Positions 1-64,000 of a stretch of DNA of 64,000 nucleotides are shown in pieces; the stretch's first letter is position 1, and every line of letters begins with the position of its first letter. The position numbers and the translations under genes were made by a program. The stretch is from Sphaerotilus montanus (GTDB lineage Bacteria; Pseudomonadota; Gammaproteobacteria; Burkholderiales; Burkholderiaceae_C), in contig NZ_JACCFH010000001.1 of the NCBI RefSeq assembly GCF_013410775.1, positions 1,860,001-1,924,000 of the forward strand. The letters are read 5' to 3'. The notes under the pieces were generated by a model. That model was given only the letters and a program-made list of their open reading frames with translations. It searched no databases and was not told where the DNA came from.

Positions 1-1356
1 CTCGTACTCCAGCCGGTGCAGCTTGCTCTCCAGCGCAAGCATGGCCACGAACACCGTGATCATCATCGCCAGCGCCACGCCGTAGCCGTAGAACGACGCA
101 CCGAGCTGCAGCGTCACCAGCGACAGCCCGACGTTGAGCACCAGCAGCAGCGCCGTCAGCCCGAACACGACGCGCCGCCGGTCGAGGTAGAAGAAGATGT
201 TGAGCAGCCCCAGCAGCACCACCTGCAGGCTGGCGGCCACCACGTCGAGGTAGAGCAGTGGCAGGTACAGGTGCGAGATGCCGAGCCAGTCCAGCACGCG
301 CGGTGCGGCCAGGATCACCAGCAGCACCGTGATGCCCTGGATCTTCAGGATCTCGTACAGCCCCTGCCGGATGGTGAACACCATCTCGTCGCGCAGGCGC
401 TGGATGTTGCCCAGCGAGCCGCCCTCGCGCACGGCGTCGTAGAAGCGCTCGTAGTACTCGACGAAGTCGGTCTCGATGCGCACCAGGAACACCGCCATGC
501 CCGGGATGATCGCCAGGTAGGCGAGGAAGGCCGGGATGTCGTAGATGACCGAGGCGCGCAGCGGGCCGATGATGGGCTGGCTGACTTCCGGCGCGGCCCA
601 GAACACCAGCTTGTCGGCCCAGACGCCCAGGTTGTAGAACAGCCCGACCCAGACCAGCGAGGTGAACATCGCGCCGCGCTTCAGGAAGTCGAAGGCGATC
701 AGCCGCTCGGCCGGCAGTGTGCGCAGCACCATCACCAGCATGCCCGCCAGCAGCACGAACTGCCCGACCACGAAGCCCAGCAGCAGGCCTTCCATGCCCA
801 TCCGGCTCAGCAGCAGGGCGCCCGTCACGCTGACGCCGTAGCCCAGGCCGAACAGCGCGACGATGGTCTTGTACTGTTTCATGCCCGACAGGAAGATCGT
901 CGCCAGCCAGATGCCGCTCATCACCACCAGCCCGCTGGCGAAGCTGACACGGTAGAGGTTGGTCTGTCCCGGGAACAGCGTGGCCACCGCCAGCAGCCCG
1001 AGCAGGCCCGCGCCGACGATGACGATCAGCAGCGCGCCGAGGAAGTTGGGCGCGATCATCGCCGCGCGTTTCTCGAACAGCCGATCGGCCACCCAGCGCG
1101 TGAAGGAGAGCTGGATCGGCCCGGTGAGCACCAGCGACAGCATGATCAGGTAGGTCACCGAGACCTGGAACCGGGTGATCTGGGCGTCCGGAACGGTCAG
1201 GAGCTTCTTCGAGAACAGACCGATCACCAGGATGCCCAGGATGGACAGCACCCATGGCCCGGAGCTGATGATGCCCGCGTAGGCGTAGGCCTTGAACAAT
1301 CCGGCGAAGCTGTCGCGCCGCAGGAGCTTTCTCAGCTCGAAACCGATGCCTGCCAC
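1..1356 (-). CDS. pelG: PelG, inner-membrane Pel polysaccharide transporter (3' end cut by window edge)
   Basis: The reverse strand reads MAGIGFELRKLLRRDSFAGL from a GTG at 1356 and stays open to base 1, giving 452 residues. Characterised PelG proteins are about 456 residues, so only a few residues should be missing. The rest is hydrophobic with many predicted membrane segments, as expected for this MOP-superfamily-like multi-pass protein that works with PelD, PelE and PelF to make and export Pel across the inner membrane. The GTG lies inside the end of pelF (25 bp overlap), which suggests translational coupling. Placing it last in the pel cluster is the usual order. The exact C-terminus cannot be seen. 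Confidence 0.93.
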   Translation of the reverse strand, partial: MAGIGFELRKLLRRDSFAGLFKAYAYAGIISSGPWVLSILGILVIGLFSKKLLTVPDAQITRFQVSVTYLIMLSLVLTGPIQLSFTRWVADRLFEKRAAMIAPNFLGALLIVIVGAGLLGLLAVATLFPGQTNLYRVSFASGLVVMSGIWLATIFLSGMKQYKTIVALFGLGYGVSVTGALLLSRMGMEGLLLGFVVGQFVLLAGMLVMVLRTLPAERLIAFDFLKRGAMFTSLVWVGLFYNLGVWADKLVFWAAPEVSQPIIGPLRASVIYDIPAFLAYLAIIPGMAVFLVRIETDFVEYYERFYDAVREGGSLGNIQRLRDEMVFTIRQGLYEILKIQGITVLLVILAAPRVLDWLGISHLYLPLLYLDVVAASLQVVLLGLLNIFFYLDRRRVVFGLTALLLVLNVGLSLVTLQLGASFYGYGVALAMMITVFVAMLALESKLHRLEYE

Positions 1357-2870
1357 GTCAGGGCCCTTTCATAGACGTCCCGGTAACGACCGAGCATGCG
1401 TTCGAGCGAGTAGTAGCGCCGGACCCGCTCCACGCCCGCGTCGCTGGCGCGCTGCCAGGCCGCAGGATCGGACAGCAGTTCGACCGCCGCGCTGGCGAGC
1501 GCCTTCGGATCGGCCAGCCCGACCACGCGGCCGGACGGGCCGAGCGCCCGGTCCTCGTCGTCCAGTCCCTCGATGAGCTGGCGGCAGGAGCCGACGTCGG
1601 TGCTCACCGCCGGCACGCCCGCGGCGAAGCCTTCGAGCAGCACCAGCGGCAGCGCCTCGCTGATCGACGACAGGACCACCAGCCCCACCTTCGGCAGCAG
1701 CTCGGTGAGCTGCTGGAAGCCGAGGAAGCGCACCCGGTCCTGCAGGCCGAGGCTGGCGATCAGCAGCTTGCATTCCTCGGCGTAGGCGGGGTCCTCGTTC
1801 TCGGGACCGGCGATCCAGCCTTCGGCCTCGGGCAGCTGGTTGATGACGCTGCGCAGCGCGCGGATGAAGTTCTTGACGTCCTTGATCGGCACCACGCGCC
1901 CGATCAGGCAGAGCACGGGCGGCACCTGGGCGGGCCGCAGCGCGCGCAGCGGTGCGAAGCGGGCGATGTCGATGCCGTTGGGGATGGTGCTGGTGCGCTC
2001 GCCGGCCGCTCCGTCGGCGACCTGGCGGCGGCGGTTGGCCTCGTAGAGCGCGATGATCTGGTCGCTCGACTCGTAGCAGGCGCGCCCGATGCCCTGGAAG
2101 AAGCGGATCCACAGCTCCCGGAAGTAGCTCAGCTCGGTCAGGTCGCGCTGCAGCACCGAGCGGTTGTCGGCGATCCAGCGTGCGCCGAACAGGTCGATCT
2201 TGCGCTCCTTGGTGTAGATGCCGTGCTCCGAGAGCACCAGCGAGCGGCCGTGCTTGCGCTTGCACATGGCGCCCAGCAGGCCCGCATAGCCGGTCGAGAC
2301 GGTGTGGAAGGCCTTCACCGGGATCAGGTGGTCGGCGATGCGCTTCAACTTCCACAGCGGCGCGTGCATGGTGCGCACGGTCCAGAAGTAGTCGACGAAG
2401 GACGGGTCGGTGCAGCGCTCCTCGTACTGGGCGCACAGGTGGTCCCAGGCCTGGTCGCCGCGCAGGAAGTGCGCCTCGCCGAGCTGGTCGTCGAAGCGGT
2501 CGATCACGGCGCCGAACAGGGCCTGCGGGTCGGTGCCGGCGGGGGTGTTCTCGGGGTCCTGCCAGTGGCGGTGCAGTGCCTTGACGTGGGCGAAGGCGGC
2601 CGGGTCGGTGCGCACCGTGCGCTGGGCGGGACGGTCTTCGGCGTCGAAGAGGTAGTGCGCCTCGACGTGGACCAGATTGGGCGGGAGCTGGTAGCGGATC
2701 GGGCCGTAGTCCTCGGGCCGCGAGCCGAGGAACACCACCGCGAAGGTCAGGTCGGGGAAGCCCGTGATGATCTGGTGCACCCAGCTCGACACACCGCCCG
2801 AGATGTAGGGATAGGTGCCTTCGAGCAGCAGTGCGATGTCGGCCGATTCGGCACGGGGCAATTCAGTCAA
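1332..2870 (-). CDS. pelF: PelF, Pel polysaccharide GT4 glycosyltransferase
   Basis: This encodes 512 residues, matching the roughly 507 of known PelF, the cytosolic glycosyltransferase that polymerises Pel from UDP-sugars. Diagnostic parts are the N-terminal LLLEGTYPYISGGVSSWVHQ segment, the central SEHGIYTKERKIDLF, and the GT-B donor-site motif SEALPLVLLEGFAAGVP with its E-x7-E pair. The frame is open far upstream, but that extension lies over pelE. I chose the TTG at 2870 because AGGAG sits about 8 bases before it and the TTGA overlap with the pelE stop is typical coupling. It acts at the membrane with PelD, PelE and PelG. Confidence 0.95.
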   Translation of the reverse strand: MTELPRAESADIALLLEGTYPYISGGVSSWVHQIITGFPDLTFAVVFLGSRPEDYGPIRYQLPPNLVHVEAHYLFDAEDRPAQRTVRTDPAAFAHVKALHRHWQDPENTPAGTDPQALFGAVIDRFDDQLGEAHFLRGDQAWDHLCAQYEERCTDPSFVDYFWTVRTMHAPLWKLKRIADHLIPVKAFHTVSTGYAGLLGAMCKRKHGRSLVLSEHGIYTKERKIDLFGARWIADNRSVLQRDLTELSYFRELWIRFFQGIGRACYESSDQIIALYEANRRRQVADGAAGERTSTIPNGIDIARFAPLRALRPAQVPPVLCLIGRVVPIKDVKNFIRALRSVINQLPEAEGWIAGPENEDPAYAEECKLLIASLGLQDRVRFLGFQQLTELLPKVGLVVLSSISEALPLVLLEGFAAGVPAVSTDVGSCRQLIEGLDDEDRALGPSGRVVGLADPKALASAAVELLSDPAAWQRASDAGVERVRRYYSLERMLGRYRDVYERALTWQASVSS

Positions 2871-3886
2871 GTCCGCTCTCCTGCGGTTTGCCAGTAGCGC
2901 ACCAGCGCGGCCATGCGCGGGGTCACGGTCAGCGGGTCGATGCGGTGCATCAGGGCCCGCACGCTGCGCCAGTCGCCGCGGCGGTAGGCCATCTCGGCGA
3001 GGTAGGGCAGCACGCGGTTGTCGGGCAGGCCGTCCTCGGTGGCACGGATCAGGTCGTCGCAGGCGCGGTCGATGTCGCCCTGCTCCAGGTGCATGCGCGC
3101 CAGCAGCTGGCGCAGGCCGCCGTTGCCCGGGTCGAGCGCGATGGCGGCCTGCGCGTGTTCGATGGCGCGGGCCAGCGTGTGCTCGCGCACGTCGCCCTGC
3201 ACCAGCGACTGGTAGACCAGCTCGAAGTTCAGCTCCGCCAGATGCCGCAGCACCTCGATGCGGCTGGCGCTGTGGCGGTGCGGCTCGGTGGTGAGCTGCT
3301 CCAGCAGCGCGGCCTGTTCGGAGATGCGGGTGCGCAGCGCCTTTTCCTGCGTGTCGAGCAGGCCGTAGGCGACCAGGCGCAGGTCCTCCACCGGGTCGCT
3401 CAGCAGCTTGCGCAGCAGGTCGCCGGCGATGCGCGCGGGCTTGCTGGCGATGGCGTTGAGGGCGCGGGTGCGCAGCGTGGCGGCGGCGTGCACGTCGGTG
3501 AGCAGCTGCCGGATGCTCAGGCCGCGGAACAGCCGCGGCGGGTCGCGCACCGAGAGCAGGAACTCCGGCGGCGCGGCCAGCCGGAAGTGGGTGTCGCGTT
3601 CGCGCACCGGCAGCATCCGCATCACGACCACCGCCAGCAGCAGCGCCACCAGCCCCAGGAAGGGGATGAAGAACGCCAGGCTGAACAGCAGCGCCAGCAC
3701 CGCCAGCGGCGGCTGGCGCAGCCGCCCGGGCAGCAGCGGCAGCAGTGCCAGGGCCAGCACCGCACAGGCCAGCGCATGCACGGCGAGGTAGGCGCCCAGT
3801 TGCAGGACATCGCGCTCGCCGGTCCACAGCAGCAGTGCTGCGCCGGCCTCCAGCGCCAGTGCGAGCAGGAACTGCAGCGGGTTCAT
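2867..3886 (-). CDS. pelE: PelE, membrane/TPR protein of the Pel synthase complex
   Basis: The protein has 339 residues (known PelE about 330). Two or three hydrophobic segments lie within the first 75 residues (MNPLQFLLALALEAGAALLL and following). A soluble helical part follows with TPR-like repeats, for example the stretch around HAQAAIALDPGNGGLRQLLARM. PelE is established as part of the inner-membrane Pel complex with PelD, PelF and PelG. It is identified mainly by its slot between pelD and pelF and by this architecture, since PelE sequences diverge. The start ATG overlaps the pelD stop (ATGA). Confidence 0.9.
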   Translation of the reverse strand: MNPLQFLLALALEAGAALLLWTGERDVLQLGAYLAVHALACAVLALALLPLLPGRLRQPPLAVLALLFSLAFFIPFLGLVALLLAVVVMRMLPVRERDTHFRLAAPPEFLLSVRDPPRLFRGLSIRQLLTDVHAAATLRTRALNAIASKPARIAGDLLRKLLSDPVEDLRLVAYGLLDTQEKALRTRISEQAALLEQLTTEPHRHSASRIEVLRHLAELNFELVYQSLVQGDVREHTLARAIEHAQAAIALDPGNGGLRQLLARMHLEQGDIDRACDDLIRATEDGLPDNRVLPYLAEMAYRRGDWRSVRALMHRIDPLTVTPRMAALVRYWQTAGERT

Positions 3887-5250
3887 GCGCTGGTGCCTCC
3901 GAGCACGCCCACCAGCGCGGGTGCCAGTGGCGCCTGGCCGAGTGTCATCACGCGGTACTGGATGCCGAGCGTGGCCAGATCGGCCTGGTGCGGCGCCAGC
4001 CCCTGGCGCTCGGCCACGTAGGTGGCCAGGCTGTGCAGATAGCCATCGACCGCGGTGCGGCCGACCAGCGGCATCAGCGTGACCAGCCGTTCGCGGCCGT
4101 CCTCCAGCGCGTAAGGCCAGACGACATCGGGCGAGCGGGCACGGCGCTCGGCCAGCCGGCGCTGGCTGGCGGCGTGTTCGGTGTCCCCGAAGGTCAGCAC
4201 CACCACCTGGCTGGGCAGCTTGAACTCGCAGGCGATGCGGTCAAGCCGACTGGCCTCTTCGGCGAACTCGACCGGGCAGTTCGGCAGGTGGGCGAGCAGG
4301 CCCGGGACCTCGTCGCTGACCAGCGCGGCGTCCGAGAACGACGAGCACAGCACGGCCATCAGCTCCAGCGCCTCGTCGTGCAGCGCGAGGAAGGGCATGC
4401 GGCTCACCACCAGCAGTGCCTGCTCGCGGTGCGTGCCGAGCACCAGCGGTGCGGCGACGAGGTGGCTGGTGGCCGCCTCGTGCACCGGGAAGCCGGCCTG
4501 CACATGGGCCAGGCGGCGCTGGTCGAGCGCGTACTGGACCAGCGGATCGGTCAGCTGCACCGGCACCGGCTGGCCGACGCTGGCCAGCGTCGTGCCGTGG
4601 CCGGCGCCGGGCGTGAGCGTGAGGACCTGGGCGCTCTCGATCTGGCAGTGCACGCCGAGGAAGTCGAGGAAGGCCTTGGCCGCGGCCGGCGCGGCGAGCT
4701 GGCCGGCCAGCGAGCGCGCGCGCATGTCGCCGAGCGCCTGGCGCAGCGTCGAGGGCTGCAGCAGCAGGTCCTGCTCCAGCACGTCGTGCGAGCGCTGGAC
4801 CATGAACAGGCGGTTGGTGACGCGCTCGATGCGGTCTTCGAGGTAGGCGTTGGCCTGCGACAGCCGGCGGATGCGCGAGCGCCACAGGCCGCTGAATTCG
4901 CCGCAGACCATGGTCAGCAGCAGGCCGCCGAGGAAGTAGAGCACCGGGAAGGCCGCGGACGGGTCCGTTCCCTGCAGCAGCCGCCAGGCCACCAGCACCA
5001 TCAGCATCGAACCCAGGCCCGCCAGCACGCCATAGCGCAGCGCGACCAGGATCGGCGCGAACCAGGTCCACGGAATCGGCGCGCGGGTGAACAGCGGATC
5101 GTCGGGCGAGACCCAGCGTCCGATCGCGACGAGGCCCAGCGTCATCACCACCACTTCGAGCGCGGCCCAGCCCAGCTTGGCGCGGGGGGACGCGAGCGCG
5201 TGCAGCCCGTCCCGGGCGGTCGCGTCGGCCGTGAACTTGGAAACCAGCAT
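3883..5250 (-). CDS. pelD: PelD, c-di-GMP receptor of the Pel system
   Basis: The protein is 455 residues, the same length as the Pseudomonas aeruginosa protein. About four membrane helices occupy the first 120 residues, then a coiled linker (around RRLSQANAYLEDRIERVTNR), a GAF-like domain and a degenerate GGDEF domain without a GGDEF active site. The inhibitory-site motif RxxD appears as RSPD at residues 372-375, very close to the R367/D370 pair that binds c-di-GMP in P. aeruginosa PelD. Binding of the second messenger switches on polymer synthesis after translation. The gene overlaps pelE by 4 bp and follows pelC by 15 bp. Confidence 0.95.
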   Translation of the reverse strand: MLVSKFTADATARDGLHALASPRAKLGWAALEVVVMTLGLVAIGRWVSPDDPLFTRAPIPWTWFAPILVALRYGVLAGLGSMLMVLVAWRLLQGTDPSAAFPVLYFLGGLLLTMVCGEFSGLWRSRIRRLSQANAYLEDRIERVTNRLFMVQRSHDVLEQDLLLQPSTLRQALGDMRARSLAGQLAAPAAAKAFLDFLGVHCQIESAQVLTLTPGAGHGTTLASVGQPVPVQLTDPLVQYALDQRRLAHVQAGFPVHEAATSHLVAAPLVLGTHREQALLVVSRMPFLALHDEALELMAVLCSSFSDAALVSDEVPGLLAHLPNCPVEFAEEASRLDRIACEFKLPSQVVVLTFGDTEHAASQRRLAERRARSPDVVWPYALEDGRERLVTLMPLVGRTAVDGYLHSLATYVAERQGLAPHQADLATLGIQYRVMTLGQAPLAPALVGVLGGTSA

Positions 5251-5265
5251 GGCGGACCCCGGATC

Positions 5266-5814
5266 TCAGCGCAGCGAGAGGTCGCCGAGCAGGTCGCGCA
5301 TGAGCTTCTGGCCCACGGCGGACAGGGCTTCGCGGCTCCAGCCGGACCTGGCGCCGGTGGCCGTCCAGACCACGCTGCCCGAGCCGAGGTCGATGACCTG
5401 CAGCACCAGGCCGACGGCCGGCTCGCCGTCCACGCCGACCTTGTAGCGCCACTCGTCCACCGCGCCGGTCACCGCGTAGCGGATGCCCTGCTCGGCGGCC
5501 CAGCGCTGGGCGTCCTGCTGCACCTTGCGGTCGGGCAGGTCGCCCATCAGGTCACCGGCCTGCAGGGCCGGCGGACGCACCAGCGTTTGCAGGCCGCGCT
5601 GGCGCAGCAGCGATTCGAGGATCACCTCGGCGCGCAGGCCGGCCTGCGGCGTCTCGGTGTGGTTGGCGATGGGCAGGATGACCCACTTGGCGCCCGCGTC
5701 GAGCTGGACCGGCGTGCGGGTCTTGTCCATCACGGAGCAGCCGGTGGCGGCGATGGCCAGCAGCAGCAGGGCCAGGCACTTGAAGAGTTTCGGGAGGGGA
5801 GTGAACTGGAGCAT
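5266..5814 (-). CDS. pelC: PelC, outer-membrane-associated lipoprotein of Pel export
   Basis: The protein has 182 residues. A signal peptide (KLFKCLALLLLAIA) ends in the lipobox AATGC, putting the lipidated cysteine at residue 26. The mature part is a small alpha/beta domain as in known PelC (about 172 residues), which forms a dodecameric ring under the PelB channel and helps guide the cationic polymer out. The assignment rests on length, lipobox and position between pelB and pelD. The gap to pelB is 43 bp, the widest in the operon. Confidence 0.92.
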   Translation of the reverse strand: MLQFTPLPKLFKCLALLLLAIAATGCSVMDKTRTPVQLDAGAKWVILPIANHTETPQAGLRAEVILESLLRQRGLQTLVRPPALQAGDLMGDLPDRKVQQDAQRWAAEQGIRYAVTGAVDEWRYKVGVDGEPAVGLVLQVIDLGSGSVVWTATGARSGWSREALSAVGQKLMRDLLGDLSLR

Positions 5815-5857
5815 GGTGGGTTCCTTGGCGGGTTCGCGGGTTCCGGATCAGATCGGG

Positions 5858-8800
5858 TCAGAACGGGAGGACGTAGCGCAGCCCCAGCGCGCGGGCATCG
5901 CTGCCGGTGCCGGACCGCGACGTGCCGAGCTGGAGCAGCAGCAGGTCGCTGCCCAGCAGCCGGCCCGCAACACCGACGGTGGCGCCGTAGCCGGCGCCCA
6001 GCCGGCTGTGGTGGGTCAGGCTCAGGTCGAGGAAGGGGCGCCAGGCGCGGGTGTAGCTGTCCCGTGCGGCCAGGCCGGCGCTCAGGCCCACGCCGTGCAG
6101 CGCGAAGCTGTCGGGCACGAAGAACGCGGCGTCCGGCTGGCTGCCGTCCGGGGTGAGGCGGGCGGTCCAGCCGGGCAGGGCACTGCCGGTGCGGCGGTAG
6201 CGGGTGTAGCTGCCGAAGACGCGCACGCTCAGGTCCGGCGTGGCGCCGCGCAGCACCTGGCCGATTTCCCAGTCCAGCCCGAGCGCCGTGCCCAGGCGCT
6301 CGCCGCTCTGCAGGTCCAGTTGCGCGGCCCGCAGCGTGACGCGCACGGGGGTGGTCTGCGTCAGGCGCAGGTCGGCGCCGAGGCGGGCTTCCTGCTGGCG
6401 GCCCGCGACGGCGAGTGGTGCCGTGTCGGTGGCGCGGGCGTTGAAGCCGAGGTCGGCGCGCAGCGTCAGGCGCGACACCGGCTGCACGCTGGCCGACAGC
6501 GTGCCGGTGGCGAACGAGCGCTCGGCCGATCGCTGGCCCAGCGAGGCTTCCATCTGCAGCGCGCGGTCCGGCTGGAACTGCAGCAGCGCCGACAGCGCCC
6601 GGTCCTGCGCGGCGATGAGGCCGAGTTCGGGCGTGCCGGTGCTGCGCGAGAGGCCGGCCCGCTGGCTGGACTGCTCCGCATCGACGCGCAGCCGCATCGT
6701 CTCCGACAGCGGCAGCCAGAGGGCCAGCGACTGGCGGTTGGCGTGCACCGCGTCGCGGCCCAGGTCCAGCCCGTACTCGACCCGGCGCGACTGGCGCCAC
6801 GCGGTGTCGGTGTAGGTCTCGTGCTGGCCATCGTCGTCGCGCAGCTGCAGCTGGGCGATGCGCAGGGCCTGGGCGCGGGCCGTGTGGCCGAGCGCCTGCA
6901 GGGCCTCGATGCGCAGGCCCTGCGGCAGGCGGTCGGCGTCCGGGTGGTCAAGCAGCGCGCTGATGTGCGCGAGGTGGCCGTCGTTCAGGGCCAGCATCAT
7001 CTCGGCCCAGTCCGGCCGGGCGAGGGTGGTGCCGTAGCGGCGCCACAGCCACAGGCGCGCCTGGTCGTGCTGCTCGGTCGAGAGCATCCAGCCCAGCACC
7101 AGTTCCAGCGCCGCGGCGCGGTTGGCCGGGGACACGGCCGTGTCGGCCAGCAGGCCGTCCGGGCCGGTGAGCGTGGTGATGGCGCGCAGCTGGCCATCGC
7201 CCTGCGTGGTGGCCAGCTGCAGGCGGGCGAGCTGCAGTTGCAGCGACTGGACGAGATCCGGCGGCGCCGCCGCACGCAGCGCCGGATCCAGCAGGCGCTG
7301 GCGGGTCAGCACCAGGGCCTGTCGGCGCACCTGTTCGGCCGACCGGACCTTGCCGGCCGCTTCCAGCACGTCGGCATAGCCGGTCAGCCACAGCGGGTCG
7401 TTCGGGTGCAGCGGCACCTGGCGACGCCAGAACGGCAGCGCCTGGTTCGGCTGTTCGAGCACCAGGTAGCCGGCCGCGTAGGCCGGGTCGTAGGCCGGAT
7501 TGGCGATGGCCTGTTCGCGCCAGGTCGACAGCATGCGCTGCAGCTCGCCCTGGGCCCCGGCATCGATCAGCATGAAGAGGTAGGCGATGCGGGTGTCGAT
7601 GTGGTCGGGCGAGGCCTCCAGCGCGCGGCGCATGTCCGCCAGTGCGGCAGGCATCTCGTGGCGGGCCTGGTGCCACTGCGCGCGCAGCACCCAGAAATAC
7701 CCGTCCGAGGCCATCGCCTGCTCGGCCGCGGCGTCGAGGCGGCCGAACAGGCGCTCCATCGCCGGCAGGTCGCGTGCGCTCCACCAGAGGTCGAGCGCGG
7801 CGGTCAGGTAGGCGGGCTGCTGCAGCTGCACCCAGGCCTTTTCGGCGAACCGGGCAGCGTCCTGCGGATGGCGGGTGCGCAGCAGCTGCAGCAGGCGGTC
7901 GGCCTCGATCGGGTCGAGTTCGCCCTGGCGGGTGGTGATCGTCAGGGCCTGCAGCGCCTGTGATTCGATCTGCAGCGTCCAGGCCAGGTTGGCCAGCAGG
8001 CGCCAGTAGTCGAGGTCGGTCTCCGCGGCCTTGCCGGCCAGCGGCACCAGCGCTTCGTAGGCCATGGCGTGTTCGCCGCGCACGCCGTGCATCCGCGCCA
8101 GCCGCATCGCGCGGGGCACGGTGGCCCCGTCGCGCTGGATCAGCAGGCGCAGCGCGTCGATGGCGGCCGGCAGGTCGCCCATGCGCTCGGCCAGACCGGC
8201 CCGGGTGTCCAGCAGTCGGCGGTCGGGCTGGCGGAGGTCGCTGTCGAGCAGCCACTGCATGCCTTCTTCCGGGCGGCCCAGGCGTTCGGTCAGTGCCACG
8301 ATGCCGAGCGTCTCCTCGATCGTCAGCTTGCGCATCGTGCCGACCTGGATCCAGGTCGACAGCATGACCTCGTCGTCGTTGAGGCTGGGCGCCAGGCGCA
8401 GCACCGCCTGCAGCGCCCGGTTCAGGATGGTGCGGTCACCCCCCGGTCCGGCCGTGAGCGTGGCCAGGCTGCGCCAGTGCTCCAGCGCCTCCTCGGGCTT
8501 GCCGACCCACTCGCTGACCTGCGCCAGCCGCTCGCGCCAGGCGATGTTGGCCGGCGCCTGCCGGACGGCGGAGGCCGCGACGCGCCAGGCGTCCGACTGG
8601 TTGCGGTTGGCCAGGAAGGTCTGGAAGGCGAGCAGGTAGGCGCCATCGTCGAAGGGCAGCCGCGGGTCGCCCGCAGCGGGCGCACCGGCGGCGGAGGCGG
8701 CCGGACTGGCGGCCTGCGGCACGGGCTCCGCGGCCTGTGCGGGCGATACCAGCAGATCGACCACGCGGGCGAGCCAGCGCAGCGGCGCGGCCGGGGGCCG

Positions 8801-9685
8801 CGCGCTCATCTGCAGCAGGCGTCTGGCGTAGCCCTGGGCCTCGGCCGGGCGGTTGGCGGCCAGCGAGAGGCGGGTCAGGTAGTCCAGCAGCGCGCGGTCA
8901 TTGCCGACAAGCTCGGCGTGGTTCTCGGCGACGGCGAGTGCCTTGTCCAGCAGGTTGCCCGACTGCAGGATGCGCATCGCCTCGCGCAGGTGCATCCGCT
9001 GGCGTTCCAGCGTCGGGCTGATCGGCAGTGCGCGCAGGTGCAGCGTGGCCGCACCGGTGTAGTCCTGGGCCCAGAGGGCGGTGCGGACCGCTTCCTCGAA
9101 CCACGGGGCCCGGTCGCCCTCGCTGTCGAAGCGGATCAGGGCGTGGAAACGCTGGGCCAGGCCGAGCTGCTCCAGCGCGGTGGCCTTGCGGGCGAATTCC
9201 AGCAATTGCGGCGTGGTCCAGTCCATCGACAGGCGGGCCTGGAGTGCCTCGATCAGCTGCGTGCGCAGGGCGAGCGCCTCCGGGCTGTCGGGGCGGGCGG
9301 CGTTGGCGCGCTGCTCCAGCAGGCGGTAGGTCAGGCGGTACAGGCGCTGGCGGGTGTCCTCGCTGGCGAGGGCCTTGCGCAGCATCGGCTGCAGCGTGGC
9401 CTCGGTGCGGTCGGTCTGGCCGAGCGCGAAATGGCGTTCGGCCAGCAGGATGCGCAGCTCGTCGTTGTCCGGCTCGCTCGACAGCAGGTTGGCGAGGTAG
9501 CTGACGCTGAGTTCGTCGTTGCGCGGCTCGGCCCGCAGGCGCTCGATCAGCTGCTGGCGCGGGTAGAGCATGGCGAGCAGCACCAGCACCATCGCGGCCA
9601 CCACGAGCAGGCCGCCCGTGGACAGGATGCGTGCGCGCAGTCCCGTCGCGTCAGGGGCAACCAATCGTGAGCGTTTCTGTTCCAT
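5858..9685 (-). CDS. pelB: PelB, TPR scaffold and outer-membrane beta-barrel porin
   Basis: This 1275-residue protein has one N-terminal membrane anchor (LSTGGLLVVAAMVLVLLAML), a long periplasmic superhelix of TPR repeats, and a C-terminal region of about 350 residues of alternating polar/nonpolar strands. It ends in LGLRYVLPF, the terminal aromatic typical of outer-membrane barrels. PelB forms the Pel exit channel, and its TPRs recruit PelA. It is slightly longer than P. aeruginosa PelB (about 1190). Its start lies inside the end of pelA (35 bp overlap). A low-complexity Ala/Pro stretch near residues 320-345 looks like a linker between TPR blocks. Confidence 0.95.
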   Translation of the reverse strand: MEQKRSRLVAPDATGLRARILSTGGLLVVAAMVLVLLAMLYPRQQLIERLRAEPRNDELSVSYLANLLSSEPDNDELRILLAERHFALGQTDRTEATLQPMLRKALASEDTRQRLYRLTYRLLEQRANAARPDSPEALALRTQLIEALQARLSMDWTTPQLLEFARKATALEQLGLAQRFHALIRFDSEGDRAPWFEEAVRTALWAQDYTGAATLHLRALPISPTLERQRMHLREAMRILQSGNLLDKALAVAENHAELVGNDRALLDYLTRLSLAANRPAEAQGYARRLLQMSARPPAAPLRWLARVVDLLVSPAQAAEPVPQAASPAASAAGAPAAGDPRLPFDDGAYLLAFQTFLANRNQSDAWRVAASAVRQAPANIAWRERLAQVSEWVGKPEEALEHWRSLATLTAGPGGDRTILNRALQAVLRLAPSLNDDEVMLSTWIQVGTMRKLTIEETLGIVALTERLGRPEEGMQWLLDSDLRQPDRRLLDTRAGLAERMGDLPAAIDALRLLIQRDGATVPRAMRLARMHGVRGEHAMAYEALVPLAGKAAETDLDYWRLLANLAWTLQIESQALQALTITTRQGELDPIEADRLLQLLRTRHPQDAARFAEKAWVQLQQPAYLTAALDLWWSARDLPAMERLFGRLDAAAEQAMASDGYFWVLRAQWHQARHEMPAALADMRRALEASPDHIDTRIAYLFMLIDAGAQGELQRMLSTWREQAIANPAYDPAYAAGYLVLEQPNQALPFWRRQVPLHPNDPLWLTGYADVLEAAGKVRSAEQVRRQALVLTRQRLLDPALRAAAPPDLVQSLQLQLARLQLATTQGDGQLRAITTLTGPDGLLADTAVSPANRAAALELVLGWMLSTEQHDQARLWLWRRYGTTLARPDWAEMMLALNDGHLAHISALLDHPDADRLPQGLRIEALQALGHTARAQALRIAQLQLRDDDGQHETYTDTAWRQSRRVEYGLDLGRDAVHANRQSLALWLPLSETMRLRVDAEQSSQRAGLSRSTGTPELGLIAAQDRALSALLQFQPDRALQMEASLGQRSAERSFATGTLSASVQPVSRLTLRADLGFNARATDTAPLAVAGRQQEARLGADLRLTQTTPVRVTLRAAQLDLQSGERLGTALGLDWEIGQVLRGATPDLSVRVFGSYTRYRRTGSALPGWTARLTPDGSQPDAAFFVPDSFALHGVGLSAGLAARDSYTRAWRPFLDLSLTHHSRLGAGYGATVGVAGRLLGSDLLLLQLGTSRSGTGSDARALGLRYVLPF

Positions 9686-12488
9686 CTTTGTCGCTGGCGT
9701 AGTGGAAGAGGCCGTCGGTGCCGCCGGTCGGACTCAGACGCCGCCCGCCCAGGCTGATGGCACAGCCGGCCGGGTGACGGATCGACAGGCGCAGCGGCAC
9801 ATGGCTGTGCAGTTGCAGGCGCGTGCCGGTGGAGGTGCGTTCCATGGACACGACGCGGGCATTGGCGTCGACCAGATGGGCAGAAGGATCAGCGTTCGGG
9901 GCGAAGGACACCCAGGCGTCGGAGGCGCTCAGGTGCAGGTACTGCTCCTGCTCGCCCGCGACGAAGCCGGCCAGGCCGAGGCTGCGCCCGACCTGTGGCA
10001 CGCCCATCGAGCGTGGCGCGCGCAACTCGCGCAGGGCACCGGCGCCGCGCACCAGGAAGCCGTCGTCGCTGCGGGCGATGACGATGCGGTCGTAGTTCAT
10101 CGCCTTGCGCACGTAGTCCGAGGTGTAGACCGGGTGCAGCGGCTGGGCCAGTGCCCAGCGGTAGACGCGGTGCAGCGCCTCCAGCGAGGCGCGCCGCGAG
10201 GCCGAATACGTGTGGTAGTAGATGTTGACCGGCTTCAGGCGGTAGGGCCGCTCGGTGAGCTGGAAGGTCTCGATCACGCGCTCGTAGCCATAGAGCGGGC
10301 CGGTGAAGAGGTTGGTGTAGACGTTCTCGTTCTGGTTGGGCGCGTAGACCTGGAAGTAGGGGCCCTTCTGGATGCCCAGCGGCGCCACGTGCGTCATCGA
10401 GTTCAGCGCATTGGTGGTCAGCGTCTCGCCGCCGTTGATCGCCAGCACGCCGGACTTGGCCAGCACGGCCAGTGTCTGTTCGCTCGGGTTGGTGTTGCCG
10501 CTCCACTGCAGCAGCACCACCGGCTTGCCGGCCGGGGCGAGCCGGGACTGGATGTACTGGATCGAGCCCTGGATCTCGCGCTCCGCGTCGAAGCGGTAGC
10601 CGGGCAGGTCGAGCGCGTAGCCCTTGCCGAAGCTGCCCTTCTCGACGTCCCCCCACTGGAAGGGGTGCGAGAAGGTGTGCGAGCCGATCTCGACGTGGGG
10701 CAGCGCGAACATGCGCCGCGCGATGCCCTCCATCTCGGCCGACAGCTTCGGGTAGAGGCCGGAGGGCGACGTTTCGCCCTCGATGACCGACATCGCGGTC
10801 GGCACCCGGTAGCGCTGCAGCACCTCGCGCAGCAGCACCTCGCTGGCCAGCGGCGCGCGCACCAGATCGCTGCGGTTGGCGAAGCCGTCGCCGTCGATGT
10901 GGACCAGCAGCAGCCGCCGGCCGGTTTCGGTGGTCGTGTCGGGCACCGGCATGGCGGGCAGCGCCAGCGCGCGGCGCAGGAAGGCGATCGGGTCGATCAC
11001 CCAGCGGTAGGCGGCCTCGCCCGCGGTCAGCCGCACCACGTCGTGGCCCGACAGCGCATAGCCGCCCCAGGGCGTGTAGGCCACGGCGTCCATCAACTCG
11101 CCGCGGCCATCGCGGGCCTGCAGCAGCAGCTCGGAGCCGGCCGGCGCGGTCAGTGCGGTGAAATTGAGCTTGCCGGGAATCGGCGTGATCTCGAAGCCGA
11201 TCGCGGGGGTCTTTTTGCTGAAGACGACCGGCGCCACGGGGGCGGTCTCGTTCTGGCTGCGCAGCATCCCGTAGGTGTCGCGCAGCACGGCGGCGTCGCT
11301 CAGGCCCGGTTCCCCGAATGCGGCCACCTTGATGCCCGCCGCGATGGCGCCGCGCAGCCACGCGGCCATGGCGGGCCGGGGCCGGTCGACCATGAACAGC
11401 GTGACGATCCCCGCGACCTCGCCCGCCCGCACCGGGGGCAGCTCCCGTTCGTCCGGGTTGATGAACTCGGGCACCAGCCCGAGGTAATACGCCGGCGTGC
11501 CGATGAAGCGCAGTGCGCCCGAGTAGGTCAGCTCCGCCGCATCGGCGCCGATGGTCGCGTCGTGCAGGACGAGCAGCCGCCGCGGCAGCACCTCGACCGA
11601 CCCCACGCCCATCGCGTCCAGCTCCGGCGTCGTCACCCAGGGCACGAAGCCGTGCGTGCGGATGCGCCGGGCGGTCTCGCGGGCCAGGGCGCGCTCGGCG
11701 GGGGCGACGTAGTCGATGGCCAGCACCGGCAGGCGGTGCTGCGTGCGCACCTCGTCGAGCTTGCCGAGCAGCCAGGCGCGGTCCGGATCGCTGACGGCCC
11801 GGTAGCGCATCGTGGCCTGGTCCCAGCCGCGGTAGAGCGACTCGGCGGCGACCATGTCGACGTCCTGCGCCACCTGCGGCAGGATCTCGAAGCCGCGGTT
11901 GGTGATCACCTTGGCCTGCGGGAATGCGGCCTTGAGTGCCTTGACCACGCGCACCAGACCGGCCTCCTGTGCAGCGCGTTCCTCGGGCGTCTTCGCCACG
12001 AGCTGGTAGGAGTCGAGCGTGTCGAGGAAGAAGCCGCGGTAGCCCTGCTCCCACTGCGGGCGGGCCACATGCTCGACGAACCAGGCCGGCCACTCGGGCG
12101 TGCGCTGGTCGATCACCGCGCTGTTCCAGGCCTTGTTGCGGCCCACCAGCCAGGCGGACGGCACCGCATCGTGCTGCGGATGCTGCCGGTTGACTTCGCC
12201 CACCGACAGGTAGGCCATGAAGCGGGTGCGCGGGGCCGCCTGCGCCCGTGCAGAGACGTCACCGTGGTGGCCGGGCTCCAGCACGACCCAGTCGAACGCG
12301 GACAACTCGTTCCACGGCGGGCTGGCGCCGTAGTGCAGGGCCACGCTGGGACCGGCCACGGCAGCGTGGGCCACAGGAAGACCTGACAGCCACAGACCGG
12401 CCACCGCCAGCAGACCGGTGCGCCAGAACTGGCGTAAGCCTGCCGATAGCCACGCTCCCCCCCATCCATGCAAGACTGAGAAGCTCAC
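9651..12488 (-). CDS. pelA: PelA, periplasmic Pel deacetylase/hydrolase
   Basis: PelA is a periplasmic two-activity enzyme: an N-terminal glycoside hydrolase domain (from about FDWVVLEPGHHG) and a C-terminal carbohydrate-esterase domain that deacetylates the polymer. The esterase metal site is visible as HIDGDGFANRSD and the SHTFSHP (HxxxH) motif. An ATG at 12548 is available, but I prefer the GTG at 12488: GGAGG lies 10 bases upstream, and the new N-terminus starts a good Sec signal ending LPVAHA. From there the protein is 945 residues, against 948 in P. aeruginosa. It is the first gene of the operon. Confidence 0.94.
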   Translation of the reverse strand: MSFSVLHGWGGAWLSAGLRQFWRTGLLAVAGLWLSGLPVAHAAVAGPSVALHYGASPPWNELSAFDWVVLEPGHHGDVSARAQAAPRTRFMAYLSVGEVNRQHPQHDAVPSAWLVGRNKAWNSAVIDQRTPEWPAWFVEHVARPQWEQGYRGFFLDTLDSYQLVAKTPEERAAQEAGLVRVVKALKAAFPQAKVITNRGFEILPQVAQDVDMVAAESLYRGWDQATMRYRAVSDPDRAWLLGKLDEVRTQHRLPVLAIDYVAPAERALARETARRIRTHGFVPWVTTPELDAMGVGSVEVLPRRLLVLHDATIGADAAELTYSGALRFIGTPAYYLGLVPEFINPDERELPPVRAGEVAGIVTLFMVDRPRPAMAAWLRGAIAAGIKVAAFGEPGLSDAAVLRDTYGMLRSQNETAPVAPVVFSKKTPAIGFEITPIPGKLNFTALTAPAGSELLLQARDGRGELMDAVAYTPWGGYALSGHDVVRLTAGEAAYRWVIDPIAFLRRALALPAMPVPDTTTETGRRLLLVHIDGDGFANRSDLVRAPLASEVLLREVLQRYRVPTAMSVIEGETSPSGLYPKLSAEMEGIARRMFALPHVEIGSHTFSHPFQWGDVEKGSFGKGYALDLPGYRFDAEREIQGSIQYIQSRLAPAGKPVVLLQWSGNTNPSEQTLAVLAKSGVLAINGGETLTTNALNSMTHVAPLGIQKGPYFQVYAPNQNENVYTNLFTGPLYGYERVIETFQLTERPYRLKPVNIYYHTYSASRRASLEALHRVYRWALAQPLHPVYTSDYVRKAMNYDRIVIARSDDGFLVRGAGALRELRAPRSMGVPQVGRSLGLAGFVAGEQEQYLHLSASDAWVSFAPNADPSAHLVDANARVVSMERTSTGTRLQLHSHVPLRLSIRHPAGCAISLGGRRLSPTGGTDGLFHYASDKDGTETLTIGCP

Positions 12489-12640
12489 CGTGCCCAATCC
12501 TCCAAGTTTGATATTTCTGTAAAAAGTCAAGGTGATTCTTGGCACCATCCGCTAATGTTGCACAACAAGTGCTACCAAATATTGTTGGCGCATTACGTTT
12601 CCTGGGTGGAAAGATCCAATTCAGGTTGGAGCGGACATGA
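12489..12640 (-). promoter_or_regulatory. pel operon upstream region
   Basis: This is an AT-richer stretch between pelA and the terminator of the next gene, so the pel promoter should lie here. On the minus strand a TTGACT hexamer sits about 45 bases before the pelA GTG, but I see no convincing -10 at the right spacing. Two short inverted repeats occur: GCAC-N5-GTGC (near 12556-12570) and CCAA-N6-TTGG (near 12574-12588). They could be regulator sites, but I cannot match them to the FleQ consensus I know. Confidence 0.4.
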
Positions 12641-12643
12641 AAA

Positions 12644-12661
12644 AACCCGCGTGAGCGGGTT
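12644..12661 (-). terminator. Rho-independent terminator of the YaeR-like gene
   Basis: Inverted repeat AACCCGC-GTGA-GCGGGTT: a 7-bp GC-rich stem with a 4-base loop, followed on the minus strand by a run of six T. It lies 35 bp past the stop of the minus-strand VOC gene, ending that transcript before the pel promoter. Confidence 0.85.
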
Positions 12662-12696
12662 CTGGAAACGAGCGGAGCACCGGTCCGGCGCGCGGT

Positions 12697-13095
12697 TCAC
12701 GCCACCGGTGCGGCCTCGTACAGCTCCAGCGGCAGACCGTCCGGATCGGCGAAGAACACGAAGCGGTGGCCGGTGAACTCGTCGAGGCGGATGTCCTCGA
12801 CGGCGATGCCCCGGGCTTCCAGCCGGGCCTTCCACGCGGACACGTCGTGCACCGAGAAGGCCAGGTGGCGCAGCCCGCAGGCCTCCGGGCGCGAGGGCCG
12901 CGGCGGCGGGGCCGGGAAGGAAAACAGCTCCAGCTGCGAGCCGTCCGGCAACGCGAGATCGAGTTTCCACGAGTCGCGCTGGGCGCGGTGGTTCTCGGCG
13001 AGCACGCGCAGGCCGAGCAGGTCGACGTAGAAGTGCCGCGAGCGGGCGTAATCGGACGCGATGATCGCGGCGTGGTGGATGCGCAGCAGGTCCAT
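12697..13095 (-). CDS. VOC-family metalloprotein, YaeR/GloA2-like
   Basis: The protein has 132 residues, one glyoxalase/bleomycin-resistance (VOC) fold. It closely resembles E. coli YaeR in length and in signature stretches: IHHAAIIASDYARSRHFY at the start, ELFSFPAPPPRPSRPEACG in the middle and DPDGLPLELYE at the end. The conserved H near residue 7, E in LELFSF, H in LRHLAF and E in LELYE are the likely metal ligands. The substrate of YaeR is not established. It is monocistronic, with a terminator downstream, and its neighbours give no functional hint. Confidence 0.85.
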   Translation of the reverse strand: MDLLRIHHAAIIASDYARSRHFYVDLLGLRVLAENHRAQRDSWKLDLALPDGSQLELFSFPAPPPRPSRPEACGLRHLAFSVHDVSAWKARLEARGIAVEDIRLDEFTGHRFVFFADPDGLPLELYEAAPVA

Positions 13096-13135
13096 GGGCA
13101 GGGTTCCCAGACAGGTTGGAGGGGGTGGTGCGGGT

Positions 13136-14056
13136 TCAGGCGCGCCCGGTGAAACACCGGGACAGCAGGAATTCGACGAAGGTGGCCGTGTTCAGCGCCA
13201 GCCACTGGCGCGCCGGGTAGACGGCGTAGAGCGGAGGTCCTGCCGGCAGGCGCCAGCCGGGCAGCAGCTCGACCAGCGTGCCGCGGGCGAGTTCGTTGTC
13301 CACCAGCAGCCGGTCGATCACCGTCACCCCCGCGCCGGCGCAGGCGAAGGCCACCAGCGACAGGCCGTCGTTGACGCGCAGGCGGCCCTGCATGCGCACC
13401 CGGGTGGTGCCGGTGTCAGGGCCGGTGGTGCTGGCGGTGAAGCTCCATTCGTCGTGGACCCGCCCGTCGCGGGTCCACAGCAGGCCTTCGTGGGCAGCGA
13501 GGGCCTCGGGCGTGTCGGGCCGGCCGGCGCGTTCGAGGTAGGCGGGCGAGGCCACCAGCACGCGCGGGTTGTCGGCGAGCCGGCGCGCCACCAGCGTCGA
13601 ATCCTCCAGGTGCGCGACGCGGATGGCCACGTCGATCTGCTCGGCCACCAGGTCGCTCAGCCGGTCGTCCACCTGCAGGGTCACCTCGACCAGCGGGTAC
13701 TGGCGCGTGAACGCGGCGAGCAGCGGCACCAGGTGGCGCTGGCCGAGCGGACGCGGGCAGGACACCCGCAGCGGTCCGCGCACCTCCTGCTGGAACTGGC
13801 CGGAGATCTGCGCGACGTTGTCGAGCGCGCGGTCGATCTGCTGCGCCTGCTGCAGCACGACCTTGCCGACCTCGGTCAGCGTCAGCCGGCGCGTGGTGCG
13901 CTGCAGCAGCCGGGCGCCGAGGTCGGCCTCCAGCCGCGTGAGCTGGCGCGAGACGACCGACTTGCCGCAGCCCAGCCGCACCGCCGCCGCGCTGATACTG
14001 CCAGCGCCGACGATGGCGGAAAACGTGGTCAGGAGCTGGGGATCAGGGGTGGGCAT
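13136..14056 (-). CDS. LysR-family transcriptional regulator
   Basis: The protein has 306 residues with an N-terminal winged helix-turn-helix (about residues 5-65; SISAAAVRLGCGKSVVSRQL is the recognition region) and a C-terminal LysR substrate-binding domain (residues 90-300). It is transcribed away from a nitroreductase gene with 82 bp between the starts, the classic arrangement for a LysR protein controlling its divergent neighbour. The effector is unknown. A candidate operator with repeated TTGAGGC and a GATATA/TATATC dyad lies between the two genes. Confidence 0.92.
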   Translation of the reverse strand: MPTPDPQLLTTFSAIVGAGSISAAAVRLGCGKSVVSRQLTRLEADLGARLLQRTTRRLTLTEVGKVVLQQAQQIDRALDNVAQISGQFQQEVRGPLRVSCPRPLGQRHLVPLLAAFTRQYPLVEVTLQVDDRLSDLVAEQIDVAIRVAHLEDSTLVARRLADNPRVLVASPAYLERAGRPDTPEALAAHEGLLWTRDGRVHDEWSFTASTTGPDTGTTRVRMQGRLRVNDGLSLVAFACAGAGVTVIDRLLVDNELARGTLVELLPGWRLPAGPPLYAVYPARQWLALNTATFVEFLLSRCFTGRA

Positions 14057-14072
14057 CGGTGGATTGTCCCTT

Positions 14073-14109
14073 TTGAGGCAACGATATATTCCATGATTGA
14101 GGCTATATC
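14073..14109. promoter_or_regulatory. Candidate LysR operator between regulator and nitroreductase
   Basis: The divergent intergenic region holds two exact TTGAGGC repeats (14073-14079 and 14097-14103, 24 bp apart) and an interrupted dyad GATATA-N15-TATATC (14083-14088/14104-14109). Paired sites of this kind are typical of LysR regulators. No binding evidence exists here. Confidence 0.5.
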
Positions 14110-14138
14110 TGCAACGGGAGACTCTCTACAGTCCGCGC

Positions 14139-14813
14139 ATGAACCAACCCATTCCGCACCCCACCGTCACTGCCCCGGCTTCCGAGCTGATCGAGCGCCT
14201 GCACTGGCGCTACGCCGCCAAGAAGATGGACCCGGCCAAGGCCGTGCCGCAGGACAAGGTCGAGCGCATCCTCGAAGCCGCCCGCCTGGCGCCCACCTCC
14301 AGCGGCCTGCAGCCCTACGAGATCCTCGTCGTCACCGACCCGGCCGTGCGCGCCCGCATCCAGCCGATCGCGTGGAACCAGGCCCAGATCACCGAGGGCT
14401 CGCACCTGCTGGTCTTCGCCGCCTGGGACCACTACACGGCCGAGCGCATCAACCACATGTTCGACCTGACCAACGAGGTCCGCGGCTTCCGCAGCGAAGG
14501 CTGGGAGAACTACCGCAACATGCTGCTGTCCGCCTACCCGCAGCGCGACCCCGAAGTGAACTTCCAGCACGCCGCGCGCCAGGCCTACATCGGCCTGTCG
14601 GCCGCGATGGTCGCCGCCGCCTTCGAGGAAGTGGACTGCACGCCGATGGAAGGGTTTGATCCCGCCGCGCTGGACGAGATCCTGGGCCTGCGGGCGCGTG
14701 GTCTGCGCAGCGCCGTGATCCTGCCGCTGGGCTACCGCCAGCCCGAAGGCGACTGGCTGGTGAACCTGCAGAAGGTGCGCCGCCCGCGCTCCGAGTTCAT
14801 CACCGAGGTCTGA
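14139..14813 (+). CDS. NAD(P)H nitroreductase family flavoprotein (NfsB-like)
   Basis: From the ATG at 14139 the protein has 224 residues. It shows the nitroreductase fold: the N-terminal LHWRYAAKKMDP (FMN-phosphate contact, as in the S/KRxxK region of NfsB), EAARLAPTSSGLQPYEILVV, and the C-terminal ILPLGYRQPEGDW. Such enzymes reduce nitro- and quinone-like compounds with FMN. Fourteen in-frame codons upstream are possible, but the LysR operator would then sit within the gene. The dyad at 14818-14850 may end the transcript. It is probably controlled by the divergent LysR protein. Confidence 0.88.
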   Translation: MNQPIPHPTVTAPASELIERLHWRYAAKKMDPAKAVPQDKVERILEAARLAPTSSGLQPYEILVVTDPAVRARIQPIAWNQAQITEGSHLLVFAAWDHYTAERINHMFDLTNEVRGFRSEGWENYRNMLLSAYPQRDPEVNFQHAARQAYIGLSAAMVAAAFEEVDCTPMEGFDPAALDEILGLRARGLRSAVILPLGYRQPEGDWLVNLQKVRRPRSEFITEV

Positions 14814-14817
14814 CCGC

Positions 14818-14850
14818 GGGCCATCATCCGTTTGATGGACGGATTGGCCC
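14818..14850. terminator. Hairpin after the nitroreductase gene
   Basis: GGGCCA-(TC bulge)-ATCCGT, loop TTGATGG, ACGGAT-TGGCCC: twelve paired bases with a 2-base bulge. It lies 5 bp past the stop codon. There is no T-run, so it may be a weak or Rho-assisted terminator or an mRNA-stabilising stem. Confidence 0.5.
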
Positions 14851-14908
14851 GGCCGCGGCCTGGTCGGCGGGGCGACGTTCTACAGTCGTTCCAACCGAGG
14901 AGCCGCTC

Positions 14909-15496
14909 ATGAACCTGTCCCGCCACTTCACGCTGGAAGAGCTGACCGCGTCGACGACCGCCCAGGCCGAGCACATCGACAACCAGCCGACCGCGGCCGG
15001 GATCGCCGCGCTGCGGGCGCTCTGCACCACCGTGCTCGACCCCTTGCGGGATGCGCTCGGCCAGCCGATCAAGGTGACCTCGGGCTACCGCGGCCCGGCG
15101 CTGAACCGGCGTGTCGGCGGCGCGTCCAAGAGCCAGCACCTGACCGGCGAGGCCGCAGATCTGCAGTCGCCGGGCCTCTCGGTGCTGGCGCTGTTCCAGC
15201 TGGCGATCCGGCTCCGGCTGCCCTTCGACCAGATCATCTACGAGGTGAACGGCGCGGCGAAGTGGGTGCACATCTCGCACACGACCGGCGTCAACAAGGG
15301 CGAGATCCTGCTCGGCAAGTTCGGCCCCGATGGCAAGGTGAGCTACCCGAAACTCACCGCTGCCGCCGCGCTGGCGCTGTCCGAACCCCGCACCCGCGGC
15401 CCGCTGGTGGAGCCGGACTACACCGAACTCCGCGACGAGCCGGTGCGCCGCACGCGCAAGCCCAAGGCCTTCGTTCTTCAGCCTGGCGCCCTGTAG
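14909..15496 (+). CDS. Peptidase M15 family (D-Ala-D-Ala carboxypeptidase/endolysin-like)
   Basis: The protein has 195 residues. The M15A zinc-site pattern is visible: SQHLTGEAADL (SxHxxGxAxD) supplies His and Asp ligands, and KWVHIS supplies the second His. The first 60 residues (HFTLEELTAS and following) match the usual N-terminus of this family, which cleaves peptidoglycan stem peptides. No signal peptide is seen, as in many phage-derived members. A 40-residue basic tail follows the catalytic domain. GAGGAG lies 6 bases before the ATG. The gene stands alone, so this looks like a domesticated endolysin rather than a prophage. It overlaps the next, convergent gene by 19 bp. Confidence 0.82.
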   Translation: MNLSRHFTLEELTASTTAQAEHIDNQPTAAGIAALRALCTTVLDPLRDALGQPIKVTSGYRGPALNRRVGGASKSQHLTGEAADLQSPGLSVLALFQLAIRLRLPFDQIIYEVNGAAKWVHISHTTGVNKGEILLGKFGPDGKVSYPKLTAAAALALSEPRTRGPLVEPDYTELRDEPVRRTRKPKAFVLQPGAL

Positions 15497-16398
15497 ACCA
15501 GCACCTTGAGCGCCCGCTCGGGGGCCGCGTCGGCGAAGGCAGGCGGATTCGGCAGGCGCTGCACCAGCGTCAGCTCGGGCGCCAGTGTCTGCATCGGCTC
15601 GGTGAGGAAGTCGGGGCCGAGTTCCGGCGCGTTCAGGCAAAGCAGCGCGTGGCCGCCCGGTGCGAGCAGGTCGGGCAGGCGGCGCAGCAGCCGGGCGTAG
15701 TCCTTGCCCGCCACGAAGCTGCCCTTCTGGTAGCTGGGCGGATCGACGATGACGAGGTCGTAGGGGCCGCTGCGGTTGATCTTGCCCCAGGAGCTGAAGA
15801 TGTCGTGCGGCAGGAAACTTGCCCCCGTCGCCACGCCGTTGAGCCGGTGGTTCTGCTGGCCGATGGCGAGCGCGCCGTGGCTCATGTCGACGTTGACCAC
15901 CTGGCGCGCGCCCGCCTGCAGCGCCACCACCGAGAACGCGCAGGTGTAGGCGAACAGGTTCAGCACCTTCAGCCGCGGTTTCTCCGCCGCCAGCGCCCGC
16001 ACCCAGCGGCGGCCCTCCGCCATGTCGAGGAAGAGGCCGTGGTTCTGGCCGCGCAGCACGTGGACGAAGTAGCGCGTGCCGTCCTCGCCCACCGCGTGCT
16101 GGTCGGGCACGCTGCCGGCCATCAGCCGCGTGTCGGCGCGGCCTTCGAGGCGCGTCTGGAAGACCCAGTTCAGCGGCTGTCCCGGCGCCAGCTGTTCCCA
16201 GCGGGCGGCCAGCGCTGCGCCGATGGTGGCCAGCGCCTCGTCCGGCACCGGCTGGAAGCTGGTCAGCACCCAGACGGGCGGGTAGAAATCGAGCGTCCAG
16301 TGTTCGCAGCCGGCGTGCAGGCCGCCGCGGCCGTGGAAGAGGCGCACGGCGTCGGTGGGCAGGGGCATCGACGCGAGGGTGTGGAGCAGGGCGTTCAC
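15478..16398 (-). CDS. SAM-dependent methyltransferase, RlmI/RlmL-related
   Basis: This is a class I methyltransferase of the RlmI/RlmK-like group. The SAM-binding motif is LNLFAYTCAFSVVALQAGA, the acidic ribose-binding turn is VVNVDMS, and the catalytic/base motif is IVDPPSYQKGSF. The family methylates 23S rRNA bases, but the exact target here cannot be named. The frame is open to a GTG at 16449, which leaves no room for a promoter and has no ribosome site. I chose the GTG at 16398 (306 residues); an ATG at 16368 is also possible. It is divergent from the sensor kinase and convergent with the M15 gene. Confidence 0.8.
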   Translation of the reverse strand: MNALLHTLASMPLPTDAVRLFHGRGGLHAGCEHWTLDFYPPVWVLTSFQPVPDEALATIGAALAARWEQLAPGQPLNWVFQTRLEGRADTRLMAGSVPDQHAVGEDGTRYFVHVLRGQNHGLFLDMAEGRRWVRALAAEKPRLKVLNLFAYTCAFSVVALQAGARQVVNVDMSHGALAIGQQNHRLNGVATGASFLPHDIFSSWGKINRSGPYDLVIVDPPSYQKGSFVAGKDYARLLRRLPDLLAPGGHALLCLNAPELGPDFLTEPMQTLAPELTLVQRLPNPPAFADAAPERALKVLVYRAPG

Positions 16399-16463
16399 GG
16401 ACAGGGCATCCAAATTTTGATGATGCCAGACGCGCACGAGACCGCGCACGGGACAATTGGCGG

Positions 16464-18092
16464 ATGTTCCTCAAGCGCCTGACCATCGCCCTCGCCGCCC
16501 TGGCCACGGCCTCCGTCCTGCAAGGTGCAGCAGCGCTGTGGGCACTGAGCGTGGCCAACCACCACGCCGAGCATGGCCGCGTCACCGGCGACATCCACCT
16601 CGGGTTCGTCGAACTCTCGGCCACCAAGCAGCGGCTGCGCACCTGGGTGTCCCAAGCCTTGCTGGGCGCGGGCCCCGCACCCGATGAACGAGACCGGCTG
16701 GAGCAGGAGCTGTCGGCCAAGGTGGAGCAACTGCGCGGACTGGCGCAGCAGGCGATCCTGCTGGGCAACAACCTGGGCGTCGAGGACCGGCAGGGACAGT
16801 TCGAACGCCAGGAAGCCCTGGACGTGCTGGCCCGTGGTCTGGCCCGGCTGGGCAAGGCGATCGACGCCGTGCAACCGCTGCCGCCCGGGGCCAATGCCCG
16901 GGAAGCCTGGGACGCGCTGACGGCCGTGTTCGAAGAGTCCGAGGGCCGCAACCTGCGCACGCTGATCGCCCAGAGCATCGCGCGCGCCGCGTCTTCCGTG
17001 GAGCGGGAGCGCGCCGCGGCGGACCGCACCCTGCGCCTGATGCGCACCATGTGGGTGGGCAGCTCCGTGGCGCTGGCCCTGGCCGCCCTGGTCATGGCCG
17101 CCCACTTTGCGCGAGCCTTGCGCCGGCCCATCACGGAGCTGACCACCGGCGCAGAAGCGCTGCAGCGCGGGGAACTCGACCACCGCGTGCCCACCCAGTC
17201 ACACGACGAATTCGCCACCGTGGTCCGCAGCCTGAACGCCATGGCCACTGAGCTGAAGCAGCACCGCCAGCGCGAAGACAGGGCCCGGCTGAAGCTGCAG
17301 GAACTGGTGGACGAGCGCACCAGCGAGCTGCGCACGGCGCTGGACTCCTTGCAGCAGGCCGACGCGCGCCGGCGCCAGTTGTTCGCGGACATCAGCCACG
17401 AGCTGCGTTCACCCACCACCGCCATCCGTGGCGAGGCCGAAGTGGCCTTGCGGGGCCGCCAGCGCGCACCGGAGGAATACCAGGAGGCCCTGCGCCGCAT
17501 CGTCGAGGTCTCGCGCCAGCTCGGGCTGGTGATCGACGACCTGCTGACCATGGCGCGTGGTGACATCGACGCCCTGGCGCTGCACCGACTGCCCCTCGAT
17601 CCGGCCCTGCCCGTGCAGGAAGCCGTGGTGCAGAGCATGCCGCTGGCCCGGGAAAAAGGCGTGCAGCTCCTGGCGCCCGGTGTTCCGGCCGAAGCCCTGA
17701 GCGTCCTGGCCGATGCACAGCGGCTGCGACAGCTGGTCCTGCTGCTGATCGACAACGCCGTGCGCTACTCGCACCCCCAGGGCGAGGTGCGGGTCAGCCT
17801 GCAGGCGGTGCGTGACGAACACGGCCGCGGCCATTGCGAGGTCTGCGTGGTGGACGCTGGCATCGGCATCTCGCAGGATGACCTGCCCCACATCTTCGAA
17901 CGCAACTACCGCGGGGCCCTGGCCCGGCTGCACCGCGCCGACGGCACCGGCCTGGGCCTGGCCATCGGCGCGGTCCTGGCGCGGGCGCACGGGGGCACCG
18001 TCGTCGTGGACAGCCAGCCGGGCCACGGCACCACGGCCCGGTTGCGGCTGCCCTTGTTGTCAGAACCGGCCTTGCTGCTGAACGAACCATGA
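16464..18092 (+). CDS. Membrane sensor histidine kinase
   Basis: The protein has 542 residues: a membrane helix at about 7-29, a periplasmic helical sensor domain at about 30-195, a second helix at 196-213, HAMP, a coiled coil, then HisKA with phospho-acceptor His312 (FADISHELRSP). The HATPase_c domain follows with N box LLIDNAVRYS, G1 DAGIGI, F box FERNY and G2 GTGLGLAIG. All catalytic motifs look intact. The stop overlaps the start of the response regulator (ATGA), so the two form a standard two-component pair. The stimulus is unknown. The downstream carbonic anhydrase suggests, but does not prove, a CO2/bicarbonate or envelope signal. Confidence 0.93.
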   Translation: MFLKRLTIALAALATASVLQGAAALWALSVANHHAEHGRVTGDIHLGFVELSATKQRLRTWVSQALLGAGPAPDERDRLEQELSAKVEQLRGLAQQAILLGNNLGVEDRQGQFERQEALDVLARGLARLGKAIDAVQPLPPGANAREAWDALTAVFEESEGRNLRTLIAQSIARAASSVERERAAADRTLRLMRTMWVGSSVALALAALVMAAHFARALRRPITELTTGAEALQRGELDHRVPTQSHDEFATVVRSLNAMATELKQHRQREDRARLKLQELVDERTSELRTALDSLQQADARRRQLFADISHELRSPTTAIRGEAEVALRGRQRAPEEYQEALRRIVEVSRQLGLVIDDLLTMARGDIDALALHRLPLDPALPVQEAVVQSMPLAREKGVQLLAPGVPAEALSVLADAQRLRQLVLLLIDNAVRYSHPQGEVRVSLQAVRDEHGRGHCEVCVVDAGIGISQDDLPHIFERNYRGALARLHRADGTGLGLAIGAVLARAHGGTVVVDSQPGHGTTARLRLPLLSEPALLLNEP

Positions 18093-18790
18093 ACATCCTG
18101 ATCGTCGAGGACGATGCCCGCATTTCGGACTTCCTGGAGCGCGGCCTGCGCGCGGAAGGACACCGCGTGAAGCTGGCCCGCACGGGGCCTGACGGACTGG
18201 CCCGGGCGCGGGAGGTGTTTCTGGACGACCCGGGCACCGTGATGCTGCTCGACGTGATGCTGCCGGGCATGAGTGGCCTGGAGGTGTGCCAGACCCTGCG
18301 CGCCACCCAGGTGCAACTGCCGATCCTGATGCTGACCGCGCTCGGGTCGGTGGACGACCGCGTGGCTGGCCTGCGCCTGGGCGCCGACGACTACCTCGTC
18401 AAGCCCTTCGAGTTCGAGGAGCTGCTGGCCCGCATCGACGCCCTGGGCCGCCGGGGTCGGCTGCAGCCCCCGGCGGCCCCCGCCCGGCTGAAGGTGGCGG
18501 ATCTGGAGCTGGACCTCGATGCCATGCGGGCGAGTCGCGCGGGGGTGGCGCTGGCGATGACGGCGCGGGAGCTGGCGCTGCTGGAGCTGCTGATGTCGGC
18601 GCCGGGGCGCTTGTTCCGCCGCGAGCGCATCCTGGCCAACGTGTGGGGCACCAGCGAGGATCCGCTGACCAACGTGGTGGACGTCTACGTGCGGCGGCTG
18701 CGCAGCAAGATCGACGATGGCAACGCCCAGCCGCTGATCCACACGGTGCGGGGCCTGGGCTACCGGCTGGAGGCGGTACCGTCCGCCTGA
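18089..18790 (+). CDS. OmpR/PhoB-family response regulator
   Basis: The protein has 233 residues. The receiver domain has acidic pocket D8/D9, phospho-acceptor D55 (LLDVMLPGM), T83 and K105 (DDYLVKPFE). The C-terminal winged helix (from about residue 130; ELALLELLMSAPGRLFRRERI, then VVDVYVRRLRSKID) is of the OmpR type that binds tandem direct repeats. It is co-translated with the kinase. Downstream, four GTTCAT repeats at helical-turn spacing lie before the carbonic anhydrase gene and are the obvious candidate target. Confidence 0.94.
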   Translation: MNILIVEDDARISDFLERGLRAEGHRVKLARTGPDGLARAREVFLDDPGTVMLLDVMLPGMSGLEVCQTLRATQVQLPILMLTALGSVDDRVAGLRLGADDYLVKPFEFEELLARIDALGRRGRLQPPAAPARLKVADLELDLDAMRASRAGVALAMTARELALLELLMSAPGRLFRRERILANVWGTSEDPLTNVVDVYVRRLRSKIDDGNAQPLIHTVRGLGYRLEAVPSA

Positions 18791-18813
18791 GGCGGGCGGA
18801 AGGGGGCGGGGCG

Positions 18814-18875
18814 GTTCATCTGAAGTTCATCCAGCGTGTCGGCCGCGTTCATCTGATGCGGTGAGAAATGTTCAT
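18814..18875 (+). promoter_or_regulatory. Candidate OmpR-type operator before the carbonic anhydrase gene
   Basis: GTTCATC occurs at 18814, 18825 and 18847, and GTTCAT at 18870. The spacings are 11, 22 and 23 bp, close to whole helical turns. The 10-mer GTTCATCTGA is repeated exactly 33 bp apart. OmpR-family regulators bind head-to-tail half-sites with about 11-bp spacing. The array ends 49 bp before the ATG at 18925, where it could contact polymerase. Confidence 0.65.
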
Positions 18876-18924
18876 TTTGGGCCGGCAAAGTAGCGGCACT
18901 TGAACCCTCCCTCAGGATTGACCC

Positions 18925-19659
18925 ATGCACCCGCACCCGCACCCGCGCCGAGGTTTTCTTTCTGCAGCCGGCGCCATCACCGCCGCCGGTTTCGTGGGCA
19001 CGGCGTCCGCCAAGGACGGCCCGTCCGCCCAGGCCTGCATGGTGTACAACGCCGACCGCCAGAAGATGGTCACGCCCGATGACGCCCTGAAGCTGCTGAA
19101 GGACGGCAACGACCGCTTCGTCAACGGCCAGAGCGTCAACTGCGACCTGATGGCCCAGGTCAAGGCCACGGGCAACGGCCAGGCACCGTTCGCCGCCGTG
19201 GTGGGCTGCATCGACAGCCGCGTGCCGCCGGAGCTGGTGTTCGACCAGCGCATCGGCGACATCTTCGCGGCGCGCATCGCGGGCAACTTCGTCAACACCG
19301 ACATCATCGGCAGCCTGGAGTTCGCCACCAAGCTGGCCGGCGCCAAGCTCATCGTCGTGCTGGGCCACACCGAGTGCGGCGCGGTCAAGGGCGCGGTGGA
19401 CAACGCCAAGCTGGGCAACCTGACGGCCACGCTGGCCAACATCACGCCCTCCGTTGCCAAGGTGCAGGGCATCGACGGCCCGCGCAATTCCAAGAACAAG
19501 AAGCTGGTGCAGGCCGCGGCGGACCAGAACGCCCAGGACGCCGCCCGGATGCTGACCGACCGCAGCGAAGTGCTGCGCGAGCTGGTGGCCGGCGGCGCAC
19601 TGAAGATCGTGTCGGCGATGCACGATGTTCACACCGGCCGCATCAGCTGGTTTGGCTGA
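18925..19659 (+). CDS. Beta-class carbonic anhydrase with Tat signal
   Basis: The protein has 244 residues. The N-terminus carries a twin-arginine signal (PRRGFLSAAGAITAAGF) with a cleavage region near TASA, so the enzyme should be exported folded to the periplasm. The beta-carbonic anhydrase zinc site is complete: C95-I-D97-S-R99 and H148-T-E-C151. It interconverts CO2 and bicarbonate. Most bacterial beta-carbonic anhydrases are cytosolic, so the exported form is notable. It follows the two-component genes and is preceded by the GTTCAT repeat array, making regulation by that pair likely. Confidence 0.93.
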   Translation: MHPHPHPRRGFLSAAGAITAAGFVGTASAKDGPSAQACMVYNADRQKMVTPDDALKLLKDGNDRFVNGQSVNCDLMAQVKATGNGQAPFAAVVGCIDSRVPPELVFDQRIGDIFAARIAGNFVNTDIIGSLEFATKLAGAKLIVVLGHTECGAVKGAVDNAKLGNLTATLANITPSVAKVQGIDGPRNSKNKKLVQAAADQNAQDAARMLTDRSEVLRELVAGGALKIVSAMHDVHTGRISWFG

Positions 19660-19726
19660 ACCGGGGCGGTCGGGGGCCGCGGGTCTGCGAGACTGGCGAC
19701 CCCGCCCCCTCGTGAAGGCCCGCCCC

Positions 19727-20650
19727 ATGCACGACCAGCCCCTCGACCTCATCGGCACCCCGGCGTTTGTCCCGGGCCGCCAGCGCGCGCAGCTCACCAT
19801 CGCCGACCGCCACGGGCGCCAGCGCCGCGTCGTGCTGGAGACCGAGCACCTGATCGAGGCACCCAATTGGTCGCCGGACGGCCAGTGGCTGGTGTTCAAC
19901 AGCGAGGGCGCGCTGTTCAAGGTCCGCGCCGATGGCTCATCCGCGCCGGAGCGCCTCGACACCGGCGCGCACGCAGATGCGAACAACGACCACGTGCTCT
20001 CGCCAGACGGGCGCACGGTGTATTTCTCCACCAACGACTGCCGGTTGCTGGCCGTGCCCTTCGAGGGTGGCGTGCCGCGGCGGGTGTCGAGCGAGGCGCT
20101 GGTCGAGACGGGGTTCCATTACTACCTGCACGGCGTCTCGCCCGATGACGCGCTGCTCGCCTATGTCGGCCTGCGTGCGGCAGCCGATGGTGTTGGCTAC
20201 GAGTACGGGCTGTACACCGTGCCCACGCAAGGCGGCGAAGACCGGGCGCTGCTGCTGCCTGGCGTGCCGGTCGACGGCCCGGAGTATTCGCCCGATGGCG
20301 CGTGGATCTACTTCAACGGCGAGATCGGCGCGCGCCCGCCCGGGCATTCGCAACTCTTCCGCATGCGCCCGGATGGCCAGGGCGTCGAGCAGCTGACCCA
20401 CGACGAGCGCGTCAACTGGTTCCCGCACCTGTCACCCGACGGCCGCTGGATGCTCTACCTGAGCTACCCGCCCGGCACGCTCGGGCATCCGGCGAACCGG
20501 GAGGTCATCCTCCGCATCGCGCCCGCCGAGGGTGGGCCGGCGACGGACCTTGTGCATCTGCTGGGCGGGCAGGGGACGATCAATGTGAATGGGTGGGCGC
20601 CGGACAGCGAGTGGTTTGCGTATGTGGCGTATCCGGCGGTCGCGGATTGA
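19727..20650 (+). CDS. TolB-like beta-propeller protein
   Basis: From the ATG at 19727 the protein has 307 residues. It contains repeated TolB/PD40 blades of the form W/Y-SPDG-x-W/I-L/Y-F, e.g. APNWSPDGQWLVFNSEG, VLSPDGRTVYFSTND, EYSPDGAWIYFNGE and PHLSPDGRWMLYLS. No signal peptide is evident, unlike periplasmic TolB, so it is probably a cytosolic family member sometimes labelled 'TolB family' or 'biopolymer transporter'. The function is unknown. No tol-pal genes are nearby. The frame is open upstream, but no start there has a ribosome site. Confidence 0.8.
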   Translation: MHDQPLDLIGTPAFVPGRQRAQLTIADRHGRQRRVVLETEHLIEAPNWSPDGQWLVFNSEGALFKVRADGSSAPERLDTGAHADANNDHVLSPDGRTVYFSTNDCRLLAVPFEGGVPRRVSSEALVETGFHYYLHGVSPDDALLAYVGLRAAADGVGYEYGLYTVPTQGGEDRALLLPGVPVDGPEYSPDGAWIYFNGEIGARPPGHSQLFRMRPDGQGVEQLTHDERVNWFPHLSPDGRWMLYLSYPPGTLGHPANREVILRIAPAEGGPATDLVHLLGGQGTINVNGWAPDSEWFAYVAYPAVAD

Positions 20651-20728
20651 GATGAGGCGCCGAAGGCTGGTGGAGCCCTTCATAATCAAAACCCGCCCCC
20701 CGCTTGTTCGAGATGCCGACCTGTCGCC

Positions 20729-21211
20729 ATGGATAAATTCTCGCTGCAGCAGCAGGTGCTGCAACGACTCTCCGAAGACCTGCTGCAAGCCGAACAGGCC
20801 GTGCGGGCAGCCCATGAAACGGCGACGCACGAAGAAAATATCGCCGAGAACAAGTACGACACCTTGGGACTCGAAGCCGCCTACCTGGCCACCGGCCAGG
20901 CCCGTCGCGCCGACGCCATCCGCCAGGCGTTGGCCCATTGGCGCCAGTTCCGCCCGCTCCCCTACGACGCCAGCAAGGGCATACAGCTCGGCGCGCTGGT
21001 CTGCCTGGTCGATGCCGACGACCAGCAGCAACAGCTCTTTCTCGGCCCGGATGGAGGCAGCATGCAGCTGCTCAGCGGCGCCCAGCGCGTCCAGGTCATC
21101 AGCTGCGATGCCCCTTTGGGCAAGGCCATGCTGGGCAAATGCGAGGGTGATGAGGTGTCGTTACAGGTCGCCACCAGCCGGCAGCAGTTCGAGGTGCTGC
21201 GGGTGCATTGA
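20729..21211 (+). CDS. GreA/GreB-like transcription factor family protein
   Basis: The protein has 160 residues. The C-terminal half matches the GreA/B C-terminal domain (APLGKAMLGKCEGDEVSLQV resembles the SPIGRALLGKxxGDxV signature). The N-terminal half is a helical hairpin candidate with acidic residues (HEENIAENKYDTLGLEAAYL). Classical GreA/B insert an acidic coiled-coil tip into RNA polymerase to rescue backtracked complexes. This shorter relative has a different N-terminal sequence, so it may act on polymerase in another way. It is probably monocistronic. A strong hairpin follows its stop. Confidence 0.7.
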   Translation: MDKFSLQQQVLQRLSEDLLQAEQAVRAAHETATHEENIAENKYDTLGLEAAYLATGQARRADAIRQALAHWRQFRPLPYDASKGIQLGALVCLVDADDQQQQLFLGPDGGSMQLLSGAQRVQVISCDAPLGKAMLGKCEGDEVSLQVATSRQQFEVLRVH

Positions 21212-21229
21212 GCTGCAAGGATGACCGCT

Positions 21230-21253
21230 GTGAAGTCCCGACCGGGACTTCAC
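21230..21253. terminator. Perfect 10-bp hairpin after the GreA/B-like gene
   Basis: GTGAAGTCCC (21230-21239), loop GACC, GGGACTTCAC (21244-21253): a perfect 10-bp stem 18 bp after the stop codon. No T-run follows on either strand, so termination would be Rho-assisted or weak. Confidence 0.5.
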
Positions 21254-21316
21254 GGGGGTGACATCACCGGCAGCAACCGCTGCAGAGCAGGTATCCAGTC
21301 CGCCGGCCGCACAGGC

Positions 21317-21343
21317 TCAAGTTCACTTGCATCCTGTCGAAGC
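21317..21343 (+). promoter_or_regulatory. Possible sigma-28 (FliA) promoter of the chemotaxis receptor, displaced by the IS
   Basis: TCAAGTTC-N11-GTCGAAGC resembles the flagellar sigma-28 consensus TAAAGTTT-N11-GCCGATAA (6 of 8 and 4 of 8 positions). The position, about 65 bp before where the receptor gene began before the IS inserted, fits. The match is modest. Confidence 0.25.
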
Positions 21344-21389
21344 CGTTTCATGCGGTCATCCGTTGGGGACACCGACCGCCATGGAGACA

Positions 21390-21421
21390 AGAAAACACCT
21401 GATTAGCAACGATCCTCAGCA
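21390..21421. repeat. Left end of IS1595 element: target duplication plus inverted repeat
   Basis: AGAAAACA target copy at 21390-21397, then the 24-bp terminal inverted repeat 21398-21421. The native ribosome-binding GGAG of the interrupted receptor gene survives just outside it at 21383-21386. Confidence 0.93.
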
Positions 21422-22442
21422 TTCCCCCGAACGACCCGCTGAGCCCGAGGCTTGCACCGCGCGACATCGATGATGAGCCGAGCCACCAGCCCGCGCAGGT
21501 CGAACCGGCGGTTGAAGCGGTAGGCGAACGCTGCCAGATAGCTGCTGGCGTACTTGGGGTACTTGAACGCATGGAACGCACCCGACAACGTCGTCTTCAG
21601 GTTGCCCAGCACCGTGTTGACCCAGGTGAACTCGGGCAGCTCGCGCGGCTTGCGCTGGCCCACCACGATCGGCGTGTGCAGGCAGCCCGCGCTGGTGACC
21701 GCGGCGAAGCACCCCAGCCCGTCGCTGACCACCCGCGTTCCCGGCATCAGCGCCGCCTGCGCCCACTGGCCCACCGCCTCCAGCGTGAAGCCGCTCACCG
21801 GCGCGAGCTTGACGTACTGCGGATGCCCCTGGTCATCGACCGAGACCGCCGCCACGAACGGCACCTTGTTCTCCGAACCCCGGCCCGCCTTGCCGCCGCT
21901 GCGCTCTCCGCCAAGGTAGGCATCGTCGAGCTGCACCGTGCCGTCGAGTCGGTACTGGTCCACCCGCTCGGCCATCGCGTGCATGATCTTCTGGTGCATC
22001 AGCCACGCCGTCGGGTAGCTCACGCCCACCTGCCGCTTGAGCGCCAGCGCCGACAGTCCCGTCTTGGCCTGGCTGAGCAGGTAGATCGCCAGGAACCACG
22101 TCTTCAGTGGCAGCTTGGTGCTGGCGAACAGGCTGCCCGCGGTCAGCGATGTCTGGTGGCGGCAGCCGTTGCACTGGAACAGCTTGCGCGCCCCGTGGCC
22201 CACCACGTAGTGCGCCGCACTGCCGCAGCGCGGGCACTCGAAGCCCTGCGGCCAGCGCGCCTGCTTGACCGCCTCGGCGCATTGCTCTTCCGTGCCGAAG
22301 CTGGCCATGAACTCTGGCAGCGACATCCCCTGCTGGAACTGGATTCGGTTCATCGGCATGTGCTCGCTCCTGCGCTTGGTCTGTCTTCTACGCTACGCCT
22401 GATCGTCAGTTGGCACCTTGCTGAGAATCATTGCTAATCAGG
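21398..22442 (-). mobile_element. IS1595-family insertion sequence, 1045 bp, complete
   Basis: The ends are 24-bp inverted repeats starting CCTGATTAGCAA, identical at 22 of 24 positions (21398-21421 and 22419-22442). It is flanked by a perfect 8-bp target duplication AGAAAACA (21390-21397 and 22443-22450), the size typical of this family. One intact transposase gene fills the element. The perfect duplication and intact frame suggest a fairly recent, possibly still active insertion. It separates the chemotaxis receptor gene from its original upstream region. Confidence 0.95.
21403..22359 (-). CDS. IS1595-family transposase
   Basis: The protein has 318 residues. The N-terminal zinc ribbon is CPRCG...CNGC (near residues 42-68), followed by the ISXO2-like DDE-type domain with QLDDAYLGGERSGGK (first Asp), VVSDGLGCF (second Asp) and WVNTVLGNLKTTLSG. 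The Asn and Lys of that last motif fit the subgroup whose third catalytic position is Asn. YRFNRRFDL closes the domain. AGGAG lies 7 bases before the ATG. The stop codon falls inside the left inverted repeat. It cuts and joins the element's ends. Confidence 0.95.
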   Translation of the reverse strand: MPMNRIQFQQGMSLPEFMASFGTEEQCAEAVKQARWPQGFECPRCGSAAHYVVGHGARKLFQCNGCRHQTSLTAGSLFASTKLPLKTWFLAIYLLSQAKTGLSALALKRQVGVSYPTAWLMHQKIMHAMAERVDQYRLDGTVQLDDAYLGGERSGGKAGRGSENKVPFVAAVSVDDQGHPQYVKLAPVSGFTLEAVGQWAQAALMPGTRVVSDGLGCFAAVTSAGCLHTPIVVGQRKPRELPEFTWVNTVLGNLKTTLSGAFHAFKYPKYASSYLAAFAYRFNRRFDLRGLVARLIIDVARCKPRAQRVVRGNAEDRC

Positions 22443-22450
22443 AGAAAACA
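22419..22450. repeat. Right end of IS1595 element: inverted repeat plus target duplication
   Basis: Terminal repeat 22419-22442 and the second AGAAAACA copy at 22443-22450. The junction CAGG|AGAAAAC creates AGGAG five bases before the receptor ATG, and the last A of the duplication is the A of that ATG. Confidence 0.93.
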
Positions 22451-24006
22451 TGACATCTTGGAATCGGTGGACCGTGTCCGGTCGGCTGTATGTGGCGCTG
22501 GGGCTCGGGGCGGTGGTGGTGCTGGGGGCGCTCGGCATGGGCTATGCGCAGATGCGGCGCGGCGAGGCCCTGCTGTCGGCCATCACCCAGACCGAGTACC
22601 GGCACATGCAGGAGGTGCATGACTGGCAGCTGGTGGCCACCGGCACCACGGTGCGCATCATGGCGCTCAACCGCAGCGCCGATCCGGCGCTGGCCCAGCT
22701 GTTCGGCCCCGAGATCGGACCGCGCATCGAGCAGATCGACAAGCACTTGACCTCCATCAAGACCTGGGCCACGTCCGAGAGCGAAACGGTGGCGCTCAAG
22801 GCACTCGACGAGTCGGGGCCGGCGATCATGGCGGCGCTGGCCAGGATTGCCGAGCGGCGCAAGGCCGGTGACGAGCCGGGCGCGCAGCAGGCCTTCGCGC
22901 AGGGCTTCATGCCGGCGGTCACCCGTTACCACGCGGCGGTGGATGCGTTCGCGCAGCTGCAGCACGTCCGGCTGAATGACTCTGTGCAGGCCGCGGTCGC
23001 GCGGCAGCAGCAGGAGTTCTGGGTGGGCGCGCTGGGCTCGCTGGCGCTGCTCGGCGTCGTCGGTGCGGTGGTGCTGGCCCTGACCAGGACCATCCAGCGC
23101 TCGCTGACCCGCGCCGTGCGCGTGGCCGAAGCCGTGGCCCAGGGCGACCTGACGGTGTCGGCCGGCGAGCAGCGCGGCGACGAGTTCGGCCAGCTGATGA
23201 GCGCGCTCGACCGCATGGCCGACAGCCTGCGCGCGGTGGTGTCGCAGGTGCGCCAGGGCACCGACCAGATCGCCATCGGCTCGCGCGAGATCGCCCAGGG
23301 CAACCAGGACCTGTCGGACCGCACCGAGCACCAGGCCAGCAACCTGCAGCAGACCGCGGCCACGATGGAGCAGCTGGCGACCACCGTGCGGCTGTCGGCC
23401 GACAGCGCCGATGAAGCGGCCCGCCTGGCCCAGCAGGCGAGCGAGGTGGCGCAGCGCGGCGGCGACTCCGTGGGCCGGGTGGTGAACACGATGGCGCAGA
23501 TCGAGCAGTCGTCGCGCCGCATCGAGGAGATCATCGGCGTCATCGACGGGATCTCGTTCCAGACCAACATCCTGGCGCTGAACGCCGCCGTGGAGGCCGC
23601 GCGGGCAGGCGAGCAGGGCCGAGGCTTTGCGGTCGTGGCCGGCGAGGTGCGGGCGCTGGCCCAGCGCTCGGCCACTGCGGCCAAGGAGATCAAGCAGCTG
23701 ATCGCCGATTCGGCCGACAAGGTTCGCAGCGGCAACAGCCAGGTCGAGGCGGCCGGCCAGACGATGACCGAGCTGGTGCGGTCGGTTCAGCAGGTGAGCA
23801 CGCTGATCCGCGAGATCAGCACCGCCTCGGCCGAGCAGCGCAACGGCATCAGCGGTGTGGCCGCGTCGGTCAGCGCGCTGGACCAGGCCACGCAGCAGAA
23901 CGCCGCGCTGGTGGAGCGGGCGGCGGCCGCCGCCTCGGCGGTGAGCCAGCAGTCGAGCGAGCTGGCCACGGCGGTGGCGGTGTTCAAGCTGGCCGGCGCG
24001 CACTGA
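22450..24006 (+). CDS. Methyl-accepting chemotaxis protein
   Basis: The protein has 518 residues: an N-terminal membrane helix (about 12-34), a periplasmic four-helix-bundle type sensor, a second helix (about 190-211), HAMP, and a cytoplasmic signalling coiled coil. The conserved hairpin tip is [37 protein letters not shown]. No CheR-docking pentapeptide is visible at the C-terminus (KLAGAH). It senses ligands and controls CheA. The IS1595 element sits directly in front, so the original promoter is now 1 kb away, while a new AGGAG ribosome site was formed at the junction. The gene itself is intact. Confidence 0.95.
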
Positions 24007-24154
24007 CCAGATCGCGGTGGCACGCCGAACGCGCCACGGAACTGCTGCCGAAATGGGCACTGGCGCTGGTCAGCTTGTCATTGTGCCGGTTGAGTTCGAT
24101 AGTTCCAGCCTTGCCATTGACCACCAACAGACCACCAACACCCGGCTGCATCCC

Positions 24155-24784
24155 ATGTACATCCCCGCACACTTCGCCATCACCGACCCCGCAGAGCTGC
24201 ACCGCATCGTCCGAGCGCACCCGCTGGGCACGCTGGTCACGCATGGCGAATCCGGTCTGGATGCCGACCACATCCCCTTCGAGTTCGACCCGGCCACTGG
24301 TGTGCTGGGCACGCTGACCGCCCACGTGGCGCGTGCCAACACGCTGTGGCAGCGCTGCCCCTCGGGCACGCCGGTGATGGTGGTCTTCCGGGGCGCGCAG
24401 GCCTACATCTCGCCGAACTGGTATCCGAGCAAGCATGAAGCGCACCGCCAGGTGCCGACCTGGAACTACGAGGTCGTGCATGCCCACGGCACATTGACGG
24501 TGCACGATGACGAGCGCTTCGTGCGCGGCCTGGTCGCCCGGCTCACCCGCCAGCACGAAGCGGCCGAACCGACGCCGTGGAAGATGGCGGACTCCGCGCC
24601 CGAGTTCATCGACGGGATGTTGCGCAACATCGTCGGCATCCAGATCGCCGTGACGTCCCTGGTGGGCAAGGCCAAGCTCAGCCAGAACAAGGAGGTGCGC
24701 GATCGGCACTCGGCCGCCGACACGCTGGCCTCGCGCGGACACGACGAGCTGGCGCGGGCCATGCGCGGTACGCCTTCAGTTTGA
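24155..24784 (+). CDS. PaiB-family FMN-binding protein
   Basis: From the ATG at 24155 the protein has 209 residues. It matches the PaiB family (FMN-binding split barrel; named after the Bacillus subtilis negative regulator PaiB): it starts MYIPAHFAITDPAEL and carries the family block YISPNWYPSKHEAHRQVPTWNYEVVHAHG and the C-terminal IVGIQIAVTSLVGKAKLSQNK. The true role in proteobacteria is unclear; flavin or heme binding is likely. The frame is open 46 codons upstream, but those codons are not family-like. Confidence 0.88.
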   Translation: MYIPAHFAITDPAELHRIVRAHPLGTLVTHGESGLDADHIPFEFDPATGVLGTLTAHVARANTLWQRCPSGTPVMVVFRGAQAYISPNWYPSKHEAHRQVPTWNYEVVHAHGTLTVHDDERFVRGLVARLTRQHEAAEPTPWKMADSAPEFIDGMLRNIVGIQIAVTSLVGKAKLSQNKEVRDRHSAADTLASRGHDELARAMRGTPSV

Positions 24785-24838
24785 CCGGGTCGCGGCCGAC
24801 ATCAGTCACTGCGACAGACGCATCCTGGAGGTGCCCCC

Positions 24839-24922
24839 GTGAGACTGCCCTGCCATCGCGCTTCGACCCTTGACCGGCTGAACCTGGAAGCCCTGCCGCG
24901 CGCTGAACGGGCGGTTGCATGA
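24839..24922 (+). CDS. Putative 27-residue small ORF coupled to the VOC gene
   Basis: A GTG at 24839 follows a strong GGAGGTG ribosome site (spacer CCCCC). It opens a 27-codon frame beginning MRLPCHRASTLDRLNLEALP that stops at 24922, overlapping the ATG of the VOC gene in an ATGA junction. The strong site and coupling suggest it is translated, either as a leader that brings ribosomes to the VOC gene or as the remnant of a lost gene. No known family is recognised. Confidence 0.35.
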   Translation: MRLPCHRASTLDRLNLEALPRAERAVA

Positions 24923-25425
24923 GCGGCGTCGCCTCGCCGATTCAGCGGGTGCACCACAGCGCCTACCGGTGCCGCGACTCCGGCGCCACGCGGGCCTTCT
25001 ACGAGGACTTTCTCGGCCTGCCGCTGGTCAACGCACTGGAGATTCACCACACGCGCACCGGCCGCGCAACGGAAACGCTGCACACCTTCTTCAGCATGGC
25101 CGACGGCGCGTGCCTGGCCTTCTTCGAAGCACCGGACATGCCGTTCGAGTTCCTTCCACGGCACGACTTCGACCTGCACATCGCGCTGCAGGTCGACCGC
25201 CAGACGCTGCACACCATGCGCGACAAGGGTCGGGCCCAGGGCGTCGACACGCGCGGCATCGTCGACCACGGCTTGTTCGAATCGCTGTACTTCCGCGACC
25301 CGAACGGCTATGTGGTCGAGTTGTGCTGCCCGCGGCCGGGCCACGACGAAGGCATGGATCCGTCACGCAACCGGGCGCGCGAAAAGCTCGACGGCTGGCT
25401 CGCGCGCCGCGTCGGCGGCGCCTGA
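24919..25425 (+). CDS. VOC-family (glyoxalase/dioxygenase-like) protein
   Basis: The protein has 168 residues in one VOC fold. Likely metal ligands are H12/H13 (RVHHSAYRCRD), H in DLHIALQ and E in NGYVVELCCP. The pattern RDSGATRAFYEDFLGLPL is the usual first beta-alpha unit. The substrate is unknown; relatives are annotated as glyoxalases or ring-cleaving dioxygenases. It lies 5 bp before the GGDEF-EAL gene on the same strand, so the two may share a transcript, though no functional link is obvious. Confidence 0.82.
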   Translation: MSGVASPIQRVHHSAYRCRDSGATRAFYEDFLGLPLVNALEIHHTRTGRATETLHTFFSMADGACLAFFEAPDMPFEFLPRHDFDLHIALQVDRQTLHTMRDKGRAQGVDTRGIVDHGLFESLYFRDPNGYVVELCCPRPGHDEGMDPSRNRAREKLDGWLARRVGGA

Positions 25426-25430
25426 ACCGC

Positions 25431-27140
25431 ATGACAGCCCCGATCGCCGAGGACACCGTGTCGCTGCGCGCCGAGATCGACGCCTTGCGCAGCGAACTGG
25501 ACCTGCTGCACGACGCGCTCGAGCGGATGCCACACGGCATGTGCGCCTTCGACAGCGCGGACCACCTGGTGCTGGCCAACGCGCACTACCGCAAGATCTG
25601 GCGCCTGCCCGAGGAGGTGACGCGCCGCGGCAGCAGCTTCCGCCAGATCATGGACGCCACGCCTGGCCGCGAGACCGCCGCCAGCCGCAACCAGCCGAAG
25701 CCCGCGCCGGGCTCCGAGGGCACCCGCTGGCGCGAATGGCAGCTGGACGATGGCCGCATCGTCGAGATCGTGGTGTCACGCCGTGCCGACGGAAGCTGTG
25801 TCGCCCTGCACGAGGACGTGACCGAGCAGCGGCAGGCCCAGGAGCGCATCAGCTTCCTGGCCCGGCACGACCTGCTCACCGGCCTGCCCAACCGCGGCGT
25901 ACTGCGCGAGGAACTGGAGCGCGCGCTCGCATCCAACCGGCGAGGGGAGAGTCTGGCCCTCTTCTGCCTGGACCTGGACCGCTTCAAGCCCGTGAACGAC
26001 ACCTATGGCCACGCGGCGGGCGACGAACTGCTGCGCCAGGTGGCCCAGCGCCTGCGTGAATGCGTGCGCGAGACCGACGTCGTGGCGCGCCTGGGTGGTG
26101 ACGAATTCTCCGTGGTGCAGCGCGGCGCCGTGCAGCCCGAAGGCTCGACCCGGCTGGCGCGCCGCCTGATCGACGTGCTGACCCGGCCCTTCGACGTGGA
26201 TGGCCATGTCGTGCACATCGGCACCAGCGTGGGCGTGGCCATGGCCCCCAGCGACGGCGAGGACAGCGAGACCCTGCTTCGCCACGCGGATCTGGCGCTG
26301 TACCGTGCCAAGTCTGAAGGCCGCGGCCAGCTGAGCTACTTCGAGCCCGACATGAACGAGCGTGTGGACGCCCGCCGCGGCCTGGAGAATGCGATGCGCG
26401 AGGCCCTGGCGGCCCGGCAGTTCGAGCTGGCCTACCAGCCGCGCTACGCCATCGACGCACAACGTCTGATGGGCGTCGAGGCTCTTCTGCGGTGGAACCA
26501 CCCGCAGCGGGGCGCCATTTCGCCGGGCGAGTTCGTGCCCCTGGCCGAAGAAACGGGATTGATCGTCCCCATCGGCCGCCTCGTGCTCGAACGGGCCTGT
26601 CGCGACGCGCTGGCCTGGCCCGCGCACACGACGGTGGCGGTCAACGTCTCGGCCGTGCAGTTCGCGCGCGACACGCTGGTGGCCGACGTGACCCACGCGT
26701 TGGCCGAGTCCGGGCTGCCGGCCCGGCGACTCGAGCTGGAGATCACCGAGTCGACCATGGTCAAGGATCCCACCCGGGTGCTGGGCGCCTTGCACACGCT
26801 GCGCGACCGGGGCGTTCGCATCGCGATGGACGACTTCGGCACCGGCTTCTCGTCGTTGAGCCACCTGCGCAGCTTTCCGTTCGACCACCTCAAGATCGAC
26901 CGCAGCTTCGTGCGCGATGTGGTCGAGCGAGCGGACCTGCAGGCCATCGTCCGCGGCATCGCCACGCTGGCGCAGGGCATGGGCATGCAGACCACCGCCG
27001 AAGGGGTGGAGACCGCCGAACAGCTGGCCACCGTGCGCGCCCTGGGCTGCGATGCCATCCAGGGGTTCCTGCTGGGGCGACCTGCGCCTGCAGCGCACAT
27101 CGGACGGCTGATGCGCGACGCGCGAGCGCCGACCGGCTGA
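25431..27140 (+). CDS. PAS-GGDEF-EAL c-di-GMP turnover protein
   Basis: From the ATG at 25431 the protein has 569 residues and no membrane segment. An N-terminal coiled stretch and a PAS-like sensor (about 20-130; MCAFDSADHLVLANAHYRKIW) precede a GGDEF domain with an intact RLGGDEF active site and an EAL domain with VEALLRW, ESTMVKD, DDFGTGFSSL and EGVET. Both cyclase and phosphodiesterase motifs look complete, so the net activity cannot be predicted. I see no RxxD inhibitory site directly before GGDEF. It is a plausible input to PelD-controlled Pel production and possibly the second polysaccharide locus. Confidence 0.93.
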   Translation: MTAPIAEDTVSLRAEIDALRSELDLLHDALERMPHGMCAFDSADHLVLANAHYRKIWRLPEEVTRRGSSFRQIMDATPGRETAASRNQPKPAPGSEGTRWREWQLDDGRIVEIVVSRRADGSCVALHEDVTEQRQAQERISFLARHDLLTGLPNRGVLREELERALASNRRGESLALFCLDLDRFKPVNDTYGHAAGDELLRQVAQRLRECVRETDVVARLGGDEFSVVQRGAVQPEGSTRLARRLIDVLTRPFDVDGHVVHIGTSVGVAMAPSDGEDSETLLRHADLALYRAKSEGRGQLSYFEPDMNERVDARRGLENAMREALAARQFELAYQPRYAIDAQRLMGVEALLRWNHPQRGAISPGEFVPLAEETGLIVPIGRLVLERACRDALAWPAHTTVAVNVSAVQFARDTLVADVTHALAESGLPARRLELEITESTMVKDPTRVLGALHTLRDRGVRIAMDDFGTGFSSLSHLRSFPFDHLKIDRSFVRDVVERADLQAIVRGIATLAQGMGMQTTAEGVETAEQLATVRALGCDAIQGFLLGRPAPAAHIGRLMRDARAPTG

Positions 27141-27260
27141 GCTCCGCATCGCAACATCCACAGTCCGGGCTGTGTTCGGATCCGACCGGCCGCTTTGGAG
27201 CGCCGGGTTCAGCGGATCGGAGGTCACCGATGGGTCGCAAGCAGCCAGTGGCCGCGCCCC

Positions 27261-28055
27261 TCAGATCTGAACGTCGTAGTCCACCGTCAACGGCGCATGG
27301 TCACTGAACCACTGCCCCTTGTAGATCGACGCCGACCGCGCCAGCGCCGCGACTCCCGGCGTCGCCAGGTGGTAGTCGATCCGCCAGCCCACGTTCTTCG
27401 CCCGCGCCTGCCCGCGGTTGCTCCACCACGTGTAGCACTCGTCGGTCGTGTCGGGGTGCAGCCGCCGGTAGACATCGACCAGCCCGCCCTCGGCCGGGTC
27501 GAGCAGCCGGGTCATCCACGCCCGCTCCTCCGGCAGGAAACCCGAGTTCTTCCGGTTGCCCTTCCAGTTCTTCAGGTCGGCTTCCTGGTGGGCGATGTTG
27601 ACGTCGCCGACCAGGATGAACTCGCGTTCGGCCTTCAGCGCCATCAAGTGCGGGAAGATCTGGTCGATGAAACGGAACTTGGCCTGCTGGCGTTCGTCGC
27701 CGGAGGAGCCGCTGGGGAAGTAGCAGCTGATGACCGAGAGCTTGCGCTCGGGCGTGTCGTGGCGGACTTCGACGTAGCGGCCCTCGTCGTCGAACTCCGG
27801 CACGCCGATGCCGGTGATCACCGCGCTCGGGGTGTGCCGGGTGTACATCCCTACCCCGGAGTAGCCCTTTTTCTGCGCAAAATGAAAATGTCCGTGCATT
27901 CCGTCGAGGACGGTGTGGGAAGGGCTCAGGTCCTGAGCCTGGGCTTTCACTTCCTGCACCCCCATACAATCGGCCTGTACGGTTTCGACCCACGCCAGCA
28001 AGCCCTTGCTGGAGGCTGAGCGGATGCCGTTGAGGTTGAGGCTGACCAGTCGCAT
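27261..28055 (-). CDS. xth: Exodeoxyribonuclease III
   Basis: From the ATG at 28055 the protein has 264 residues. Motifs of the ExoIII/APE1 endonuclease fold are present: LNLNGIRSA at the N-terminus, MGVQEVKA (metal-binding Glu), VGDVNIAH (catalytic Asp/Asn), VGWRIDYHL and the C-terminal SDHAPLTVDYD (Asp-His pair). It repairs abasic sites and degrades 3' ends. The frame is open upstream into pyrE, but the family starts at MRLVSLNLNG. It is divergent from pyrE with only 22 bp between starts, so each promoter must overlap the other gene or lie in that gap. Confidence 0.95.
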   Translation of the reverse strand: MRLVSLNLNGIRSASSKGLLAWVETVQADCMGVQEVKAQAQDLSPSHTVLDGMHGHFHFAQKKGYSGVGMYTRHTPSAVITGIGVPEFDDEGRYVEVRHDTPERKLSVISCYFPSGSSGDERQQAKFRFIDQIFPHLMALKAEREFILVGDVNIAHQEADLKNWKGNRKNSGFLPEERAWMTRLLDPAEGGLVDVYRRLHPDTTDECYTWWSNRGQARAKNVGWRIDYHLATPGVAALARSASIYKGQWFSDHAPLTVDYDVQI

Positions 28056-28077
28056 CACCAGACCCTTTTTATCGTCC

Positions 28078-28776
28078 ATGCAGATGACCCAAGACGCAAG
28101 CTCCCCCCGCACCGACGCTCTTGCCCAGGATTTCGTGGCCTTCGCGGTCGATGCCGGCGTGTTGCGCTTCGGCGAGTTCAAGACCAAGGCGGGGCGGTTG
28201 TCGCCCTACTTCTTCAATGCCGGTCTCTTCGACGACGGCGCCAAGCTGGGCCGTCTGGCGCAATTCTATGCACAGCGGCTGCTGGCCTCCGGGCTGGAGT
28301 TCGACATGCTGTTCGGCCCGGCCTACAAGGGCATCACGCTGGCCGCGGCCGTCTCGATCGAGCTGGCGCGGCTGGGCAAGAACGTGCCCTATGCCTACAA
28401 CCGCAAGGAAGCCAAGGACCACGGCGAGGGCGGCACGCTGGTCGGCGCCCCGGTGCAGGGTCGCGTGCTGATCATCGACGACGTGATCTCGGCCGGCACC
28501 TCGGTGCGCGAGTCGATCGCGATGATCCAGGCGGCGGGGGCCACGCCCTGCGGCGTGACGATCGCGCTGGACCGCCAGGAGAAGGCCAGCGAACACGGTG
28601 TCGATGCCCCGCATTCGGCTGTGCAGTTCGTGCAGCGCGAGCTGGGCCTGTCGGTGGTGGCCATCGCCACGCTGACCGACCTGCTGGCGTACCTGCAGGG
28701 CCAGAGCGACCCGCGCCTGAGCAGCAGCCTGCCAGCGGTGCAGGCCTACCGCGAGCGCTACGGAGTCCAGACGTGA
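28078..28776 (+). CDS. pyrE: Orotate phosphoribosyltransferase
   Basis: From the ATG at 28078 (28084 is also possible) the protein has 232 residues. PyrE features are FGEFKTKAGRLSPYFFNAG at the start, GPAYKGITLAA, the flexible-loop KEAKDHGEGG and the PRPP-binding motif VLIIDDVISAGTS. It transfers phosphoribose to orotate in de novo UMP synthesis. The GTG of the following gene overlaps its stop by 4 bp. Confidence 0.95.
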   Translation: MQMTQDASSPRTDALAQDFVAFAVDAGVLRFGEFKTKAGRLSPYFFNAGLFDDGAKLGRLAQFYAQRLLASGLEFDMLFGPAYKGITLAAAVSIELARLGKNVPYAYNRKEAKDHGEGGTLVGAPVQGRVLIIDDVISAGTSVRESIAMIQAAGATPCGVTIALDRQEKASEHGVDAPHSAVQFVQRELGLSVVAIATLTDLLAYLQGQSDPRLSSSLPAVQAYRERYGVQT

Positions 28777-29456
28777 ACCCGGCCCGCGCAGCAGCCCTGG
28801 TGCGGCTGGCGGGATCCATGCTGCTGCCGGCGTCGCTGGCGGCGGTCAGTCTGTCCGCGCAGGCGGCGAACATCTACACCTGCATCAATGCCAAGGGCCA
28901 GCGCATCACCTCGGACCGGCCGATCGTCGAATGCATCGACCGCACGCAGGAGTTGCGCAACACCGACGGGTCGGTGAAGCAGGTGGTCCCACCGTCGATG
29001 ACCGCCGAGGAGCGTGCGGCGCACGAAGACCGGCTGCGTCAGGAGATGGCCGCCGGTGCCGTGAAGCGTGACGCGATCCGGCGTGACCGCAACCTGCTGA
29101 GTCGCTACCCCGACGAGCCGCGCCACCAGCGTGCCCGCACCGCGGCGCTGGAGCCGCTCAACACGGCGCTGCAGGCCACCGAGCGCCGCCTGACCGAGCT
29201 GGAGCACGACCACAAGCGCCTGCAGCAGGAGGCGGAGTTCTACAAGGGCCGCGACCTGCCCCGCGAGCTGAAGATCAAGTTCGGCCAGAACCAGGCGGCG
29301 CTGCAGGCCCAGCAGGACGCGGCCCAGAACCACCTGGCCGAGATCCAGCGCATCAACGCCAGCTACGACCAGGAACTGGTGCGCCTGCGGCGCCTGTGGG
29401 CCGGCGCCGCACCGGGCAGTGTCAGCCCGCCAGCTTCTTCTTCAGCAACTCGTTGA
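28773..29456 (+). CDS. DUF4124-like exported protein with coiled coil
   Basis: The protein has 227 residues from a GTG overlapping the pyrE stop. A Sec signal ([23 protein letters not shown]) is followed by a short DUF4124-type domain: [19 protein letters not shown] has the typical Y-C-x(4)-G-x(3)-T-S-D/RP pattern. A long charged helix (about 85-205) is probably coiled coil. A periplasmic role in envelope organisation is a guess; no function is established. It overlaps the convergent gatB by 35 bp. Confidence 0.75.
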
Positions 29457-30873
29457 CCTGGGCCGGGTTGGCCTTGCCCTTGGTGGCTTTCATCGCCTGA
29501 CCGACCAGCGCGCCGAAGGCCTTTTCCTTGCCGGCACGGAAGTCCTCGACCGATTTGGCGTTCGCGGCCAGCACGGCGTCGAGGATGGCTTCCAGCGCGC
29601 CGCTGTCGTTCATCTGCTTGAGGCCCTTGGCGTCGATCACGGTGTCCACGTCCGCACCTTCGCCGGTCCACAGCGCCTCGAACACCTGGCGGGCGGCGTT
29701 GTTGGAGATGGTGCCATCCTGGATGCGGTTGATCAGCGCGCCGAGCGTCGCGGGGGACACGGGCGCCGAGGCGATGTCGCCGCCATCGGCGTTCAGGCGC
29801 TTGCTGATCTCGCCCATGATCCAGTTGGCGACCAGCTTCGGCTGCGCGCAGGCGGCGTTGGCGGCCTCGAAATAAGCGGCGGTCGCACGGCTGGTGGTCA
29901 TCATCGCCGCGTCGTAGGCGGGCAGGCCCAGCGCGCGCTGCAGCCGCGCGGCCAGCGCACCGGGCAGCTCGGGCATCTCGCTGCGCACACGCTCGACCCA
30001 CTCCGGCGCGATCACCAGCGGCGGCAGGTCCGGGTCGGGGAAATAGCGGTAGTCGTGCGCGTCTTCCTTGGTGCGCATCATCCGCGTCTCGCCGGTGTCC
30101 GGATCGAACAGCACGGTGGCCTGCACGATCTCGTAGCCGTCCTCGATCTGGTCGATCTGCCACTGGATCTCGTAGTCGATCGCCTGCTGCAGGAAGCGGA
30201 AGCTGTTGAGGTTCTTGATCTCGCGGCGGGTGCCGAAGGGCTGGCCCGGGCGGCGCACCGAGACGTTGGCGTCGCAGCGGAACGAGCCTTCCTGCATGTT
30301 GCCGTCGCACATGCCCAGCCACACCACCAGCGTGTGCAGCGCCTTGGCGTACTCGACCGCCTGCTTCGACGAGCGCAGCTCCGGCTCGGTGACGATCTCC
30401 AGCAGCGGCGTGCCGGCGCGGTTCAGGTCGATGCCGGTCATGCCGTGGTGGTCTTCGTGCAGCGACTTGCCGGCGTCCTCTTCCAGGTGGGCGCGGGTCA
30501 GGTTGAGGCGGAACGGCTCGCCGTCGACGAAGAACTCGACCACGCCGCCCTGCACGACCGGGATCTCGTACTGGCTGATCTGGTAGCCCTTGGGCAGGTC
30601 GGGGTAGAAGTAGTTCTTGCGCGCGAAGATCGACATCGGCGCGATGGTGGCGCTCACGGCCAGACCGAACTGGATCGCGCGCTCGACCGCGCCACGGTTC
30701 ATCACCGGCAGCGAGCCGGGCAGCGCCAGATCGACCGCGCAGGCCTGGGTGTTCGGCTCGGCACCGAAGCGGGTCGAGGCGCCGGAGAAGATCTTCGATT
30801 GGGTCGAGAGCTGGGCGTGGGTCTCGAAGCCGATCACGACTTCGTAGCCGCGCACGAGGAGGGATGCGGTCAT
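29422..30873 (-). CDS. gatB: Asp-tRNA(Asn)/Glu-tRNA(Gln) amidotransferase subunit B
   Basis: The protein has 483 residues, full length for GatB. Signature stretches are [64 protein letters not shown] and the C-terminal YqeY-like domain ending [12 protein letters not shown]. It activates the mischarged tRNA for amidation. gatC and gatA, which often sit directly upstream, are absent: the upstream neighbour is a divergent TlpA-like gene. The partner subunits must lie outside this window. Confidence 0.96.
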
Positions 30874-30967
30874 GGGGCAGGTGCTTCCGGTAAGCTCAAA
30901 GGGGAAATGCTACGGCATACCCGGGACGGCTCGGTGGACGGAGGGGCTGACATACACTCCGGACACC

Positions 30968-31471
30968 ATGAAGATCGCCCGCCTCGCTCTCGCTGTTGTC
31001 GCTGTCGCCGCCATCGCCGTTGCCGCCACGCTGGCCACGGGTGGCAAGGAGATGGCCCCCACCGTCTCGTACACCCTGCTCGACGGCTCGAAGCACAGCA
31101 GCGAGGCGCTGCGCGGCAAGGTCGTGCTGGTCAACTTCTGGGCCACGAGCTGCACCACCTGCGTCAAGGAAATGCCACACCTGATCGAGACGCACCAGAA
31201 GTACAAGGACCGCGGCTTCGAGACGCTGTCGATCGCGATGGCCTACGACCCGCCGGCCTACGTGATGAACTTCGCCGAGTCGCGCAAGCTGCCCTTCCGC
31301 GTCACGATGGACAACACCGGCGAGATGGCCCGCCAGTTCGGCAAGGTGCAGCTCACGCCGACGACCTTCGTGCTCAACAAGAAGGGCGAGATCGTCAAGC
31401 GCTATGTGGGCGAGCCGGACTTCGCGCAGCTGCATGCGCTGCTGGAGAAGCTGCTGGCGGAATCGGCGTGA
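30968..31471 (+). CDS. TlpA/ResA-like thioredoxin-fold protein
   Basis: From the ATG at 30968 the protein has 167 residues. An N-terminal signal or anchor (LALAVVAVAAIAVAATLA) precedes a thioredoxin domain with redox pair C62-T-T-C65 in NFWATSCTTCVKEMP and the cis-Pro segment LTPTTFVLN. Such membrane-anchored periplasmic thioredoxins reduce disulfides, for example in cytochrome c maturation. No ccm genes are in the window. It is divergent from gatB with 94 bp between starts. Confidence 0.9.
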   Translation: MKIARLALAVVAVAAIAVAATLATGGKEMAPTVSYTLLDGSKHSSEALRGKVVLVNFWATSCTTCVKEMPHLIETHQKYKDRGFETLSIAMAYDPPAYVMNFAESRKLPFRVTMDNTGEMARQFGKVQLTPTTFVLNKKGEIVKRYVGEPDFAQLHALLEKLLAESA

Positions 31472-31498
31472 CCGTTCCGCGCGCCGGCGAGTGGCCGC

Positions 31499-32218
31499 TC
31501 AGCCCTTGAGCGCCCCGAACACCGACTGCAGGATCTTGCTCCCCGTCCCGATCGGATCCTGCCGGATCTTCTTCTCTTCTTCGCCGATCATCAGGTAAAG
31601 CCCGTCCAGCGCCTTGCCGGTGACGTACTGCTGGATGCTGGCCTGCTGGTCGTTGACGAGCCCCAGCGCCTTGGCCTTGCCGGCGATGGCGTTGTACTTC
31701 TGGGCCAGCGACACCTTCTCGGTCGCCTTGGTGACGATGGGCAGGAACTGCTCGCCCATCGGGGTGCGGGTGCGCTCGGCGAAGAAGTCGGTCACCGAGG
31801 TCTCGCCGCCGCGCAGGATCTGCGCTGCATCCTGCACCGACATCGACTTCACCGCGTTCACCAGCAGCGGCTTGGCGGCGGGCACGGCCTGTTCGGCGGC
31901 GCGGTTCATCGCGGTTTCCAGTGCGTCGATCTTCGCGCCCTGGCCGAAGGTGCGCAGCAGCCTGGCGCCCTGGTTCAGCCACTCGGGCAGCGCGATGTGC
32001 ACCAGCGGGTTGTTCAGGAAACCGCCGTCGCGTCCGAGCAGGCTCACGGCCGAGCTGGCGCCGCGCTCCAGCGCGGCGCGCAGGCCTTGCGTCGCGTCGA
32101 GTTCACTCAGGGCCCAGCCGGGCAGGACGGCGGTGCCGCCGAGCAGGACCGCGGCGCGCAGCAGGGCCAGGCGGCGGGCGGCGTTCACGGTGGCGGCGGT
32201 GTGCGCGTCGAGGGTCAT
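31499..32218 (-). CDS. DUF4197 exported protein
   Basis: The protein has 239 residues with a signal peptide (LALLRAAVLLGGTAVLPGWALS) and a helical DUF4197 domain, recognisable from GLRAALERGASSAVSLLGRDGGF, FFAERTR and the C-terminal GLYLMIGEEEKKIRQDP. This family is widespread in proteobacteria and of unknown function, predicted periplasmic. It is transcribed alone. Its 232-bp upstream region holds a cluster of DnaA-box-like sequences. Confidence 0.85.
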   Translation of the reverse strand: MTLDAHTAATVNAARRLALLRAAVLLGGTAVLPGWALSELDATQGLRAALERGASSAVSLLGRDGGFLNNPLVHIALPEWLNQGARLLRTFGQGAKIDALETAMNRAAEQAVPAAKPLLVNAVKSMSVQDAAQILRGGETSVTDFFAERTRTPMGEQFLPIVTKATEKVSLAQKYNAIAGKAKALGLVNDQQASIQQYVTGKALDGLYLMIGEEEKKIRQDPIGTGSKILQSVFGALKG

Positions 32219-32302
32219 GCGGGTCTCCTTGGAGGTTTGTCGGATCAGGTGGACAACGCGGGAATGCTACTCTGCGCAGACAGGGTTTCGTGCCGCCGAG
32301 CC

Positions 32303-32427
32303 TGTGGACAAGTTTCTGGATAACCTATGGAAAGTTGGCGTACCGGTCCGCATGCTTTGTCGAATCGCTCTCGGGGGCAGCCCGGAAATCTGGTGCCGGT
32401 GTTCTGTGGATAACAGGCTGTGGATAA
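32303..32427. promoter_or_regulatory. Cluster of DnaA-box sequences
   Basis: Two perfect DnaA boxes (TGTGGATAA, i.e. TTATCCACA on the minus strand) at 32405-32413 and 32419-32427, 14 bp apart and in the same orientation. Two near matches, TGTGGACAA (32303-32311) and TCTGGATAA (32315-32323), lie 12 bp apart. All lie between the PFK stop and the DUF4197 start. Confidence 0.6.
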
Positions 32428-32450
32428 CTGGCCGTCTCTGACCGACAGGC

Positions 32451-33665
32451 TCAGCGCCCCAGCACCTTTGCCACCGGATTCGGCCGCAGCCGGAACGCAT
32501 CCGGCATGCCGGAGCCGAGCAGCGGTCGCAGGTACATCCGGAACGCATCGGTCACGTCGGTGCCGCTGGCGCTGAGGAACTCGTCCTCCATCGTGCGCGT
32601 CTTGCCGGCAACGGCCTCCAGCGGCAGCAGCTCGTAGTCCGCCGCGTAATAGCCGGCGCGCTTGATCGCCACCGAGCCATCGCGCCCGCCCCACATCGCG
32701 TACTGCACCGCCTTCTCGCCGACCTCCCGCGCCTCGCGCTGGTCCACATCGCTGACGCAGCCGATGAAGCTGCGCTGCAGGTAGCCGAAGGTGTCGCCGC
32801 GCACACGCTTGATGCCGAGCTTGCGCTTGATCTCCTCGCAGAGCAGATCGGCCAGCGCGCCGGTGCCGGAGAGCTGGATGTTGCCGTGGGCGTCGAACTC
32901 CATGTCCTTGGCCAGCGTGGTGATGATGGGCGTGCCGGCGGCGTCGTGGATGCCTTCGCTGACGGCGATGACGCAGCGGCCGAGGCGGTCGTAGGTCGCC
33001 TTCACGTCGGCCAGGAATTGCGCGAGATCGAAGGTGCGTTCCGGCACGTAGATCAGGTGCGGACCGTCGTCGTCGAACTTCTTGCCGAGTGCCGATGCGG
33101 CGGTGAGGAAGCCGGCGTGGCGGCCCATCACGACACCGACGTAGACGCCGGGCAGCGCCGCGTTGTCCAGGTTCGCCCCGGCGAAGGCCTGCGCGACGAA
33201 GCGCGCCGCGCTCGGGAATCCGGGCGTGTGGTCGTTGCCGACGAGGTCGTTGTCGATCGTCTTGGGGATGTGGATGCAGCGCAGCGCGTAGTGCGCCGCC
33301 TGGGCCTGCTCGCTGACGATGCGCACGGTGTCGGACGAGTCGTTGCCGCCGATGTAGAAGAACTGGCCGATCTGGTGCGCCTGCAGCACCTTGAAGATCT
33401 CGCGGCAGTAGGCCTCGTCGGGCTTGTCGCGGGTCGAGCCGAGCGCGGACGAGGGGGTCGCGGCGACGAGTTCGAGGTTGTGGCTGGTTTCCTGCGTCAG
33501 GTCGACGAGGTCCTCGTTGACGATGCCGCGCACGCCGTGGCGCGCGCCATAGACACACTCGACGCCCCGGTGTCGCCGTGCTTCGAGCACGACGCCGACG
33601 AGCGACTGGTTGATGACGGCGGTCGGGCCGCCCCCTTGGGCGACCAGGATCTTGGCGGGGTTCAT
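32451..33665 (-). CDS. pfp: 6-phosphofructokinase, probably pyrophosphate-dependent
   Basis: The protein has 404 residues, the size of a PFK-A superfamily enzyme of the PPi-using type. The phosphoryl-donor site reads GGND at 106-109, where ATP enzymes have GGDG and PPi enzymes usually GGDD. The catalytic loop is PKTIDND (134-140) with the Lys that marks PPi users, in place of the Gly of ATP enzymes. VMGRHAGFLTAA and VPERTF complete the fold. It would reversibly phosphorylate fructose 6-phosphate with PPi. The Asn in GGND is a small departure from the norm. It is monocistronic, with an ATG at 33665. Confidence 0.88.
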   Translation of the reverse strand: MNPAKILVAQGGGPTAVINQSLVGVVLEARRHRGVECVYGARHGVRGIVNEDLVDLTQETSHNLELVAATPSSALGSTRDKPDEAYCREIFKVLQAHQIGQFFYIGGNDSSDTVRIVSEQAQAAHYALRCIHIPKTIDNDLVGNDHTPGFPSAARFVAQAFAGANLDNAALPGVYVGVVMGRHAGFLTAASALGKKFDDDGPHLIYVPERTFDLAQFLADVKATYDRLGRCVIAVSEGIHDAAGTPIITTLAKDMEFDAHGNIQLSGTGALADLLCEEIKRKLGIKRVRGDTFGYLQRSFIGCVSDVDQREAREVGEKAVQYAMWGGRDGSVAIKRAGYYAADYELLPLEAVAGKTRTMEDEFLSASGTDVTDAFRMYLRPLLGSGMPDAFRLRPNPVAKVLGR

Positions 33666-33839
33666 GCGGCAGGACTCCTCGGGTGGACAGGATCAGCGGG
33701 CCGTCTGGTACGGACATGGCCCGGGATCATCCTACGCCGCAGAGCGCCCGGCCTCGGGGACAATCCCGGCCCTTGATGCGCCGGCCCGGAAGGGAGCGCT
33801 GCTCAGCTTCGATTCATTCCACTCCGGTTCACTCCTGCG

Positions 33840-35492
33840 ATGCCCCACGTTGCTTCCTTCCGTTCCCGACCTGCCGGCGTGCCCAGTGAATGGGTGCTGC
33901 TGGCGGTCAGCCTGCTCTGGGCGCTGACCTGTCATCTGCCATTTTTCAGCGCCGCGCTGCAGGGGCGCAGCTGGTCCGATCCCTCCAGCTGGGGATTCGG
34001 CGCCGCCCTGTTCGTCGGGGCGCTGGCCCTGAACTTCGTGGTGCTGGCAGTGTTCTGCCATGGGCGTCTGCTCAAGCCGCTGGTGGCCGTGCTGCTGGTC
34101 GTGGCCGCCGGATCGACCCACTTCATGCAGGCCTTCGGGGTCTACCTCGATCCATCCATGCTGCGCAATGCGCTGCGCACCGATGTGGGCGAGGCGCGCG
34201 AGTTGCTGAGCCTCGGCTTCGCGGGGCGGCTGCTGCTGCAGGCGGCGCTGCCGATCGCGTTGCTCTGGGGCATTCAGCTGCGCCAGCGGACCTTCGGCCG
34301 GGCGCTCGGGCTGCGGCTGCTGTGGATCGTGGGCGGGGTGGCGGTGCTGGTGGGTGCGGTGCTGGCGGTGTTCCAGCCGTTCTCGTCGCTGATGCGCAAC
34401 CACAAGGAGATCCGCTACCTGATCACGCCGACCAATGTGCTCTGGTCGACGGGCAGCGTGGTGGCCGAGGACCTCAAAGGCGCCGCCAGGCCCCGCCAGC
34501 CGATCGGCCTCGACGCCGCACCCGGCCCGCAGATGCAGGCGCGCACGCGGCCGACCGTGCTGGTCGTGGTCGTCGGCGAGACGGCGCGGGCGGCCAACTG
34601 GGGCCTGAACGGCTACGCGCGCCAGACGACCCCCGAACTCGCGAAGATCCCCACGCTGGTGAACTTCCCGCAGGTGACGAGCTGCGGCACGAACACCGAG
34701 GTGTCGGTGCCCTGCCTGTTCGCGCCGGTGGGGCGGCGCGACTATGACGAGGCGACGATCCGCGGCAGCGAGTCGCTGCTGCATGTGCTCAAGCGCGCAG
34801 GCGTGGGCGTCCTGTGGCGCGACAACCAGTCGGGCTGCAAGGGCGTGTGCGAGGGCCTGCCCAGCGAGGAGGTGCTGCAGCTGAATCCGCCCGGCCTGTG
34901 CGCGGACGGGCGCTGCATGGACGAGGCGCTGCTGCTCGGCCTCGACGAACGCCTGGCGCAGGCGAAGGGCACGCAGGTGCTCGTGCTGCACCAGCTCGGC
35001 AACCACGGCCCCTCCTACTTTCGCCGCTACCCGGAGGCCTTCGCCAAATTCCAGCCGGCCTGCACCCAGGACGACCTGCGCCAGTGCACCCAGGCCGAGA
35101 TCGTCAACGCCTACGACAACGTGCTGCTCTACACCGACCATGTGCTGGCCACGCTGATCGAGCGCCTGCAGGCGCGGGCGGCGACGGTGGACAGCGCCGT
35201 GCTCTATGTCTCCGACCACGGCGAGTCGCTGGGCGAGTCCAACCTGTTCCTGCACGGCCTGCCCTACGCCATCGCGCCGGACGTGCAGAAGCAGGTGCCG
35301 ATGGTGATGTGGTTCTCCGAGGGCCTGACCGCCGCCGCCGGACTCGACCTGGACTGCGTGCGCCGCCGTGCCACGCAGCCTGCCGCGCACGACCACCTGT
35401 TCCACACCGTGCTCGGCCTGACCGATGTGCGCACCGCGCTGTATGCGCCGGACTGGGACCTGCTGCGCGCTTGCCGCAAGGCGCAGCCATGA
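33840..35492 (+). CDS. eptA: Phosphoethanolamine transferase, EptA-like (lipid A)
   Basis: The protein has 550 residues: about five N-terminal membrane helices (to about residue 180), then a periplasmic sulfatase-fold domain. The metal/nucleophile site is VVGETARAANWGLNGY and SCGTNTEVSVPC (Thr nucleophile). DHGESLGE and LPYAIAP complete the catalytic region. Cysteine pairs typical of this family are present (SGCKGVCEG; LCADGRC). It transfers phosphoethanolamine from phosphatidylethanolamine to lipid A, lowering surface charge and polymyxin sensitivity. A start at 33840 fits the family. It is coupled to the PAP2 gene by an ATGA overlap. Confidence 0.9.
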   Translation: MPHVASFRSRPAGVPSEWVLLAVSLLWALTCHLPFFSAALQGRSWSDPSSWGFGAALFVGALALNFVVLAVFCHGRLLKPLVAVLLVVAAGSTHFMQAFGVYLDPSMLRNALRTDVGEARELLSLGFAGRLLLQAALPIALLWGIQLRQRTFGRALGLRLLWIVGGVAVLVGAVLAVFQPFSSLMRNHKEIRYLITPTNVLWSTGSVVAEDLKGAARPRQPIGLDAAPGPQMQARTRPTVLVVVVGETARAANWGLNGYARQTTPELAKIPTLVNFPQVTSCGTNTEVSVPCLFAPVGRRDYDEATIRGSESLLHVLKRAGVGVLWRDNQSGCKGVCEGLPSEEVLQLNPPGLCADGRCMDEALLLGLDERLAQAKGTQVLVLHQLGNHGPSYFRRYPEAFAKFQPACTQDDLRQCTQAEIVNAYDNVLLYTDHVLATLIERLQARAATVDSAVLYVSDHGESLGESNLFLHGLPYAIAPDVQKQVPMVMWFSEGLTAAAGLDLDCVRRRATQPAAHDHLFHTVLGLTDVRTALYAPDWDLLRACRKAQP

Positions 35493-36157
35493 GCGGTCGC
35501 CGGGACCTGGGGTGGCTGGCGGCGGCGCTGCTGCTGCTGCTCGGCTGGGACTTGGCGGGCGCGGATCTGGCGGTGGTCCGCTGGTTCGGATCGCCCACCG
35601 GCTTTGCCTGGCGCGCCTCCTGGTGGACCAGCGGGCTGATGCACGAGGGTGGGCGCTGGCTGGCCTGGGCCGTGTTGCTGTTGCTGGTCGTCGGCATCTG
35701 GCGGCCCTTGCCGGCCTTCGCGGGACTCCCGCAGCACCAGCGGATCGGCTGGGTGCTGGTGACGCTGGCGGCGGTACTGCTGGTGCCGGCGATCAAGCGG
35801 GTGAGCCTGACGAGCTGCCCGTGGGACCTGGCCGAGTTCGGCGGCATGGCGCAATACGTCTCGCACTGGCGCTGGGGGGAGAGCGACGGCGGGCCGGGGC
35901 GCTGCTTCCCGTCCGGCCATGCGGCGGGGGCCTTTGCCTTCCTGAGCGGCTTCTTCGTGCTGCGGCCGTACCGGCCGGATCTGGCGTGGCGCTGGCTGCT
36001 GGGTGTGGTGCTGGTGGGCACGCTGTTCGGCGCGGCCCAGCTGGTACGCGGTGCGCACTATCCGAGCCACACGCTGTGGACGGCGTGGTTCTGCTGGGCG
36101 GTCTGTCTGGCCGGACAGGGACTGTGGCAGCGCCGCCAGCCTGACTTACTGCGGTAA
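35489..36157 (+). CDS. PAP2-family membrane phosphatase
   Basis: The protein has 222 residues with about six membrane helices. The PAP2 motif parts are KRVSLTSCPWDL (a variant of the first K-x6-RP motif), the PSGHAAGAF motif, and RGAHYPSHTLWTAW as the third. It closely matches phosphatases paired with EptA-type transferases. Being translationally coupled to the phosphoethanolamine transferase suggests it acts on lipid A phosphates or recycles a lipid by-product. Substrate specificity cannot be read from the sequence. Confidence 0.85.
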   Translation: MSGRRDLGWLAAALLLLLGWDLAGADLAVVRWFGSPTGFAWRASWWTSGLMHEGGRWLAWAVLLLLVVGIWRPLPAFAGLPQHQRIGWVLVTLAAVLLVPAIKRVSLTSCPWDLAEFGGMAQYVSHWRWGESDGGPGRCFPSGHAAGAFAFLSGFFVLRPYRPDLAWRWLLGVVLVGTLFGAAQLVRGAHYPSHTLWTAWFCWAVCLAGQGLWQRRQPDLLR

Positions 36158-36762
36158 GCCACCCGGCTTTCCGGCCGTAAGACACCCCTTCCGACAGGCC
36201 GGGGCAGGGGAGGGCGCCTGATTCCAGTTGGTGAGTGCAGGCTTCGAATGTGTTGAAGTGAGCGCAGGCTTTTGCCGAAAACCATGCTGCGTGGGTGACT
36301 GCGGGCCGACTCGGGGGTGTACAGACGTGGCAGAGCCGGCGCCCCCTGCGGAGGCGCCGGCGAAACGGGGTCGCGGCGGTGGTCGTGGCCGGGGGATCGA
36401 CACCGGGCGGCTCCCGGCCACGCGGACGCCGCAACGGCCGGCGGCGCTGGGGCGCGCGGCCGGTCAGGACATGGGGGATCGGAGGGCGCCGGGTGCGCAA
36501 CCGGACGGCTCGCACCGGACCCGCGAGCGCTTCCTCACTACCAGTCGGCCACGCCCACGGTGCCGCCCCCGACCGCAGCAAAGCGGCCAGGGGCGTGCAC
36601 AGCAGCAGGCGGACCAGCAGGGCGACGAGCATGAAGACGCAGGAGTGGAGGCCGTCCGAGTCTGCCGCCCGGCCCGGTCAGGCGATGGCCGGATGAAGTG
36701 GCGCTGAACGGCCCATCCTGTCGGATCGGGGTCGGCGAGGTTCCGCGCGGTACAGTGTCCCG
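36158..36762. other. 605-bp stretch without a convincing gene
   Basis: Both strands hold open frames here, but they are Arg/Pro/Gly-rich and match no family. What can be seen: a 14-bp imperfect direct repeat GTGAG(T/C)GCAGGCTT (36231-36244 and 36258-36271, period 27) and a 9-bp perfect hairpin at 36335-36361. On the minus strand near 36560-36635 a short hydrophobic stretch (MLVALLVRLLLCTPLAALL) could be a decayed or tiny membrane protein. The promoter of the DUF2868 gene must lie near the right end. Confidence 0.5.
36335..36361. terminator. Strong GC hairpin in the gene-free stretch
   Basis: GCCGGCGCC (36335-36343), loop CCCTGCGGA, GGCGCCGGC (36353-36361): a perfect 9-bp stem. It lies 178 bp after the PAP2 stop with no T-run, so it is either a Rho-assisted terminator or another structured element. 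Confidence 0.35.
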
Positions 36763-38250
36763 ATGGATGAACCGACCGCCCGACAAGTGCTGCTGATCCA
36801 GGCGTTCGAGACCGCCGGGACCGACCACCCGCTCTGGACCGCCGAGGACCGGCGCTGGGCGACCCGTGTCGCGCTGGAGGGCGCCGAGCCCGCGGGCCGT
36901 GCCGACCGCTTCATCGCCACCCGCGCCGATGCCGCCGTTCGCCGCTTGGCGCCCCGCGCGGCGCCGGTGTCCGCGTGGCTGTCGCACCGCCTGTGGCACC
37001 GCCGCTGGGCGGTGGCGGCCTTGCTGCTGGGCCTCGTGCTCGGGTTCGTGGCCGACACGGTCGGGGCCGGACACCGCATCAACCTGCTCGGCACCGGCGT
37101 CTGGGGGCTGGTCGCGTGGAATCTGCTGGTCTACCTGCTGCTGGTGCTGCCGATCCCGGACGGCTGGCTGCGCCGCAGCCTGTCCCGGCGGATGCTGGAC
37201 CTGCGCGGTCTGCTGCGCGGGGCACGGCGCGAGCCGGTGTTCGACCGCGTGGCGCAGATGTGGACCGCTGCCAGCGCGCCGCTGTCGCTGGCGCGCGCCG
37301 GGGTGCTGATGCACCTGGGCGCGGCCGGGCTGGCGCTGGGTCTGATCGCAGGGCTGTATCTGCGCGGCCTCGGGCTGGATTACCGCGCCGGCTGGGCGAG
37401 CACCTTTCTCGATGCTGCCACCGTGCACCAGATCCTCGGCACGCTGTACTGGCCGGCCCAGCAGGCCCTGCATGCGCTGCAATGGTCGCCCTTCGTGGTG
37501 TCGCCCATCACCCTGCCTGATCTGGCCGGTTTCGAGGCGCTGCAGCTGGTCGGTGGCGAGCCGCCCGTGGCCTCCCCCGCCAACAGCGCCGCGCCGTGGA
37601 TCCACCTGCAGGCGCTCACGCTGGCGATGTTCATCGTCGTGCCGCGGCTGGTGCTGGCGGCGCTGGGCGGGCTGCGGGCGCTGTGGTGGTCGCAGCGGTT
37701 TCCGCTCAAGCTGCAAGGCGATCCCTACTTCGACGACCTGCTGCGCCAGCAGCGCCGCGAGCAGGCGCGCGTGACGTTGTTGCCCTATGCCCAGGACGCC
37801 GCGACGCCCGCCGAACACGAGGCGCTGCGCCACTGGCTGCAGCCGCTGCTGGGCGAGACGATGCAGTGGCAGGTGGTGCCGGTCCGCCCCTACGGCAGCG
37901 AGGACGAGGCTGCGCTGCAGCAGTCGCTGGTCGGTCGGCCGACGCTGCTGCTGGCGCGCTTCGACCTGTCGGCCACGCCCGAGGCCGAAATCCACGGCCG
38001 CTGGCTGCGTGCGCTGCAGACCGCCACGCGCCAGGCGGGGGCGCCGCGCTGCGTGCTGGTGGTCGAGGAGAGCGGCTTCGTGCAGCGCTTCGGCCAGACC
38101 GCGCCCGAGCGCATCGAACAGCGCCGCGCCGCGTGGCAGGCCCTGGCCACCGATGTGGGCATGGCGGTGCTGGCCGTCCGCGCGGGCGTGCCGGTGGAGC
38201 CGTCCGCCACGGCGCTGCGCCGCCAGCTCGACGGAGCGCCCGCCGCATGA
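36763..38250 (+). CDS. DUF2868 membrane protein
   Basis: The protein has 495 residues. The N-terminus (ARQVLLIQAFETAG, then W-x-x-ED-x-xWATR) and four membrane segments (about 80-100, 108-130, 180-205 and 285-310) match DUF2868. The C-terminal 170 residues are a soluble domain with WWSQRFPLKLQGDPYF. The function is unknown. It is always found beside the GTPase encoded next; the two overlap by 4 bp (ATGA), suggesting a membrane partner that recruits the GTPase. Confidence 0.85.
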   Translation: MDEPTARQVLLIQAFETAGTDHPLWTAEDRRWATRVALEGAEPAGRADRFIATRADAAVRRLAPRAAPVSAWLSHRLWHRRWAVAALLLGLVLGFVADTVGAGHRINLLGTGVWGLVAWNLLVYLLLVLPIPDGWLRRSLSRRMLDLRGLLRGARREPVFDRVAQMWTAASAPLSLARAGVLMHLGAAGLALGLIAGLYLRGLGLDYRAGWASTFLDAATVHQILGTLYWPAQQALHALQWSPFVVSPITLPDLAGFEALQLVGGEPPVASPANSAAPWIHLQALTLAMFIVVPRLVLAALGGLRALWWSQRFPLKLQGDPYFDDLLRQQRREQARVTLLPYAQDAATPAEHEALRHWLQPLLGETMQWQVVPVRPYGSEDEAALQQSLVGRPTLLLARFDLSATPEAEIHGRWLRALQTATRQAGAPRCVLVVEESGFVQRFGQTAPERIEQRRAAWQALATDVGMAVLAVRAGVPVEPSATALRRQLDGAPAA

Positions 38251-39773
38251 GCCGCCGCGACAACACCCTCGCGCTGAGCCTGGTCTCGCACACCAACATC
38301 GGCAAGACCACGCTGGCGCGCACCCTGCTCGGCCGCGACATCGGCACCGTGCGCGACGCCACCCACGTCACCGACTTCGCCGACGAACACCGCATGGTCG
38401 ACACGCCGCAGGGCGAGTGCCTGACGCTGTGGGACACGCCTGGTTTCGGCGACAGCGTGCGGCTGGCCAAGCGGATGAAGCAGGCGGGCAACCCGATCGG
38501 CTGGCTGCTCACCGAGGTCTGGGACCGCTGGCGCGACCGCGCCTTCTGGGCCAGCCAGATGGCGCTGCGCAATGTGCGCGACGAGGCGGACGTGGTGCTC
38601 TACCTCGTCAGCGCGGCCGAGTCGCCCGAGGCGGCCGGCTACGTGGCGCCGGAAATGGAGCTGCTGGCGTGGACCGGCCTGCCGGTGATCGTGCTGCTCA
38701 ACCAGCTCGGCGCGCCGGGACAACCCGCGCAGGAAGCGGCCGAGATCGCGCGCTGGCGCACCCATCTGGCGGGGCAGCCGCAGGTGCGCGCCGTGCTGCC
38801 GCTGGATGCGTTCGCGCGCTGCTGGGTGCAGGAGCTGACGCTGCTGCAGGCCATCGAAGCCGCCCTGCCGCTCGCGCGCCAGCCGCTGATGGGCCGGCTG
38901 CGTGGCGTCTGGCAGGCGCAGCGCCTGGCCACCTTCGACTCCGCGATGCGCACGCTGGCCGAGAGCCTCGCCCGCATCGCCCATGCCCGCGAGACGGTGC
39001 CCGAGGCCGGCACGCTGCGCGCTGCGCTGCGCCAGGTCGGCAGCGCACTGGGGCTGCGCCGCGAGGGCGGCGATCCGCGCCAGCAGGCCCAGGAGGCGCT
39101 GATCGCCCGGCTGGACAGCGAGGTGCGCAGCAGCACCACCGACCTGCTCCACCTGCACGCGCTGGAGGGCCAGGCCGCCGCGGAGGACATCCTGGCGCGT
39201 GTCGGCAGCCAGTTCGACCGGCGCGAGCGGGTCGGCGCCGGCCAGGCCGCGGTGATCGGCGGCATGGTGTCGGGCGCGCTCACCGGGCTGGGCGCCGATC
39301 TGGCTTCGGGCGGGCTGACGCTGGGCGGCGGACTGATCGCCGGGGGCGTGCTCGGTGCACTGGGGGCGATGGGGCTGGCGCACGGGGTCAATCTGGTGCG
39401 CGGGCTGGACGCCTCCTGGCTTGGCTGGCAGCCCGCGGCGCTGGATGCGGCGGTCGAGGCTGCGCTGCTGCGCTATCTGGCGGTGGCGCATTTCGGGCGC
39501 GGACGCGGCCCGTGGGCGCAGACGGAGGCGCCGGCCTGCTGGCGCGAGGTGGTCGCGGCCACCCTCGCGCCGCACCGCGGTAACTTCGACCAGCTCTGGG
39601 CCGACCGCAGCCGGCCGGACGTCACCGAAGCGGCCACTGCTGCGCGGCTGGCCGATCTGCTGGCGCAGGTCGGGCGGCAGGTGCTGGGGGCGCTCTACCC
39701 CGAGGTGTCGGTGGGCTGGGCGGCGCGGGCCGAAGCCACGACTGGGTTGTCGGTGGTCGTGCCCACCGTCTGA
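38247..39773 (+). CDS. DUF3482-containing membrane-associated GTPase
   Basis: From the ATG at 38247 the protein has 508 residues. The G domain comes first: a P-loop variant SHTNIGKTT (Ser in place of the first Gly), a switch II DTPGFGDS, and VLLNQLG where NKxD is expected, so base recognition may be altered. The C-terminal DUF3482 region contains a Gly/Ala-rich segment (AVIGGMVSGALTGLGADLASGG), probably membrane-inserting. It forms a conserved pair with DUF2868; the biological role is unknown. Its last 79 bp overlap the convergent glycosyltransferase gene. Confidence 0.87.
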   Translation: MSRRDNTLALSLVSHTNIGKTTLARTLLGRDIGTVRDATHVTDFADEHRMVDTPQGECLTLWDTPGFGDSVRLAKRMKQAGNPIGWLLTEVWDRWRDRAFWASQMALRNVRDEADVVLYLVSAAESPEAAGYVAPEMELLAWTGLPVIVLLNQLGAPGQPAQEAAEIARWRTHLAGQPQVRAVLPLDAFARCWVQELTLLQAIEAALPLARQPLMGRLRGVWQAQRLATFDSAMRTLAESLARIAHARETVPEAGTLRAALRQVGSALGLRREGGDPRQQAQEALIARLDSEVRSSTTDLLHLHALEGQAAAEDILARVGSQFDRRERVGAGQAAVIGGMVSGALTGLGADLASGGLTLGGGLIAGGVLGALGAMGLAHGVNLVRGLDASWLGWQPAALDAAVEAALLRYLAVAHFGRGRGPWAQTEAPACWREVVAATLAPHRGNFDQLWADRSRPDVTEAATAARLADLLAQVGRQVLGALYPEVSVGWAARAEATTGLSVVVPTV

Positions 39774-40852
39774 AACCGGGTCCGCGCCACACCGTGGTGG
39801 CTGCGCAGGACCGGCACCGGTGACAGGCCGTGCGCCAGCAGCATCGATGCACGGAACCGGTGCCGCCCGTGGCGGTGGCGGGCGCGGGTGCGGGCGGCCT
39901 GTCCCATCTCGTGGCGCAGCGGGGCGGCTTCCACGAGGCGGGCGATGGCCGCGATCAGGTCGTTGTTGCGGTTGCAGAGGTAGCCGGACAACGCATGCAC
40001 GATCAGCGCCCGGTAGGCCGGCACCTGGCGCCCCAGGCACGGCACGCCGGCGGCCATCGCCTCGGCCATGCCGCGGGCATCGCTGCCCGCCGGATCCGGT
40101 GACACGTAGACCCAGGCACGGCACAGTGTCTCGGCGCGGTCGGCCGCATCGGCGCCGCGCATCAGCCTGATCTGGGCCGCCTGCAGCATCTGCTGCACCG
40201 CGGGGGTCGCGTCGCCGATCCAGCCGAAGGTCAGCGCCGGGCGCAGGCCCGTCAGCATCACGGCGAGCTGCACGAAGGCCTGGGCGTAGACCAGATCGCC
40301 GGGCTGCCCGGTGGTGACGATCAGCGGTGTCTCGGCCTCGGCCCGCTCGGTGTTGAAGTAGACCTCGTCGACCGGCCGGGACGGGCCGCCCGGGTGCTCG
40401 CGGCCGGACGGATCAAGGGCATCGACCCGGTTGCGCTGCACGAGGAAGGCGGAGCGGTCGAGTCCGCGCGCGATGCGTGTCGCCAGCGTGTCGCTGTCGA
40501 GGTGGAAGAACATCGGTGCCTGCACCGACGAGCCGCGCAGCACGTGGCGTCCGAGCAGCCCGGCGGTGAGGCCGTGCACGTGCACGGCCAGTGTCGGTCC
40601 GTCCGCGAGTGCGCCGCGCAGCGCGGTGGCGGCCTGCCGGACGGCGGGCAGGCCCGCGCGCCCTGCGCTGTCGCCGCCCAGCTGCACACCGGCCGGCAAC
40701 ATCAGCCGTGCCTGCGCCGCATCGCGCTGGTCCATCAGCACCAGACTCTGGGGCACGCCGGCATCGGCGAGTGCCAGCACGGTGGGCCACAGCGTCTGTC
40801 CCCGGCCACCGGGTTGCAATCGACTGACGAGGTGGAGCACGCGGCTGGTCAT
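39695..40852 (-). CDS. Glycosyltransferase, GT4-like, of the exopolysaccharide locus
   Basis: From the ATG at 40852 the protein has 385 residues. The N-terminal Rossmann half starts VLHLVSRLQPGGRGQTLWP, and the C-terminal half contains VYVSPDPAGSDARGMAEAMAAGVPCLGRQVPAYRA, which aligns with the donor-binding region of GT4 enzymes but lacks the usual E-x7-E pair (Asp-x-Arg instead). It may therefore be inactive or use a different geometry. It is transcribed 29 bp behind the priming transferase. The C-terminal 60 residues are basic and lie over the end of the DUF3482 gene. Confidence 0.7.
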   Translation of the reverse strand: MTSRVLHLVSRLQPGGRGQTLWPTVLALADAGVPQSLVLMDQRDAAQARLMLPAGVQLGGDSAGRAGLPAVRQAATALRGALADGPTLAVHVHGLTAGLLGRHVLRGSSVQAPMFFHLDSDTLATRIARGLDRSAFLVQRNRVDALDPSGREHPGGPSRPVDEVYFNTERAEAETPLIVTTGQPGDLVYAQAFVQLAVMLTGLRPALTFGWIGDATPAVQQMLQAAQIRLMRGADAADRAETLCRAWVYVSPDPAGSDARGMAEAMAAGVPCLGRQVPAYRALIVHALSGYLCNRNNDLIAAIARLVEAAPLRHEMGQAARTRARHRHGRHRFRASMLLAHGLSPVPVLRSHHGVARTRFQTVGTTTDNPVVASARAAQPTDTSG

Positions 40853-40881
40853 GGGCGGGGTCACTTTCCGGGTTGCAGGGT

Positions 40882-41595
40882 TCAGCGTGCGCCGCTGCCC
40901 AGCAACACCACCCGCAAGGTGTGGACCAGGATGCTCAGGCGCATGCGCAAGCTGTGCTTTTCGACAAACACGCGGTCAAGTTCAACCCTTTCTTCGTACG
41001 TCGTGTCGTTGCGGCCGCTGACCTGCCACAGACCGGTCATGCCCGGACGCACGCTCAGGTAGTGCCAGCGCACCTGGCCATAGCGCGGCAGCTCCGCCAG
41101 CGTGATCGGCCGCGGCCCCACCAGGCTCATCTCGCCACGCAGCACGTTGAAGAGCTGCGGCAGCTCGTCCAGGCTGGTGCGGCGCAGGAAGTCGCCGATC
41201 GGCGTGATGCGCGGATCGTTCAGCAGCTTGTGGTCGCGCTCCCATTCGGCGCGCGCGTTGGCATCTTTTTCCAGCAGATCGCGCAGCATGGCGTCGGAAT
41301 CGAGGTACATGCTGCGGAACTTCAGGCAGCGGAACAGCTTGCCGTGCTGGCCGATCCGGTAGTGGCCGAACAGGATGGGCGCGCCGTCCTTGCGCCAGAT
41401 CAGCAGTGCAACGACCAGGAACACGGGGCTGAACAGCAGCAGCAGCACGGCCGCCATGCCCTGGTCCAGACGCAGGTGCAGTCGCTCCAGCCAGCGCGAA
41501 TGCTTCGGCTGGCGTTGCTGGCGGAACTGCCGGGCACCCGCCACGAACGCGTTCAGAGAGGGGTGGTCTGCCAGGTGTTCCTGTTTCTTTTCCAT
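40882..41595 (-). CDS. Undecaprenyl-phosphate sugar-1-phosphate transferase (priming enzyme)
   Basis: From the ATG at 41595 (GGGAAG about 8 bases upstream) the protein has 237 residues. One membrane hairpin (AAVLLLLFSPVFLVVALLIW) is followed by the bacterial sugar transferase domain with KFRSMYLDSD, RRTSLDELPQLFNVLRGEMSLVGPRP and VRPGMTGLWQVSGRN. It lacks the large N-terminal part of WcaJ, so it is a minimal PglC-like phosphoglycosyl transferase. It loads the first sugar onto the lipid carrier, starting the repeat unit of the locus read divergently from 41944. Confidence 0.93.
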   Translation of the reverse strand: MEKKQEHLADHPSLNAFVAGARQFRQQRQPKHSRWLERLHLRLDQGMAAVLLLLFSPVFLVVALLIWRKDGAPILFGHYRIGQHGKLFRCLKFRSMYLDSDAMLRDLLEKDANARAEWERDHKLLNDPRITPIGDFLRRTSLDELPQLFNVLRGEMSLVGPRPITLAELPRYGQVRWHYLSVRPGMTGLWQVSGRNDTTYEERVELDRVFVEKHSLRMRLSILVHTLRVVLLGSGAR

Positions 41596-41854
41596 ACAAA
41601 TTCTTCCCGTATGTTGCAAGCGATGTCAGGGCTGCCACGCTTTGATGCATTATTCACGCGTTGTCTCGCGTAGAGATGAAGTGACATCTATTCGCAGGTT
41701 TCTTCGGTCTTTTGACTTCATTCGTGGTTCATTTCGAACGATAAACCATCTACCACCGAAAAATTTGTCAGTACCGGTTCGTATTTTCCTGTTCGGGTGC
41801 GGCGACCCCGCGCTTCGATAGGGCAGGTGTTGACGTTCTCACGTGTCTGGAGGG

Positions 41855-41874
41855 TGGCTTACCTGGGTAAACCA
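41855..41874. promoter_or_regulatory. 20-bp palindromic operator candidate
   Basis: TGGCTTACC-TG-GGTAAACCA: 8 of 9 arm positions pair. It lies 70 bp before the epsF start in the divergent promoter region. The size and symmetry fit a dimeric regulator site. I do not recognise the consensus. Confidence 0.55.
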
Positions 41875-41910
41875 GTCCCCAATTCACACAAGAGACCGGA
41901 AGTCCGGAAC

Positions 41911-41924
41911 TTGTAAAGTTACAA
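41911..41924. promoter_or_regulatory. Perfect 14-bp palindrome near the epsF start
   Basis: TTGTAA-AG-TTACAA, a perfect 6-bp inverted repeat with a 2-bp centre, 20 bp before the epsF ATG. At this place it could block initiation if bound by a repressor. Confidence 0.4.
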
Positions 41925-41943
41925 CCTGTAAGCTCATCAATCC

Positions 41944-43401
41944 ATGTCACTTGCCCGATTCCTGTTGACGCTGAAGGCGCGATGGCTCACCGCTGTCCTG
42001 GTGCTGGCCACCGTGCTGGCCGTGACTGCGCTGGTCAGTGCCCTGCTGCCCAAGCAGTACTCCGCCACCTCGATGGTGCTCGTGGACATCAAGTCGGCCG
42101 ATCCGCTGGCGGTGTCGGCGCAGCAGCAGCAGTCGGGCCAGGCGGCGGCCTACATGGCGACCCAGGTCGACCTGATCCAGAGCGAGCGGGTGGCCCGCGC
42201 GGTCATGGCCGCGACCGGCATGACGCGCGATCCGAACGACGCCACCCACCAGCTCTGGCGCAGCAAGACCGGTGGCGTCGGCGACTTCGAGGAGTGGCAG
42301 GCCGCGCGGATGAAGAAGAAGCTCGATGTGCGGCCGACCAAGGAGTCCGGCATCATTTCCATCGGCTACACCGCCGACGACCGCCAGTCCGCCGCACAGA
42401 TCGCGAACGCCTACGTGCAGGCCTATGTCGACACCAGCCTGGCCCTGCGTGTCGAGCCGGCGCGCACCAGCACCACCTTCTTCGACGAACGCGCCACCCA
42501 GCTGCGCGCCTCGCTGGACGCTGCCCAGGCGAAGCTGTCGGACTTCCAGCGCCAGCACGGCCTGCTGACCATCGGCGGCGCGGAGGAGCGGCTGGACGTC
42601 GAGACGGCGCGTCTCAACGAGCTGTCGTCACAGCTCGTGTCGCTGCAGGCACAGACCGGCGAGTCCGGCAGCCGCCAGTCGCAGGCGCGTGCCAACCCGG
42701 AAAAGTCGCCCGAGGTGATCAACAACCCGGTCATCAGCGGGCTCTCGGCCGAAGTGCTGCGCCAGGAGACGCGCCTGAACGAGATGAGCGCCCGCCTCGG
42801 CGACCGCCATCCGTCGATCGTCGAGCAGCGCGCCGCCGTCGCGCAGCTGCGCAGCCAGCTGGCGTCGGAGTCGCGCCGCGTGGCCGCCAGCCTGGGGGTC
42901 AGCGACACGGTGAACCAGCAGCGCCTGGCGCAGGTCCGTGCTTCGCTGGAGGCCCAGCGCACCAAGGTGCTCGAACTCACCACGCGCCGCGACGAGGCCC
43001 GCGTGCTGCAGAAGGATGTGCAGAACGCGCAGTCCGCCTTCGACGCCGTGACCGGCCGCAGCACGCAGAGCGCCACCGAAAGCCAGGCGCGCATGAGCAA
43101 CGTCTCGGTGCTGAAGACCGCGACCCCGCCGGCGCTGGCCTCGTCGCCGCAGATGGACGTGAACCTGGGCGTCGCTGCGCTGCTGGGCTCGGTGCTGGCG
43201 CTGGTGGTGGTGCTGGTGCAGGAGCAGCGCAACCGCCGGCTGCGCTGCGCCGACGACGTGCCCGAACTGCTCGACCTGCCGCTGCTGGTCGAGATCCCGT
43301 CGCGCCACCGTGCCGGCGGCGCGGGCCAGGGGCTGTCACTGCCCGGGCTCGGCGGGCCACGGCCTCCATCTGGCACCCCCAAGGGCCGCCTGCCGGCGTG
43401 A
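41944..43401 (+). CDS. epsF: Chain-length determinant protein, EpsF-like (Wzz/Wzc periplasmic part)
   Basis: The protein has 485 residues: membrane helix 1 (about 14-36), a long periplasmic coiled coil with the Wzz-type N-terminal pattern YSATSMVLVDIKSADPL, and helix 2 (about 405-425; VAALLGSVLALVVVLVQ) followed by a Pro/Gly-rich cytosolic tail of about 60 residues. It lacks a kinase domain, which is encoded by the next gene, as in the EpsF/EpsG split systems. It sets polymer length together with the flippase and polymerase. It is the first gene of the plus-strand operon. Confidence 0.9.
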   Translation: MSLARFLLTLKARWLTAVLVLATVLAVTALVSALLPKQYSATSMVLVDIKSADPLAVSAQQQQSGQAAAYMATQVDLIQSERVARAVMAATGMTRDPNDATHQLWRSKTGGVGDFEEWQAARMKKKLDVRPTKESGIISIGYTADDRQSAAQIANAYVQAYVDTSLALRVEPARTSTTFFDERATQLRASLDAAQAKLSDFQRQHGLLTIGGAEERLDVETARLNELSSQLVSLQAQTGESGSRQSQARANPEKSPEVINNPVISGLSAEVLRQETRLNEMSARLGDRHPSIVEQRAAVAQLRSQLASESRRVAASLGVSDTVNQQRLAQVRASLEAQRTKVLELTTRRDEARVLQKDVQNAQSAFDAVTGRSTQSATESQARMSNVSVLKTATPPALASSPQMDVNLGVAALLGSVLALVVVLVQEQRNRRLRCADDVPELLDLPLLVEIPSRHRAGGAGQGLSLPGLGGPRPPSGTPKGRLPA

Positions 43402-43403
43402 AC

Positions 43404-44306
43404 ATGGACATGAAACGCGACTTCGAACTCAGCCGGGTCTCGCCGATCGAGGAAGCCCTTTTCACGGTCGAGCCGCAGCACACGCTGAGCCTGGGCGACA
43501 TCCTGCGCCGCCAGTGCCAGCTCGGGGACGCGGAGGTGGCGCGCATCGTGACGCTGCAGGCCGAGCGCGGGCTGCGCTTCGGGGACGCGGCGGTGGCGCT
43601 GCGCCTGGTGCAGCCGGACGATGTGGCGCAGGCGCTGGCGCGGCAGTTCAGCTACGCCTGCACCACCGTGCAGGCGGCGCCGCACCTGGCGGAGCTGGCC
43701 GCGGCCGTCGACCCGCACGGCGACAAGGCGGAGATCTTCCGCGACCTGCGCGCCCAGATCATGCTGCGCCCCGGGGGTACGGAGCCGGTGGCGCTCGCCG
43801 TGGTCAGCCCCACGCCGGGGGACGGGCGCACCCACATCGCCGCCAACCTCGCGGTGGTGTTCAGCCAGATGGGCCAGCGCACGGTGCTGGTGGACGCCAA
43901 CCTGCGCGCGCCACGGCTGCACACGCTGTTCGACCTGCCGTCGCGGCCCGGCCTGACCGCGATCCTGGCCGACCGGCAGGTGGCGGGCGAGCTGGACCGC
44001 ATCGATGCGCTGCCGAACCTGCACGTGCTGCAGGTCGGCGCACCGCCGCCGAATCCGCAGGAGCTGGTGCAGCGCGAGACCTTCCGCACGCTGCTGCGCG
44101 AGCTGACCCGCAAGTTCGACCGCGTCATCGTCGACACGCCGGCCGCACAGGGGGCCGCCGACGCCCGCGTGATCGCCACCGCCTGCACGCAGGCGCTGGT
44201 CGTCGGCCGACGCGACCACAGTGCCGCGGCACACCTGCGCGCGCTGGTCGAGGGCCTGCGTGCCCAGCGGGTCGATCTGGTCGGCGTGGTGCTGAACACG
44301 CACTGA
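43404..44306 (+). CDS. epsG: EpsG-like BY-kinase-family ATPase with MshEN-like N-terminus
   Basis: From the ATG at 43404 (GTG at 43398 or ATG at 43410 possible) the protein has 300 residues. Residues about 28-84 form an MshEN/T2SSE_N-like domain (LGDILRRQ...RFGDAAVALRLV...DVAQALARQ). The ATPase domain follows: Walker A GDGRT at 139-143 with Arg where Lys is usual, Walker A' VLVDANLR (161-168) with Asn where a second Asp is usual, and Walker B RVIVDTP. There is no Tyr-rich tail. It should partner EpsF as a cytosolic chain-length co-regulator, but its kinase activity is doubtful. Confidence 0.85.
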   Translation: MDMKRDFELSRVSPIEEALFTVEPQHTLSLGDILRRQCQLGDAEVARIVTLQAERGLRFGDAAVALRLVQPDDVAQALARQFSYACTTVQAAPHLAELAAAVDPHGDKAEIFRDLRAQIMLRPGGTEPVALAVVSPTPGDGRTHIAANLAVVFSQMGQRTVLVDANLRAPRLHTLFDLPSRPGLTAILADRQVAGELDRIDALPNLHVLQVGAPPPNPQELVQRETFRTLLRELTRKFDRVIVDTPAAQGAADARVIATACTQALVVGRRDHSAAAHLRALVEGLRAQRVDLVGVVLNTH

Positions 44307-44337
44307 TCCCGCACCGAACCGCCACCACCCCGTGCCC

Positions 44338-45582
44338 ATGGCCGTTGCCTCCGACCGCGCCTCCACCGTGCGCAAGCTGATCGAGCTGGCGATGACCCAC
44401 GTCGCCACGTTCGCCTTCCCGCTGGTCTTCGCGGTGATCTGCGGGCGCACGCTCGGCATCCACGACTACGGCATCGTGTCCTTCTACGCCGCGCTGGCGG
44501 CCTTCCTCGGCATGGTCATCGAATTCGGCTTCGACTGGTACGGCATCCGCGAGGTGGCGCGCCACCAGGGCGATCCGGCCGGCGTGCACCGCATCCTGTG
44601 GAACATCACCGCGGCCAAGCTGCTGCTGTGCGCGGGGGTGGTGGGCGTGGCGGGTGGCGCGCTGTGGCAGTTGCGGGCGCATGCCGAGTGGCCGCTGATG
44701 CTGGCGTCCAGCGCCTACCTGGTCGGCTTCGCCTTCGATGCGGGCTGGTACGTGCGGGCGCTGGAGCAGACGCGCCTGCTGCTGCTCATCACCAGCGGCG
44801 TGCGGCTGGTCGGCATCGTGGTGCTGCTGACGGTGGTGCCGCGGGTGGCGACGATGGAGAGCGCGCTCGGTGTCTACGCGCTGGTGTCGCTGCTGACCAG
44901 CGGCGTGACCTGGTTCTTCCTGGCGCAGCGCGGGCTGGTGCAGCGCTCGCGTGTCGAGCGGCGCTACATCGGGCAGCTGCTGCGCAGCTCCTCGGCCATC
45001 GTGTTCGGCAACGTCAATGGCGCGATGCTCACCAACGGCGGCATCGCGCTGCTGGGCATGCACGCCGATCCGGCCACCGTCGGCGCGGCCAACCTTGCGC
45101 TGCGGGTGCGCATGGCGGGGCAGGCGGTGATGCTGCCGGTGCAGCAGCTGGGCTTCGTGCGCATCTCCGGGCTGGCCTCGCGCACGCCGCTGGCGGCGAT
45201 GGCCCTGGGCAGTCGGCTGATGGTGGTGACGCTGGCGATCGGCACGGTGATCAGCATGGTCTGCATGGCCACGGCGCCGCTCATCGCGCGCTACGTGTTC
45301 AAGACCGAGGTGCCGATCGCCGTGATGCTGATCCTGCTGCTGGCCTTCAGCATCCCGATCCAGGGCATGTCCAGCCTGTTCGGCATGCAGTCGCTGATCG
45401 CGCTCGGTCAGGAGCGCCGCTACGCGCTGATCCAGCTCGCGGCGACGCTGGCGTTCTGCGCCTGCCTGTTCCTGATCGACCAGGGCAGCGCCTATGGCTG
45501 GGCGATCATCGGCGCCGAGGCGACGGTGATGCTGCTCTCGGCGGGTGTGCTGATCCGTTTGCGCGGGGAGATGGTGGCATGA
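44338..45582 (+). CDS. wzx: Polysaccharide repeat-unit flippase (Wzx-like)
   Basis: From the ATG at 44338 (GTG at 44332 also possible) the protein has 414 residues and about twelve membrane helices. The N-terminal KLIELAMTHVATFAFPLVFAVICGRTLG followed by the DYGIVSFYAALAAFLGMVIEFGFDWYG block is the polysaccharide biosynthesis/MATE-like signature of Wzx proteins. It would flip undecaprenyl-PP-linked repeat units to the periplasm. It overlaps the polymerase gene by 4 bp. Confidence 0.92.
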   Translation: MAVASDRASTVRKLIELAMTHVATFAFPLVFAVICGRTLGIHDYGIVSFYAALAAFLGMVIEFGFDWYGIREVARHQGDPAGVHRILWNITAAKLLLCAGVVGVAGGALWQLRAHAEWPLMLASSAYLVGFAFDAGWYVRALEQTRLLLLITSGVRLVGIVVLLTVVPRVATMESALGVYALVSLLTSGVTWFFLAQRGLVQRSRVERRYIGQLLRSSSAIVFGNVNGAMLTNGGIALLGMHADPATVGAANLALRVRMAGQAVMLPVQQLGFVRISGLASRTPLAAMALGSRLMVVTLAIGTVISMVCMATAPLIARYVFKTEVPIAVMLILLLAFSIPIQGMSSLFGMQSLIALGQERRYALIQLAATLAFCACLFLIDQGSAYGWAIIGAEATVMLLSAGVLIRLRGEMVA

Positions 45583-46883
45583 AGACGTCCACGCCCATGG
45601 CCATGCCCATGCCCTGGTGGTGCTCGCCGGCCGGCATCGCCGTCGGCTTCCTGCTGCCGCTGATGGTGCTGATCTCGTACGCGGGCGATCTGCCCCATCC
45701 GGCGCTGACGCTTCGCGGCGTGCAGGCGCTCGATGCGCATTACCTGCAGCTCGGCGCGATGATGATCCTCGCCATCGCGCTGACGGGCTGGCTGGGGGCG
45801 CAACTGCAGTTCGGCGCGACGCCCGCATCGCGCGATGTGCGCGCCTGGGACCGGGCCGCGCTGGGCCTGGGCGGCATCGCGACCTTTGCGTTCGTCATCT
45901 GGTTCCGCGACTTCGTGTTCAACCCGGTGCTGCTGTTCCAGACCCTGACCGGCGCGTTCAAGCCCGACCGCAACACCATCGAGCTGACGCCGGGTCTGAC
46001 CTCGCTGGCCAACATGGGTCCGGTGTTCTTCTCGGTCTACGCCTTCCGGCTCTTCGACAAGGGCGAACGTGCGCTGCCCCGCGCCATGCATGTGATGTTC
46101 GTGGTGCTGGGGCTGTTCACGCTGTTCCGCGTCTACGTCTGGACCGAGCGGCTGGCGCTGATCGAGCTGCTGGTGCCCTTCGGGCTGACCGTCGGGCGCT
46201 GGACCTCGACACGCAGTGGCGGCGGCTGGACGCTGGCCCGCACGGTCGGACCGTATGCGGCCATCCCGATGGTGATCCTGTTCTTCGGTGCCAGCGAGTA
46301 CTTCCGGTCGTGGTCGTCCGACACCTACCAGGGCAAGATGGATTTCTGGGAATTCGCCCTCGGCCGCTTCGCGAGCTACTACTACACCTCGCTGAACAAT
46401 GGCGCCGGCCTGCTGGCCAACATGCCCTGGCCGACCGGGACCTTCGAGTTCACGCTGGAGTGGCTGCACCGCGCGCCCTTCGGCCTGGGCAAGCCGTTCT
46501 CGCAGGCGGTCGGCTACACGGTGCCGCGGCTGGACTACTACCTCGCGACCTACCAGGACGAGGAGTTCAACAGCCCTTCCGGCATCTACGGCCCGCTGTC
46601 CGACATGGGGATCTACGGCGGCCTGGCCTACATGCTGGCCATCGGGCTGGTCAGCGGGCTGTGCTTCCGGGCCTACCGCGAGGCGCGGCTGGTGGGCGTG
46701 CTGTTCTATCCGATCTTCTTCATCACCTTCATGGAGATCTACCGCTACCCCTATCTCGGCGTGCCGCGGGCCTTCACCTGGACGCTGGGCATCGGGCTGG
46801 CGCTGCTGCTGGCCTCCACGGTGAAACCGATTCCTGCGCCGCGGCGAACCGCCGGCGACTCTTCCGCGCACCCGGCGAGCTGA
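45579..46883 (+). CDS. wzy: Exopolysaccharide polymerase (Wzy-like)
   Basis: From the ATG at 45579 the protein has 434 residues and about ten to twelve membrane helices. A large polar segment between about 245 and 340 (SEYFRSWSSDTYQGKMDFWEF onward) is probably the periplasmic loop of a polymerase. The conserved late motif is SGIYGPLSDMGIYGGLAYML. Wzy proteins share little sequence; assignment rests on topology, the loop and the position right after the flippase. It would join repeat units in the periplasm. Confidence 0.8.
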   Translation: MKTSTPMAMPMPWWCSPAGIAVGFLLPLMVLISYAGDLPHPALTLRGVQALDAHYLQLGAMMILAIALTGWLGAQLQFGATPASRDVRAWDRAALGLGGIATFAFVIWFRDFVFNPVLLFQTLTGAFKPDRNTIELTPGLTSLANMGPVFFSVYAFRLFDKGERALPRAMHVMFVVLGLFTLFRVYVWTERLALIELLVPFGLTVGRWTSTRSGGGWTLARTVGPYAAIPMVILFFGASEYFRSWSSDTYQGKMDFWEFALGRFASYYYTSLNNGAGLLANMPWPTGTFEFTLEWLHRAPFGLGKPFSQAVGYTVPRLDYYLATYQDEEFNSPSGIYGPLSDMGIYGGLAYMLAIGLVSGLCFRAYREARLVGVLFYPIFFITFMEIYRYPYLGVPRAFTWTLGIGLALLLASTVKPIPAPRRTAGDSSAHPAS

Positions 46884-46886
46884 TCC

Positions 46887-47969
46887 ATGCATGACCCGTC
46901 CCCCCGCCCCGCTCCCCGGCTGAGCATCGTCATCGACAACTACAACTACGAGCAGTTCGTCGCCCGTGCCATCGACTCCGCGCTGGAGCAGACGGTGGCC
47001 GACCTGACCGAGGTGATCGTGGTCGACGATGGTTCGACCGACCGCTCGATGGCCGTGATCGCCCCCTATGCCGACCGGGTGCGCGTCATCGACAAGCCCA
47101 ATGGCGGGCAGGCCTCGGCCTACAACGCCGGCTTTGCCGCGGCGCGCGGCCAGCTGGTGCTCTTCCTCGATGCCGACGACTGGCTCTACCCGGATGCGGC
47201 CGCCGAGATCATCGCCGCGTGGACGCCGGGGACCTCCAAGGTGCAGTTCCTGCTGGACATGGTGGACGGTGCCGGCGATCCGCTGCACCGCCAGGTGCCG
47301 CGCGAGCTGCACGACACCGAGGCCGCCCGGCTCATGCGCACGTGCGGGGCCTACGGCTCGCCTCCGGGCTCGGGCAATGCCTACGACCGCGACTACCTGC
47401 GCCAGGTGATGCCGCTGGACGAGTCCGCGTGGCGCACGGGTGCCGACTCGGTGCCGATCCTGCTGGCACCGGCCTGCGGGCAGGTCCGTTCGTTGCGGCG
47501 CGCCCTGGGGGCGTACCGCATCCACCGTGCGCTCGACGACGATGCACTGGTCTTCAACAACTACTCCGGCAGCTTGCTCTCCGAATACCTGCGCATCACC
47601 GCGGGCAAGCGGGCCGTCGCCGAGGGGCTGGACCGGCTGGGCCTGCCGCGGGCCGAGCCGCTCGGGCTGGCGCCCTGGGAAGCGCGCACGGTGGCCATGT
47701 GTGCCCGCTTCGGCGGACCGCAGGCGAGGGCGCTCATGCAGCCGTCGCCGGGGGCGGTGGTCCGGCATGCGCTCGATTCGGTGTGCCGCTGGCCGCTGAT
47801 CACGGTGCGGCGCAAGGTGCAACTGGTGGTGTGGATGCTGGGGGTGGCCGCACTGCCGCTGCCGCTGGCGCACCGGCTGGCCCGGATGCACCGCCGCTCC
47901 GCCGGCTTGCCGGACCACTCGGCCCACGCGGCGGCGGCGCGGCTGGCCGCGATGAAGTCGCATGGCTGA
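46887..47969 (+). CDS. GT2 family glycosyltransferase
   Basis: The protein has 360 residues with a GT-A fold: LSIVIDNYNYEQFVARAIDSAL at the start, VIVVDDGSTDRS (nucleotide-binding DDGS), KPNGGQASAYNAGF and the metal-binding FLDADDW. The C-terminal half (from about 230) is variable and basic. It adds one sugar to the lipid-linked repeat unit on the cytosolic side. It follows wzy by 3 bp and overlaps the next gene by 8 bp. Confidence 0.92.
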   Translation: MHDPSPRPAPRLSIVIDNYNYEQFVARAIDSALEQTVADLTEVIVVDDGSTDRSMAVIAPYADRVRVIDKPNGGQASAYNAGFAAARGQLVLFLDADDWLYPDAAAEIIAAWTPGTSKVQFLLDMVDGAGDPLHRQVPRELHDTEAARLMRTCGAYGSPPGSGNAYDRDYLRQVMPLDESAWRTGADSVPILLAPACGQVRSLRRALGAYRIHRALDDDALVFNNYSGSLLSEYLRITAGKRAVAEGLDRLGLPRAEPLGLAPWEARTVAMCARFGGPQARALMQPSPGAVVRHALDSVCRWPLITVRRKVQLVVWMLGVAALPLPLAHRLARMHRRSAGLPDHSAHAAAARLAAMKSHG

Positions 47970-49053
47970 TCCGGTGAACCCGACCATGCTGATCAACGCC
48001 CGCTTCCTCACCCGCCAGGCCACTGGCGTGGACCGTTTCGCCATCGAGCTGCTGCAGGCTGGCCTGCAGGCCGGTCTGCTGCCGCAGGCACAGGCCGTGG
48101 TGCCGGCCGAAGCGACGCTGGTGACCCCTGCGCCCAAGGGTCTGGCCGTGCGCCACGCCGGTCGCCACGGCGGCCACCGCTGGGAGCAGTTCGAGCTGCC
48201 CGCACTCGCTGCGGCGGCGGGCGAGGTGCCGCTGGTGAACCTGTGCAACACCGCGCCGCTGCGCCACCGCCGCCAGATCGCAGTGATCCACGATGCCGCC
48301 GCGGTGGCCAATCCGCAGAACTACAGCTTCGCCTTCCGGCAGTGGTACCGCGTGATGATCGGCTCGCTGATGCGCCGCAGCCGGGTCATCGCCACCGTCT
48401 CGCGCTTCAGTGCCGACGAGCTGACGCGCCACTTCGGCGCCCACCACCATGGCATCGAGGTCATCCCCGAGGGCGGCGAGCACATCCTGCGCCTGCCGGC
48501 GGACCCGACCGTGTTCGAGCGGCTCGACCTGCGCGGACGGCGCTACGTGCTGGCGGTGGGCAGCCTGTCGCTGAACAAGAACTTCGCTGCCGTGCTGAAC
48601 GCGATGAGCCTGATCGACGACCCGGACACCGTGCTGGTCGCGGCCGGCGGCGGCAACACGCGCATCTTCACCGACAGCGCCGTGCAGCACGAGCGCCTGC
48701 AGCGCACCGGCTACGTCAGCGACCAGCAGCTGCGTGCGCTCTACGAGGGGGCGGTGTGTTTCGTGTTCCCGTCGTTCTACGAGGGCTTCGGCCTGCCACC
48801 GCTGGAGGCCATGTGCTGCGGCTGCCCGGTGATCGTGTCGGACCGCGCCTCGCTGCCCGAGGTCTGCGCCGACGCGGCCCTCTACTGCAACCCCGACGAT
48901 CCCGCCACGCTGGCTGCGCAGCTGCGCCGCGTGCTGGGCTCGCCCGCCCTGACCGACGAGCTGCGCACGCGCGGCTACCAGCGCGCGGCACAGCTCACCT
49001 GGGACCGCGCTGCGCGCGAGTTCGCCGAGCTGATGGATCTGCATTTCGCCTGA
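47962..49053 (+). CDS. GT4 family glycosyltransferase
   Basis: The protein has 363 residues with a GT-B fold. N-terminal NARFLTRQATGVDRFAIELL is followed by the acceptor-side IHDAAAVANPQNYS, VIATVSRFSADEL, then YVLAVGSLSLNKNF and the donor-site FPSFYEGFGLPPLEAMCCGCPVIVSD, with an intact E-x7-E pair. It builds part of the repeat unit. It overlaps the preceding GT2 gene by 8 bp and is followed by the GT4-ATPase fusion after 17 bp. Confidence 0.92.
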   Translation: MADPVNPTMLINARFLTRQATGVDRFAIELLQAGLQAGLLPQAQAVVPAEATLVTPAPKGLAVRHAGRHGGHRWEQFELPALAAAAGEVPLVNLCNTAPLRHRRQIAVIHDAAAVANPQNYSFAFRQWYRVMIGSLMRRSRVIATVSRFSADELTRHFGAHHHGIEVIPEGGEHILRLPADPTVFERLDLRGRRYVLAVGSLSLNKNFAAVLNAMSLIDDPDTVLVAAGGGNTRIFTDSAVQHERLQRTGYVSDQQLRALYEGAVCFVFPSFYEGFGLPPLEAMCCGCPVIVSDRASLPEVCADAALYCNPDDPATLAAQLRRVLGSPALTDELRTRGYQRAAQLTWDRAAREFAELMDLHFA

Positions 49054-49070
49054 GCCTGAGGAGCCACCCC

Positions 49071-51434
49071 ATGCAAGCCCCCCTCCGTGTTGCCCTGGTG
49101 CATGAATGGCTGGTCAACCACGCCGGCAGCGAAAAAGTCGTCGAGGAGATCCTGAAGATCTACCCGCAGGCTGACCTGTTTTCAGTGGTTGATTTCCTGA
49201 AGCCGCACGAGCGCGGTTTCCTGCAGGGCAAGGTTGCCAAGACCACGTTCGTGCAGCGCCTGCCCGGCGCCGAAAAGCGCTTCCGCCACTACCTGCCGCT
49301 GATGCCGCTGGCGATGGAGCAGCACGACCTGTCCGGCTACGACCTGGTGCTGTCGTCCAGCCACGCCGTCGCCAAGGGTGTGCTCACGGGACCGGACCAG
49401 CTCCACGTCTGCTACATCCATTCGCCGATCCGCTACGCCTGGGACATGCAGCACCAGTACCTGAAGGAATCGGGCATGGCCAGCGGCGTCAAGGGCACGG
49501 TGGCCAAGCTGCTGCTGCACTACATGCGGCTGTGGGACGCCCGCACCGCGGCCGGTGTCGACCAGTTCCTCGCCAATTCGGCCTTCATCGGGCGCCGGGT
49601 GCGCAAGGTCTACCGGCGCGACGCGGAGGTGATCCACCCGCCGGTCGATGTCGAGCGCTTCGCACTGCGCACCGACAAGGAAGACTTCTACCTCACCGCC
49701 TCGCGCATGGTCCCGTACAAGCGCATGCCGATGATCGTCGAGGCCTTCTCGCGCATGCCCGACAAGAAGCTCGTCGTCATCGGCGACGGGCCGGAGATGG
49801 ACAAGGTGCGCGCCGTGGCCGGGCCGAACGTGTCGGTGCTCGGTTTCCTGGGCGACGCCGCGCTGGTCGACCACATGCAGCGCGCCAAGGCCTTTGTCTT
49901 TGCCGCCGAGGAGGACTTCGGCATCACCCCGGTCGAGGCGCAGGCCTGCGGCACGCCGGTGATCGCCTTCGGGCGGGGCGGCTCGCTGGAGACGGTGCGC
50001 GGCCGAGGCCACCCGGCGCAGCGCACGGGCGTGTTCTTCACGGAGCAGACGCCCGAGGCGGTGATCGCCGCGGTGGAGGCCTTCGAGGCGCTGCCGGTGC
50101 CGATCCGCCCGGAAACCTGCCGCGCGCACGCCGAGCAGTTCGCGCCGGCGCTGTTCCGCCAGCGGTTCCAGGCCGCGGTCGAGCGGGCCTGGGCGCGCTT
50201 CCATGCCGAGCAGGATCCCGAGCACCTGCCCGTGCTCTCCGACGTGCACACGCCGGCCCTGTCGCCGGAGCCGCCGCCGATGCTGCCGTACCCTGTCCTG
50301 ACGCCGATGTCGATTCCGGTGCCCGGATCCAGACCCAGACCCGGCGCCGTGGCGAGGTCGCCCGTGGCGATGGCCGAGCCGGTGGCCGCCGTGGTCGAGG
50401 CGTCTGCGCGGGTGGAGCCGGCACCCATGCCTCCGTCCCCGTCCCCGTCCATGTCGTCTCCCGCCCCCACGCCGATGCCCGCGCCGGCGCCCCCTGCCAT
50501 GTCCCCCTCCGTCTCCGATGCCCCCCGTCCTGATCCGGTCTTCGAGCGGCCGTTCGAGCTGCCGGCGGCCGATGCGCGGCCACGGTCGTCGCCCGGTGCG
50601 CCGGCGGTGCTGCGCCCGCTGGGCGAGATCATCCGCACGATGCGGCCGCTGTCGGATGGCGACATCGCGCACATCCTGGTCGTGCAGCGGCGCATGAAGC
50701 TGCGGTTCGGCGAGGCGGCGGTGGCCCTCGATCTGGTGACGCAGGCCGATGTGCTGTGGGCCTTGTCACAGCAGTTCAACTACCCGTACTCGCTCGACGG
50801 CAACGGGCTGCGGGGTGCGGATCTGGTGGTGGCGGTGGAGCCCTACAGCCCGCAGGCCGAGGCCTTCCGCGACCTGCGCAGCAGGATCATGGCCAACGAC
50901 GCTGCGCAGGGCCGCCAGCCCCTGGCAGTGGTCAGCCCGGACGCGGGGGATGGACGCACCTACGTCGCGGCGAATCTGGCCGTGACCTTCAGCCAGCTCG
51001 GCGAGCGCACGGTGCTGGTGGACGGCAATCTGCGCGATCCCGGCATCCACAAGCTCTTTGGCCTGAAGGAGCGCGCCAGCCTGAGCGACCTGCTCAACGG
51101 CCGCCGCCCCGCCAAGCCCTTCGACCGCTCGGCCGATCTGCCGGGGCTGTTCATCATGCAGGTGGGCGCACCGCCGCCGAACCCGCTGGAGCTGCTGCAG
51201 CAGCCGATGTTCGGCATCCTGCTGCGCGAGCTGCAGCGCGAGTTCGACCGTGTCATCGTCGACACGCCGCCCGCGCGCCACACGGCCGATGCCCGCGTGA
51301 TCGCCGCCACCTGCCGCCAGACGGTGCTGGTCGGTCGCCACGGCAAGACCGAGGCGCAGACGATGAACCTGCTGGTGGACCGTCTGCGCCGCACGCAGGC
51401 GACCATCGCCGGGGTCGTCCTCAATGACCACTGA
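49071..51434 (+). CDS. Fusion protein: GT4 glycosyltransferase + Pro-rich linker + MshEN-like/EpsG-like ATPase
   Basis: One open frame of 787 residues, ATG at 49071 after GAGG. Residues 1-385 are a GT4 enzyme (ALVHEWLVNHAGSEKVVEEI, IHSPIRYAWDM, SRMVPYKRM, donor-site AEEDFGITPVEAQACGTP). Residues about 386-514 are a Pro/Ala/Ser/Met-rich linker. Residues 517-573 resemble MshEN (RFGEAAVALDLVTQADVLWALSQQ). Residues about 590-787 are an EpsG-like ATPase: Walker A GDGRT (626-630), Walker A' VLVDGNLR (648-655), Walker B VIVDTP. The ATPase is a clear paralogue of the one at 43404, sharing QVGAPPPNP and RVIVDTP. No stop or well-placed internal start separates the parts. The last 14 bp overlap the convergent gene. 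Confidence 0.9.
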   Translation: MQAPLRVALVHEWLVNHAGSEKVVEEILKIYPQADLFSVVDFLKPHERGFLQGKVAKTTFVQRLPGAEKRFRHYLPLMPLAMEQHDLSGYDLVLSSSHAVAKGVLTGPDQLHVCYIHSPIRYAWDMQHQYLKESGMASGVKGTVAKLLLHYMRLWDARTAAGVDQFLANSAFIGRRVRKVYRRDAEVIHPPVDVERFALRTDKEDFYLTASRMVPYKRMPMIVEAFSRMPDKKLVVIGDGPEMDKVRAVAGPNVSVLGFLGDAALVDHMQRAKAFVFAAEEDFGITPVEAQACGTPVIAFGRGGSLETVRGRGHPAQRTGVFFTEQTPEAVIAAVEAFEALPVPIRPETCRAHAEQFAPALFRQRFQAAVERAWARFHAEQDPEHLPVLSDVHTPALSPEPPPMLPYPVLTPMSIPVPGSRPRPGAVARSPVAMAEPVAAVVEASARVEPAPMPPSPSPSMSSPAPTPMPAPAPPAMSPSVSDAPRPDPVFERPFELPAADARPRSSPGAPAVLRPLGEIIRTMRPLSDGDIAHILVVQRRMKLRFGEAAVALDLVTQADVLWALSQQFNYPYSLDGNGLRGADLVVAVEPYSPQAEAFRDLRSRIMANDAAQGRQPLAVVSPDAGDGRTYVAANLAVTFSQLGERTVLVDGNLRDPGIHKLFGLKERASLSDLLNGRRPAKPFDRSADLPGLFIMQVGAPPPNPLELLQQPMFGILLRELQREFDRVIVDTPPARHTADARVIAATCRQTVLVGRHGKTEAQTMNLLVDRLRRTQATIAGVVLNDH

Positions 51435-52521
51435 AGCGGCGGCAATCGAGCTGCGCGCCAGGCGTTGTCTGCACGAGGCGGCCGGCCCGCTGGCGCAGGT
51501 CGCCGTGGCGGCTGTGCTCGACCGTGTTGCCCTGCAGCAGGATGTCGCCCAGACCGGCTGCACCGTCCGGCACCGCATGGGTGTGCAGCTCGATGGCCGC
51601 GTGGCCGGTCGGCGCGGCCGTGACGCCGACGCGGGCGGCGGGCGTCTGGATCTCGCGCAGCCGGTTGTGCTCGATGCGGACATCGTGCACGCCGTGGGTG
51701 CGCCAGTTGCCTTCCTGCGCAACCAGCACGCCGGCTGCCCGCGCGATGCCGGTCACCGTGTTGCCGCGCAGCGTGATGTGCGCGCCGCCGACGATGGTCA
51801 GGCCGCGTCCCCAGCGGGCGCCGGAGACGGTGTTGTCGGCGACGAGGATGTCGCGCACCACGGGCTCGTTGTCGTAGGACACGATGGAGATCAGGTCGTC
51901 GCCCACGTCGTGCACCTGGTTGCCGAGCACGCGGCCGTGGCGGCTGCCGCCGGTGGTGTGGATGCCATCGGCCAGCGTGTGGCGCACGGTGTTGCCGGCG
52001 ATGGTGAAGTCGGTCGCACCGTAGACCAGCATGCCCACCGAGCCCGCGCCATCGACGGTCACGCCGCGCACGACATTGCCCCGCTGCGGGGTCGGGCCTT
52101 CGCGGTAGAGGCTGATGCGCGCCTGGGCTGGCTCGCTGCGGCGCTGGTCGGGTGCCGCGGTGAGCGTCAGGCCGTAGAGGCGCACGCCGTCGGCGCGCAG
52201 ACCGAGCGTGTGGTCGCGCGGGTCGGTGGCCTGCAGCGTCGCGCCCGGTCCCCACAGCGTCACGCCCGGCACGCTGACCAGCACGCTGCGCGCCTGCTGG
52301 TAGCGCCCCGGCGGAAACACCAGCCAGCCGCCCGGCTTGAGCGCCTTGAGCGCGCGGTCGATGGCCGCGTCGTCGGCGAGGTCGTCGTCGGCCACCGCCC
52401 CGAAGTCCGTCACCCGCAGCGCCCCCGCCGGCACCGCGGGCAGTGGAGCGAGCACAGCGCAGGCCTGCGCGCTGCCCACGCCCATCCCCAAGGCCACCAA
52501 GCATCCCCTGGAGACCCCCAT
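51421..52521 (-). CDS. Secreted right-handed parallel beta-helix protein
   Basis: From the ATG at 52521 the protein has 366 residues; a further in-frame ATG exists at 52566. A signal peptide (GCLVALGMGVGSAQACA) precedes a pectate-lyase-like start (LRVTDFGAVADDDLADDAAIDRAL). Repeated coils of the parallel beta-helix type follow (VRGVTVDGAGSVGMLVYGA, FTIAGNTVRHTLADGIHTTGG, ITLRGNTVTGI and others). Such proteins bind, cleave or epimerise polysaccharides, so it may trim or modify the polymer made here. It is the only minus-strand gene inside the locus. Its start codon overlaps that of the DegT gene on the other strand. Confidence 0.8.
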   Translation of the reverse strand: MGVSRGCLVALGMGVGSAQACAVLAPLPAVPAGALRVTDFGAVADDDLADDAAIDRALKALKPGGWLVFPPGRYQQARSVLVSVPGVTLWGPGATLQATDPRDHTLGLRADGVRLYGLTLTAAPDQRRSEPAQARISLYREGPTPQRGNVVRGVTVDGAGSVGMLVYGATDFTIAGNTVRHTLADGIHTTGGSRHGRVLGNQVHDVGDDLISIVSYDNEPVVRDILVADNTVSGARWGRGLTIVGGAHITLRGNTVTGIARAAGVLVAQEGNWRTHGVHDVRIEHNRLREIQTPAARVGVTAAPTGHAAIELHTHAVPDGAAGLGDILLQGNTVEHSRHGDLRQRAGRLVQTTPGAQLDCRRFSGH

Positions 52522-53797
52522 GAGCGCTGAGCACCCCGACCGCACGGACCGCACCGACCCACCCATCTACGTCACCCAACCCTTTCTGCCGCCACTGGCG
52601 GAGTTCATGCCCTATCTGGAACAGATCTGGGGCCGCAAGCACATCACCAACGGCGGCCCCTTCCACCAGCAGCTCGAAGCCGAACTGGCCGCCTACCTCG
52701 GCGTGCAGCACCTGGCGCTGTTCACCAACGGCACGCTCGGCCTGCTCACCGCGCTGCAGGCCCTGCGCGTGACCGGCGAAGTCATCACCACGCCGTATTC
52801 CTTCGCCGCCACCGCGCACTCGGTGCTGTGGAACGGCCTGAAGCCCGTCTTCGCCGATATCGACCCGCACACCTGCAATCTGGACCCCGACAGCATCGAG
52901 GCCGCCATCACCCCGCAGACCACGGCCATCATGCCGGTGCACTGCTACGGCCGGCCGTGTGATGTCGAGCGCATCCAGAAGATCGCCGACACCTACGGGC
53001 TGAAGGTGATCTACGACGCCGCGCATGCGTTCGGCGTGCAGTACAAGGGCAAGAGCCTGCTGAACTGGGGCGATCTGTCGGTGCTGAGCTTCCACGCCAC
53101 CAAGGTGTATTCGACCATCGAAGGCGGCGCCATCATCTGCCCGGACGCCAAGACCAAGCAGCGCATCGACTACCTGAAGAACTTCGGCATCGCCGACGAG
53201 GTCACGGTAATGGCCGCGGGCATCAACGGCAAGATGAACGAGGTGCAGGCCGCCTTCGGGCTGATGCAACTGAGGCACGTGGACGACTGCATCGCCCGCC
53301 GCGGCGAGATCGCCCGGCTCTACACGCAGCAGCTCGCCGGCTTGCCGGGCATCCGCGTGCCGGACGAGGCCTTGCACACGGTGCCGAACCACTCGTATTT
53401 CCCCATCTTCATCGGCCCGGACCACCCGCTCAGCCGCGACGCCGTCTACGACCGCCTGCGCCAGCACGGCATCCACGCCCGCCGCTATTTCTACCCGCTG
53501 CTCAGCGACATGCCGATGTACCGCGGCCTGCCGTCGGCCGCCAAGGACCACCTGCCGGTCGCGCACGAGATCGCCGCACAGGTGCTGTGCCTGCCGATCT
53601 ACCCGGCGCTGTCGGATGCGGACGTGCTGCGGGTGGTGGACGTGCTCCGCGGGGCGCTGGTGTACGAAGGATGGCCGGCGCAGACGGTGGCGCAGGATGG
53701 GGTGGCGGCGCCGGCAGCCGTGGGGGAGCCGGTCGCGGCGGGGAGCACGGCCGGGTCGTGGGTCGAGCGGCGTTCGGGGGGCGAGCGGCGGGTCTGA
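52520..53797 (+). CDS. DegT/DnrJ/EryC1 aminotransferase for an amino-sugar
   Basis: From the ATG at 52520 (GGAG six bases upstream) the protein has 425 residues. This PLP enzyme has the sugar-nucleotide aminotransferase pattern: HITNGGPFHQQLEAELAAYLG, LFTNGTLGLLTAL, TTPYSFAATAHS, YDAAHAFGV (PLP Asp) and SFHATKVYSTIEGG, whose Lys is the likely Schiff-base residue. It resembles VioA/FdtB-type enzymes that make 4-amino-4,6-dideoxy or 3-amino-dideoxy sugars, suggesting an amino sugar in the repeat unit. About 45 extra C-terminal residues, Ala/Gly-rich and ending ERRSGGERRV, are not part of the fold. Confidence 0.9.
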   Translation: MSAEHPDRTDRTDPPIYVTQPFLPPLAEFMPYLEQIWGRKHITNGGPFHQQLEAELAAYLGVQHLALFTNGTLGLLTALQALRVTGEVITTPYSFAATAHSVLWNGLKPVFADIDPHTCNLDPDSIEAAITPQTTAIMPVHCYGRPCDVERIQKIADTYGLKVIYDAAHAFGVQYKGKSLLNWGDLSVLSFHATKVYSTIEGGAIICPDAKTKQRIDYLKNFGIADEVTVMAAGINGKMNEVQAAFGLMQLRHVDDCIARRGEIARLYTQQLAGLPGIRVPDEALHTVPNHSYFPIFIGPDHPLSRDAVYDRLRQHGIHARRYFYPLLSDMPMYRGLPSAAKDHLPVAHEIAAQVLCLPIYPALSDADVLRVVDVLRGALVYEGWPAQTVAQDGVAAPAAVGEPVAAGSTAGSWVERRSGGERRV

Positions 53798-53825
53798 TCG
53801 ATCCTGCCCGCCGGCCCGATCTGTC

Positions 53826-55283
53826 TCAACGCCGCCAGAACTGCGGCGTGAACAGCACCAGCACCGCGAACAGCTCCAGCCGCCCCAGCAGCATCACCGC
53901 CGTGCAGATCCAGGTCTGCACGTCGCTCAGGCCCTGGTAGTTGCCGGACGGACCGACCTGCCCGAGGCCGGGGCCGGTGTTGTTGATGCAGGCCACGACC
54001 GCCGTGAAGGCGCTGATGATGTCCAGCCCGGTCAGCAACAGCGCCATCGTGCCCGCCACCAGCACCGCGCCGTAGACCAGCATGAAGGCCTGCACCGAGA
54101 ACAGCACCTGCGTGTCCACCACCGCGCCGCCCAGCGTCACCGGCCGTACCGCGCGCGGGTGCAGCAGCCGGGTGAACTCGCGCTGCACCTGCTTCATCAG
54201 CAGCAGCGAGCGGCTGAGCTTGATGCCGCCGCCGGTCGAGCCCGCGCAGGTCGCGAACCCGCACAGGAACAGCATCAGGATCGGCGCGAAGATCGGCCAC
54301 TGGGCGTAGTCCACCGTCGCGAAACCGGTCGTCGTCGCCACCGAGACGACGTTGAACGCGGCGTGGCGCAGCGCGGTCGTCCACTCCGGGTAGACGCCAT
54401 GCACGACCAGGAACACGGTCACCAGCGCCACGCTGCCCACCATCAGCGCAAAGAACAGCCGTGCCTCCAGGTCGCGCCACAGCGGCAGGATCGAGCGCCG
54501 CTGCCAGACGCGGAAGTACAGCGCGAAGTTCACCCCGGCCAGCAGCATGAACACGATCGCTACCGCCTCGACCCGCCCGGAGTTGAACGCCGCGAAGCTC
54601 GCGTCATACCCGGCCAGGCCGCCCAGGCCCATCGTCGAGCACATGTGCATGAACGCATCCGGCCAGCTCATCCCGGCCCAGCGGTAGCCGAGCAGGCAGG
54701 CCGTGGCCGCCGTGAAATACACCGCCCACAGCCCGCGCGCCGTCTCGGCGATGCGCGGGGTGAGCTTGTCGTCCTTCATCGGGCCGGGGGTCTCCGCCTT
54801 GAACACCTGGCTGCCGCCCACGCCCAGCAGCGGCAGGATCGCCACCGCCAGCACGATGATGCCCATGCCGCCCAGCAGCACCATGAAGCAGCGCCAGATG
54901 TTGATCGACACCGGCAGCTTCTCCAGCCCGGTCAGCACGGTGGCGCCGGTCGTCGTCAGGCCGGAGACCGCCTCGAAGTAGGCATCGGTCAAACTCAGAC
55001 CGGGGATGTGCAGCAGCAGCGGGATCGCCCCGAACACTGGCAGCACGACCCATACCAGCGTCGCTAGCAGGAAGCCGTCATGCGGCTGCAGCTCGCGGTC
55101 GAGGTGGCGGCAGTGCAGGAACAGCGCCGCGCCGATCGCCACCGTGATCGCCATCGACAGCGCGAAGCCGGCCTCGATGCCGTCGTGGCAGAAATGCGAG
55201 AAGCCCAGCGGCACCGCCATCGTCAGCCCGAACAGCATCAGCACGCCGCCGAGCACCTTGAACACCGGGTAGTAGTAGCGCAT
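53826..55283 (-). CDS. trkH: Trk potassium uptake channel subunit TrkH
   Basis: The protein has 485 residues, full length. Four selectivity-filter repeats can be traced (TTTGATV, MGLGGLAGYD, TTTGFATVDY and NNTGPGLG), and GSTGGGIKLSR is the TrkH signature. It conducts K+ together with the NAD/ATP-binding ring TrkA encoded 12 bp upstream. It is the last gene of the long minus-strand operon that begins at 63325. Confidence 0.96.
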   Translation of the reverse strand: MRYYYPVFKVLGGVLMLFGLTMAVPLGFSHFCHDGIEAGFALSMAITVAIGAALFLHCRHLDRELQPHDGFLLATLVWVVLPVFGAIPLLLHIPGLSLTDAYFEAVSGLTTTGATVLTGLEKLPVSINIWRCFMVLLGGMGIIVLAVAILPLLGVGGSQVFKAETPGPMKDDKLTPRIAETARGLWAVYFTAATACLLGYRWAGMSWPDAFMHMCSTMGLGGLAGYDASFAAFNSGRVEAVAIVFMLLAGVNFALYFRVWQRRSILPLWRDLEARLFFALMVGSVALVTVFLVVHGVYPEWTTALRHAAFNVVSVATTTGFATVDYAQWPIFAPILMLFLCGFATCAGSTGGGIKLSRSLLLMKQVQREFTRLLHPRAVRPVTLGGAVVDTQVLFSVQAFMLVYGAVLVAGTMALLLTGLDIISAFTAVVACINNTGPGLGQVGPSGNYQGLSDVQTWICTAVMLLGRLELFAVLVLFTPQFWRR

Positions 55284-55295
55284 CGCGGACCCGGC

Positions 55296-56678
55296 TCAGA
55301 AGAAGAAGGTCGCACCGACCTGGAACAGCTTTTCCACCGGCCGCACCAGCCGCTTGTTCGGCAGGAAGACGATGACGTGGTCGTCGGTCTCGATCACCGT
55401 GTCGTGGTGCGCCATCAGCACCTCGTCACCGCGCACGATGGCCCCGATCTGCACCCCGTCCGGGAGGGCGAGCTGCTCGATGCGCCGTCCGACCACCTTG
55501 GAGCTGCGCCGGTCGCCGCGGGCGATGATCTCCATCGACTCGGCGGCGCCCTGGCGCATGCTGTGGACGGCCTCGACGTCGCCGCGGCGCACGAAGGCCA
55601 GCAGCTCGCCGATGACCGCGTGCTGCGGCGAGATGGCCACGTCGATCTGCGTGCCCTGCACCAGCTCGGTGTAGGCGCGGCGGTTGATCAGCACGATGGC
55701 GCGGCGCACGCCCAGCCGCTTGGCCATCAGGCCGGCAAGGATGTTGTCCTCGTCGTCGCTGGTCAGCGCGATGAAGACGTCCATGTCGCCGACGTTCTCG
55801 TCGGCCATCAGGTCCTCGTCGGTCGAGTCGCCGTGCAGCACCAGCACGTCCGAGCCGAGGTCGGCCGCCAGGTAGTCGCAGCGCATCCGGTCGCTCTCGA
55901 TCAGCTTGATCTCGTAGCGTCCGCGCAGTTCGCGCGCCAGCCGCAGGCCGACCTTGCCGCCCCCGGCGATCATCACGCGCCGCACCGGCTGGTCACGCTC
56001 GCGCAGCGCGCAGAGCATGTCCGAGATGGCCGCCGTGCGCGTCAGCACGAAGGCCTCGTCGCCAGCCTCGATGCGCGTGTCGCCATCGGCCTTGACCGGC
56101 TGGTCGCCGCGGAACAGCCCGACCATGCGCATGTCCAGACCCGGCACCAGCGTCGGGATCTCGTCGAGCCGGTGCCCGACCAGCCGCCCGCCCGCGTAGG
56201 CGCGCACCCCCGCCAGCGTCACCCGGCCGTCGGCGAACTCGATGATGCGCAGCGCCTCGGGGTATTCGACCAGCTTGCGGATGTAGGTCGTCACCGACTG
56301 CTCGGGGCAGATGACATGGTCGACCGCGAAGCCGCCCTCGCGCGCCAGCAGCGGCGAGCCCTCGACGAACTCGGGCGAGCGCAGCCGGGCGATGGTGGTG
56401 GTGACGTTGAACAGGTCGTGCGCGACCTTGCAGACGGTCAGGTTGGTCTCGTCCATCGGGGCGCACGCGATCAGCAGGTCGCAGTCCTCGGCGCCGGCCT
56501 CGCGCAGCACCGAGGGCTGGATCGCGTTGCCGGTGACGCCGCGCAGGTCGAGCCGCTCCTGCAACTGGCGCAGGCGCTGCGGGTCGGTGTCGATGACGGT
56601 GATGTCGTTGCGCTCGGAGACAAGGCTTTCGGCGACGCTCGTGCCGACCCGGCCGGCGCCGATGATGAGGATGTTCAT
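55296..56678 (-). CDS. trkA: Trk potassium uptake regulatory subunit TrkA
   Basis: The protein has 460 residues with two RCK units, each with a Rossmann N-terminal part: IIGAGRVGTSVAESL (residues about 4-18) and MIAGGGKVGLRLARE (about 235). Each is followed by a TrkA_C domain. It gates TrkH in response to nucleotide binding. It starts 27 bp behind the PAP2 gene and precedes trkH by 12 bp. Confidence 0.96.
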   Translation of the reverse strand: MNILIIGAGRVGTSVAESLVSERNDITVIDTDPQRLRQLQERLDLRGVTGNAIQPSVLREAGAEDCDLLIACAPMDETNLTVCKVAHDLFNVTTTIARLRSPEFVEGSPLLAREGGFAVDHVICPEQSVTTYIRKLVEYPEALRIIEFADGRVTLAGVRAYAGGRLVGHRLDEIPTLVPGLDMRMVGLFRGDQPVKADGDTRIEAGDEAFVLTRTAAISDMLCALRERDQPVRRVMIAGGGKVGLRLARELRGRYEIKLIESDRMRCDYLAADLGSDVLVLHGDSTDEDLMADENVGDMDVFIALTSDDEDNILAGLMAKRLGVRRAIVLINRRAYTELVQGTQIDVAISPQHAVIGELLAFVRRGDVEAVHSMRQGAAESMEIIARGDRRSSKVVGRRIEQLALPDGVQIGAIVRGDEVLMAHHDTVIETDDHVIVFLPNKRLVRPVEKLFQVGATFFF

Positions 56679-56705
56679 GGGGGCGATTATGGAGACGCCC
56701 TGTGC

Positions 56706-57401
56706 TCAGCCCCTGTCGCGCGCATGAACGAGGCGCTGTCGCAGGCGCCAGCGCAACCAGCCCGCCCGGATCAGCAGGCACACCCCGTGCATCACCAGCC
56801 CGGCCAGCACGATGTCGCTCAGGAAATGCCCACCCTGCAGCACCCGCCCGGCCCCCACCAGCAACCCGGCCACCACGCCGATGCGCCACCAGCGGCGCCG
56901 CGTGGCGGGCGTGCCGAGCAGGCCGACCGCCATCAGCGTGAACCCGGTGGCGGCGTGGCCGCTGACGAAGGAGCAGTTCCGGTCGCAGTACGGACTGACC
57001 GTGCCGGCGGACTGGAACGGGTGCGGGCCGCCGAACGCGCTGACTTCGGTCGGGCGCGGACGGCCCCAGTGGTCCTTCAGCCCGACGTTGACCACGCCCC
57101 ACAACCCCAGCACCAGTGCCAGCAGCAGCACCTGCGCGCGGCGACGCCACCGCAGCGGCGTGTGCGCCCTGAACAGCATCACCAGGGACGCCAGCAACAG
57201 GAACCGCCCGATCCACGGCACCGCCAGATAGACCCACCGCACCGGCGGGGTGTCCCCCAGCGGAAAGCGGCTGGGTCCGTCCGCGTCGAAGACGGCACCG
57301 CTCACGCCCAGGTCCAGCTCCGGCCAGAGGCGAAACAGCGCCAGCGCCACCAGGGTGCAGACGGCCCAGCGCAGCAGCGCGGTCGGGTGTCGCCACTTCA
57401 T
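56706..57401 (-). CDS. PAP2-family lipid phosphatase
   Basis: From the ATG at 57401 the protein has 231 residues and about six helices. The three PAP2 motifs are visible: KDHWGRPRP, VSGHAATGF and RVLQGGHFLSDIV. A loop FGGPHPFQSAG...YCDRNCSFVSGH precedes the second, as in lipid A 1-/4'-phosphatase-like members (LpxE/LpxF group). It may dephosphorylate lipid A or a polyprenyl diphosphate. It overlaps the upstream transferase by 4 bp. Confidence 0.88.
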   Translation of the reverse strand: MKWRHPTALLRWAVCTLVALALFRLWPELDLGVSGAVFDADGPSRFPLGDTPPVRWVYLAVPWIGRFLLLASLVMLFRAHTPLRWRRRAQVLLLALVLGLWGVVNVGLKDHWGRPRPTEVSAFGGPHPFQSAGTVSPYCDRNCSFVSGHAATGFTLMAVGLLGTPATRRRWWRIGVVAGLLVGAGRVLQGGHFLSDIVLAGLVMHGVCLLIRAGWLRWRLRQRLVHARDRG

Positions 57402-58975
57402 GGCGTGTGACCACCGGGTGTGCGCAGCCGGGTGCGCCACAGCACGAGGTGCAGCGCCTGCCCGCGGGCCTGCGGCTGGCGACACTCGCCGAGGCGCACC
57501 GGCGGTTCGAGGCGCTCCAGCCAGTCGGCGGGCAGCGCGTCGCCTTCCCCGACGATCAGCAGCGGCCGTGCGGCGTCGGCTGCGGGATCCACCGGCCAGG
57601 CCGCGGTGAGCTGGTAGTGGTCGGTGGCGCGGCGCGTCGGACCAGGTTGCCAGGCGTGCCAGGGCAGGCCGAGTCCGCGCCAGGCGTACTGGCCGTGGGC
57701 GATCACCGTGCGGCTGGTGCCCAGCAGGCGGGTGTGCGGGTCGGCGTCGCGCTGCGCACGGGCGGCGGCTTCCAGCGTGGCGAAGGCGCTGTTCCAGCCG
57801 CGCATCCGGGCCCACAGGTCCAGGGCACGCGGCGGCATCGCCTGCGGTCCGCCGAGGGCACGCGCCAGGGTGCCCGCCAGCGGCAGGGCGGTGAGCACCA
57901 GCAGGTGCAGTGCCACCACCACCGCCGCGGTCTGGCGGGCGAGCCGGCGGCGGGGGGCTGACAGCCACAGCGCCAGCGCGAGGGTCAGTGCTTGTCCGGC
58001 GGGCGCGGTCCAGTTGATCTGCGCGCCGGCGCGGACTGCCTGCAACGCGCCGATCAGCAGCAGCGGCAGCGCCAGCCACAGCAGGAAGCGCTGCGCCGGC
58101 GTCAGCGTCGGCACGGCCCGCGCCGGCCATGCCCGCGCCGCCACGCGCCGCTGCAGCACCAGCAGCGCCCACAGCGGCCCGAACAGCAGCCACTGTCCCC
58201 CGACCCACTCGCCCAGGCGCGCCCACCCGGACCCGTTGGCGCTACGCGGTGCCTGCAGGGTGATGTCGGCGGTGTGCTGCCAGGTCGGCCAGCCCCACGC
58301 GGCATTCCACGCCAGGTGCGGCACCAGCAGCAGCGCCAGCACGGCCAGCATCAGGGCCGGTCCGCCCAGCGGATGCCGCGCCGCCACCGGTCGTGTTCCC
58401 ACCACGCCGACCACGGCGACCAGCAGCACGGCCATCGTGTACTTCGACAGCAGCCCCAGGCCGAGCCACAGCCCGAGCCAGGCCCAGTCGCGCAGACGGT
58501 CTTGCTGCTGCAGCCGCCACAGCGCCGCCGCGGCCAGCGTCCAGCACAGCAGCAGCGGGGCGTCCGTCGTCGCCGCCAGCCCGAGCAGGCTGGCGACCGG
58601 GTTGCTCAGCGCGATCAGCGCTGCCCACCACGCAGCGCGCGCGGCGCGGGCCGGTCGGTCGCCCGCCATCGTGTGGGCGAGGCTGGCCAGCGCGAGGGCG
58701 GTCGCGCCGTGCAGCGCCATCGACAGCGCCTTCACCCCCATCACCGCGTCGCCGAACAGCGCCGTCGAGGCGGCGATCAGCGCGGCGATGACCGGCGGCT
58801 TGGAGTAGTAGCCCCACTGCAGGTCGCGCGACCAGCCCCAGTACTGCGCCTCGTCGACCTGCAGGCCGATGGCCGGGTCGAGCAGCACCCCGTGCAGCAC
58901 CGCCAGCCGCAGCAGCAGCGCCGCGCCGACCAGCGCCAGCAGCCGGCTCCACAGGGCCCGCGGCATCGCGTTCAT
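57398..58975 (-). CDS. ArnT-like (GT83/PMT-type) membrane glycosyltransferase
   Basis: From the ATG at 58975 the protein has 525 residues: about eleven membrane helices and a C-terminal periplasmic part. The first periplasmic loop has the metal/catalytic acidic motif VDEAQYWGWSRDLQWGYYSKPPVIA, and LLGLAATTDAPLLLCWTLA is the second conserved block. These GT-C enzymes take a sugar from a polyprenyl phosphate and attach it to lipid A or another periplasmic acceptor. It is coupled to its neighbours by ATGA overlaps on both sides. Confidence 0.88.
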   Translation of the reverse strand: MNAMPRALWSRLLALVGAALLLRLAVLHGVLLDPAIGLQVDEAQYWGWSRDLQWGYYSKPPVIAALIAASTALFGDAVMGVKALSMALHGATALALASLAHTMAGDRPARAARAAWWAALIALSNPVASLLGLAATTDAPLLLCWTLAAAALWRLQQQDRLRDWAWLGLWLGLGLLSKYTMAVLLVAVVGVVGTRPVAARHPLGGPALMLAVLALLLVPHLAWNAAWGWPTWQHTADITLQAPRSANGSGWARLGEWVGGQWLLFGPLWALLVLQRRVAARAWPARAVPTLTPAQRFLLWLALPLLLIGALQAVRAGAQINWTAPAGQALTLALALWLSAPRRRLARQTAAVVVALHLLVLTALPLAGTLARALGGPQAMPPRALDLWARMRGWNSAFATLEAAARAQRDADPHTRLLGTSRTVIAHGQYAWRGLGLPWHAWQPGPTRRATDHYQLTAAWPVDPAADAARPLLIVGEGDALPADWLERLEPPVRLGECRQPQARGQALHLVLWRTRLRTPGGHTP

Positions 58976-60612
58976 GGCCGAGGCGCCGTCACCGCCGCCG
59001 CCGCCGTGGCTGCCACCCCGTGCCAGCGGATCAGGCTGAGGCCGCGCTCGGCGTGGACCACCTGCCAGTGACCGCCCGCAGCCAGCGTGGCGAGCTGGTC
59101 GGTGCGCACCAGCGCCAGCTCGCCCGGTCGCGGCGCGCGGCGCGGGGCTTCCTGCTGCAGGTAGACCGCGAAGCTGGGCAGGTGCAGCCCCCACTGGACG
59201 GCGGCGACGGGGCCGGCTTGCTGGCGCGCGGCCTCGGCGGCGTGGCGCACTGGTGCCTGCAGCCGCTCGCCCCACCACGGCGCCAGCGCGGCGTTCACCA
59301 GCAGCGCCAGACCGAGCGCGCCGGACACGGCGCTCTCTGACCACGGCAACGCCGGGCGTGTGCCCCACAGACACCAGGCTGCCCAGGCACTCGCCAGGGC
59401 CCCTGCGCCGAGCAGCCCGCCGATCTCGACCGGCGCCGAGAGCAGCGCGCGGTACAGCGGGTGCTGCAGCCCCGGCGCGTTCAGCAGCACCAGCAGCGAG
59501 CCCCCCACCAGTGCCAGCGGCAGCACGACCAGCCCGCTGGCGAAGACACGGCGCAGCCCGTCCGGCATCGGCCCGGTCAGCGCCTGGCCGACCAGCAGCG
59601 CCAGCGGCGTCAGGCCGTAGAGCGCGTAGTGCGGCAGCTTGGTGCCCGACAGGCTGAAGAACACCAGCACGAACCCCGCCCAGCCCAGCAGGTAACGCCC
59701 GAGCGGCACCCGCCACAGCCCGCGCACCCGGGCGACCACCAGCCCCAGCACCGGCGTCCACGGCAGCATCAGCAGCGGCAGCACCAGCAGGTAGTAGCCG
59801 ACACTGCCACCGTGGCCTTCGAGCGTGCCGCCGTAGCGGGCGAGGTTGTGGCGGATGAAGAAACCGTCGATGAAGGCCTGGCCGTGGCGGTCCAGCGCGT
59901 AGGCGTACCAGGGCACCGCGACCACCAGCATCAGCGCCCACGCCCGCCCGTCGCCCAGCAGCGTGACCAGCCGCTCGCGCCACACCGCCCGCGGCTCCCC
60001 CGCGATGAACAGCAGCACCGCCGCCCCCGGCACCAGCACCGCCACCGGCCCCTTGGTCAGCAGCCCGAGCCCCATCCACAGCCCCGCGCGCCACAAGGCC
60101 TGGCGCGCGGCGGGCGATTCGCGCTCGGCCTCCAGGTGGCGCCACAGGTCCAGCGCGGTCAGCGCGAGCCACAGGTTCAGCAGCGCGTCAGCGGTGGCGG
60201 CGCGGCCGATGGCCAGCACGCCGAGACTGGTCGCCACCACCGTGCCCGCCGCCAGCGCCACCGCCTCGCCCCAGCGCGGCCGTGCGAACAGCGCCACCGC
60301 CACTGCCCAGCTCCACGCCGCCAGCACCGACGGCAGCCGCAGCGCGAACTCCCCCAGCCCGAAGGCGCGCACCGACAGCGCCTGCAGCCAGTAGGTCAGG
60401 ATCGGCTTGTCCCAGCGCGGCTCGCCGTTGAGCGTGGTGTGGCCCCAGTCGCCGCTGGCGAGCAGCTCGCGCGTGGCCTCCGAGAACGCGCCCTCGTCCA
60501 CATCGAACAGCGGCACCGCGCCCAGCCGCGCCAGCCCGACCAGCAGCACCACCACCGCCCACGCCCACAGGCGCCAGCCCGGCACTGCGGACACCGCGTG
60601 CTCAGGCGCCAT
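58972..60612 (-). CDS. ArnT-like GT83 membrane glycosyltransferase
   Basis: From the ATG at 60612 the protein has 546 residues; a start ten codons earlier exists but would extend further into the preceding gene. The family motif VPLFDVDEGAFSEATREL (catalytic Asp-Glu) is followed by WDKPILTYWLQ, IGRAATADALLNLWLALTALD and KGPVAVLVPG. About twelve membrane helices and a C-terminal soluble domain are present. It is a closer ArnT relative than the next gene. The two probably use the sugar-phosphate lipid made by the GT2 enzyme encoded upstream. Confidence 0.9.
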   Translation of the reverse strand: MAPEHAVSAVPGWRLWAWAVVVLLVGLARLGAVPLFDVDEGAFSEATRELLASGDWGHTTLNGEPRWDKPILTYWLQALSVRAFGLGEFALRLPSVLAAWSWAVAVALFARPRWGEAVALAAGTVVATSLGVLAIGRAATADALLNLWLALTALDLWRHLEAERESPAARQALWRAGLWMGLGLLTKGPVAVLVPGAAVLLFIAGEPRAVWRERLVTLLGDGRAWALMLVVAVPWYAYALDRHGQAFIDGFFIRHNLARYGGTLEGHGGSVGYYLLVLPLLMLPWTPVLGLVVARVRGLWRVPLGRYLLGWAGFVLVFFSLSGTKLPHYALYGLTPLALLVGQALTGPMPDGLRRVFASGLVVLPLALVGGSLLVLLNAPGLQHPLYRALLSAPVEIGGLLGAGALASAWAAWCLWGTRPALPWSESAVSGALGLALLVNAALAPWWGERLQAPVRHAAEAARQQAGPVAAVQWGLHLPSFAVYLQQEAPRRAPRPGELALVRTDQLATLAAGGHWQVVHAERGLSLIRWHGVAATAAAAVTAPRP

Positions 60613-61600
60613 CGCCGTCGCCTGCGCCGCGCCGCACGACATAGGGCTGCCCGTGGCGCGCGCCGTAGTAGATGCGGATCAGCAGCTCCGCCAGCACACC
60701 CGTCGTCAGGAACTGCAGCCCGCCGATCACGCAGAAAAACCCCAGCGACAGCAGCGGCCGCCCCCCGATCGACTCGCCCAGCAGCTTGAGCACGCCCAGG
60801 TAGCCCAGGATGCCCAGCCCCAGCCCGCCCACCGCCAGCCCGATGACACCGAAGAAGTGCCCCGGCCGCGCCGCGAAGCGCTGGAAGAAAGTCACCGCCA
60901 GCAGATCAACCAGCACCCGCAGCGTGCGCGAGAGGCCGTATTTCGACGTGCCGTGGGTGCGCGCGAAGTGTTCGACCGGCTCCTCGGCCATGCGCGCCGG
61001 CGAGGTCACGGTGGACAGCCAGGCGGGGATGAAGCGGTGCATCTCGCCATAGAGCCGCACCTCGCGCAGCACGTCGGCGCGGAACGCTTTCAGGCTGCAG
61101 CCGAGGTCGTGGAAGGGCAGGCCGGTGATGCGCCGGATCAGCCGGTTGGCGAGCTGCGACGGCAGCTTGCGCAACCAGAAGCCGTCCTGCCGCTGGTGGC
61201 GCCAGCCGGCGACGATGTCGAGGTCTTCCGTCAGCAGGCGCTGCACCAGGCGGGGGATGTCGCGCGGGTCGTTCTGCAGGTCGCCGTCCATCGTGACGAT
61301 GACGTCGCCGGTGGCGGCGTCGATGCCGGCCTGCATCGCGGCGGTCTGGCGGAAGTTGCGCGCGAGCTGCACCACGCGGATGTGGTCGCCGACCGTGCGG
61401 GCGTGGCGGCGCAGGGTGGCGGCCGTCGCGTCGCGGCTGCCGTCGTCGACGACGATCAGCTCCCACGGCTGTGGATAACTCGCCAGCGCGGCCTGCACGG
61501 CGTCGATCAGCGGCGCGGCGTTCTCGACCTCGTTGTACATGGGCACCACCACCGACAGGCGGTGGGCCGGGAGCAGGAGCGCGGGGTGGGTCATGTTCAT
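60602..61600 (-). CDS. DPM1/ArnC-like polyprenyl-phosphate glycosyltransferase (GT2)
   Basis: From the ATG at 61600 (61594 is possible) the protein has 332 residues. The GT-A domain has LSVVVPMYNEVENA, LIVVDDGSRDAT, ARNFRQTAAMQAGIDAATGDVIVTMDGDLQNDP and the DPM-type HGTSKYGLSRTLRV. Two C-terminal helices (about 255-280 and 290-315) anchor it. It would transfer a sugar from a nucleotide donor to undecaprenyl phosphate, feeding the ArnT-like enzymes. It overlaps the upstream gene by 4 bp. Confidence 0.93.
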   Translation of the reverse strand: MNMTHPALLLPAHRLSVVVPMYNEVENAAPLIDAVQAALASYPQPWELIVVDDGSRDATAATLRRHARTVGDHIRVVQLARNFRQTAAMQAGIDAATGDVIVTMDGDLQNDPRDIPRLVQRLLTEDLDIVAGWRHQRQDGFWLRKLPSQLANRLIRRITGLPFHDLGCSLKAFRADVLREVRLYGEMHRFIPAWLSTVTSPARMAEEPVEHFARTHGTSKYGLSRTLRVLVDLLAVTFFQRFAARPGHFFGVIGLAVGGLGLGILGYLGVLKLLGESIGGRPLLSLGFFCVIGGLQFLTTGVLAELLIRIYYGARHGQPYVVRRGAGDGDGA

Positions 61601-62460
61601 GTGGTTTGCAGCGCGCTTGTATTTCGATTGGAGAGGGCTGCGGCGGCGATCGCCACCAGCCCGGTCAGGCCCGCCAGTCCCAGCGTCAGGGCATGGACCA
61701 GCAGCGCGGCGCCGACCACCGTGGCCAGCGCGGCCTGGCCGCTGCCGCTGGCGATCCACACGCCAGCCTCGTAGCTGCCCAGCCCGCCCGGCGCCTGCAG
61801 CGGGAGCACGCCCGCCCATTCGCCGCCCACCGCGCCGCGCAGTGCCGCTGCCGCTGGCAGCGCGCCGACCGCCGCCAGCATCGCGGCGATCACCGCCAGC
61901 TTCACCACCCAGTTGCCCAGGCAGCACAGCCAGCCGCGCCCGCTGCCCCGGTGCGTCAGACGCACGCCCGCTGCGACGACGACGCCCGTGGCCAGTGCCG
62001 CCGTGGCCAGCGCCGCTGTTGCGGGCCAGTCCGCCGCCAGCGCGGTCCACAGCGTGGCACTCAGCAGCGCCAGCACCAGCGCGTCCTGCACGCGCAGCCA
62101 CAGCAGGCTGCGCAGCGACTCGCCCGGCGGCACCTGCCAGCGGCGGTGCAGCCACAGCGGGTAGCCGGCCTCGCCGCTGCGCATCGGCAGCCATGCGGCG
62201 GCAGCGTTGTGCAGCAGGAAGAGCTGCAGGCATTCGGCGTAGCGGGCGCCGGTGCGCGGCTGCCACTCGGCGTGCAGGCGTGCCGCCCGCAGCGCGTAAC
62301 TCAGCAAGATCCCGGTGCTGGCCAGCCCCCATTGCCACGCGGGCACGGCCGCCGCGCTGCGGCGCAGCGCTGGCAGATCCAGCGTGCGGCCCATCCACAC
62401 CAGCGCCGCCCCGCCCAGCAACAGCCCGAGCACCCCTGCGACCACGCGCCGGTGGCGCAC
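61597..62460 (-). CDS. Lysylphosphatidylglycerol synthase TM-region/UPF0104 family membrane protein
   Basis: From a GTG at 62460 the protein has 287 residues with about seven or eight membrane helices. It fits the LPG_synthase_TM family: N-terminal helix VAGVLGLLLGGAALVWMG, the mid-protein LHNAAAAWLPMRSGEAGYPLWL, and the late block PLQAPGGLGSYEAGVWIA. Members without the catalytic soluble domain occur in glycolipid clusters and may move or present lipids; the precise role is unknown. It starts 1 bp after the preceding stop. Confidence 0.82.
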   Translation of the reverse strand: MRHRRVVAGVLGLLLGGAALVWMGRTLDLPALRRSAAAVPAWQWGLASTGILLSYALRAARLHAEWQPRTGARYAECLQLFLLHNAAAAWLPMRSGEAGYPLWLHRRWQVPPGESLRSLLWLRVQDALVLALLSATLWTALAADWPATAALATAALATGVVVAAGVRLTHRGSGRGWLCCLGNWVVKLAVIAAMLAAVGALPAAAALRGAVGGEWAGVLPLQAPGGLGSYEAGVWIASGSGQAALATVVGAALLVHALTLGLAGLTGLVAIAAAALSNRNTSALQTT

Positions 62461-62461
62461 C

Positions 62462-63325
62462 TCAGCCCGGCTCCGAGCCGATGCCCAGCGGCGCCTGTCG
62501 CGCCGGCTGTGCGGTGGCCAGCGCGCCGCTGCGGCCCAGGCGGTGCAGGCCCGCGGCCACGCTCCACACGCCCAGCGCCCACTGCAGCGGCAGGGCCAGT
62601 CCGTAGCCGCTGTGCAGCACCGCCATCACGATGCCGCAGCCGATCTGCGCGGCGGCCAGCACCTGCTGCCCCTGACGGCTGCACAGCCAGTCCGTCAGCC
62701 GTCCCCGGCCGGACAGCTGCCAGCCGATGGCCGCCGTCACCAGCCCGAGGCCGGCGCCGACACACAGGTCCGCCGGCCAGTGCGCACCGACCGCTGCCCG
62801 CGACAGCAGCACCAGCACCGCCAGCGCGAGCAGCCCCGCCCGCTGCAGCCACGTCGTGCGCCAGGCCAGCAGGCACAGCCCGAACACCGCCAGCGTCGTG
62901 ATCGCGTGGCCCGAGGGCATCGCACCGCGCATCAGCGGCTCGCCGATGACGACGATCTGGTCCACGCCCAGCGCCGCCGCCGGACGGGGATGCGCGATCA
63001 GCCGCTTCAGCACATGGGTCAGCACACCGCCCACCGGAAAGCACCACAGCAGCGCCGCGACCGGCCGCATCGACCGGACGCCAGCGCCGCGGTGCAGGGC
63101 GGCCAGCACGATGAAGGCGCTCAGCCCCAGACCGGCCACGCTCAGCATCGCCCACAGCGCCGGCCAGACCGTGCCGAGCGCGTTCAACAGATGGAACAGC
63201 GCGGTGTCGCGGGCACTGCCGTGCAGCAGCGCGCCGCCCGCCAGCAGCACGGCGGCGGCGGCCAGCAAGGGCGGGTGCGACAGGGGGGACGCGCGGTCCG
63301 GCGTGGGGGGCGGGGCGATGTGCAT
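62462..63325 (-). CDS. PAP2-family membrane phosphatase
   Basis: From the ATG at 63325 the protein has 287 residues. Motifs are LKRLIAHPRP, MPSGHAITTLA and SRAAVGAHWPADLCVG, a complete PAP2 site. About seven helices are present, including a C-terminal pair beyond the catalytic core. A role in recycling polyprenyl diphosphate or dephosphorylating lipid A fits the operon. It is the first gene of the minus-strand run; the open frame upstream covers the promoter and is not coding. Confidence 0.88.
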   Translation of the reverse strand: MHIAPPPTPDRASPLSHPPLLAAAAVLLAGGALLHGSARDTALFHLLNALGTVWPALWAMLSVAGLGLSAFIVLAALHRGAGVRSMRPVAALLWCFPVGGVLTHVLKRLIAHPRPAAALGVDQIVVIGEPLMRGAMPSGHAITTLAVFGLCLLAWRTTWLQRAGLLALAVLVLLSRAAVGAHWPADLCVGAGLGLVTAAIGWQLSGRGRLTDWLCSRQGQQVLAAAQIGCGIVMAVLHSGYGLALPLQWALGVWSVAAGLHRLGRSGALATAQPARQAPLGIGSEPG

Positions 63326-63340
63326 GGCGACGCGATCCTC

Positions 63341-63442
63341 GTCACGTGCTGTGACAGGCGCTTGAAGCGGATGTGACCGGCGCGTGACGTCGCGGCGGGG
63401 CGACGTCACGCGCGCTGCCCGGTGCCGACACGGTGCTGTCAC
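63341..63442. promoter_or_regulatory. Divergent promoter region with GTGAC/GTCAC half-sites and a 14-bp hairpin
   Basis: Between the PAP2 gene (minus) and the epimerase gene (plus) six GTCAC/GTGAC half-sites occur (63341, 63351, 63373, 63384, 63405, 63438). The middle ones form a perfect inverted repeat 63380-63393/63400-63413 with core GTGACGTC. A further dyad GTCAC-N5-GTGAC lies at 63341-63355. Clustered symmetric half-sites suggest a regulator controlling both directions. Confidence 0.55.
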
Positions 63443-63467
63443 GGGTACTGCAGAGGATCTGTGCACC

Positions 63468-64000
63468 ATGGCCCACCTCCTCGTCACCGGCGCAGCCGGC
63501 TTCATCGGCGCCCATGCGGCGGCAGCACTCGCCCGCGCCGGCCACCGCGTCACTGGCTGCGACAGCTTCAACGGCTACTACCCGGTGGCGCTCAAGCACG
63601 CCCGCGTGTCGGAGCTGCTGGCGCCGCTGGGCGTGCCGGTCGAGCGACTCGACCTGTCCGACATGGCCGCCACGCAGGCCTTCTTCTCGCGCCACGGCTT
63701 CGATGCCGTGCTGCACCTGGCGGCGCAGGCCGGTGTGCGCCATTCGGTACAGGCGCCGATGGATTACGTGCAGTCGAACCTGCTCGGCTTCGGTGCGGTG
63801 CTGGAGGCCTGCCGGCGCCACGGCGTGCAGCACCTGCTCTACGCCAGCTCGTCCAGCGTCTACGGCCGGCGCGACAACGACGCCGCCCCGACGGGTTTTC
63901 GCGAAACCGATCGCACCGACCAGCCCGCCTCCTTCTACGCCGCCACCAAGCAGGCCAACGAGGCGATGGCGCGGGCGACCGCTGCCGTGCACGGCCTGCC
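63468..64000 (+). CDS. NAD-dependent epimerase/dehydratase, UDP-glucuronate 4-epimerase-like (3' end cut by window edge)
   Basis: The frame starts at the ATG at 63468 and stays open to the window edge (177 full codons). The NAD-binding motif is VTGAAGFIGAHAA; CDSFNGYYPVALKHAR is typical of the UDP-glucuronate epimerase branch, then LHLAAQAGVRHS, YASSSSVYG and the catalytic Y-x3-K in FYAATKQANE. It probably makes UDP-galacturonate or a related sugar for surface polysaccharide. Because the end is missing, the exact sub-family is uncertain. Confidence 0.9.
   Translation, partial: MAHLLVTGAAGFIGAHAAAALARAGHRVTGCDSFNGYYPVALKHARVSELLAPLGVPVERLDLSDMAATQAFFSRHGFDAVLHLAAQAGVRHSVQAPMDYVQSNLLGFGAVLEACRRHGVQHLLYASSSSVYGRRDNDAAPTGFRETDRTDQPASFYAATKQANEAMARATAAVHGL

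Follow-up and report, generated by a model that had tools for sequence, protein, structure and literature searches.

A GT4 glycosyltransferase joined in one open frame to an EpsG-like domain in a Sphaerotilus clade

The gene described here lies in a stretch of 64,000 nt from Sphaerotilus montanus (the window; all coordinates refer to it). The source genome comprises 5.07 Mb in three contigs, with a completeness of 100. The gene belongs to a polysaccharide gene cluster, for which the following genes and features were assigned.

40882..41619, minus strand: initiating sugar-phosphate transferase (Bac_transf; Pfam)
41944..43401, plus strand: epsF, membrane co-polymerase without a kinase domain of its own, likely docking partner (TIGR03017, 435.5 bits, above cut-off; C-terminal tail)
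43404..44306, plus strand: epsG1, stand-alone EpsG paralogue of 300 aa (TIGR03029, E 9e-80, 267.7 bits)
44332..45582, plus strand: Wzx-type flippase (PF01943)
45578..46883, plus strand: putative Wzy polymerase (position and hydrophobic sequence only)
46887..47969, plus strand: GT2 glycosyltransferase (Pfam)
47962..49053, plus strand: second GT4 glycosyltransferase, immediately upstream of the fusion (Pfam)
49058..49063, plus strand: Shine-Dalgarno-like GAGGAG ahead of the fusion start (sequence, duplex energy)
49071..51434, plus strand: GT4-linker-EpsG fusion gene of 787 aa (open frame; fusion shared by six genomes)
49071..50210, plus strand: GT4 glycosyltransferase domain with GT-B fold, residues 1-380 (Pfam, PDB sequence match, AlphaFold2, Foldseek)
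50220..50606, plus strand: disordered Pro/Ala/Ser linker, residues 384-512 (pLDDT < 50; composition)
50613..50789, plus strand: MshEN-like N-terminal part of the EpsG domain, residues 515-573 (NF053729, 21 bits, cut-off 38)
50826..51431, plus strand: ATPase domain with BY-kinase fold, residues 586-787 (NCBIfam, PDB sequence match, Foldseek)
50946..50960, plus strand: variant Walker A GDGRT with Arg for Lys, residues 626-630 (sequence, EpsG alignment)
51421..52566, minus strand: beta-helix (pectate-lyase-like) protein, tail to tail with the fusion (Pfam)

The fusion gene is one open frame of 787 codons, with an ATG at 49071 and a stop codon ending at 51434. The duplex energy at its start is -8.4, and the 5th percentile of the background is -6.8. 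The initial annotation, made from the sequence alone, had proposed an in-frame fusion of a full GT4 domain, a disordered linker, an MshEN-like module and an ATPase of the BY-kinase family. The open frame, the Pfam and NCBIfam profiles, AlphaFold2 and Foldseek bear out this architecture as well as the proposed domain boundaries. In the AlphaFold2 model, which was built on an alignment of 36 sequences taken entirely from the window and the fetched loci, residues 384-512 are the sole long stretch with pLDDT values below 50, there are confident folded parts on both sides, and the pTM of the whole protein is 0.53. With Foldseek, one of these parts matched GT-B transferases (5zer, 3c4q, 2gej) and has the GT-B fold, and the other matched the kinase domains of CapAB chimeras, Wzc and Etk (4jmp, 3bfv, 3la6, 3cio) and has the BY-kinase fold. 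The fusion is well supported as a feature, and it is a new domain architecture built from known parts, each half being of a known kind. No description of the joined GT4-EpsG architecture, nor of this polysaccharide cluster, was found in the open-licence literature searched.

Among 13 genomes of the same genus, six contain the fusion in one frame, i.e. the source genome, S. natans ATCC 13338 (G010), S. sulfidivorans D-501 (G006), Leptothrix sp. C29 (G001) and two Sphaerotilus MAGs (G004 and G005). Two further genomes, a Burkholderiaceae MAG (G011) and G012, which is probably S. microaerophilus FB-5, have a cluster of matching gene order (initiating transferase, epsF, wzx, wzy-like, GT2 and GT4) that ends with a stand-alone EpsG. 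The EpsG half of the fusion is 61-62% identical to these two proteins, and the stretches fetched from both genomes contain neither an epsG1 after epsF nor a relative of the fused GT. The fusion was also absent from the stretches fetched from G003 and G007 (68% complete), and from the 3.8 kb loci around weaker EpsG copies that represented G002, G008 and G009.

For a wider view, samples of the family, the order and the phylum were searched. The EpsG half was matched at E <= 1e-80 in 6 of the 299 genomes of the family sample, and three genomes of other genera (G079, G123 and Methylibium sp. Root1272, G190) have an unfused EpsG. The order sample, with at most six candidates scored per genome, contains TIGR03029 matches at E <= 1e-30 in 138 of 399 genomes, and at least 105 of the sequences start no later than model position 5, three of them from the source genome. 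Among the 102 full-length EpsG sequences listed from other genomes, eight had frames of at least 480, and none of these eight is fused to a GT. All eight were rejected as fusion candidates; what precedes each of them is an epsF match in a different reading frame. Frame length alone is misleading at this G+C content. In the phylum sample, 8 of 398 genomes had an EpsG at E <= 1e-50 (six of them, including the source genome, were already part of the order sample), and outside the source genome no frame was longer than 401. A profile scan of the genome contigs with the EpsG alignment, which used only two peptide patterns, yielded nine loci. The viral contigs gave no pattern match, and none of 120 plasmid records covered 80% of the query.

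Of 250 family genomes, 14 contain the GT half at E <= 1e-120, and the fusion is present in two of these. For only 2 of the 13 unfused GT-half relatives (L105 and L107, from G063 and G123) is an EpsG present within the fetched flank, on the opposite strand and tail to tail, suggesting that GT and EpsG came to lie side by side repeatedly or have long done so. At the loci of these two other genera (L123, G123:C593, and L105, G063:C494), a relative of the GT half (67-68%) and a separate EpsG (48-50%) are unfused, the EpsG of L105 being cut by the end of the contig or locus. At another locus (L126, G364:C4), EpsG is followed, in frame but past a stop codon, by a GT4-like stretch, possibly an unfused counterpart in reverse order. 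Among the samples searched, the fusion thus occurs in one Sphaerotilus clade only, and the sampling leaves room for fusions elsewhere. Numerous homologues sharing this fusion, which the initial annotation had named as a counterargument, were not found.

Phylogenetic trees were calculated for both halves. In the tree of 43 EpsG sequences, which is midpoint-rooted and has several long branches, the fused domains of all six genomes fall into one clade (99/98), which is the sister group of the stand-alone terminal EpsG of G011 and G012 (100/98). The six epsG1 sequences form a separate clade (100/100), seen in fused genomes only. In the tree of 19 GT sequences, the six fused domains are also one clade (100/99). 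As each of the halves forms one clade, the join happened once. The fetched clusters of G011 and G012 encode no EpsG other than this stand-alone one, and epsG1 is present in all six fused clusters and in neither of the two unfused ones. The trees therefore indicate that the fused EpsG is orthologous to the only EpsG of the sister clusters, and that epsG1 is the extra copy. This speaks against a role of the fused copy as a specialised second regulator, which the initial annotation had considered possible and which we do not favour. As the orthologue is the sole EpsG of the sister clusters, this EpsG lineage can probably serve EpsF alone. An EpsG adjoins epsF in other genera too; epsG1 branches outside both other groups and adjoins epsF, so that it was perhaps lost in G011 and G012.

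Eight clusters could be compared, and epsF is present in all of them, in keeping with the genomic pairing of EpsG and EpsF. No kinase domain was found in the EpsF of the window with Pfam and NCBIfam; thus, a separate partner with a kinase fold is expected. Stand-alone EpsG (TIGR03029) is the partner of EpsF (TIGR03017), and the operon of the fusion likewise encodes an EpsF above the cut-off as well as, at 43404-44306, the stand-alone paralogue that the initial annotation had listed. For the putative Wzy, neither Pfam nor NCBIfam gave a match, and relatives with 36-79% identity are found at the same place in all seven other clusters, a fast divergence that fits a polymer differing between species. 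No Wza-type exporter (Poly_export) is encoded in the cluster (40882-53797), and the four matches of the genome lie elsewhere, so that an exporter encoded outside the cluster may serve this polymer. On the opposite strand, the gene for the beta-helix protein shares 14 bases (51421-51434) with the 3' end of the fusion gene, and a relative of this neighbour is located downstream of the fusion in all five other fused loci.

The GT half matches the Pfam models Glyco_transf_4 (residues 53-196, 35.5 bits, cut-off 28.5) and Glycos_transf_1 (residues 197-345, 75.3 bits, cut-off 26.4), and its best PDB sequence match is 2f9f, named wbaZ-1. The sequence EEDFGITPVEA is invariant in the six fused genomes, and E281 and E289 form the E-x7-E motif of GT4 glycosyltransferases. 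Its relatives are stand-alone WbaZ-like GT4 transferases, which, in contrast to the GT half, have no joined EpsG domain. They include the 13 unfused proteins of the family sample (49-71% identity) and plasmid-borne proteins with 55.7-65.9% identity (20 among the matches listed).

The EpsG half (residues 517-786) spans positions 5-274 of the 274 positions of TIGR03029, with an E value of 1.3e-75 and 254.1 bits, and does not reach the equivalog cut-off of 313.8. It is therefore a relative of this family and no certified equivalog; it differs from stand-alone EpsG in being fused behind a GT4 domain, and the stand-alone paralogue of the same cluster (267.7 bits) is also below the cut-off. The more general model eps_fam (TIGR01007) is matched above its cut-off. 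The MshE-related c-di-GMP motif NF053729 (residues 516-568) scores 21 bits and remains below the cut-off of 38, so that “MshEN-like” is a fair name and c-di-GMP binding is without support.

All six fused EpsG domains have GDGRT as Walker A motif, i.e. Arg in place of Lys, and retain the Walker B motif VIVDTPP and the E..R..R motif, which is ring-forming in CapB and Wzc. VDGNLR is found as Walker A'. The last 20 aligned residues contain no or one Tyr in each of the six, i.e. a Tyr-rich tail is absent. The EpsG half thus has the fold, the Walker B motif and the E..R..R motif in common with the BY-kinases CapB, Wzc and Etk, but differs from them in the Arg of Walker A, in VDGNLR as Walker A', and in lacking a Tyr-rich tail and a membrane part of its own. 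Of the initially proposed ATPase of the BY-kinase family, the fold was recovered, while the term “kinase” is doubtful in view of the altered Walker A motif and the absence of a Tyr-rich tail. The P-loop position is Arg in 18, Lys in 15 and neither in four of the other 37 EpsG sequences, which brings Arg to 24 of 43. The four with neither residue are the EpsG of G016, G019, G510 and G597 (L023, L024, L124 and L125). These values suggest that many “EpsG tyrosine kinases” are pseudokinases, and little or no kinase activity may be the norm for the EpsG family. The wide occurrence of Arg at this position also means that the fused domain may still bind ATP.

The linkers of the six fusions comprise 67, 83, 87, 96, 110 and 130 residues and are 27-81% alike over aligned codons, and both domains are in one frame in all six despite this variation. 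Pro, Ala and Ser account for 56-61% of the linker residues. The fractions of Gly (1-2%) and Arg (1-6%) are lower than those expected from shuffled bases (8-11% and 14-18%, respectively), a departure from base composition that fits a translated frame. The linker contains too few stop codons in its other frames for these to be informative. For the GT domain, dN values of 0.010-0.126 and dS values of 0.040-0.531 were obtained, and for the EpsG domain 0.002-0.153 and 0.113-0.618, with dN < dS in all 15 genome pairs in both cases. Both domains are therefore under purifying selection, which is no proof that the joining itself is selected.

The gene, part of a Wzx/Wzy-type cluster, would encode one cytosolic protein of ~85 kDa. 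Its N-terminal GT4 domain would add one sugar onto the undecaprenyl-linked repeat unit, and the C-terminal EpsG domain would bind the co-polymerase EpsF at the cytosolic tail that ends the latter's C-terminus. The disordered linker of 67-130 residues would allow the transferase to reach its lipid-linked substrate while it is held under the EpsF/Wzy complex, so that repeat-unit assembly would sit beside polymerisation and length control. With Arg in place of the P-loop Lys and without a Tyr-rich tail, docking as a scaffold, in the manner of EcpK and HfsB, appears likelier than tyrosine phosphorylation. Together with the altered motifs of the EpsG half and an EpsF without a kinase domain, two precedents lead us to favour such a tether, with EpsG docked on EpsF and the GT on a flexible arm. 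In Myxococcus, the BY pseudokinase EcpK is described as binding the co-polymerase EpsV and is proposed to be a scaffold; it is without Walker motifs and without Tyr in the C-terminal region, yet matters for exopolysaccharide (PMC12004946). EcpK and HfsB are separate kinase-fold proteins paired with a kinase-less co-polymerase, comparable to the EpsG half and EpsF; however, EcpK has lost all Walker motifs, which are merely altered in the EpsG half, and unlike the latter, neither protein is described with a fused transferase (PMC12004946). In Rhizobium leguminosarum, the co-polymerase PssP2 was found to bind the glycosyltransferase PssC in a two-hybrid assay (PMC4182512). Here, two separate proteins, a co-polymerase and a glycosyltransferase of repeat-unit assembly, are in non-covalent contact, whereas the link in the fusion is covalent (PMC4182512). 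We give about an even chance to the reading that the transferase is docked onto EpsF by the EpsG half and that repeat-unit assembly is thereby coupled to polymerisation and length control. A coupling of this kind, already put forward in the initial annotation, is a reasonable idea.

The stand-alone EpsG beside epsF in all six fused genomes argues against docking, as it could be the real EpsF partner. Both proteins might also form mixed rings on EpsF, which would set the fraction of positions with a tethered transferase, so that, as on a covalent assembly line, a late sugar of the repeat unit would be added solely where polymerisation takes place. This arrangement is unlikely in our estimate; it would explain the second EpsG in all six fused clusters compared with one EpsG in both unfused clusters. 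The most serious competitor of docking, albeit a rather improbable one, is that the fusion is incidental, i.e. that the stop codon between two neighbouring genes was lost once and that the halves work as they would alone, with a flexible linker making the join harmless. The single origin, a linker that is free to change in sequence and length, and the existence of unfused relatives of both halves agree with this, but the fusion has been kept in all six members of the clade, and no re-splitting is seen despite the linker turnover and a synonymous divergence of up to ~0.6 in the domains. Alternatively, the ATPase half could be a switch in cis, with a nucleotide, or c-di-GMP at the MshEN-like part, toggling sugar addition. 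The intact Walker B, a largely intact Walker A in all six and the presence of the MshEN-like module are compatible with a switch; the long disordered linker and the pTM value, which give no hint of a fixed contact between the halves, as well as the sub-threshold c-di-GMP motif, make it quite unlikely.

The initial annotation had raised an internal start that yields two separate proteins. Full-length fusion and free EpsG could indeed both be produced, either from such a start or by cleavage of the linker, as disordered linkers are cleavable. Fair Shine-Dalgarno energies are found in the linkers of two genomes, i.e. the source genome (in-frame GTG down to -7.1, ATG -6.6) and G004 (in-frame GTG at -8.1, near the value of the fusion's own start). 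In contrast, the best internal in-frame codon has -3.0 in G005 and -1.7 in G001, and the sole internal codon better than -2.2 in G006 and G010 is an ATG within the EpsG domain (-6.2). An internal start is thus not conserved across the six genomes by this test, which is weak, as the starts of epsF and wzx are likewise without a signal. We regard two products as very unlikely, though some species may make them. A sequencing error in the linker, another concern of the initial annotation, is excluded by the same in-frame fusion in six genomes, and the probability that an assembly artefact joined two genes is negligible, as the six assemblies comprise that of the source genome, three others without a MAG label and two MAGs.

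The genes for the sheath of sheath-forming bacteria are described as poorly understood (PMC13386937), and the product of the cluster may be the sheath or a free exopolysaccharide. A glycosyltransferase gene of S. natans, sthA, has been reported to be essential, and S. microaerophilus FB-5 has a relative at 78% (PMC11087309). The GT half has no match in G012 at E <= 1e-100, which makes it unlikely that the fusion is sthA. As sthA may be an initiating transferase, the initiating-transferase genes of G010 and G012 were compared, leaving out one sequence from each genome that had no locus; the best pairs were 81.9, 60.5 and 69.9% identical and the fourth G010 sequence reached 59.5%, and none could be named sthA.

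It is a standing question whether repeat-unit glycosyltransferases work inside one complex with Wzx, Wzy and the co-polymerase, for which a two-hybrid contact is direct evidence (as reported in PMC4182512). Occurring naturally, the covalent fusion hints, in the manner of a “Rosetta stone”, that repeat-unit glycosyltransferases can do so. For the sheath-forming Sphaerotilus bacteria that carry it, it suggests that sugar addition may be physically coupled to the control of polymer length.
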